32,893 bases of DNA from Clostridia bacterium (GTDB lineage: Bacteria; Bacillota; Sulfobacillia; DUSP01): positions 1 through 32,893 of the forward strand of contig DUSP01000020.1 of assembly GCA_012842575.1 (NCBI GenBank), in the 5' to 3' direction. Position numbers and translations under genes: made by a program. This document shows positions 1-32,893 of the stretch, piece by piece (within the stretch, counting starts at the first letter, position 1; the number at the start of each line of letters is the position of its first letter). The notes under the pieces are model-generated. The model had not been told where the DNA came from. It was given only the letters and a program-made list of their open reading frames with translations, and did no database searches.

Positions 1-796
1 CGATGGCGTCCTGAAAATTGCCGATTTCATCCACCAGGCCTACTTCCTTCGCTTGGCTCCCCGTGAGTATCCTTCCGTCCGCGATGGGCTTGAGTTCTTC
101 CAGGCTCATTCCGCGTCCGTTAGCCACCGCCTCCAAGAACTGCCTGTACACGGTGTTCACTAGTTCTTCTAAGATACGGCGCTCTTCCTCCGTCATAGGT
201 CTCGTACCTGACCCTATGTCCTTATGCGGACCGCTCTTGATGGTTTCCTCTCGCACTCCTATTTTTCTGTAAAGCTCCTCAACGTTGGTGACGCTCATTA
301 TAGCGCCGATGCTACCGGTGATGGTCCCGGGGTTGGCCATGATCATATCCGCGCCCGCGCTTATGTAGTACGCCCCCGACGCGGCCACATCGCCCATGGA
401 GACTACCACCGCTTTTCCGGCGTCCTTCAATTTCTGTATTTCCCGGGAAATCTCCTGAGCGGCCGGTGCGCTCCCCCCGGGGCTGTTAACTCTCAGGACT
501 ACAGCCCTTACGGAAGGGTCGTCCGTGGCTTCTTTCAAGTAGGCTACGACGTCGTCCGAACCGGTGGTCACTCCGAAGAGGCCCGACGAGGACGTTCCTC
601 CCGATATGATCCCGTCGATGTATATGATTCCGATGGTTGGCACCCGAGCTCCGATGGACGCCAACCACCCCGTCCCAACGGGGACACCCGCCGCGCCCAC
701 ATCCAACAGGAAGCCGAGGATCACGGATCCTCCCACCAGGATCCCTATGAGAATTAGCACCCCTTTTCGGCCCAATCGCCTTTTTATAAACCTCAC
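1..796 (-). CDS. sppA: Signal peptide peptidase SppA, 36K type (3' end outside window)
   Basis: Membrane-anchored serine protease that degrades cleaved signal peptides. It opens with a basic N-terminus and one hydrophobic segment at about residues 13-31. The family signature VVLRVNSPGG lies near residue 100. Ser140 in the AASGAYY motif is the expected nucleophile, and a Lys exactly 52 residues later, in SGPHKDI, matches the Ser/Lys spacing of the Bacillus enzyme. The GTG start at 796-794 follows a GGGAGG ribosome binding site nine bases upstream. The frame is open to the window edge at about residue 265, and only the extreme C-terminus is missing. It follows pyrG on the same strand after a 94-bp gap, which contains two near-identical 14-base direct repeats (about 835-862) and no clear terminator, so cotranscription is possible. 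Identification is firm. Confidence 0.93.
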   Translation of the reverse strand, partial: MRFIKRRLGRKGVLILIGILVGGSVILGFLLDVGAAGVPVGTGWLASIGARVPTIGIIYIDGIISGGTSSSGLFGVTTGSDDVVAYLKEATDDPSVRAVVLRVNSPGGSAPAAQEISREIQKLKDAGKAVVVSMGDVAASGAYYISAGADMIMANPGTITGSIGAIMSVTNVEELYRKIGVREETIKSGPHKDIGSGTRPMTEEERRILEELVNTVYRQFLEAVANGRGMSLEELKPIADGRILTGSQAKEVGLVDEIGNFQDAI

Positions 797-890
797 CGGG
801 GTATTCCTCCCTTTGCGCTTTCGGGGGTACCGCTAAGAAAACTTCCTATAAGAAAATTCCCTAAATGATGACGGGCAAATCGCGCCCCAT

Positions 891-2567
<1,677 letters not shown>

Positions 2568-2576
2568 TCAAGCACC

Positions 2577-2632
2577 TTATAGATGCTTTGTAGGTGTTTA
2601 TAGGCGTAGATTATAGATGTAGATATAGACGC
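2577..2632 (-). repeat. Seven-copy YCTAYR-type heptamer array in the pyrG leader
   Basis: On the coding strand of pyrG this AT-rich stretch reads as seven consecutive variants of TCTATAA (TCTATA, TCTACA, TCTATAA, TCTACG, CCTATAA, CCTACAA, TCTATAAGG) spaced about 6 to 13 bases apart. It sits 60-115 bases upstream of the TTG start, in a spacer otherwise without a gene (2517-2705). I see no classic hairpin with a U-tract here. The array could be repeated protein-binding sites, a promoter region rich in -10-like sequences, or decayed tandem repeats. Confidence 0.5.
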
Positions 2633-2705
2633 TTTACATATACAGACGTACATATCGGTCGAAAACACATAGGTGAAAGCGGGCTGGCTCCGGTTGTCCG
2701 GCCGC

Positions 2706-3149
2706 TTACTCCCAGTCCGAACTGCCCTTTTCGTCCCACGAAGCTTCGTCCCCTTCTTCCTCGCGCGGTGCGGGTTCTTCTTCAACGGGCTCCGCAGGCT
2801 CTTCCTCCCATAGTCTCACGTGTTTCGGCTTGGGCCTGGGCAAAACGGTCAAAGCCGGTCTGGAGGTGAACATGGGCCTCCCTGACCCTGACACTCTTTT
2901 CGCCCGCTCTCTTAACATCCACCTGCCCCCTGTGTATGCGAAACGAGTGTCGAGGTTCATTTCGGTGTGAAGGCGGGCCATCCTGGCCGGTCGTTCCTCC
3001 GGACCCACCCCTTTTGCGTCCATCACGCGGGTCAAGAGATCCCTGCTCGAGATACCCTCGTGGTTTTCTTTCAAGATCTCGTAGGCAACCTCGATATCGG
3101 GTCGCTCAGGCCGTTCCCCGGCTGCCTCTTCAATCTTACCCTCCGCCAC
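2706..3149 (-). CDS. rpoE: DNA-directed RNA polymerase delta subunit
   Basis: Small acidic RNA polymerase accessory subunit of Bacillota that affects promoter selectivity and enzyme recycling. The first 85 or so residues form a HARE-HTH winged-helix domain (DIEVAYEILKENHEGISSRD, then LHTEMNLDTRFAYTGGRWML, which matches the LNIDGRF..W.LR block of the Bacillus protein). The C-terminal third is a disordered acidic tail rich in Glu and Asp. An ATG at 3155 lies only two bases after the GGGAGG ribosome binding site, too close to work well. I therefore prefer the in-frame GTG two codons later (3149), at eight bases. It lies 35 bp downstream of argS and precedes pyrG, the same rpoE-pyrG order as in Bacillus. 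The linker between domain and tail (about residues 88-115) is basic, unlike typical delta. Confidence 0.88.
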   Translation of the reverse strand: MAEGKIEEAAGERPERPDIEVAYEILKENHEGISSRDLLTRVMDAKGVGPEERPARMARLHTEMNLDTRFAYTGGRWMLRERAKRVSGSGRPMFTSRPALTVLPRPKPKHVRLWEEEPAEPVEEEPAPREEEGDEASWDEKGSSDWE

Positions 3150-3184
3150 CTTCATCCCCTCCCAGGTCAGTACTGGGTATGTTT

Positions 3185-5113
3185 TTACATGCGCTCCGGC
3201 GCACTCACGCCAAGAAGCCTCAGGGTGTTTCGTAAAGCGATCCCGGCCCCTTCGACCAAGAGGAGGCGTGCCGCCGTCAGTTCAGGATCGTTCCCCAACA
3301 CCCTGCACTGCGTATAAAAGACGTGAAACGCCGATGCGAGCTCCGTCGCGTACTTCGTCATCCTGTGGGGCTCCCTGGCAAGGGCCGCACCCAGTATTTC
3401 CTCCGGTAAATCCGCGATTTTCCTCATCAATAGAAGTTCGCTCTCTTCGCCGAGCAGGTCCAATCTCGCACCCTCTAAAGAGGGCTTTGGGATTCCTTCC
3501 TCGGCCGCTTGCCTGAAAATACTTGCAATCCGCGCACTCGCGTATTGGACGTAGAAGACGGGGTTTTCCTGCGTCTGGAGTTTCGCGAGATCTATATCGA
3601 AGTCAAGGTGACTCTCGGGAGCGCGCATCAGGAAAAAGAACCTGGCCGCGTCTTTTCCCACCTCCGTCAAGAGGTCGGACATGGTCACGAACTCACCCGC
3701 CCTCTTCGACATCCTCACGGCCTCGCCGCCCCTGATAAGCCTCACGAGCTGCACGATCAGCACCTCAAGGGCGTTCTCGGGGTAACCGAGAGCCTGTATG
3801 GCGGCTTTCATACGGGCGATGTAGCCATGGTGATCAGGACCCCATATGTCGATGACGGTCTCGAAGCCCCTTTCGAACTTGTTTCGATGATAGGCGATGT
3901 CAGGGGCAAGGTACGTGTATTCTCCGTCCTGCTTCTTTAGAACCCTGTCCTTATCGTCGCCAAAGGCTGTAGACCTGAGCCAAAGGGCGCCTTCGTTTTC
4001 ATAAACGTAGCCGCGCTCCCTAAGGGCTTCGATGGTCTCCTCGACAGCGCCGGCATCGTGAAGGCTCTTTTCGCTGAACCATACGTCAAAGTGCACGCCG
4101 TAATCAGCAAGTACCTTTTTGTGGCTCTCGACGATCTTTTCCACCGCGTAGCGCGCGAAGAACCGATGCCGCCACGACTCCGGAACGTACGAGTCGTCGT
4201 CGCCCCACCCGCTATAACCGCTACGGACGGTGGGGCCGCGATGATCGCCACGACCCCCGCGACCCCCGCGACCCGGCAGTAGCGCATCGCCTTTTTCTCT
4301 TATGAGGTCGCGTGCCATTTCCACCAGGTACTCCCCCGGGTAACCACCCTCGGGTATCTCAGCCTCTATACCGAACTCCTGTAGATACCGGGCTTCAAGG
4401 GAGCGCCCGAGGAGATCCACCTGGTTCCCCGCGTCGTTGATATAGAACTCGCGTTCCACTGAAAAGCCGCAAGCGTCGAGGAGGTTCGCCAGGGTGTCCC
4501 CTACCGCCCCGGCCCGTGCTTGGACCACCACCATGGGGCCTGTGGGGTTAGCGCTGATGAACTCCACTTGAACGCGGCGCCCACGGCCATATGACGTCCT
4601 CCCGTACTGTTCCCCTTCGCGTAGGGCACGAGAGAGGGCCTCAAGGAGCCACGCCTTATTGTCGAGGAAGAAGTTGATAAAGCCCGGACCGGCCACTTCG
4701 ACTCTCTTTATGTAGGTTCCCTTCGTGTCGATGTTTTCCACGATGGTGGACGCCACCGCCCGCGGGTTCTTCTTGGCGCGCGACGCCAGGACCATCGCTA
4801 TGTTCGTGGCAAAATCGCCGTGGGCCGGATCTTTAGGGACTTCGAGTGGGACATCGAGCTCCGCGTCGATATCGTAATCGTCGTAATGCGTTCTGGAGTC
4901 CGCACGGTAATGCGTTCTTGAGCCCACACGGCTGAAACCCGGACCGCGATCCTCTATCAGCCCTTCTATGCCTTCAAGGGGATGACCTGGGGTTTTCTGG
5001 GCCGAAGATAGAGCCCGTTTAAAAGCGCGCCTGACGGCTTCCGCGATTTGCATTTTGATTTCCGCAGTGATACCCCTCTGGGGTACCGCCGTGGCCTTCG
5101 TTTCAGCATCCAT
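3185..5113 (-). CDS. argS: Arginyl-tRNA synthetase (class I)
   Basis: Charges tRNA-Arg with arginine in the cytosol. Family blocks are clear: VPKDPAHGDFATNIA, VEVAGPGFINFFL, VEFISANPTGP, EFYINDAGNQVDLLGRS, DIWGPDHHGYIARM, VRMSKRAGEFVT (KMSKS loop) and the C-terminal anticodon-binding helices to ALRNTLRLLGV. Oddly, where most ArgRS have HVGH (the class I HIGH motif) this protein has V195-V-V-Q198. There are two extra segments: residues 61-79, where SRTHY is duplicated, and a Gly/Arg/Asp-rich insert at about 274-308 containing GRGGRGGRG. An ATG at 5146 has no ribosome binding site; the ATG at 5113 follows AAAGGA, so I start there (642 residues). The gene lies 132 bp after speE and 35 bp before rpoE. 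Confidence 0.95.
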   Translation of the reverse strand: MDAETKATAVPQRGITAEIKMQIAEAVRRAFKRALSSAQKTPGHPLEGIEGLIEDRGPGFSRVGSRTHYRADSRTHYDDYDIDAELDVPLEVPKDPAHGDFATNIAMVLASRAKKNPRAVASTIVENIDTKGTYIKRVEVAGPGFINFFLDNKAWLLEALSRALREGEQYGRTSYGRGRRVQVEFISANPTGPMVVVQARAGAVGDTLANLLDACGFSVEREFYINDAGNQVDLLGRSLEARYLQEFGIEAEIPEGGYPGEYLVEMARDLIREKGDALLPGRGGRGGRGDHRGPTVRSGYSGWGDDDSYVPESWRHRFFARYAVEKIVESHKKVLADYGVHFDVWFSEKSLHDAGAVEETIEALRERGYVYENEGALWLRSTAFGDDKDRVLKKQDGEYTYLAPDIAYHRNKFERGFETVIDIWGPDHHGYIARMKAAIQALGYPENALEVLIVQLVRLIRGGEAVRMSKRAGEFVTMSDLLTEVGKDAARFFFLMRAPESHLDFDIDLAKLQTQENPVFYVQYASARIASIFRQAAEEGIPKPSLEGARLDLLGEESELLLMRKIADLPEEILGAALAREPHRMTKYATELASAFHVFYTQCRVLGNDPELTAARLLLVEGAGIALRNTLRLLGVSAPERM

Positions 5114-5159
5114 CCGTCGCTCGATCCTTTCGTGAAAACACCGCATTCTTGGGCCAAGG

Positions 5160-5303
5160 CCCCCTTACCAAAGATCCGTCACCGAGGGCCCGTCACAGAC
5201 CGCCCATGCCGAGAGCCCGCTATCAAGAGCGCGTTACAAGGTCTTTTATGGACTTCTGTAACGTCCTTGATGAGCTTCAGTAAGGTCCTTGACGAACTTC
5301 GGC
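5160..5303. repeat. Tandem repeats across the speE 3' end and argS leader
   Basis: Three adjoining 22-bp units occupy 5238-5259, 5260-5281 and 5282-5303, each reading roughly AAGGTCCTTGATGAACTTC plus three bases; any two share 16 or 17 of 22 positions. To their left, 5160-5237 contains looser repeats of about 14 bases with consensus TCACCGAGGGCCCG. Because 22 is not a multiple of three, the repeats change reading frame within the last codons of speE. No T-box features or terminator are visible in this argS leader. Confidence 0.7.
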
Positions 5304-6124
5304 AGCGCAAAGCACGCGGCATGGACCTCCGGCGTCCAGTAGCGGACCAACAGGCCCGATGCGTCCGCACGCCTGCGGGCGTCGGCCAGCCGATCCGGAT
5401 CTAGGGGATCGTACCGCTTTGAAGCCAGGGTATAACACCAAAGGCCCGATTGGTAGGTGGGCGTGCTGCCCAGATAGAGCCGGACGATCGGAAAGAGTGT
5501 CGAAAGTGCCCCGTACACTCGCGATACCACGTCGGCGTTAATAATGGGCGACTCCGTTTGGGTACAGAGGATCCCGTCGGGTTTGAGGGCTCTGTAAAGG
5601 TCAGAATAGAACTCCTTTTCGAATAGTGCCCGAGCCATGCCTATCGGGTCGGGGGCATCCACTATGACGACGTCGTAGGAGGATTCCTTTCCTTTCACGT
5701 ATTTCGTCCCGTCTGTGAAGGTGATCGATACTCTGGGATCCGAAAATCCCACCGAGAGCGCCGGAAAGAACGCCTTCGAAGCCTCGACCACCCTTTCGTC
5801 GAGTTCCGCCACCTCGAGGCTCACCACCGACGGGTGCTTTAGTATCTCGCGCGATGAGCCGCCGTCGCCTCCTCCCACCACTAAAACCCGTTCCGGATGG
5901 GGGTGGGTCAGCATCGGCACATGCACGAGCATCTCGTGGTACATGAACTCATCCGCATCGGTTACCTGGATTATTCCGTCCAAGGTGAGAACTCTGCCGC
6001 AGTGGGAGGTTTCGAAAACCGCGAGATCCTGGTAAGGGGTTTTTTCGACGTGAAGGGTGCGTTCGACACGTAAACTGAGGAGAAGACCATCGGCCTGTCT
6101 TTCCGAAAACCACATTTCCGGCAT
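5246..6124 (-). CDS. speE: Spermidine synthase (polyamine aminopropyltransferase)
   Basis: Transfers the aminopropyl group of decarboxylated S-adenosylmethionine to putrescine or a related diamine. The N-terminal beta-strand domain starts with MWFSERQADG. The Rossmann domain has the nucleotide signature VLVVGGGDGG (about residues 80-89), the acidic VAELDERVV strand end and the catalytic-region VIVDAPDPIG. The active-site loop QTESPI and the family's GLWCYTLASK block follow. An upstream in-frame GTG at 6193 has no ribosome binding site and would add an atypical N-terminus; the ATG at 6124 fits the family start. The last 17 or so residues (from FVKDL) are encoded by the 22-bp tandem repeats and look like an added tail. 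It is divergent from the PBP gene and heads the minus-strand speE-argS-rpoE-pyrG-sppA series. Confidence 0.95.
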   Translation of the reverse strand: MPEMWFSERQADGLLLSLRVERTLHVEKTPYQDLAVFETSHCGRVLTLDGIIQVTDADEFMYHEMLVHVPMLTHPHPERVLVVGGGDGGSSREILKHPSVVSLEVAELDERVVEASKAFFPALSVGFSDPRVSITFTDGTKYVKGKESSYDVVIVDAPDPIGMARALFEKEFYSDLYRALKPDGILCTQTESPIINADVVSRVYGALSTLFPIVRLYLGSTPTYQSGLWCYTLASKRYDPLDPDRLADARRRADASGLLVRYWTPEVHAACFALPKFVKDLTEAHQGRYRSP

Positions 6125-6279
6125 TCTGAGTAGATCACAACCTTTCCTTCGCCAGCCGACGCTATAAGTGAGGCAGTAATTGCCCGATCTCACAACGTTT
6201 ATACTACCATACGAGCCGGTGAGTGGGAAGATTGCGACGGGAAAGCGGAAAGGTAGTCAACCAGAAGGGTGCGGGACGG

Positions 6280-8364
6280 GTGACGACTAAGAAGGGATTG
6301 ACGGGAAGGCGGCTTTTCGGGCTCTGCGTGGTCGCGCTCCTTGCGGGGATGGTGTCCTTTGCCGCCCTCGTCCTCATTACACCGCTCCCGCAACCGGTGG
6401 TTCCCACAGCGACAAAGGTCTACGATAGAAAAGGCGAACTGGTGGCCAGCGTGTTCGTGGAAAACAGAATCGAAATCCCCTTCTCCGAAATGCCCCAGCA
6501 CTTGAGGGACGCCGTCGTCGCCATAGAAGATTACCGCTTTTATCAGCATCTCGGCATAGATCCCGTCGGACTTGCGAGGGCACTGTACCACAACATCCGC
6601 GCGGGACGGGTAGTGGAAGGCGGAAGCACCATCACCCAGCAACTGGCCAAAAACTTGTTCTTGACCCCCGAACGGACCTTGAGGAGGAAGTTCCTCGAGG
6701 CGGTGCTCACGGAAAAGCTCGAGATACGGTACTCAAAGGACGAGATCTTAAAAATGTACCTAAACACCATATACTTCGGGGAAGGGGCCTATGGGGTGGA
6801 AGTAGCCTCCCAGACCTATTTCGGAAAACACGCCAGGGATTTGGATCTGGCAGAGAGCGCGCTCCTCGCCGGGCTCATCCGTAGCCCTGAGACGTATAGT
6901 CCCTTCAAGAACCCCAAAGGGGCTAAAGCGAGGCAACATATGGTGCTCGACCGGATGGTCGAGGTCGGTTACATAACGCGTGAGGAGGCACAAAGGGCCA
7001 AAGCAGAGGAGATCGAATTCGCCGAAAAGTCGGTCACCAGGAACTTCGCCCCTTACTTCGTCCAGTACGTGACAGACGTGGTGAGGAGGATCCGGCCGGA
7101 TATAACCGAAGCCGACCTCGCGCGAAGCGGGTTTGTCATACGCACCACCCTCGACCTCCGGATGCAGCGTGCCGCTCAACGGGCACTCGACGCCGGACTC
7201 GGGCAGGGTACACCCGACCAAAGGGGAGTGAGGCAGCCGCAGGGGGCGCTGGTCGCCATTGATCCGCGAAACGGAGAGATCAGGGCCATGGTGGGCGGTA
7301 GGAGCTTTTTTGAAAGCACCTGGAACAGGGCGGTATTGGCAAGGCGGCAACCGGGGTCGGCCTTCAAGCCGTTTTTATATGCGGCCGTTCTTTCGGCCGG
7401 ATACCCGCCCACCAGCCGTCAGATGTGCGCTCCTGTGAGCTTTCCAGGAGGGAAGCCAGGAGAGGTTTGGACGCCCACGGATTATAGGGTGGACTATCAC
7501 TACAGGGAAATGACGATTCGGGAGGCCATTAAGATATCCGACAACGTAGTGGCGGCTAAGTGGGCGAGTATCGTGGGTCCCGGGCGCATCGCGCGCTTCG
7601 CCAGCGCCATGGGCATAAGGAGCAGGCTTGATATAAATCTGTCTCTTGCATTGGGAACCTCGCCTGTGACTCCGCTCGAGATGGCCGCAGCGTACGCGCC
7701 GCTCGCCAACGGAGGGATCTATTTCGAGCCTACTGCCGTCATCGAGGTAAAAGGCCCGGGCGGGGAGGATTTGATAGGCGGGGGCGGCGTGACGGTCCCG
7801 CGAAAGAGCTACCGGGCTATAGACGAAAGCACGGCTTACGTTCTCACCAGCCTAATGAAAAGCGTGCTCGAGCCCGGAGGGACGGCAGGACACGTGGGTT
7901 GGCGCCTCGGAAGACCCGCAGCCGGAAAGACAGGTACAACTGACCTTTACAGGGATGCTTGGTTTATCGGGTATACCCCCGACCTGGTGGCGGCGGTCTA
8001 TGTGGGTAATGACGATGTGAGTAAACCCGTGGGTAGATCGGGTGGGAGCATCGCCGCGCCGATATGGGCGGACTTCATGGTGGAGGCGCTGAGGGGCGAA
8101 CCGCCCCGCGATTTCCCCATGCCTCCGGGAGTCGTGGTGGAGCGGGTGTGCTCGGTGACTGGGCTCAGGGCAGGGCCTACCTGTCCTTCCTATGACGAAG
8201 TGTTCATCAGAGGTACCGAACCCGCAATGGAGTGTCCCGGTTTTCATTGGTGGGCAGACCAGACAACAAGCGGGGATGAAGGCGAGGGCGTGAGTCCTGG
8301 GACCGGCGAGGCTGGCGAGGCGGCCGTAGAAGGTGTACGCCCACACCGTCGGTCTACACGTTAA
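6280..8364 (+). CDS. Class A penicillin-binding protein, PBP1A family
   Basis: Bifunctional peptidoglycan polymerase, membrane anchored with catalytic domains outside. From the start chosen here, a single transmembrane helix spans about residues 12-32. The GT51 glycosyltransferase domain follows with catalytic Glu83 in VVAIEDYRFYQHLGID and the GGSTITQQLAKN motif. The transpeptidase domain has S360-A-F-K363 (RQPGSAFKP), S420-D-N422 and K550-T-G552. The C-terminal tail (after about residue 635) includes two cysteines in VCSVTGLRAGPTC and ends in a Gly/Glu-rich stretch. A GTG at 6223 lacks a ribosome binding site; the GTG at 6280 follows AGAAGGG at ten bases, so it is preferred, but the choice is not certain. 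It precedes htrA and is divergent from speE. Confidence 0.95.
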   Translation: MTTKKGLTGRRLFGLCVVALLAGMVSFAALVLITPLPQPVVPTATKVYDRKGELVASVFVENRIEIPFSEMPQHLRDAVVAIEDYRFYQHLGIDPVGLARALYHNIRAGRVVEGGSTITQQLAKNLFLTPERTLRRKFLEAVLTEKLEIRYSKDEILKMYLNTIYFGEGAYGVEVASQTYFGKHARDLDLAESALLAGLIRSPETYSPFKNPKGAKARQHMVLDRMVEVGYITREEAQRAKAEEIEFAEKSVTRNFAPYFVQYVTDVVRRIRPDITEADLARSGFVIRTTLDLRMQRAAQRALDAGLGQGTPDQRGVRQPQGALVAIDPRNGEIRAMVGGRSFFESTWNRAVLARRQPGSAFKPFLYAAVLSAGYPPTSRQMCAPVSFPGGKPGEVWTPTDYRVDYHYREMTIREAIKISDNVVAAKWASIVGPGRIARFASAMGIRSRLDINLSLALGTSPVTPLEMAAAYAPLANGGIYFEPTAVIEVKGPGGEDLIGGGGVTVPRKSYRAIDESTAYVLTSLMKSVLEPGGTAGHVGWRLGRPAAGKTGTTDLYRDAWFIGYTPDLVAAVYVGNDDVSKPVGRSGGSIAAPIWADFMVEALRGEPPRDFPMPPGVVVERVCSVTGLRAGPTCPSYDEVFIRGTEPAMECPGFHWWADQTTSGDEGEGVSPGTGEAGEAAVEGVRPHRRSTR

Positions 8365-8428
8365 GCGATGCGGACGGCCCGTTCAGGTTTTTGTAACAGA
8401 TAGTTCACAAACCTTTTCATCCGGGAGG

Positions 8429-8457
8429 TTGGACTTTATGGGAGGACGCTATAGAAT
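8429..8457 (+). promoter_or_regulatory. Sigma-A-type promoter for htrA
   Basis: TTGGAC (8429-8434), a 17-base spacer and TAGAAT (8452-8457) lie about 43 bases before the htrA start. The element fits a housekeeping -35/-10 pair, which suggests htrA can be transcribed independently of the PBP gene. It lies in the 135-bp spacer between the two genes, which shows no clear terminator. Confidence 0.6.
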
Positions 8458-8499
8458 CGACTCTGTAGGAGGGTATCCGTCTCGAAAGAGGTGAGTTCC

Positions 8500-9786
8500 A
8501 TGAGCGTCGTCGATCATGACCTTGCGCGCCGGAATCGCGGCATTTGGTCCTTTATCCTCGTAGGTTTCGTCGCGGGGCTAATCGCCGCTCTGGTGGTCGG
8601 TATAGCCATGCCGATCTTCTTCCCGGAGGTAGCAGCATACTGGGTCGAAAAGGGGGTTCAGGCAGGGCTTTTGCCCGGGGAAGCCGGACGCCAAATCGGC
8701 TCGGCCCGGAGTTCACAGGCCGGCACATCGCAACCACTTGGTGGCGGATCTCCTCAAAACAGTAGCGGCTCTGCGTTTGAAAGGCCGGCCGGAGCCGATA
8801 GGGCCTCGTTAGGTTATCCGGAGAACGCCTACCCCGCGGTCTACGCCGCCGAGAGAGTGGGCCCGGCCGTAGTGGGCGTTGTGAACAGGGCCAGGGTGCT
8901 TGACTACTTCAGCGGCCGTGCGAGAATCGTGGACCAAGGATCCGGTTCGGGCGTGGTCATAGACGAACAGGGCCATATCGTCACCAACTATCACGTTGTA
9001 GAAGATGCCGCCGAACTGGTGGTGGTTTTCTCAGGCAAAGATGGGACGAATATCAACGTTCCCGCCGATGTGGTCGGAGTTGACCCCGCCACGGACTTGG
9101 CGGTCCTGAAAATAGATCCCGCGAAAGTGGGCTACCCCCTCGTTCCGGCCACTTTCGGCGACTCCGACCTCCTGAAAGTGGGGGAACCGGTGATAGCCAT
9201 AGGCAACCCAGTGGACATGGAATTCCAGCACTCGGTGACGGCGGGTGTCATAAGCGGTCTTAACAGGAAGATCTCTTACGGCGAACGCACTTTCCGCCTC
9301 ATACAGACCGACGCGGTTATAAATCCTGGAAACAGCGGCGGCCCGCTGGTCAACATGGACGGCGAGGTCATCGGCATAAATACCATGAAGATAAACCTGC
9401 CCAAGGTTGAGGGGATGGGCTTCGCGATCCCGTCCAATACCGTAAAGCCCATAATCGCTGAACTGATGACCAAGGGTAGGGTCACACGGCCGTGGCTCGG
9501 TATCGGAGTCGTCGACAAGGAACGCGCCGCTTTATACGGGATTAACATCGAAAGAGGCCTTTACGTCGGCGAGGTTACGCCCGGCGGCCCCTCAGCGAGA
9601 GCAGGCGTCCGGACCGGTGACGTCGTCGTCGCGGTCAACGGCAAGCAAGTGAACTCTTACGCCGATCTGCGCTCCGCCGTTGAGGAACACAAGGTCGGAG
9701 ATACGGTAGACCTCACCATCATACGCGGCGGCAAGACCATCAAGGTCCGCGTGACGTTGGGTGAGATGCCGGCGACGGCGGGCTAA
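8500..9786 (+). CDS. htrA: HtrA/DegP-like trypsin-type serine protease with PDZ domain
   Basis: Membrane-tethered quality-control protease acting outside the cytoplasm. One transmembrane helix (about residues 16-38) is followed by a low-complexity Ser/Gly linker to about residue 100. The S1C protease domain carries His165 (TNYHVVEDA), Asp199 (DPATDLAVLKID) and Ser279 (NPGNSGGPLV). A single C-terminal PDZ domain covers about residues 340-425 (GLYVGEVTPGGPSARAGVRT). The GTG at 8491 lies inside the ribosome binding site AGAGGTGAG, so the ATG at 8500 is the real start. It converges with murA, leaving only 10 bp between the two stop codons. In Bacillus an HtrA-family gene closes the wal cluster; here it lies next to the cluster in opposite orientation. 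Confidence 0.95.
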   Translation: MSVVDHDLARRNRGIWSFILVGFVAGLIAALVVGIAMPIFFPEVAAYWVEKGVQAGLLPGEAGRQIGSARSSQAGTSQPLGGGSPQNSSGSAFERPAGADRASLGYPENAYPAVYAAERVGPAVVGVVNRARVLDYFSGRARIVDQGSGSGVVIDEQGHIVTNYHVVEDAAELVVVFSGKDGTNINVPADVVGVDPATDLAVLKIDPAKVGYPLVPATFGDSDLLKVGEPVIAIGNPVDMEFQHSVTAGVISGLNRKISYGERTFRLIQTDAVINPGNSGGPLVNMDGEVIGINTMKINLPKVEGMGFAIPSNTVKPIIAELMTKGRVTRPWLGIGVVDKERAALYGINIERGLYVGEVTPGGPSARAGVRTGDVVVAVNGKQVNSYADLRSAVEEHKVGDTVDLTIIRGGKTIKVRVTLGEMPATAG

Positions 9787-9796
9787 GTCCAGTCTT

Positions 9797-11107
9797 CTAG
9801 CAGACGCGGGCGATATGGCCGCCGAGGGCAGAGACTTTCTGCTCGACGCGTTCGTAGCCTCTGTCTAGGTGGTGTACGCCGTAGATTTCGGTTATGCCTC
9901 GAGCGCTCAGAGCAGCAATGAGGAGAGCGGCTGCCCCTCGCAGATCGCGGGCAGTAACGGGCGCACCGGTGAGGCCGGTTACGCCTTCCACCACGGCGGT
10001 GCGCCCGTCTACTTTTATTCGGGCGCCCATCTTCATGAGTTCGTTGACAAACCCAAACCTGTTGTCATATATGGTCTCCTGGATCAGTGAGACGTCATCC
10101 GCCAAAGCCATTACGGAAATCAACGGCTGCTGGAGGTCTGTCGGAAAACCCGGGTAGGGGAGCGTGATGGCGTTTACAGACTTAGGGCGCTTTGGGGCGA
10201 CCACTCTCACAGAGTCCTGTCGGTCCTCCACGGAGGCGCCCATCTCGACCACCTTCGACAAGAGGGATTCCAGATGCTTTGATATGACGTTTTCCACGGT
10301 GACGTCTCCGCCGGTGGCTACGGCGGCCAAAAGGTACGTTCCCGCCTCTATGTCGTCGGGGATGAGGGCGTGCCTGGTTCCGCGGAGGCTTGTGACTCCC
10401 CGTATGCGGATGGTGTCCGTCCCGGCACCTTGAATTCTCGCTCCCATTGCGTTCAGGTAGTTCGCCAGGTCCACCACGTGGGGCTCTTTTGCGGCGTTTT
10501 CGATGACGGTCGTCCCTTCTGCAAAGACTGCCGCGAGCATTAAGTTGACAGTAGCGCCTACACTTGTAACGTCGAGGTAGATCTCTCGGCCGGTCAGACG
10601 ACCGCTTTTCGCCTTTACCTTTATGGTTCCGTGTTCCAGCGTCACGTCCGCCCCTAGAGCCTTGATCCCTTTTATGTGTTGATCTATGGGCCTGATGCCT
10701 ATATCGCACCCTCCTGGCATTGCCACTTCCGCCACGCCGAATTTTGAAAGGAGCACCCCCAATAGGTAGTAGGAGGCTCTCAGGCGTGACACGAGGTGAT
10801 GAGGAGCGACGGACGTTTTGAAGGCGTTTGGGTCGATGGTCATGGTTCGGTTGTTCCTATCGTAAGACACCAAAGCCCCGAGCTCGGTCAAGATGTCGGC
10901 AAAGACCTTGACGTCCAAGATGTCGGGGATGTTTTCGATAACGCTTGCGCTAGAGGCCAATAAAGCTGCAGGTATCGCGGCCACAGCGGCGTTCTTGGAG
11001 CCTGATATGGTAACCGAACCCCGTAGGGGTTGACCCCCTTCTACGATGAGTTTTTGCTCGCCGCGGAGTTTTTGCTCGCCACAAAATGTAGGGTCAGCGT
11101 GATCCAC
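9797..11107 (-). CDS. murA: UDP-N-acetylglucosamine 1-carboxyvinyltransferase
   Basis: First committed step of peptidoglycan synthesis: transfers enolpyruvate from PEP to UDP-GlcNAc. EPSP-synthase fold with the N-terminal ISGSKNAAVAAI block, catalytic Cys134 in MPGGCDIGIRPIDQH (the Cys that fosfomycin modifies in this family), and the C-terminal PGFPTDLQQP and DRGYERVEQK blocks. The open frame extends up to 11200, but the extra 31 codons come from a tandem duplication and do not resemble MurA. The GTG at 11107 follows TAGGAGAG at eight bases and gives 436 residues, a normal family length, so it is preferred. Even then, residues 10-20 contain a duplicated GEQKL. It lies 115 bp after yycI on the same strand, the last gene of the wal series here. 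Confidence 0.96.
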   Translation of the reverse strand: MDHADPTFCGEQKLRGEQKLIVEGGQPLRGSVTISGSKNAAVAAIPAALLASSASVIENIPDILDVKVFADILTELGALVSYDRNNRTMTIDPNAFKTSVAPHHLVSRLRASYYLLGVLLSKFGVAEVAMPGGCDIGIRPIDQHIKGIKALGADVTLEHGTIKVKAKSGRLTGREIYLDVTSVGATVNLMLAAVFAEGTTVIENAAKEPHVVDLANYLNAMGARIQGAGTDTIRIRGVTSLRGTRHALIPDDIEAGTYLLAAVATGGDVTVENVISKHLESLLSKVVEMGASVEDRQDSVRVVAPKRPKSVNAITLPYPGFPTDLQQPLISVMALADDVSLIQETIYDNRFGFVNELMKMGARIKVDGRTAVVEGVTGLTGAPVTARDLRGAAALLIAALSARGITEIYGVHHLDRGYERVEQKVSALGGHIARVC

Positions 11108-11153
11108 TTTTCGGGCTCTCCTAGCACTGACTTTTCGGGCTCTCCTCGCACTC
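11048..11153. repeat. Two adjacent tandem duplications at the murA start
   Basis: A 24-bp unit is repeated at 11106-11129 and 11130-11153 with two mismatches. An 18-bp-period unit (GAGTTTTTGCTCGCC core) is repeated at 11048-11062 and 11066-11080. The 24-bp unit contains the AGGAG ribosome binding site and the start-codon position: the downstream copy is followed by GTG (used as start), the upstream copy by GTC (not a start). Confidence 0.85.
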
Positions 11154-11222
11154 TCGCACTGATAGGCTCTTTCAGCACTCATAATCTCTCTCGCAATCAT
11201 AGGCTCTCCCCGCGCTGAGTCG

Positions 11223-12377
11223 TCAAAATATGGGGTTCAGCCCTTCGATTTCCGACGTATACGCGTTGACGAAAAGTGACCCCTGCTCGGATCCCCTTGA
11301 GAACTTCACCCGCCACACCGGGGGGCATTCCCATTCCACGGCGTTATATGCTTCGGTGTAGTAGCCCAAGGTGACGGAATCTATAGACAAGCCCTCCGCG
11401 TGTTCACCCGACTTTTCCAAAAACGTCACCGCCGACGCCACGGCCTCGGTAGGAGGAATGACCGGTCGCAAGCGACCTCTGTAACCGCGGGGATCGTACC
11501 ACGCTATGAGGGCGGCCTCGACTTCGGGGCGCGTATTCGACTCCTCTCCGCCACGCCTGTCGTATCCCCTTTTTGTCGGCGGCACGCCGCCCGAGGACTC
11601 AAGATCCCCCGCCGGTCGGCCATAGACTTCATGTCTTGGGGACGGACCCACCGAAAAAGTGACTTGCCCGCCGAATATACAAAACCCGTCATATTCCTGG
11701 TAATATCGGACCACATATCGACCCGTACGCTCATCATAGGTTATCCCGTCAAATCGTGCGCCTGCAGGGAGGATTCGCCTACCTCTCAAGAAGGACGATA
11801 CTGCCTCGGTCACAACCTCCTCGTCAAGACCGGGCTCCAGTCGCAGAGCCGTGTCCGCGGTCCCTTCCCACGCACTTGTTCCCTCGCCTTTCAGGTGCGC
11901 GGTTCGTAAGTAAACCGTGACCCCGTTTTCATAGACGACGACTCGCTCATCACCGTGCCAATAGCCTAAGGAACCTTCTTTCGGCCTCGGCGTGTAGTCG
12001 GCGCCCCGACCGGGCGAGAGGGAAAGGCCTTGTGATGCGGACGGAGAGTGATCCCGTTCACCTATTCGGTCCCCTCCCTGTTCTGTCTCGAGGTCCGCGG
12101 GGTGGACTCCGAGCAGGTTTGCCGCCAGCCTCGCATCGGGCTTAAACCCTTGGCGAAGTACTAGAAATCGCAGAGCGGGCACCCTCGCAGGCAACGAAGC
12201 CCTCAACGTAACGCCTACAGCATCCAGACGATCTTCCAGTTCCCGGATTTCCTCGGCGCTCACCATGGTAAACCTGCTCTGGAGCCTCACAGGGTCGTTG
12301 ACTATTCTATAACCCAGAGCTATGTCCAGGATCAAATATGCGATTATGAGGATGTTCTTCACCCTTGACCAATCCAA
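11223..12377 (-). CDS. yycI: WalRK accessory membrane protein YycI (WalI)
   Basis: Type II membrane protein that, with YycH, modulates WalK through transmembrane contacts. The N-terminus MDWSRVKNILIIAYLILDIALG matches the MDWSKIKxIFI family opening, and the single transmembrane helix ends at about residue 23. The rest is extracytoplasmic, with the YycI-type ending ECPPVWRVKF...FVNAYTSEIEGLNP. At 384 residues it is longer than the Bacillus protein of about 280, with extra charged linkers near residues 90-130 and 255-285. The start is a TTG preceded by AAAGGA at nine bases. It follows yycH by 44 bp. Calling it YycI rests on the N-terminal signature, the C-terminal block and gene order. Confidence 0.85.
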   Translation of the reverse strand: MDWSRVKNILIIAYLILDIALGYRIVNDPVRLQSRFTMVSAEEIRELEDRLDAVGVTLRASLPARVPALRFLVLRQGFKPDARLAANLLGVHPADLETEQGGDRIGERDHSPSASQGLSLSPGRGADYTPRPKEGSLGYWHGDERVVVYENGVTVYLRTAHLKGEGTSAWEGTADTALRLEPGLDEEVVTEAVSSFLRGRRILPAGARFDGITYDERTGRYVVRYYQEYDGFCIFGGQVTFSVGPSPRHEVYGRPAGDLESSGGVPPTKRGYDRRGGEESNTRPEVEAALIAWYDPRGYRGRLRPVIPPTEAVASAVTFLEKSGEHAEGLSIDSVTLGYYTEAYNAVEWECPPVWRVKFSRGSEQGSLFVNAYTSEIEGLNPIF

Positions 12378-12421
12378 GGAACGTCGTCCTTTCTTGGCCC
12401 CCCAGAGTGCTCACCGAGACG

Positions 12422-14725
12422 TCACGGCGCTTCAACTGGCTCAACTGGCTCAAATACCATACCCGTATTGGCATTTACGGCAACGACGCTTCCGTCACCG
12501 AGACTCACGAACCAAGCAGGGTAAAGGAACTCAGAAGACTCGCCATTGGGCAGCCCGAAATAGCCCAGGTAAATGCCCTCCACTCGCACGGCCTTGCCGT
12601 AATTTTCGCCGGCCGCCCTTTTTGTGGCCTTCCAGTGTTCCACCAGCGAGCGCAAGGCGTCTTGAACCCCTAGCGTACGCATCCTTCCCCGCGGTTCTGC
12701 ACCGGGAGACGGAACGCGGCGTTCGTACCAGGAAATGCCCTCCTCAGAAATCACTACTTCAATCGGGGGCTCTGCATTATGCCCGAAAAACACTGGCATG
12801 GTTCCAATGGCGGCCGAAAACGCCATCCTAAGGCCTTGTGGGTTTTCCGCCCCGGCGGCTCCTCTGATTTCTTCGCCGAAATCCCAGAGCAAGGAGTTAG
12901 GCAACCATCCGCCGTGTGAGTTCACGAACTCTGCCGAAAGGGACAGTGCATCCAACAGGGCCGGACGCCTTTGAGACAAAGCGGATACCAGATTCACCGA
13001 TTGTGGCGGCGCCGTATATTCTATCATCCCGCAGGGGTACACCCTCAGGCCTCTCCTTCCGTCCGTATAGATTACGGCACCATCCTTTTCTTCTATCTGA
13101 CGTAAGACCGAAAGGTCTATAAAAAACGAACGCAACATACTCTCCAGCGCCTTTGGCGTAGGAGTCTCCCAAGTGATGCCCAAAGGACCGGTCCGCGGAG
13201 GCCTTTCAAGTACGTAAAGGCCTGACGGGATGCGTAAAATTGGGGACGGGAAGGATTCGATCTCTTCTGCCAAAAGGCTCGTAGGATACTCTTTCTTTAG
13301 CACCCTCTTGAACCGGACCTCCTCGGCGCGCATCGGCAACCTGACGTAGTCCCCGCCGGGAATACCCTCGTTTGCGCCCCGTACGACCTCAGCCCATACT
13401 CCCACGGCCTTTCCGTTTCTTGCGTCTTTTCCGATTTCCCCGGTTTTCTCGCTTTCCCTGCCTGCTATGCTCTCTTTGCTTTCTCCGCTTTTCCCGCCCT
13501 CTCTGTTTTCTACGGTTTCTCCGCTCTCTCCGCTTTTCCCGCTCTCCCCGCCTTCTCCACTTCCTCCGCCTTCCCCGCTTTTCTGCGCCTTCGCTCGTGG
13601 ATCCTGTTGTGTCGGCGAGGGTGCACTGTCAGCAGCGGACGGTTCGTGGGCAATGATTATTCTGCGCACCTGTACCGACCATTCCGGTCCTGAAAGGTCG
13701 TAACCTACCGCTTTGAAAAACTGGTCAAGGGGGATGGGTCGCATGAATATGAGTTCGATGCCCTCCGCGCCCCTTAGGGACTCGAGCTGGGCGGGCGTAA
13801 GCGCACTCGTTTTATTGTCGCCACCGCCGACACCTTGTCCGGTCCCTTCCTTTGAGGGTCGAGTTGCGGAACCTCCCGTGGCCCCCTTGGTTTCGAGCTG
13901 CGAGCCGCTTTCGATGGCTTTTCCTGCCGGACCCCCGCCCGGACCAGCTCCTGCCGGACCCCCGACTGCACCCGCAGCGCCAGCGCTTTGGGACGCTTGC
14001 ACCTTCGAAGAGACATCCGCGACAGCTGCGGGCACGGGGCATTGCAGCCCTATGTCTTTGAAGAATTGACCGTCCTTATAAACGTCGTCGAAAACCTGAC
14101 TTCCATAGGTGAGGAGATACTGCTTTTCCCCGTCGACCCTAATTAGCAATTGAAAAGGCGAGAGGGCTTTGACCGGAGTGAGACGGGCGACACCTTCGAC
14201 GCCTCGTGATGCACCCGGCCCCTTTTCGACGCCGCCTTCTCCACCACCTTCCCCAAGCCCATCGGAACCGGATGGTGTGACATCGGAACCGCCTGGCGTT
14301 GGCGTGAGGCTCGGCGAGCCGCCGGGCATCCTTTCCGCGCTTCCCCAGAGATGCCATCCGGTGTCCGCTGCGGCATCATTCGATAGGGTCCCCGTAAGCC
14401 CCTGTGACCCCGTCGGCCCGCTCTCCCGCCCCTGGGGTAGCGGCGAAAAGGCAATCTCGGACCCAAACCATAAATACCAAGTAAAGACGAGGCTCATCCC
14501 CACGAGCCCGACCAGGACCCAGGTCTTTATCACTTCTATTGTGTCGGGTCGAATTTGGATGCGCTTACCGAAGGGAAACCAGGCGCCACGTTCTGGCCGC
14601 GACCCTTGCTTCAACCCTTGCGGCAACCCTCGTAACCATCCATCGTGCACGCCTCGAGGTGACCCTTGTAATGATCCTTCCCGCAATGCTGGCGGTTCGG
14701 TTTTCCTGATTGCCCCATCACTCAA
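12422..14725 (-). CDS. yycH: WalK regulatory protein YycH (WalH), enlarged
   Basis: Second WalK accessory protein, anchored by one transmembrane helix (about residues 66-86, VIKTWVLVGLVGMSLVFTWYL) with the bulk outside. Family-like blocks include LSPFQLLIRVDGEKQYLLTY, GIELIFMRPIPLDQFF and a C-terminal VRVEGIYLGYFGLPNG...LYPAWFVSLGDG. At 767 residues it is far longer than the usual 450 or so. The extra length is low complexity: a Gly/Ser/Pro linker at about 95-190, a Gly/Ala-rich stretch at 225-305, and a Gly-Glu-Ser repeat region at 370-445. The cytoplasmic N-terminus also carries loose QGSPRG/LRGLPQG repeats. The start is a TTG overlapping the walK stop by eight bases, with GGAGG 12 bases upstream, so translation is probably coupled. 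Confidence 0.82.
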   Translation of the reverse strand: MSDGAIRKTEPPALREGSLQGSPRGVHDGWLRGLPQGLKQGSRPERGAWFPFGKRIQIRPDTIEVIKTWVLVGLVGMSLVFTWYLWFGSEIAFSPLPQGRESGPTGSQGLTGTLSNDAAADTGWHLWGSAERMPGGSPSLTPTPGGSDVTPSGSDGLGEGGGEGGVEKGPGASRGVEGVARLTPVKALSPFQLLIRVDGEKQYLLTYGSQVFDDVYKDGQFFKDIGLQCPVPAAVADVSSKVQASQSAGAAGAVGGPAGAGPGGGPAGKAIESGSQLETKGATGGSATRPSKEGTGQGVGGGDNKTSALTPAQLESLRGAEGIELIFMRPIPLDQFFKAVGYDLSGPEWSVQVRRIIIAHEPSAADSAPSPTQQDPRAKAQKSGEGGGSGEGGESGKSGESGETVENREGGKSGESKESIAGRESEKTGEIGKDARNGKAVGVWAEVVRGANEGIPGGDYVRLPMRAEEVRFKRVLKKEYPTSLLAEEIESFPSPILRIPSGLYVLERPPRTGPLGITWETPTPKALESMLRSFFIDLSVLRQIEEKDGAVIYTDGRRGLRVYPCGMIEYTAPPQSVNLVSALSQRRPALLDALSLSAEFVNSHGGWLPNSLLWDFGEEIRGAAGAENPQGLRMAFSAAIGTMPVFFGHNAEPPIEVVISEEGISWYERRVPSPGAEPRGRMRTLGVQDALRSLVEHWKATKRAAGENYGKAVRVEGIYLGYFGLPNGESSEFLYPAWFVSLGDGSVVAVNANTGMVFEPVEPVEAP

Positions 14726-16655
14726 AGTTCGGCTCGACCTCCGGCAGAGTGAAGCTGACCTTCGTCCCCTTACCCTCGGCGCTTTCGATCCATATACGGC
14801 CCCCGTGGGCCTCCACTATCTCTTTGGCTATGGCCAGGCCTAACCCGGTTCCACCCAACTGTCTAGACCTGGCTTTATCGACGCGGTAGAAACGCTCAAA
14901 GATCCTCGGTATGTCCTCTTCGGGGATGCCGATGCCCGTATCCTCTACTTCCGTGATGACTTCCCCCTCGCATTGGTGCGTCCTTATGACGATCCGCCCG
15001 CCATCTGGCGTATAGTTGATGGCGTTGGAGAGAAGGTTGAGGAGCACCTGTTCGATCCGGTCTCTATCCACTAAGACCGTCGCGCGAGCGTCGGGCGGCA
15101 GTGAAGAGAACTCAAGCGTCTGCTGCTTCGCGGCGGCTGCCGGGTATATTTTCTGGACGGATGAGTGCACGATATCGTTCAAGTTCACGGGCCGCTTCTC
15201 CCAGTTCGGGGCCTCGTATTCGAGACGGGAAAGGTCTAAAAGATTGTTCACGAGCCTCACCATGCGGTCCGTCTCCTGATTCACGACCTCAAGGAACTGG
15301 CGGCTCACCGTCTCATCCTCCAAGGCGCCGTCGATCAGAGTCTCTACGTAGCTTTTGATGGCGGCCAGGGGGGTGCGGAGCTCGTGGGACACATTTGCCA
15401 CGAATTCCTTGCGAAGGGACTCCAGGTGCTCCTCTTCACTGATGTCGTGAAGAACGACGACCGCCCCTGAACGCCCGGACTCCCTGGTTCCGACCGGCGC
15501 CAAATAAGCGCGCAACACGCGCCGATCCCTTTCGGACCCTTCTTTTGCCGGAACCCTTATGTCAACAACGCCGAGACCTCGTTCTTCTTCCCGGATCTTC
15601 GAGATATATGAGCCTATCGCCTTTTTCGCATCGGGGTCGTGTACCAAATCGACCAGGTTAACGTGCTCGCTCACGGTAATTTCCGATCGCTCCGGTACGT
15701 TCAACATCCGTCGGGCCATGTTATTCATCAGGATGATGGCCCCCGAAGGGTCGACTGCAACTATGCCATCGGTCATATGGACGAGGACTGCTTCAAGCCT
15801 TGCTTTTTCGCTGGATATCTCCTTCAGGGTCTCGCGAAGCCTCGTCGTAAGGTAGTTGAACATGCCGCCAAGACGGCCGATTTCGTCGTTCTCTTTGACC
15901 ATAATCACCTGGTCGAAGTTCCCGTTTGCCATCAGGGCGGCTTTGGCGGTGAGCTCCTGGATCGGCCTGGTTATGGCCCTCGCTACCCCCAATCCCAGGA
16001 TGAGCGCGATGACAAGCGAGATCACCGTGGCAGAAAATAGAATTGATCGCACGTCTCCCAAAACCGAATATATCTCTTCGAGGGAACCGATGACGTAAAC
16101 GAGCCCGGCCACATGGGTGGCGTCCTCTTCTTCGTCGGACATGCCCGACCGCCCGGTTACGGGAAGTGCAAAGTGAAATAACCTTTCCCCGGTTGAAGGG
16201 TTTATTCTTTGTTCCTTCGCCTCGTTGCCGCTCAGGGCTCGTGTTATGGCGGTTCCTATGGTCATCCTTTCGAATTCCGTCGGGTTTATATCGGATGTGG
16301 CGATAAGTGCTCCCGAGGCATCGAAAACCCCTATATGGAACCCTGATTGCCTTCCGAAGGCCTGAAGCAACTGTTCGACCTCGCCGCTTACTCCTGGGGG
16401 TGGCTCCCCCTTTAAGGCTAGGGCTCGGGAGTAAACGGTTGGGTTCGAGTGAGCGTTACTGCCCTCTCGGGCTTCGGATAATGGGTAGCGCTCGAGAAGC
16501 CCCGCCAAAACTCTACCCTGTGAGGTCAAGGTCTTTATAAAACCTGCGAGGTAGTATTCCTCGAGGGATTGTAGTAGGAAAAAGCCCACGAATTGGATGG
16601 CGAGCAGGATCAGCAATACATATACCAGCGTGAGCTTGCCGCGAACGCTTAACAT
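14718..16655 (-). CDS. walK: Sensor histidine kinase WalK
   Basis: Essential cell-wall sensor kinase of Bacillota, partner of WalR. Order of parts: transmembrane helix 1 (about 9-30), an extracellular sensing domain of PAS/Cache size (31-203), transmembrane helix 2 (about 205-225), HAMP (226-278), PAS (about 280-400), then HisKA with phospho-acceptor His424 in VANVSHELRTPLAAI, and HATPase_c with N-box Asn544 (NLLSNAINYTP), G1 box DTGIGIPEED and G2 box GGTGLGLAIAKEI. The ATG start follows TAGGA at six bases. It starts 33 bp after walR and overlaps yycH by eight bases. All catalytic motifs are intact. The assignment as WalK rests on architecture plus the YycH/YycI neighbours. Confidence 0.95.
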   Translation of the reverse strand: MLSVRGKLTLVYVLLILLAIQFVGFFLLQSLEEYYLAGFIKTLTSQGRVLAGLLERYPLSEAREGSNAHSNPTVYSRALALKGEPPPGVSGEVEQLLQAFGRQSGFHIGVFDASGALIATSDINPTEFERMTIGTAITRALSGNEAKEQRINPSTGERLFHFALPVTGRSGMSDEEEDATHVAGLVYVIGSLEEIYSVLGDVRSILFSATVISLVIALILGLGVARAITRPIQELTAKAALMANGNFDQVIMVKENDEIGRLGGMFNYLTTRLRETLKEISSEKARLEAVLVHMTDGIVAVDPSGAIILMNNMARRMLNVPERSEITVSEHVNLVDLVHDPDAKKAIGSYISKIREEERGLGVVDIRVPAKEGSERDRRVLRAYLAPVGTRESGRSGAVVVLHDISEEEHLESLRKEFVANVSHELRTPLAAIKSYVETLIDGALEDETVSRQFLEVVNQETDRMVRLVNNLLDLSRLEYEAPNWEKRPVNLNDIVHSSVQKIYPAAAAKQQTLEFSSLPPDARATVLVDRDRIEQVLLNLLSNAINYTPDGGRIVIRTHQCEGEVITEVEDTGIGIPEEDIPRIFERFYRVDKARSRQLGGTGLGLAIAKEIVEAHGGRIWIESAEGKGTKVSFTLPEVEPNFE

Positions 16656-16688
16656 TCGTCGTCCTACCCTTTAATGGCAGTGCCTGTC

Positions 16689-17468
16689 TTATACCCGCTT
16701 GAAGAAATAACCCACCCCTCTTTTCGTTTTGATGTACTCGGGCTTCGAGGGGTTTTGTTCCACCTTTTCACGAAGTCTCCGGATCGTCACGTCAACCGTA
16801 CGGGTATCGCCGTAGTATTCGTATCCCCACACTTCGTCGAGGAGTACCTGCCTTGTAAAGATTTGGCCCGCGTGCGCTGCCAGGAAACGCAAGAGCTGAA
16901 ACTCCCTCTGCGACAGGTATGCGGTCTTGTCCTTTGACCTTACCTCGTAGGAGTTCGGATCTATGATAAGATCTCCCACGTGGATCGGCTCAAGAAGTCC
17001 TGCCAGCGAAGCTGTGCTTCTTGGCGCCTCGCGCCCGGACGAATCGTCCTGACCTCCGCCAACCGAGCCATCCTCAGGTTCCAAGTACGGAGGCTGGGAG
17101 GCCCTTCTCAGAAGGGCTCTGATTCGGGCGAGGAGCTCACGAGGCGAGAAGGGCTTGGTCACATAATCATCAGCCCCTAGTTCGAGACCTAGCACCTTGT
17201 CGACTTCCTCTTGCTTCGCGGTGAGGAGTATGATGGGAACGTTAGAAACCCGCCGGATCTTCTGACACACCATGAAACCGTCTATTTTGGGCAGCATTAT
17301 GTCAAGTACAATGAGATCAGGAGCCTCGCTATCCACCTTCTCCAAGGCTTCTGGCCCCGTAGTCGCAGAACAGACAGTGTATCCTTCTTTTTTGAGATTG
17401 TAGGTCAATATATCGATAATAGGCTTTTCGTCGTCGACTATCAGGATCTTTGGGCCTTGTTCAGTCAT
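16689..17468 (-). CDS. walR: Response regulator WalR (OmpR/PhoB family)
   Basis: DNA-binding response regulator phosphorylated by WalK; in Bacillota it controls autolysins and wall metabolism. The receiver domain starts at ILIVDDEKPIIDIL, with Asp56 as phosphorylation site (VLDIMLPKIDG) and the conserved LTAK Lys. The C-terminal winged helix runs from about 160 to 259 (REFQLLRFLAAHAGQIF, RTVDVTIRRLREKVE, KTKRGVGYFF). The linker between domains is about 25 residues longer than usual and rich in Gly, Ser and Asp. An upstream GTG (17480) lies in the ribosome binding site GAGGTGG; the ATG at 17468 at eight bases is the start. It is the first gene of the operon. Confidence 0.96.
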   Translation of the reverse strand: MTEQGPKILIVDDEKPIIDILTYNLKKEGYTVCSATTGPEALEKVDSEAPDLIVLDIMLPKIDGFMVCQKIRRVSNVPIILLTAKQEEVDKVLGLELGADDYVTKPFSPRELLARIRALLRRASQPPYLEPEDGSVGGGQDDSSGREAPRSTASLAGLLEPIHVGDLIIDPNSYEVRSKDKTAYLSQREFQLLRFLAAHAGQIFTRQVLLDEVWGYEYYGDTRTVDVTIRRLREKVEQNPSKPEYIKTKRGVGYFFKRV

Positions 17469-17488
17469 GCAATACACCACCTCGAGCG

Positions 17489-17533
17489 GCCTTACGTAAA
17501 AGAAAGTAGCGGTTCTATACAGCCTACGTAAAA
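17489..17533 (-). repeat. Direct repeat TTTTACGTA(A)GGC upstream of walR
   Basis: On the walR strand TTTTACGTAGGC (17533-17522) and TTTTACGTAAGGC (17501-17489) are repeated 32-33 bases apart, directly before the ribosome binding site. The position suits a regulator binding pair or leader element. It does not fit the TGTWAH-N5-TGTWAH WalR consensus. No confident -35/-10 pair was found. Confidence 0.4.
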
Positions 17534-17619
17534 CAAAGGGAGGGTTCCATTAAAAACCTCGTAGACAGCCTTGTGGTTTCGAGTCAATTCTCCATGTCGC
17601 GGGTGCCGATTTTTCGCAC

Positions 17620-17814
17620 TCAGTTGTATTCTAGGATAGCAAGACCTATTCCTTCCCGCCGCGAAGGGATGTTTACATAAATCTTTGGGGCCGGCGTAGG
17701 AACAAATTCGTTGTTAACGGGACCCGGCCTGGCTGAACGGGCTCTGGGGTGGGCTCCGGGGTACGTTCCAGGCGGCGTAGGAACAAATTCGTTGTTGACA
17801 GGACCCACGGCCAT
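17620..17814 (-). CDS. Possible small Pro-rich protein with two GPVNNEFVPTP repeats
   Basis: A 64-codon open frame upstream of walR on the same strand. The peptide GPVNNEFVPTP occurs twice (about residues 4-14 and 31-41), joined by a Pro/Arg/Gly linker; no transmembrane segment is visible. A related string, GPNNTLFPTPKPK, opens the M23 peptidase encoded at 20074-21648. There is no usable ribosome binding site: AAGG directly abuts the ATG. The alternative is non-coding DNA carrying a 33-bp direct repeat that happens to be open. I do not recognise a family, and coding status is unproven. Confidence 0.3.
   Translation of the reverse strand: MAVGPVNNEFVPTPPGTYPGAHPRARSARPGPVNNEFVPTPAPKIYVNIPSRREGIGLAILEYN
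17693..17806. repeat. 33-bp direct repeat pair, 81 bp apart
   Basis: The sequence starting GGCGTAGGAACAAATTCG occurs at 17693-17725 and 17774-17806 with two mismatches. Each copy centres on AACAA-ATTCG-TTGTT, an inverted repeat with a five-base centre, which could serve as an operator. Both copies are also in frame in the small ORF on the minus strand. Confidence 0.75.
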
Positions 17815-17853
17815 CCTTATTATTTAACTCAAGCCGATTAACCCGTACTTAGC

Positions 17854-17959
17854 TTCGATGACCGAATATAAAGTGGGGACCTCAGACCTCATATTAGATG
17901 GGGGCCTCGCGAAGCGGTAGGCAAGCCGCTCCAGTCATTCGATAACTGAATATCAAATG
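17854..17959. repeat. 22-bp direct repeat pair before the lysine riboswitch
   Basis: TTCGATGACCGAATATAAAG plus two bases (17854-17875) recurs as TTCGATAACTGAATATCAAA plus two bases (17938-17959), 84 bp apart, with four mismatches. The second copy ends one base before the hairpin that precedes the riboswitch. Their role is unknown; they may mark a duplicated promoter region. Confidence 0.5.
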
Positions 17960-17973
17960 CCTCATCTCGAGAA

Positions 17974-18163
17974 GAGGTGAGGTAGAGGCGCGGGTCGTCA
18001 TGAGTAACGCAGAGGAGAAAGGCATCGAAGAACCTGCGTGAAGGGGGCACCCGCCGAAGCCCGGGGGAGGCTCACGAACCCTGGCTGGGGTTGCATCGAA
18101 TAGGTGCAAGACTGTCATCGAGGGGGTTGCCCTTGGACCCTCGATGGAGCGCTACTTCACTTC
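17974..18163 (+). promoter_or_regulatory. Lysine riboswitch (L-box) controlling lysA
   Basis: The core shows the conserved L-box strings in order: GGTAGAGGCGCG, ATGAGTAACG, GGAGAAAGGCATCGAAGAAC, CCGCCGAAGCCC, CTGGCTGGGGTTGCATCGAA, TAGGTGCAAGACTGTCAT and GGAGCGCTACTTC. The P1 stem forms between 17974-17985 and 18152-18163 over 12 pairs, two of them G-U. A terminator follows at 18211-18234 and lysA at 18432. By family knowledge, lysine binding stabilises P1 and favours termination. Just upstream, CCTCATCTC at 17960-17968 can pair over nine bases with 17974-17982, which are part of the P1 5' strand. Confidence 0.95.
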
Positions 18164-18210
18164 AAGGGTGTCGCGATGGGGTGTTGATTCAACGCCTTGA
18201 TTTGCTTTGG

Positions 18211-18240
18211 AACACACCCTTTCGGGTGTGTTTTGCTTTG
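18211..18240 (+). terminator. Riboswitch-controlled intrinsic terminator
   Basis: AACACACCC (18211-18219), loop TTTC, then GGGTGTGTT, followed by a T-rich tail TTTGCTTTG. Nine pairs with a U-tract place it as the expression platform of the lysine riboswitch. Upstream, GGTGTTG-ATT-CAACGCC (18179-18195) and TCAAGG/CCTTGA form further stems that could take part in switching. Confidence 0.85.
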
Positions 18241-18247
18241 TGCATTC

Positions 18248-18385
18248 ATGGCTTTGAGCGTTTTGGCATCGCTATTTGCGTCATTTACCTCATCAATGAA
18301 TACGTTTTGGGCGCTATTACCGTTATTCCTTGGTTTGCTGGGCTCTGCCGGCCTGTATAGACTTTGTCGGGCTCTACACTTCTAA
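18248..18385 (+). CDS. Possible small hydrophobic protein upstream of lysA
   Basis: A 45-codon ORF between the riboswitch terminator and lysA. It is strongly hydrophobic (MALSVLASLFAS, then FWALLPLFLGLLGSAGLY) and ends in the basic YRLCRALHF, as a one- or two-helix membrane peptide might. No ribosome binding site is seen before its ATG, which argues against translation. It would be controlled by the same riboswitch as lysA. No family recognised. Confidence 0.25.
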   Translation: MALSVLASLFASFTSSMNTFWALLPLFLGLLGSAGLYRLCRALHF

Positions 18386-18431
18386 ACTTTTCCGGAGGAT
18401 GGGGATCGCCGGATAAACGGGGGACGATGAA

Positions 18432-19838
18432 ATGACGGACGAACGAGGACTTGGGCTTACTTCAGGCGTATTACCGCAGGGGCTTCCTGGAACCATGAAG
18501 GTGAATGCTCGCGGCCACTTGGAAATCGGCGGCGTCGACACGGTGAAGCTCGCGAAGCGTTATAAGACTCCGCTTTACGTGTTCGACGAAGCCCTGATTC
18601 GACAGCGCTGCCGTGAGTACCGGACCGCCTTTGAGAAGAATTACCCGAAGTTCTCAATAGCTTACGCGGGCAAGGCATTCATGACCATGGCCATGGTCCG
18701 CATCGTAGAGGAAGAAGGCCTGTACCTCGATGTCGTCTCAGGAGGGGAGCTATATACGGCTCTGAAGGCACAGTTCCCCCCGGAAAGGATATTCTTCAAC
18801 GGAAACAACAAGAGCCCTGATGAAATTGAGATGGCGCTCCGTTCTGGCGTAGGCAGGATAATCGTGGACAGTTTTGACGAGCTCGATCTCATCGAAAGCA
18901 TGGCCGGCGACCTCAAGGATGAGAAGGGGAACGCTCGAAGGGTGCCGATCCTTTTGCGCGTGACCCCAGGGGTAGAGGCGCATACACACCATTACATTCA
19001 GACGGGTCGGGAAGATAGCAAGTTCGGTTTCAGCATCGGAGCCGGGAGCGCCATGGCCGCGGTGATGCGAGTACTCGCCAGTGATCGATTCGACCTGAAG
19101 GGAATCCATTGCCACATAGGTTCCCAGCTCTTCGACTTTGAACCCTTTGCTATAACCGTGAAGAAGATGCTCGACTTCCGCCGCGAGGTGTACCGGTCAA
19201 CCGGGTACATCTTACACGAAGTGAATTTCGGGGGAGGTCTCGCCGCAAAGTACACCGAGCACGACAACCCCCCTTCCGTCGGGGAATTCATCCAAGCCCT
19301 TACCTCAAAAGTCGTCGATGTCTGCAGGAGTACCGACATGCCCCTTCCGCACATTGCGGTCGAGCCCGGTCGCTCCATAATCGCTGAAGCGGGAACCACC
19401 CTTTATACCGTCGGGACGGTAAAGCACATTCCCGGAGTCCGTACTTACATCGCCGTGGACGGCGGCATGACAGACAATCCTCGATACGCGCTTTATCAAG
19501 CCGATTACAGAGCGTTGGTAGCCAATAAGGCCACCGTGCCCGCAGAAGTTCACTACGCAGTCGCCGGGAAGTGCTGTGAGTCAGGGGATATGTTGATCAT
19601 GGATGCGGTGTTGCCCCCGGTCAAGCCGGGAGACATCCTCGCCGTATTGACCACAGGAGCATACTGCTATTCGATGGCGTCGAATTACAACCGGATACCG
19701 CGGCCGGCTGCGATCTTGGTAAACGGAGGGGTGTCCGAAGTCATCGTGGAAAGAGAGACATATGACGATCTCGTTCGGAAAGACCGCATACCGGCGCGCC
19801 TGTTAGCCAAAAAAAGCGTGGTACTTTCGTACCACTGA
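18432..19838 (+). CDS. lysA: Diaminopimelate decarboxylase
   Basis: PLP enzyme that decarboxylates meso-diaminopimelate to L-lysine, the last step of lysine synthesis. Fold III alanine-racemase-like barrel with PLP-binding Lys81 (FSIAYAGKAFMT) and the EEGLYLDVVSGGELYTAL block that distinguishes DAP decarboxylases. HCHIGSQLF, the glycine-rich NFGGGLA, VEPGRSIIAEAG and the catalytic-Cys motif KCCESGDML follow. The ATG start follows GGGGG at eight bases. The N-terminus is about 20 residues longer than usual; an internal Met22 has a poorer ribosome binding site. Expression is under the upstream lysine riboswitch. The last codons also encode a terminator for the opposite strand. Confidence 0.97.
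   Translation: MTDERGLGLTSGVLPQGLPGTMKVNARGHLEIGGVDTVKLAKRYKTPLYVFDEALIRQRCREYRTAFEKNYPKFSIAYAGKAFMTMAMVRIVEEEGLYLDVVSGGELYTALKAQFPPERIFFNGNNKSPDEIEMALRSGVGRIIVDSFDELDLIESMAGDLKDEKGNARRVPILLRVTPGVEAHTHHYIQTGREDSKFGFSIGAGSAMAAVMRVLASDRFDLKGIHCHIGSQLFDFEPFAITVKKMLDFRREVYRSTGYILHEVNFGGGLAAKYTEHDNPPSVGEFIQALTSKVVDVCRSTDMPLPHIAVEPGRSIIAEAGTTLYTVGTVKHIPGVRTYIAVDGGMTDNPRYALYQADYRALVANKATVPAEVHYAVAGKCCESGDMLIMDAVLPPVKPGDILAVLTTGAYCYSMASNYNRIPRPAAILVNGGVSEVIVERETYDDLVRKDRIPARLLAKKSVVLSYH
19809..19835 (-). terminator. Minus-strand intrinsic terminator inside the lysA 3' end
   Basis: Read on the minus strand: GTGGTAC, a GAAA tetraloop, GTACCAC, GC, then seven Ts. This is a near-ideal terminator for transcripts coming from the M23 peptidase gene at 20074-21648, giving it a 3' untranslated region of about 240 nt. 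It lies entirely within the last nine codons of lysA. On the plus strand there is no T-run after it. Confidence 0.8.
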
Positions 19839-20073
19839 AAAGGATTTATATAAAGAGGGGGTCAAGAACCGTGGTGAAGATGAGCACCATCTCCATCCAT
19901 GGAAAATGATACCGAGAGAATGTTACAGAGGGATTACAGTACGATTAAAGGACTGTCACATGCGGGATGCGGAGCTATACAGGGCGCGAGGTAGGCTGTC
20001 CGCGATGGCCCAAACTCGTACCCGATTTGTGTCACCAACAGGCATACACCACAGGCATATAAACGTGTGCCTG
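19839..20073. other. Convergent spacer between lysA and the M23 peptidase
   Basis: No convincing gene. It contains the WalR-like box at 19922-19938. AACAGGCA (20037-20044) can pair with TGCCTGTT (20068-20075), overlapping the peptidase stop codon. On the minus strand this spacer would be the 3' untranslated region of the peptidase transcript before the terminator in lysA. Confidence 0.5.
19922..19938 (-). promoter_or_regulatory. Sequence matching the WalR (YycF) binding consensus
   Basis: On the minus strand TGTAAT-CCCTC-TGTAAC fits TGTWAH-N5-TGTWAH exactly. It lies between convergent lysA and the M23 peptidase gene, downstream of both, so it is not in an obvious promoter. A match this good would be expected by chance about once in several windows of this size, so significance is limited. 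Confidence 0.3.
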
Positions 20074-21648
20074 TTACTGATACAACTTCAGAGGATCTAC
20101 CGGTCGGCCATCAATTCGCACCTCGAAGTGAAGATGCGGTCCCGTCGCGTTGCCGGTTCGGCCCACACGCGCGATGACCTGTCCCTTCTTAACCTCTTCC
20201 CCGGCACTTACCAGGTTGGCGGAGTTATGGCCGTATATGGTCAGCACGTCGTCACCGTGGTCGATAAATATCACCTTTCCATAGCCACCGTAGTAGCCCG
20301 AGAATACTACGATTCCACTATCCGCCGCCACTACGGAAGTCCCCGTTGGAGCAGCGATATCGATGCCTTGATGAAAATCCCTTCGTCTTGACCCGTAGTA
20401 CGAAGTGATAATCCCTCGCGCAGGCCACACGAATTTCCCAGTGCCCTTACCCGAAACCACACGAGACCCTCTGGCCACAACCGCCTCAACCGGTTCCTCG
20501 ATTATTTCCGAGGAAATAGTCTCTCGCGCGGTCTCGATTCCGTTCGCTCTGGTGATCTGATAGACGATTCTCCTGATGCCGTCCTTCCCCTTTTTTTGGG
20601 TTACAGTCTGCCATGGCCAGAGACTATCGTCCGTAACATACCTTACGGGGTGCGGAATACTCTGCTCTACTACTTTTTCTTCCACGGTATGAACCGTAAG
20701 GAAGGGTTCCGGCACCACGAGGTTAAGCGTCTGGCCTACCTGGAGGACGTCCCCCTTTACCTCCGGGTTTGCTCGACGTAGGTCTTCCACGCTCATTCTG
20801 CTGCGCGACGCTATCGACCACAGGGAGTCGCCACGAGATACTTTGTATGTCCGTATTCGGTCCGTACCTCTTAAAAGAACGCGCTTTGCGGTTTCAACGT
20901 CGGTTATCGATGTGGGTTTGACCTTCTTTTCAGCAATGGACACGTTTTCGCTCAGACTCACTTCCTTTACCGTAACGCCCGGTTCTTTAGCGGCCGCCGA
21001 TACGAACATGTCCTTCAAGCCTTGAAGCACTCCTTCGGCTTCTTCTCTCGAGGCCAAGGTGACGACGTCGCGCCCGGAAACATTGATGACATACCCTGTC
21101 GCCACAAATGCTATCTTATCGGCCAGGATCCTCGCCAGTTCCGTTTTGTTGTGGACGATTTTTGCCCCTTCCGATCTAGCGGGACTTACACGAACCTCAT
21201 TAGCCACCTCAAGCTGGGTGCCGTACTGCCGAGATTTCAAGACCATTACCGCATCGAGCGCCTCTTCGGCGACACAGGTGTTCTCGACGAAGGCCACCGG
21301 TTCTCCATCGACGATTATCTGATAGCAGGTGGGTACAAACTGACGGGGTAGAGAGAGGAGGCATAATACGGCTACGGCTCCTGCGATGAACGCCACCGGT
21401 ACGAGCTTTCTTAAGAGTGATGCTCGGAGCCCGCCGCCTATTGCTGAGGACCTAATACGCATAGGACGCACCTTGGAACCGTATGCGCGCATCCTGCCAA
21501 CAGAGGTCGTCACCACACCCCAGGTCGACGCAAGCACACTCAAGGCATGTCCTAGTGATTTCCAATATAAACCGGGCCGACTTTTTGGCTTCGGCGTCGG
21601 AAATAGCGTATTATTCGGTCCGGTTACCATCCCCGGCTTAAGCGACAT
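20074..21648 (-). CDS. LysM-G5-M23 cell-wall endopeptidase
   Basis: Peptidoglycan hydrolase, probably membrane tethered. A long basic cytoplasmic N-terminus (1-80, including GPNNTLFPTPKPK) precedes one transmembrane helix (about 82-101). A region of about 160 residues follows, then a LysM wall-binding domain (about 267-311, TYKVSRGDSLWSIASRS), a G5 domain (about 315-395) and a C-terminal M23 metallopeptidase. The zinc ligands are visible in FHQGIDIAAP (H, D) and the HLHFE motif. The ATG follows GGGGGAAGG. It is divergent from a second M23 gene and converges on lysA. It most resembles Bacillota M23/LysM proteins that remodel the wall in growth or sporulation; which of these applies here is unknown. 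Confidence 0.92.
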   Translation of the reverse strand: MSLKPGMVTGPNNTLFPTPKPKSRPGLYWKSLGHALSVLASTWGVVTTSVGRMRAYGSKVRPMRIRSSAIGGGLRASLLRKLVPVAFIAGAVAVLCLLSLPRQFVPTCYQIIVDGEPVAFVENTCVAEEALDAVMVLKSRQYGTQLEVANEVRVSPARSEGAKIVHNKTELARILADKIAFVATGYVINVSGRDVVTLASREEAEGVLQGLKDMFVSAAAKEPGVTVKEVSLSENVSIAEKKVKPTSITDVETAKRVLLRGTDRIRTYKVSRGDSLWSIASRSRMSVEDLRRANPEVKGDVLQVGQTLNLVVPEPFLTVHTVEEKVVEQSIPHPVRYVTDDSLWPWQTVTQKKGKDGIRRIVYQITRANGIETARETISSEIIEEPVEAVVARGSRVVSGKGTGKFVWPARGIITSYYGSRRRDFHQGIDIAAPTGTSVVAADSGIVVFSGYYGGYGKVIFIDHGDDVLTIYGHNSANLVSAGEEVKKGQVIARVGRTGNATGPHLHFEVRIDGRPVDPLKLYQ

Positions 21649-22224
21649 TGGCCTTCCCCCGTAACATAATATGTATGAGTATGCATAATGCCATCATGAT
21701 GTCATGCGTCAGAAGGCGTCTGGATGAGACAACAGACGTGAGGGGAAGATATTACGTGCCCTAGCCGTTTTCTTTATGTCAGATGGTCAATGCGGAACCT
21801 GACCGGCTCTACAGAAACACGGGTTTATAATTCTCCGCCAACCAACAATTTCCTCCTCTTCCTCTAAAAAAAATACCTGGTAAATAAAAGGCTCCTCTGT
21901 CATTATCCCCTAAAATATCCACATTATACCTAATACCTATACGGCTTATGAGTAGCGGGTACAGCTTGTGAATAGATACCAAGTCGAACTAGGCACCGTG
22001 CCCACCGAGGTGTAGGTAAAGGCGGAATCTGTGGTATACACCCGCGCTCCTACCGCAATATAGGCCTTTCTCGGATATTAGGCCTTTCTCATGCGTTATA
22101 TGTGCGACTCGTATGGTCGTCCATATTTTCTAGCATTGTCGTCTTATCGCAATATGTTCATGTTCTTTACGGCTTTGGGCTGCATATCTATGAATGTACG
22201 GATTCCCCGTAGGTGGTTTCCTCG
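21649..22224. other. 576-bp divergent spacer between two M23 peptidase genes
   Basis: No gene seen. Contents: a CATCATGATG palindrome (about 21692-21701) near the minus-strand gene; an AT-rich stretch around 21820-21960; the 12-mer TAGGCCTTTCTC repeated at 22061-22072 and 22079-22090; and a weak promoter before the plus-strand gene. I looked for the c-di-AMP (ydaO) riboswitch that often precedes such hydrolases and found none of its conserved strings. Confidence 0.5.
22166..22194 (+). promoter_or_regulatory. Weak candidate promoter for the plus-strand M23 gene
   Basis: TTTACG (22166-22171), a 17-base spacer and TATGAA (22189-22194), each four of six to consensus, end about 30 bases before the start codon. 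The spacing is right but the hexamers are poor. Confidence 0.3.
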
Positions 22225-23286
22225 ATGAAGATATACGCCTTAGCATTGGTTTTCTGCTTGATTGCCGGGTTCATCATCGGCATGGCAGATGCCAATACTC
22301 GGTTTATGATGCTAACGCAAAAAATGGAGAAAGAAGAAGGCGCGGCCGAAGCGCTAAATTCGGGTACGCGACAACATACTACGGCTGACGTTTCTCCATA
22401 TACGGCCCGAGTTTCTCCGTCTCAACCTTCTTCACCCAAGGCCTCCCTTGGGGAATCGGGTACGCCGCCGGAAGCCGATGAGCCGGACTCCCCGGAGGAA
22501 GTTGTACCCGCATTTTCTCAAAGGACCGAGCCGCTTGTGATCACCCACACCGTGCGCCGCGGCGAAACCCTTTCCTCCATCGCGAAGACGTACGGAACCG
22601 ATACCAAAAGCATAGCGTATATCAATAAATTGGGCGATCCTGACGTAATAGAGGCGGGCAGGAAACTCAAGGTTTTGACCAGGCCCGGGGTGTTCCGGCG
22701 GGTTAAGCCGGGTGACACACTCTGGTCACTGAGTCTCGAGCATCAGGCCGAGGTAGAAGATGTAATTTCCATAAACGGTATCAGCGACCCGGACCTCATT
22801 GCCCCTGGAGACCTGCTTCTCTTACCGAGGGCCGTACCTCAAAACGGGCGCGCAGGTAGAAACGCCTTTATCACGTCGGTATCTCGCAGGAGCCGTCCAG
22901 AACTGACGGGTTTCATCTGGCCGCTCGCCGGCCCGATTACTTCCCCCTTTGGTCCACGATGGGGAAGAATGCATTATGGAGTAGACATCGCAGCGCCCGT
23001 CGGCACTAAAGTAGTGGCCGCGAAGGACGGCAAAGTAGCTCACAGTGGTTGGTACGGAAGTTACGGGAAGGTTGTCATATTGGACCACGGGGACGGGGTG
23101 CAAACCGTTTACGCCCATTTGTCCTCAATATCCGACCAAACCGCAAGACGTGGAGACGTCGTTCGGCAAAACCAGGTTATCGGACGCGTCGGGAATACCG
23201 GTTTTTCGTTAGGTCCACACCTTCATTTCGAGATCCGCAGTTACGGAAGACCCGTGGACCCACTTACCCTACTCCCAACACCGTGA
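22225..23286 (+). CDS. Double-LysM M23 cell-wall endopeptidase
   Basis: 353-residue secreted or membrane-anchored peptidoglycan hydrolase. The hydrophobic segment IYALALVFCLIAGFIIGMA (about 3-21) is a signal or anchor. A Ser/Pro-rich linker precedes two LysM domains: about 107-152 (THTVRRGETLSSIAKTYGT) and 155-200 (RRVKPGDTLWSLSLEHQ). The C-terminal M23 domain has zinc-ligand motifs HYGVDIAAP and HLHFE, and ends FEIRSYGRPVDPLTLLP. A GTG at 22213 lies inside the AGGTGG ribosome binding site; the ATG at 22225, eight bases further, is the start. It is paralogous to the divergent minus-strand peptidase but lacks the G5 domain and has two LysM copies. Confidence 0.93.
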   Translation: MKIYALALVFCLIAGFIIGMADANTRFMMLTQKMEKEEGAAEALNSGTRQHTTADVSPYTARVSPSQPSSPKASLGESGTPPEADEPDSPEEVVPAFSQRTEPLVITHTVRRGETLSSIAKTYGTDTKSIAYINKLGDPDVIEAGRKLKVLTRPGVFRRVKPGDTLWSLSLEHQAEVEDVISINGISDPDLIAPGDLLLLPRAVPQNGRAGRNAFITSVSRRSRPELTGFIWPLAGPITSPFGPRWGRMHYGVDIAAPVGTKVVAAKDGKVAHSGWYGSYGKVVILDHGDGVQTVYAHLSSISDQTARRGDVVRQNQVIGRVGNTGFSLGPHLHFEIRSYGRPVDPLTLLPTP

Positions 23287-23427
23287 GATGGGACTTGCGC
23301 CTGGGGATGTCCTTCAGCCAGAAATCACGGTGCCCACGATCAAGTAGAAACCATCATTAGGCCAGCAGGAATTTTCTGGCTAGGGGGGAATGATTATTCA
23401 GGCACCAAAAGATTCGGGGGCGAAAGC

Positions 23428-24141
23428 ATGATGAAATGGCAGGATTATGGGAAAACCTTAAAAGAGGTGCTCCAGTTGGAAGGCAGCCCCGTCGCCGTAA
23501 CTTATACTGATGAGCCAGTTAGCAATGATTCGAGTAAGGGTTATGCCGTTTGCGGCGCCATTGCTGCCGCCAGAAGGGGAGAAGTTATTAATTTAAGTGC
23601 CGCCAATTGTAGTTGTCTTGGAGGTAGCGGCCACGTTGGCCTTGCTCCCCGTTCACCTGAAGCCTTTAGCAAACTAAAGAAGTTCCTGGTTGAGGGGGAG
23701 AAGTTGCGGGGTTCCTACGCCGCTTTCTGGCGTTCCGGCAATCTCTCCAGCTCACACCCTCCCGTGGGGTTGGGCCGTTATATAGTTTTCAGCCCACTGG
23801 AAAGGGCCGCTTTAAAACCCGATCTGGTGCTCTTCGTCGTAAATGCCGAAACAGCCAGCCGACTCCTGGCACTGGCTAACTATGAACCGGGGATGCCTAT
23901 TCGGGTAGAGTTAACGGGCTCGACGTGCGCTACGGCCATTACCATCCCTCTGGCCACCGGGAACATCAACTTGAGCCTCATTGACACCTCAAGTCGCAAG
24001 CTTGTCCCTGAGTTCAAAGCCGAAGAACTCATCTTCACCGTGCCCTACTTCCGCCTGCAGCTGCTGGTGGAAAGCATACCCTGTTGCACTGCCGGGACGG
24101 CAGAAATGGGCATGAGCTTTGACGAAGTGATGAAGAGCTAA
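23428..24141 (+). CDS. DUF169 family protein
   Basis: 237-residue protein of the DUF169 (COG2043) family, of unknown function and found in many anaerobes and archaea. Recognisable blocks are LEGSPVAVTYTDEP near the N-terminus, the Cys-rich NCSCLGGSGHVGL, the hydrophobic DLVLFVVNAETASRLLAL and the C-terminal IPCCTAGTAEMGMSFD. The conserved Cys pairs (NCSC and PCC) suggest metal or redox binding, which is inference. No signal peptide or membrane helix, so probably cytoplasmic. The ATG follows GGGGG at seven bases. It converges with the exporter gene. An inverted repeat AGCCAGAAA/TTTCTGGCT (23316-23324 and 23373-23381) lies in its leader. Confidence 0.8.
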   Translation: MMKWQDYGKTLKEVLQLEGSPVAVTYTDEPVSNDSSKGYAVCGAIAAARRGEVINLSAANCSCLGGSGHVGLAPRSPEAFSKLKKFLVEGEKLRGSYAAFWRSGNLSSSHPPVGLGRYIVFSPLERAALKPDLVLFVVNAETASRLLALANYEPGMPIRVELTGSTCATAITIPLATGNINLSLIDTSSRKLVPEFKAEELIFTVPYFRLQLLVESIPCCTAGTAEMGMSFDEVMKS

Positions 24142-24160
24142 CGGCCCAACCACGGCCTTT

Positions 24161-24195
24161 CATCCGGATCAGTTCCGGGCTCTGTCCTTTTCGCT
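24161..24195 (+). terminator. Weak terminator-like hairpin after the DUF169 gene
   Basis: CCGGA-TCAGT-TCCGG followed by GCTC and then a pyrimidine run including CCTTTTCGCTTT. The stem is only five pairs, but it lies in the short spacer between two convergent genes. Confidence 0.3.
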
Positions 24196-24200
24196 TTCCC

Positions 24201-25616
24201 CTATTTTCCCCCTATTTTAACAAAAGAAAAGGCCGCTGCTAGAGCGGTAAATACGGCCCCCGTCAGATAAGCATACCTTAAGCCCACGAGAAAAGTGAGG
24301 GTCTCCTGGACATCCAGGCTGATCTTGGCCATGATTGCCGGCGTCACAAAGGCATAGAGCACCAGCCCGCCGGTGGCAATACCTAACGCCATACCTGTAT
24401 TCCGGACCGTAGCCAAGGTACCCGAGGCTATGCCCAAGTAAGGACGGGGGACAGCGCCCATGACGGCGCTGTTATTGGGTGACTGGAAGATCCCCGTACC
24501 GATGCCGAATAAGGCCAGGCGCCAGCCTACCGCCAGGGAACTGGCGGCAGTCGGCAGGAAGCCCATAGCCACCAGGCCCAGAGCGCAAATAGCCGCCCCC
24601 AGGGAAGCCAGGGCTCTGGTTCCTATCCGGTCAGAAAGGGCACCGCTGAAGGGAGCAACCGCCATCACCGCCAGGGGGAAGAAGGTCATGAGGAGCCCTA
24701 CTTGACCCGGCGGGTAATGGAGGACCCGCTGCAGGTAGAAGGGGGTAAGAAAGACCATGATGTATTGGGAGATAAAATTCAGTAAAGCGCTGAGGAGAGC
24801 CAGGGAAAAGCCGGCATTCTTAAAAAGCTTTAGATTCAACATGGGTTGCGCGGCATGGGTCTCGATATAAAAGAAAGCCAAGGCTGCTAATATGCTCACG
24901 CCCAGGATAACCAGAGTGGCGCTATTAAGCCCCGTTTTTTGTCCCCGGTTGACAAACAGCAGGAAAGAGAAAAGGAAGATAAAGGCCGTCACCGCCCCAC
25001 CGCCATCCATTTTGCCTGGCTGGCCCTTCAACTCAGGAATAACCTTTCGTGCCCACGTCAGGCCAGCGATCCCGATGGGAATATTGATTAAAAAGGCCAT
25101 ACGCCAGCTCCAAAGGGAAGTAACCAGCCCTCCCAGGGAAGGGCCCAGGGCCAGTCCCGCCGAAATGCCGATGGCGTTAAGGCCCAGGGCCCGGCCTCGT
25201 TCCTGCGGGGGGAAGGTAGCTGTGATGATGGCATAAGGCACAGCCATCATCATGCCGGCAGTCACCCCCTGGATGGCCCGGAAAAGAATGAGGCAGGAAA
25301 TACCGGGGGCCAGACCGCAGAGGGCCGACGCTACGATGAAGCCCGCCAGCCCCATCAAGTAGATACGCTTATACCCTAGGATATCTCCCATGCGACCGTA
25401 GAATAAAAGCAGGCTACTGATGGTCAACAGGTAGATCATAGGCACCCACTGGGCGGTGGCAATAGTTACGCCAAAGTAGCCCGTGATAGTCGGGAGAATG
25501 ACATTGACGATGCTGGCGTCAATGGGACCCATGATGCTGCCCAGCATGATGGCAGCCAGGACCTGGTAACGACGCTCATAAATCCCATCTGTGAGTCCCT
25601 CAGCCTGAAAGGACAT
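24201..25616 (-). CDS. MFS transporter, DHA2 (EmrB/QacA-like) 14-helix family
   Basis: 471-residue proton-coupled drug or metabolite exporter. About 14 hydrophobic helices are evident. The DHA2 signatures are present: DASIVNVILPTI in helix 1, the loop 2-3 motif GRMGDILGYKRIYL, LFRAIQGVTAGMM, and motif C-like GLALGPSLGGLV at helix 5. FSGALSDRIGTR marks the second half. An in-frame upstream start at 25691 is possible, but the ATG at 25616 follows GGAGGAAGGG and begins the normal MSFQAEG lead, so it is preferred. It converges with the DUF169 gene. The substrate cannot be told from sequence. No adjacent regulator gene was found. Confidence 0.92.
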   Translation of the reverse strand: MSFQAEGLTDGIYERRYQVLAAIMLGSIMGPIDASIVNVILPTITGYFGVTIATAQWVPMIYLLTISSLLLFYGRMGDILGYKRIYLMGLAGFIVASALCGLAPGISCLILFRAIQGVTAGMMMAVPYAIITATFPPQERGRALGLNAIGISAGLALGPSLGGLVTSLWSWRMAFLINIPIGIAGLTWARKVIPELKGQPGKMDGGGAVTAFIFLFSFLLFVNRGQKTGLNSATLVILGVSILAALAFFYIETHAAQPMLNLKLFKNAGFSLALLSALLNFISQYIMVFLTPFYLQRVLHYPPGQVGLLMTFFPLAVMAVAPFSGALSDRIGTRALASLGAAICALGLVAMGFLPTAASSLAVGWRLALFGIGTGIFQSPNNSAVMGAVPRPYLGIASGTLATVRNTGMALGIATGGLVLYAFVTPAIMAKISLDVQETLTFLVGLRYAYLTGAVFTALAAAFSFVKIGGK

Positions 25617-25670
25617 TTTGCCCTTCCTCCTCTTCCTTACGGGCCGAAAACCGCCCGGAGTATAGTTAGT

Positions 25671-25805
25671 ATGGTCGCCTTCGTGGATCAATGCTCGCTA
25701 TTCGCTGCCGCGGGGGTAACTCCTTCCGCTCTCACCATTAATGCAGTCGTGCAAGGAGTAAAAGCCCTGGGTACGAAACTCATCATTCCGCGGCTGACCA
25801 CCTAG
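25671..25805 (+). CDS. Orphan 44-residue ORF, possible gene fragment
   Basis: Short frame (MVAFVDQCSLFAAAGVTP and on to KLIIPRLTT) with protein-like composition but no ribosome binding site and no neighbour of obvious function. It ends at TAG, and the integrase remnant continues in the same frame right after. It may be a piece of a larger decayed gene. I do not recognise the family. Confidence 0.25.
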   Translation: MVAFVDQCSLFAAAGVTPSALTINAVVQGVKALGTKLIIPRLTT

Positions 25806-26020
25806 GGCGGACTTAAGCGAAAGTACGTCTACGGGGATACGCGGCAGGAAGCAAAAGACCAGCTCGTGAATACACCTGGACACTTGCCGGTGAGCAAAGG
25901 GGTTTACCCGTTGAGCCTCCCGGCAGACAGTAGGGCAGTGCTGTCAAAAACCATCTGGCGTTGGAAGCGGAAGAAATCTGCCGCCTCCTTGCTGCCATCG
26001 CGGGCCTGTCTTCGTTGATA
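25806..26020 (+). pseudogene. Remnant of a phage-type tyrosine recombinase
   Basis: Two integrase-like pieces in different frames. LKRKYVYGDTRQEAKDQL matches the arm-binding N-terminal motif of phage integrases (RKYxYGKTxKEAxxKL). About 30 codons later, in another frame, ALEAEEICRLLAAIAG matches the start of the catalytic domain (LTPEEAxxLLAAIAG). The roughly 100-residue core-binding domain that should separate them is mostly gone and the catalytic residues are absent. It stops about 33 bp from the 3' end of tRNA-Thr, the usual position for an integrase that used the tRNA as attachment site. Confidence 0.6.
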
Positions 26021-26052
26021 CCAGGTTTTACCGTCCGATTTGGGTCTTATAC

Positions 26053-26127
26053 TGGAGCCGATGAAGGGATTCGAACCCTTGACCTGCTGATTACGAATCA
26101 GCCGCTCCACCGCTGAGCTACATCGGC
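26053..26127 (-). tRNA. tRNA-Thr (anticodon CGT)
   Basis: 75-nt cloverleaf with encoded CCA. The acceptor stem GCCGATG/CATCGGC is perfect, the anticodon loop is TTCGTAA on a stem of GCTGA/TCAGC type, and the T arm AGGGTTCGAATCCCT is canonical. The discriminator base is T. A strong promoter lies just upstream. Confidence 0.97.
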
Positions 26128-26147
26128 TCGGCACCTGTTCCAAGGGC

Positions 26148-26176
26148 ATACTAACAAAAATCCCTTGAGAAATCAA
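26148..26176 (-). promoter_or_regulatory. Promoter of tRNA-Thr
   Basis: On the minus strand TTGATT (26176-26171), a 17-base spacer and TAGTAT (26153-26148). The expected start is about 15 bases before the mature tRNA 5' end. Confidence 0.65.
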
Positions 26177-26289
26177 TTCCTCAGCCAAAACCAAGGTGAG
26201 GTGCTTTTCTTCATCAAGGTCTAAGATGTACTTTGCTGCCTACCTCTTTGGTTCATTCGCCAAAGGTAGGTCGCGTGCGACTAGCGGGG

Positions 26290-26324
26290 TGGACGAAACA
26301 GAAGAACCCTCCGCGCTGGGAGGG
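26290..26324 (-). terminator. Probable terminator after the first tRNA-Gly
   Basis: On the minus strand CCCTCC-CAGCGC-GGAGGG followed by TTCTTCTGTTT, about 15 bases downstream of the tRNA-Gly CCA end. Six GC-rich pairs with a T-rich tail. Confidence 0.5.
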
Positions 26325-26338
26325 AACCTTGCCGCTTT

Positions 26339-26413
26339 TGGAGCGAGAGACGGGATTCGAACCCGCGACCCTCGGCTTGGGAAGCCGATATTCTGCCACT
26401 GAACTACTCTCGC
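26339..26413 (-). tRNA. tRNA-Gly (anticodon CCC), copy 1
   Basis: 75 nt with encoded CCA; acceptor GCGAGAG/CTCTCGC, anticodon loop TTCCCAA, T arm CGGGTTCGAATCCCG. It is identical over its full length to the copy at 27683-27757. I see no consensus promoter directly upstream; instead there is a GGAAGCC/GGCTTCC hairpin and hicA. Confidence 0.96.
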
Positions 26414-26415
26414 CC

Positions 26416-26440
26416 GGAAGCCTTGATATTCCTGGCTTCC
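26416..26440 (-). other. Hairpin between hicA and tRNA-Gly copy 1
   Basis: Perfect inverted repeat GGAAGCC (26416-26422) and GGCTTCC (26434-26440) with an 11-base loop, two bases from the tRNA 5' end. There is no T-run, so it could be a processing signal or a weak terminator for hicBA. Confidence 0.4.
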
Positions 26441-26525
26441 AGGGGCCGGTTTAGCCGCTTTCGTCAGGAACCACGGACTAACCCTCTCGTCGGTGTTCAT
26501 TCGCCAGTTCTTCGCAGAATCCTGC

Positions 26526-26759
26526 TCAAACGAGAAGGTTTCTGAACTCGTCAACGGTTAGTCCGGCCTGCCGCAGGATAGACTTCAGAACTCCCTGCTT
26601 TATGTCCCTGTTACCGTGATAAGGAACGACAGTCCTTCTGCCGTCTGGGTGGCGGAGAATGTAATGGCTGCCGGTTACATGGTCAATTTCAAAGCCAAGT
26701 TTCTGGAGGGCGGCAATTGCTTCTCTGGCCTTAAGAATAGGCAGTCCAGGCATACTCAT
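26526..26759 (-). CDS. hicA: HicA-type mRNA interferase toxin
   Basis: 77-residue toxin with the dsRNA-binding-like HicA fold. The pattern KAREAIAALQKLGFEIDHVTGSHYILRHPDG contains the conserved Gly-Ser-His, whose His is the catalytic residue of the family, and ends with the usual LKSILRQAGLTVDEF. By family knowledge it cleaves mRNA in the absence of HicB. The start overlaps the hicB stop by four bases (ATGA), so the two are translationally coupled. The length is normal and the gene looks intact. Confidence 0.93.
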   Translation of the reverse strand: MSMPGLPILKAREAIAALQKLGFEIDHVTGSHYILRHPDGRRTVVPYHGNRDIKQGVLKSILRQAGLTVDEFRNLLV

Positions 26760-26983
26760 GCCACGTCCACGGTAACAGTTTCTACTTCTGCCTTGTCAAG
26801 GCCTGAAGGTAGAGGTTCTCCATGCTTCTTCAGGCTTTCGATGTACCCTCTTATGGCGTCCTCGGCCATTACCAAAGCTTCTTCCTTCGTCTCCCCTTGA
26901 GTGACACAACCAGGTAATGCCGGTACAGAAGCAATGTACCCGCCTTCCTCGGCAGGTTCGAGGTAGACAATGAAGCGGGCCAT
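26756..26983 (-). CDS. hicB: HicB-type antitoxin (short form)
   Basis: 75-residue antitoxin with the partly degraded RNase H-like HicB fold: EEGGYIASVPALPGCVTQGETKEEALVMAEDAIRGYIESLKKHGEPLP. It neutralises HicA by direct binding. This short type has no C-terminal DNA-binding domain visible, so autoregulation may need another factor. The ATG follows a perfect GGAGGTGA at ten bases, consistent with antitoxin being made in excess. The antitoxin comes first, which is the reverse of the common hicAB order but known for this family. Confidence 0.93.
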   Translation of the reverse strand: MARFIVYLEPAEEGGYIASVPALPGCVTQGETKEEALVMAEDAIRGYIESLKKHGEPLPSGLDKAEVETVTVDVA

Positions 26984-27113
26984 AAGACAAATCTCACCTC
27001 CAGGTGAACCTATAAAGCATTGTTTCTTGCCTCTGGCTGAAGTATGTTCGTTAAGGCTTTTTCGCTATGGAGCACCGCATTTGTTCTCCATCTCAGGTTT
27101 CTTTTTCGCCGAG
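26984..27113 (-). other. hicB leader region
   Basis: AT-richer spacer. On the minus strand, ATGGAG and CTCCAT can pair around a 13-base loop (about 27066-27090), followed by GCGAAAAAGCC. A TTTATAGG string lies 30-40 bases before hicB as a possible -10, without a good -35. Confidence 0.35.
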
Positions 27114-27275
27114 TTATTTTTTCCTCTTGATGGAGCGAATTTTCCTCAACTCCTCCTTACAAAGTATTGTGTTCGCTTCCCTCAGGGAGAGTTTCCCCCG
27201 TTTATACTGCTTGTATATCCTTTCCCTTAGACGGGCCTTCTTCTGTTCTTCCGGTGGCCTGCTGTAAACTGGCAT
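27114..27275 (-). CDS. Small basic helical protein of unknown function
   Basis: 53-codon ORF (MPVYSRPPEEQKKARLRERI and on to ELRKIRSIKRKK). Composition is strongly charged (Lys, Arg, Glu) with helix-like spacing and no hydrophobic segment, so a nucleic-acid-binding protein is possible, which is inference. It lies between the integrase remnant and hicB, all on the same strand. No good ribosome binding site was found, so translation is uncertain. It could instead be the out-of-frame tail of the decayed recombinase. Confidence 0.4.
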   Translation of the reverse strand: MPVYSRPPEEQKKARLRERIYKQYKRGKLSLREANTILCKEELRKIRSIKRKK

Positions 27276-27289
27276 CTTGCTTGGTGGCT

Positions 27290-27612
27290 TGCAAAAGCAG
27301 CAAACCTCGATATTCTTCCTTTGTGCGTGCAGGTAAAAAACCTTGCATACCAGTTGAAGAATGCTTTGAGGTACTTCAGCTTGATGTTCCGGTAGCCGGG
27401 CGAGGACGGCTGGCTGAAGTAGTGTACGGTGGCTTTCCGTACGGCTTCATAAGTGCAGGCGTTGCGGCAGGTCTCCAGGAACTTCCCAACGTGCCAGGGT
27501 AGTCGTTCAGGGCGCGTTTGGCTAAACCGTCAGCTTGTCTGGCGAGGAGGAACTCCTCCAGGGCTAAGGATAAGTCAGACACCTTAGGTTTCAGTCTGGT
27601 TAGTTTGCTCAT
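27290..27612 (-). pseudogene. Frameshifted N-terminal fragment of a XerC/D-like tyrosine recombinase
   Basis: Starts MSKLTRLKPKVSDLSLALEE, then FLLARQADGLAKRALNDYPGTLG, after which a one-base shift near 27482 is needed to continue as KFLETCRNACTYEAV and, later, YRNIKLKYLKAFFNWYAR. This is the SAM-like core-binding domain of tyrosine recombinases. The catalytic domain with its Arg-His-Arg-Tyr residues is absent. It begins 71 bp downstream of tRNA-Gly copy 2, a typical integrase position next to an attachment site. Confidence 0.7.
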
Positions 27613-27617
27613 AATGA

Positions 27618-27653
27618 GACCCTCCCAGCGACTTCGGACTTTTTGGGAGGGTC
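27618..27653. repeat. Perfect 9-bp inverted repeat between tRNA-Gly copy 2 and the recombinase remnant
   Basis: GACCCTCCC (27618-27626) and GGGAGGGTC (27645-27653) with an 18-base loop. On the minus strand it is followed by TCATTATG without a T-run. It may act as tRNA terminator or recombinase site; it overlaps the recombinase leader. Confidence 0.5.
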
Positions 27654-27682
27654 AGTCCGCAAAAACCTAGATTTTTCAAGGC

Positions 27683-27757
27683 TGGAGCGAGAGACGGGAT
27701 TCGAACCCGCGACCCTCGGCTTGGGAAGCCGATATTCTGCCACTGAACTACTCTCGC
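27683..27757 (-). tRNA. tRNA-Gly (anticodon CCC), copy 2
   Basis: Same 75-nt sequence as the copy at 26339-26413, including CCA. Identity stops within about two bases of the gene on each side. It has a strong promoter upstream, unlike copy 1. Confidence 0.96.
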
Positions 27758-27814
27758 CCCCGTTTTTAAACCCGATTCTCGCTACCTGATTTCTTAGCCG
27801 CCTGTTCACTCGTA

Positions 27815-27843
27815 ATTGTAGTCGGAAAATTGACCGAATGCAA
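27815..27843 (-). promoter_or_regulatory. Promoter of tRNA-Gly copy 2
   Basis: On the minus strand TTGCAT (27843-27838), a 17-base spacer and TACAAT (27820-27815), near-consensus. The mature tRNA begins about 58 bases after the -10, which implies a leader to be trimmed. Confidence 0.65.
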
Positions 27844-27887
27844 GAGGAGGATTCCATTCCAGAGCGACGAATAAAAGACCCAGAGAG

Positions 27888-27940
27888 CAAGGCCACGAAG
27901 GCGCTTGCGCGGTCTGTAGACCGGGCGCTTCGTGGCCTTG
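27888..27940 (+). promoter_or_regulatory. Long hairpin in the leader of the ECF transporter gene
   Basis: CAAGGCCACGAAG(G)CGC pairs with GCGCTTCGTGGCCTTG over about 16 pairs with one bulged base, capped by an inner CGGTCT-GT-AGACCG stem. It ends 25 bases before the S-component start and is followed by AGCTTGTTTC, a poor U-tract. It may be an attenuator or riboswitch platform. I could not match the upstream 50 bases to a riboswitch class I know. Confidence 0.6.
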
Positions 27941-27964
27941 AGCTTGTTTCGGTGGGGGTGTATC

Positions 27965-28519
27965 ATGATGGATCCGCTAAGTCCGTTAAGAAGGATCGCT
28001 TTAGGCGCCTTGTTCGTCGCCCTCGGAATTCTCATACCCGTGATGTTTCATGCGGTGGGCCTGGGATCCGTGTTTTTGCCCATGCACATTCCCATCCTGA
28101 TGTGTGGCTTTTTCTGCGGTCCCGCCGTCGGGTTCACGGTCGGGTTTGTCACACCGTTACTCTCGGCCGTCTTCACCGGGATGCCACCGCTTATGCCCCC
28201 CGTGGCACAGGGAATGATGTTGGAGCTCGCCACATATGGCCTCGTCACCGCGCTGCTTTACCAGCGCACCAAACTCGGCGTCTACCCGGTCCTAATACTC
28301 GCCATGGGGGCGGGCCGGCTCGTTTACGGCCTCCTGGGATTTTCACTGCTTCCCCTGTTCGGACTACAAAAGATACATCCTCTGTTCCCGTTGACGTACG
28401 GGCTCCTTCGCGGCATTCCGGGCGTCGTAATCCAACTGTTGCTCATTCCGACAGTGGTCTCTTTAATGGAGCGCAGCCCACATGTTCTTTTCGTCAAGAC
28501 CAGGCGGACGATGTCGTAA
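27965..28519 (+). CDS. ECF transporter substrate-binding S component
   Basis: 184-residue integral membrane protein with about six hydrophobic helices. The sequence IALGALFVALGILIPV, then FLPMHIPILMCGFFCGPAVG and VTPLLSAVFTGMPPLMPPVA is typical of vitamin-type energy-coupling-factor S components. It would need shared EcfT and EcfA subunits, which are not encoded in this window. The ATG at 27965 (followed by a second ATG) follows GGTGGGGG at six bases. Substrate unknown. The next gene, 72 bp away, is a SAM methyltransferase, so the two may be cotranscribed. Confidence 0.85.
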   Translation: MMDPLSPLRRIALGALFVALGILIPVMFHAVGLGSVFLPMHIPILMCGFFCGPAVGFTVGFVTPLLSAVFTGMPPLMPPVAQGMMLELATYGLVTALLYQRTKLGVYPVLILAMGAGRLVYGLLGFSLLPLFGLQKIHPLFPLTYGLLRGIPGVVIQLLLIPTVVSLMERSPHVLFVKTRRTMS

Positions 28520-28591
28520 GCACCCCGCCAATCCGCACGGCGAGGCGCGGCGCACGTAAATCTAGGGGCTGCTTTGGAGGCAAGAGTCAGG

Positions 28592-29224
28592 ATGTCATGC
28601 GAGCGAGGTTTCTCCGAGAAAGAGCGCTACTTCGATGATCTCGCCCCCACCTGGGATCACCGGCCTACCGCCGATGCAGATACCATCGACCGGATACTCT
28701 CCTTTGTGGACATCAGGCCAGGTGCGGCAGTCCTCGATCTCGGCACGGGAACGGGCCTGCTCATACCTCATCTTCTCGGCCTCGTCGGAGATAAAGGTCA
28801 CGTATACGCAGTGGACATATCAGCGGGGATGCTCAACCGCGTCCGCCAACGAATCGATCCCTTTCCGCCAAACCTTTCATTGGTGCGCGCCTCTGCCGAA
28901 AACCTGCCGTTTCCCGACGCTTCCATGAATAACGTGATATGCTTCGCCGCATTTCCCCATTTCGACGACAAAGTCGCCGCGCTGAAAGAAATGCGCCGCG
29001 TGCTGAAGCCGGACGGCGTAGTCCTCATAGCCCATGCTCGGGGGCGGCACGCAATAAATCGTATGCACCGTACGGCATCCGGCCCCATAGCTCATGATCT
29101 CGTGCCCGCGCCCCGGGCCATGCGAGCGCTTCTGCGCGAGGCAGGTCTGATGACGGAAAATCTAATTGACAGGCCCGACCTTTACCTGGTAGTAGCGCGT
29201 TCAGCCGCTTCCGGACGTACGTAG
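28592..29224 (+). CDS. Class I SAM-dependent methyltransferase
   Basis: 210-residue cytosolic methyltransferase of the Methyltransf_11/UbiE-like group. Motif I is VLDLGTGTGLLIPHLL, the acidic end of strand 2 is VYAVDISAGML, and motif III/IV runs ASAENLPFPDASMNNVICF. VLKPDGVVLIAH follows. The short C-terminus gives no substrate clue. The ATG at 28592 follows GGAGG at 11 bases; an upstream TTG at 28574 lies before the ribosome binding site and is unlikely. It probably shares an operon with the ECF S component and converges with purA. Confidence 0.87.
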   Translation: MSCERGFSEKERYFDDLAPTWDHRPTADADTIDRILSFVDIRPGAAVLDLGTGTGLLIPHLLGLVGDKGHVYAVDISAGMLNRVRQRIDPFPPNLSLVRASAENLPFPDASMNNVICFAAFPHFDDKVAALKEMRRVLKPDGVVLIAHARGRHAINRMHRTASGPIAHDLVPAPRAMRALLREAGLMTENLIDRPDLYLVVARSAASGRT

Positions 29225-29252
29225 CCCTCACGCAGTCGCCCGGTGTCGGTAT

Positions 29253-29300
29253 CCAAAGGCCGTGTCCGCCGAGTACCAACCGGCGTGGCCCAGCCTTTGG
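29253..29300. other. Inverted repeat between convergent methyltransferase and purA genes
   Basis: CCAAAGGC (29253-29260) and GCCTTTGG (29293-29300) pair perfectly, with inner CCGCC/GGCGT-region stems (CGCCG with CGGCG). No T-run follows on either strand. It may be a factor-dependent or bidirectional terminator. Confidence 0.45.
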
Positions 29301-29347
29301 AACCGCAATTCGGCCGTCATGACGCCTCCGCGGACTCATGCGGACCG

Positions 29348-30631
<1,284 letters not shown>

Positions 30632-30670
30632 CTAGATCCCCTTCCTCGCGCGCGATGTAATCCGCTCGCC

Positions 30671-32008
30671 TCACATCTGGGCCGCCCGCGCCTTTTCAAT
30701 GGACACGAAACGACCGATTTCCTTGAGGAATACGAGTTCCACGGTGTCAGTGGGCCCGTTTCTCTGCTTCGCCACTATAATCTCGGCGATGTTACGCTTG
30801 TCGGTATCCCGGTTATAGTATTCATCTCTGTATATGAACGCAACCACGTCCGCGTCTTGTTCGATCGCCCCCGACTCTCGCAAGTCTGAGAGGAGCGGGC
30901 GACGATCCGTCCGCTGTTCAACGGCTCTAGATAACTGGGAGGCCGCGACTACAGGAACCTTCAGTTCCCGCGCCAAGGCCTTCAGCGACCGGGATATATC
31001 GGAAATCTCCTGTTGCCGGTTCTCCGTCCGTCCCCTCGTTTGTACGAGTTGCAGGTAGTCCACGATCACGAGGCCGAGATCCCTTTCCGCCTTGAGACGA
31101 CGAGCTTTTGCCCGGATCTCCATGACCGTGGCGCTCGGCGTGTCGTCAATGTAAATGGGCGCCTCACTCAAACGCCCCAACGCGTGAGACATCTTGGTCC
31201 AATCCGAATCGGTCAAAAACCCCGTGCGGAGCCGCTGGCTATCTACGCCCGCTTCCGCGCACAGAAGTCTCTGAGCCACTTGCTCCCGAGACATCTCGAG
31301 ACTGAAGATCAACCCTGGGATCTGATGCCCCACCGCCGCGTTTCGCAAGATGTTGAGGCAGAACATGGTTTTGCCCATGGAGGGTCTCGCGGCGACCACG
31401 ATGAGGTCAGAGGGTTGTAGGCCCGCCGTAAGGTCATCAAGATCCTTAAAACCAGTGGGCACCCCCGTGACGCCGCTCTTTTGGGCATAAACGTGTTCGA
31501 TTTGTTCGATGGTATCCATCAGGACCTGCTTGAGCGGATAGTACCCCTGGTCGGTTCGCTTTTGGGCCACCTGGAAGATGGCTTGCTGCGCTTCGTCGAG
31601 GAGGGTTTCTACCTCCTCTCTTGCCGCATAACTTCTCCCGACGATGTCGGTCGCCGCCCTTATCAGGTTCCTCAAAACGGCCTTTTCCTCAACGATGCGT
31701 GCGTAATACTCGACGTTGGCAGCGGTAGGAACGGAGTTGGCCAACGTCCCGAGGTACGCTATCCCCCCGCATTCTTCAAGTCTGCCGCATTGTCGGAGTC
31801 TCTCGGCGGTAGTGACTACATCCACCGCTTCGCCGCGCTCGAAGAGGTACATGGCCGCCTCGAAGATGTGACGGTGAACGTCTCGATAAAAGTGATCGGG
31901 TTCGAGCATTTCCGCCGTCTTGATAAGGGCGTCCCTATCGATCAATATGGAACCGAGCACGGATTGCTCGGCTTCTATGCTTTGAGGTGGAACCCGGTCT
32001 TCTGTCAC
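30671..32008 (-). CDS. dnaB: Replicative DNA helicase DnaB (DnaC in Bacillus naming)
   Basis: Hexameric fork helicase. The N-terminal primase-interacting helical domain begins VPPQSIEAEQSVLGSILID. The RecA-like ATPase has Walker A ARPSMGKT (about residues 207-214), Walker B LGLVIVDYLQLV and the arginine-finger region SQLSRAVEQRTDRRPLLSDLRESGAIEQDAD. Length is normal at 445 residues. The open frame begins at a GTG (32023) inside the ribosome binding site AGGTGGTGA; the GTG at 32008, eight bases after it, gives the usual short lead, so it is preferred. It lies immediately after the Lon-family protease gene (15 bp) and before purA. Confidence 0.97.
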   Translation of the reverse strand: MTEDRVPPQSIEAEQSVLGSILIDRDALIKTAEMLEPDHFYRDVHRHIFEAAMYLFERGEAVDVVTTAERLRQCGRLEECGGIAYLGTLANSVPTAANVEYYARIVEEKAVLRNLIRAATDIVGRSYAAREEVETLLDEAQQAIFQVAQKRTDQGYYPLKQVLMDTIEQIEHVYAQKSGVTGVPTGFKDLDDLTAGLQPSDLIVVAARPSMGKTMFCLNILRNAAVGHQIPGLIFSLEMSREQVAQRLLCAEAGVDSQRLRTGFLTDSDWTKMSHALGRLSEAPIYIDDTPSATVMEIRAKARRLKAERDLGLVIVDYLQLVQTRGRTENRQQEISDISRSLKALARELKVPVVAASQLSRAVEQRTDRRPLLSDLRESGAIEQDADVVAFIYRDEYYNRDTDKRNIAEIIVAKQRNGPTDTVELVFLKEIGRFVSIEKARAAQM

Positions 32009-32023
32009 GGATGCGGTCACCAC

Positions 32024-32893
32024 CTAGGTCCAAACCACATGTCGCAAGGCTTCTTCTGCCGTTTCCACACCGACTACGTCAATGCCGGCTACCTCATGGT
32101 TTACATCGTTTCTGTTGGCCGAAGGGATGACTATTTTCTTCATCCCCGCTTGTTTCGCGCCGTATATTTTCTCGTGGATGCCACCCACCGCCTTCACCTT
32201 ACCCTGTATAGAGATCTCACCGGTTACGGCTACGTTCTGTCGAAGCGGAATCTTTTTTATGGCGCTCGCGATCACCAAAGCCATAGCAAGGCCGGCAGAC
32301 GGCCCGTCGATCAGGCCGCCACCCACCACGTTTACGTGAATATCGTAATCCGTTACGTCTTCGCCCGTGATTTGGCGGACAACCGACAAGGCATTGAAGA
32401 CCGAGTCCCGCGCCATGTTACCCGCAGCCTCGTTGAACCGTACGGTACCTCTACCCTTCTCGCGAGCGGGGAAGGCTACCGCTTCGATTTCTATTACCGA
32501 ACCCACGTAGCCGAGCACACCCAAACCAAAGATTCGGGCTACTTCGGGTGCGTCTTTGGCTTTCTGGACCACGGCGGGGGCAAACCGACCATTCTGAAGC
32601 ACCTCTAAAACGACGTCCTTGGTTATCTTTATTTGCAACCCCTCGCCACGCGCGGGATTCGCCCGCTTTTTCCCTCCCGGGTCCTGGGCTTTGGAGACTG
32701 CTGCCCGGAAGTCGGCCCTGTTCAGGGCGAGGCTATAGGCATCAGCCAGGATGCCGATGGCCTTCCTGCCCTCCACTGTATACTGGCTGATCAAGGAGGC
32801 TACGCCTGGCGCGAGACTGGCTCCCAACTTCCTCGACGCCGACTTGACTATCTTTACTATATGCTCAGGAGAAAGGGGGTCAAAGAACACCTC
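32024..32893 (-). CDS. Lon-family protease, C-terminal half (5' end outside window)
   Basis: About 290 residues are visible. The first 65 resemble the AAA+ small alpha-helical lid (SPEHIVKIVKSASRKL, then EGRKAIGILADAYSLAL). The remainder is a Lon proteolytic domain with nucleophile Ser in GGGLIDGPSAGLAMAL, the partner Lys in GGIHEKIYGAKQAG, and the VTGEISIQGKVKAVGG block. The context before dnaB and the lack of a long N-terminal domain in view suggest a LonB/LonC-type protein, but the deciding ATPase motifs lie outside the window. The frame is open to the right edge. Confidence 0.9.
   Translation of the reverse strand, partial: EVFFDPLSPEHIVKIVKSASRKLGASLAPGVASLISQYTVEGRKAIGILADAYSLALNRADFRAAVSKAQDPGGKKRANPARGEGLQIKITKDVVLEVLQNGRFAPAVVQKAKDAPEVARIFGLGVLGYVGSVIEIEAVAFPAREKGRGTVRFNEAAGNMARDSVFNALSVVRQITGEDVTDYDIHVNVVGGGLIDGPSAGLAMALVIASAIKKIPLRQNVAVTGEISIQGKVKAVGGIHEKIYGAKQAGMKKIVIPSANRNDVNHEVAGIDVVGVETAEEALRHVVWT

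Follow-up and report, generated by a model that had tools for sequence, protein, structure and literature searches.

The question raised by this locus is what is done by a strand that lies just upstream of a lysine riboswitch (L-box), a sensor by which many Firmicutes turn off the making of lysine, and is able to pair with the 5' strand of the riboswitch's own P1 helix. The window, by which is meant the whole stretch of DNA analysed (32,893 nucleotides), had been described from its letters as carrying an L-box ahead of lysA, and profile searches agree with that description. The model RF00168 (Lysine) matched 17975-18162 on the + strand with 106.1 bits against a gathering score of 30, over positions 1-182 of 182, and this was the sole match in a draft genome of 2.47 Mb in 220 contigs. 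The aptamer stands 5' of a lysine biosynthesis gene, identified as lysA by TIGR01048 (468.7 bits, cut-off 297.9), for which an in-frame ATG at 18495 is a possible alternative start. An intrinsic terminator (18211-18239) stands between aptamer and gene, giving a terminator-type expression platform. The nearest relatives found for the source genome share its order only; Candidatus Acetocimmeria, a named member of the same class, is placed in Bacillota. As one part of the best overall explanation, set out below, the element is probably a lysine riboswitch acting as an OFF switch for lysA, lysine binding being predicted from the sequence. A hydrophobic open frame of 45 codons (18248-18385), with no ribosome site evident by eye, lies between the terminator and lysA. 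Genes resembling walK and walR, encoding a two-component system, are divergent from lysA, and two genes for M23-type peptidases lie on its other side (14718-17480 and 20074-23286). The features needed for the argument are these:

17795 to 17823, + strand: candidate promoter, TTGACA - 17 nt - TATTAT, from a consensus match alone (11/12)
17952 to 17968, + strand: strand A, the arm 5' of P1, able to pair with either B or D (pairing; covariation in relatives)
17958 to 17984, + strand: anti-P1 hairpin A:B, 11 pairs (17958-17968:17974-17984) with loop 17969-17973 (fold; covariation in relatives)
17975 to 17985, + strand: strand B, the P1 5' strand, 11 pairs with 18152-18162
17975 to 18162, + strand: lysine riboswitch aptamer (RF00168, 106.1 bits)
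18152 to 18162, + strand: strand C, the P1 3' strand, pairing with B
18164 to 18171, + strand: AAGGGUGU, the complement of terminator positions 18214-18221 and a possible further antiterminator strand (sequence)
18175 to 18188, + strand: strand D, 14 pairs with A (17952-17966, one bulge), overlapping the terminator-pairing strand (fold; pairing)
18178 to 18198, + strand: local hairpin of D, GGGGUGUUG AUU CAACGCCUU, competing with A:D and D:E (fold)
18211 to 18239, + strand: intrinsic terminator, stem 18211-18219:18224-18232 plus U-rich tail (sequence; fold)
18432 to 19838, + strand: lysA, diaminopimelate decarboxylase (TIGR01048, 468.7 bits)

The sequence-only reading had proposed that nine bases, CCTCATCTC at 17960-17968, pair with GAGGTGAGG at 17974-17982. 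This was borne out, with one U.G pair, and the hairpin proved to be longer, extending through G-U and U-A pairs to 17958:17984 to make 11 pairs around a GAGAA loop. The local fold of 17940-18000 had an energy of -21.9 kcal/mol (z -3.1) and 2 of 200 shuffles folded as well. The hairpin alone reached -17.7 kcal/mol, the best among 60 dinucleotide shuffles of the upstream side being -13.1. Since P1 in the window consists of the 11 pairs 17975-17985:18152-18162, G17985 is the one nucleotide among the 11 of the P1 5' strand that stays free, the other 10 being taken up by the hairpin, so the overlap that had been claimed with this strand holds for nearly its whole length. It had also been argued that the hairpin is made first, excludes P1 and has to be displaced. 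This is right. In 81 of the 84 loci compared, the hairpin fold was predicted to be stabler than that of P1, with a median gap of 4.7 kcal/mol.

A transcription start downstream of 17968 would leave the competing strand out of the RNA, and such a start is unsupported: the + strand has a single strong promoter-like site, the TTGACA at 17795 with TATTAT at 17818-17823, from which we infer a +1 for the lysA transcript near 17830. Of 92 related loci scanned, with no shuffle control, 89 scored at least 8.5, and in 73 of these the best promoter-like -10 element began 21-40 nt 5' of the arm; the arm is therefore probably inside the RNA, close to its 5' end. The candidate promoter of the window sits further upstream of the arm than the 21-40 nt of its relatives. 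The same region contains a 34-nt direct repeat (17692-17725 and 17773-17806, 94% identical), whose second copy carries the TTGACA -35 element of the candidate promoter and whose first copy has TTAACG. A small hairpin, CCTCAT ATTAG ATGGGG (17887-17903), whose arms resemble strands A and D, lies some 60 nt 5' of strand A itself.

The distribution of the hairpin was surveyed in 160 oriented L-boxes from Bacillota alone, of which 137 were left after 23 near-duplicates had been dropped. The 160 comprised 39 loci from the window's class, the 30 best of the phylum, 80 hand-picked from the matches listed (mostly one per genome) and 11 named loci. The last came from a scan of 40 of 80 named lysA loci, which gave 12 with an L-box, L040 being dropped as apparently the same contig as L025. 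As the phylum matches were taken from the best-scoring ones listed, weak L-boxes are under-sampled. A hairpin was counted when it reached -6 kcal/mol or lower and covered at least five of the last seven nucleotides of the P1 5' strand, and expected counts came from dinucleotide shuffles of the upstream side. This energy measure replaced a looser one (mean pairing probability above 0.5), by which 113 of 137 loci were positive with 74.7 expected. Where the P1 5' strand ended in GGUAG, 93 of 99 L-boxes had the hairpin (7.8 expected) and 86 of the 99 had it at -10 kcal/mol or lower (0.7 expected); 6 of the 99 had none by the -6 kcal/mol measure. L-boxes with other endings, 22 of the 38 being GAUAG, had it once (1.0 expected). 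Within the window's class it was present in 29 of 37 L-boxes (3.3 expected), and the same measure applied to the 30 best-scoring SAM and 30 best-scoring TPP riboswitches of that class gave 0/30 (0.4 expected) and, for the 29 usable TPP loci, 1/29 (2.8 expected). Bacillota L-boxes of the GGUAG type, so far as sampled, have the upstream hairpin as a rule. It had been remarked that no L-box with this arrangement was known; no description was found in the papers searched, and what had looked like one unusual locus belongs to a widespread group.

Some loci depart from the common pattern. In four from one family of the class (L010, L033, L036 and L037) a GC-rich upstream hairpin abuts P1 without overlapping it, possibly a third arrangement. 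The single non-GGUAG L-box with a strong anti-P1 hairpin is L119, the lysA leader of Desulfotruncus alcoholivorax, in which the arm CUAUUCUCC faces the P1 strand GGGGAGAGUAG, a large compensated change. Downstream genes named by profile were lysA (in the window and in L023), dapB, asd, lysX and a lysine/arginine-type ABC binding protein; one of the six downstream genes tested had no profile match at 1e-20.

Covariance analysis of the upstream helix in relatives, which had been put forward as a way to check it, showed that A:B covaries beyond the limits of P1. The arm was anchored on a CCUC motif alone, so that 6 of the 99 GGUAG loci, which lack CCUC, were left out, and this choice of anchor guarantees its pairing with the two G of GGUAG; the rule of taking the nearest CCUC misplaces A in L006. 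The P1 3' strand was located in 91 of 93 loci. P1 ends at about position -9 (paired in 73 of 91); at the positions further out, matches to the P1 3' strand number 41, 31 and 40 of 91. At B positions -10 to -12, outside a 9-bp P1, the A:B pairs were formed in 88/92, 79/86 and 69/77, numbers matched by 0 of 2000 shuffles for each pair. Because these positions pair in the hairpin and poorly with the P1 3' strand, they are compensated for the hairpin and not for P1. In a register test of five pairs 409 of 441 cells (93%) were paired, falling to 40-54% when the strands were slid by 1-3. When arms were swapped among 94 loci the pairing energy with the locus's own arm lay beyond all 2000 permutations, and in a strict set of 72 A:B beat all 5000 permutations, within GC strata too. 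At position -4, P1 has a G.U wobble in 74 of 91 loci, where the arm offers C. On the best aptamer tree there were 19 and 20 changes, never in the opposite direction; this tree is weak, as its supported branches hold 3 independent pairs, a number insufficient for a test, and relatedness is only partly controlled.

With P1 forced in the window fold, the freed arm paired with 18175-18188, and A:D was accordingly tested across the family, with 90 loci for A:D (72 strict), 84 for the energies and 74 (60 strict) for D with the terminator. Against the 40 nt after P1, A of the strict set outdid every one of 5000 permutations, whether or not these were stratified by GC. Its pairing with this region reached -10 kcal/mol or lower in 61 of 72 (28.8 expected) and -14 or lower in 27 (3.9 expected). 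In 82 of 90 loci no more than 19 nt separated the P1 3' strand from the start of the best partner D. Terminators were found in 80 of the 90, at a median of 34 nt after P1, and in the 60 strict loci none of 5000 permutations equalled the pairing of D with the terminator hairpin of its own locus, GC strata included. Set against its shuffled self D gave a mean z of just -0.92, D having been located through its pairing with A. The signal was confined to these partners: none was seen for A with the region +90 to +130 (2563/5000 permutations), with its own upstream region (4869/5000) or with the terminator itself (1958/5000), nor for segments neighbouring A and one aptamer segment with the same targets. 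In seven loci (L170, L179, L186, L192, L195, L215 and L222) sequence resembling A (GAAUGCUCAU is one example) occurs in the loop and 3' arm of the terminator and pairs with D, a likeness suggestive of competition for D between A and the terminator. In the lysA leader of Laceyella sacchari (L108), a cultured organism, A:B and A:D are both strong.

By complementarity alone the window arm has both sides of this arrangement, A:D with 14 pairs and D:E, D with the terminator, at a z of -3.6; the A:D complementarity is modest, being reached by 39 of 3000 shuffles. The window's platform scored -30.1 kcal/mol as D's own hairpin plus terminator against -24.1 for D:E, which is thus 6 kcal/mol weaker. Over the whole element, A:B plus terminator (-121.1 kcal/mol) was lower than the OFF (-118.9) and ON (-108.8) folds, the terminator being preferred throughout. 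Since D:E is the weaker fold, antitermination would be kinetic, with D:E forming before the 3' arm of the terminator has been made.

At the family level the helices A:B, A:D and D with the terminator are supported by covariation, and P1 is supported as in the Rfam model; the order of switching is what we infer from here on. The reading favoured, as the likely one, is that A is a messenger strand which is released from B by P1 and takes D, whereupon the terminator forms. In the emerging RNA A would pair with B in the anti-P1 hairpin, the helix that covaries in relatives. Without lysine this hairpin would persist because, by predicted energies, it is stabler than P1, and D would be available as an antiterminator, pairing with the terminator hairpin and allowing lysA to be transcribed. 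With lysine the aptamer would close and, as established riboswitch behaviour suggests, C would displace A from B so that P1 forms. The released A could then pair with D, lengthening P1 outward, shutting in the AAGGGUGU strand, which in the OFF state would sit between the two helices, and removing D from the terminator, which is present in the window and would form, stopping transcription. The ligand signal would thus leave the aptamer by its 5' side, with the release of A, unlike the P1 3' strand route of the other L-boxes sampled.

The two kinds of L-box differ in the behaviour of the P1 3' strand. Pairing of this strand with the downstream 80 nt was matched by 1603 of 5000 permutations in 90 GGUAG loci and by 0 of 5000 in 37 other L-boxes, both within GC strata, and the latter figure stayed at 0/5000 in GC strata after stricter thinning to 31. 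The signal in the other L-boxes, not clearly seen in the GGUAG set, makes two wirings of one aptamer visible. A shorter P1 3' strand with 40 nt gave 145/5000 in the GGUAG loci, or 351/5000 in GC strata, and there may be a weak classical contact in them; the corresponding z in the window was -0.1. A hairpin between the P1 3' strand and D, good by eye in some loci, failed at the family level.

These numbers bear on the suggestion of the sequence-only reading that the hairpin delays or tunes lysine sensing. On that account A:B would merely delay or weaken P1 and set the lysine threshold, the signal passing through the P1 3' strand and A:D being a by-product. Competition with P1 is indeed what the greater stability of A:B in 81/84 loci indicates, the P1 3' strand is predicted to fold into an antiterminator in two loci of one genus (L006 and L012), and the weak signal of the shorter strand points the same way. 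The covariation of A with D and of D with the terminator, beyond all 5000 permutations, is left unexplained, however, and the P1 3' strand signal is strong in the wrong set of L-boxes (1603/5000 in GGUAG loci against 0/5000 in the others), so that a tuning role is considered unlikely. Quite improbable is a clamp, in which A:D would prolong P1 outward and so steady the aptamer once closed, with A:B as its ligand-free alternative and the output still passing through D. Its attraction is the position of A:D directly outside P1, with D as close to the P1 3' strand as was found in 82/90, and the ability of A:D to stack on P1 in the window fold with P1 forced, but a pure clamp has no need of the covariation of D with the terminator hairpin (0/5000). 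That the hairpin arises by chance or serves generally to stabilise the 5' end is barely credible, for although GGUAG-type P1 strands are G-rich and pair easily (113/137 against 74.7 by the loose measure), the energy measure (93/99 against 7.8), the compensated changes and the near absence of the hairpin from the 38 other L-boxes and from the SAM and TPP riboswitches of the class all oppose it, and pure chance is ruled out by the hairpin energies, compensated changes and register test.

Taken beyond the single locus, the messenger-strand reading implies that a common variety of Bacillota L-box is wired in the opposite sense to the textbook, P1 formation ejecting the messenger strand, which removes the antiterminator; on balance this seems likely. 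The relay would have been overlooked because GAUAG L-boxes are wired otherwise and because P1 is where the Rfam model starts. If this is true, signalling through the P1 3' strand is no general rule for a large share of a well-known riboswitch class, and constructs or models that start at P1 omit a regulatory strand. It would also provide a natural example of ligand-gated strand displacement during transcription, in which the median gap of 4.7 kcal/mol between the folds could plausibly be paid by ligand binding.

No description was found of a lysine riboswitch in which an arm 5' of P1 binds the P1 5' strand, and no lysine-dependent experiment came to light; an earlier mention is possible in the founding L-box papers (10.1093/nar/gkg900, 10.1073/pnas.2133705100). 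Excerpts of PMC5234074, PMC11477304, PMC11476745, PMC2258182, PMC7824784, PMC5847336, PMC4448311, PMC3649979, PMC8124236 and PMC10907184 contain no such arm. In most ligand-free riboswitches, according to a passage of one of these, P1 bases pair with sequences of the expression platform (PMC2258182). The term 'anti-P1 stem' is used in an excerpt of another for a long-range downstream pairing in the Escherichia coli thiC TPP riboswitch, and a particularly large anti-P1 stem is predicted for E. coli lysC (Supplementary Fig. 13; PMC5234074). The thiC partner (around 146-154) lies downstream and is made late, with access to the ribosome site as the output (PMC5234074, same excerpt), whereas the partner in the window is a local upstream strand, made first, that has a second partner 3' of P1.

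Cotranscriptional strand exchange, as proposed here, is reported for the Bacillus subtilis yxjA purine riboswitch, another switch that acts on transcription; the title and start of the abstract mention no upstream messenger strand (PMC9756952). The apoB state of the Vibrio vulnificus add adenine riboswitch resembles the window in having a ligand-free fold that is incompatible with the aptamer, with an alternative helix P1B. It differs in being a translational ON switch with a heterogeneous ensemble, and the excerpt describes no second partner of the displaced strand in a terminator platform (PMC5847336). The classical L-box, with a P1 of the GAUAG kind (RF00168), shares with the window its aptamer family, its lysine genes and a downstream intrinsic terminator. 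In the non-GGUAG L-boxes sampled, however, it is the P1 3' strand that covaries with the downstream region (0/5000) and the upstream arm occurs in 1/38, whereas in GGUAG L-boxes it is the upstream arm that covaries with the region after P1.
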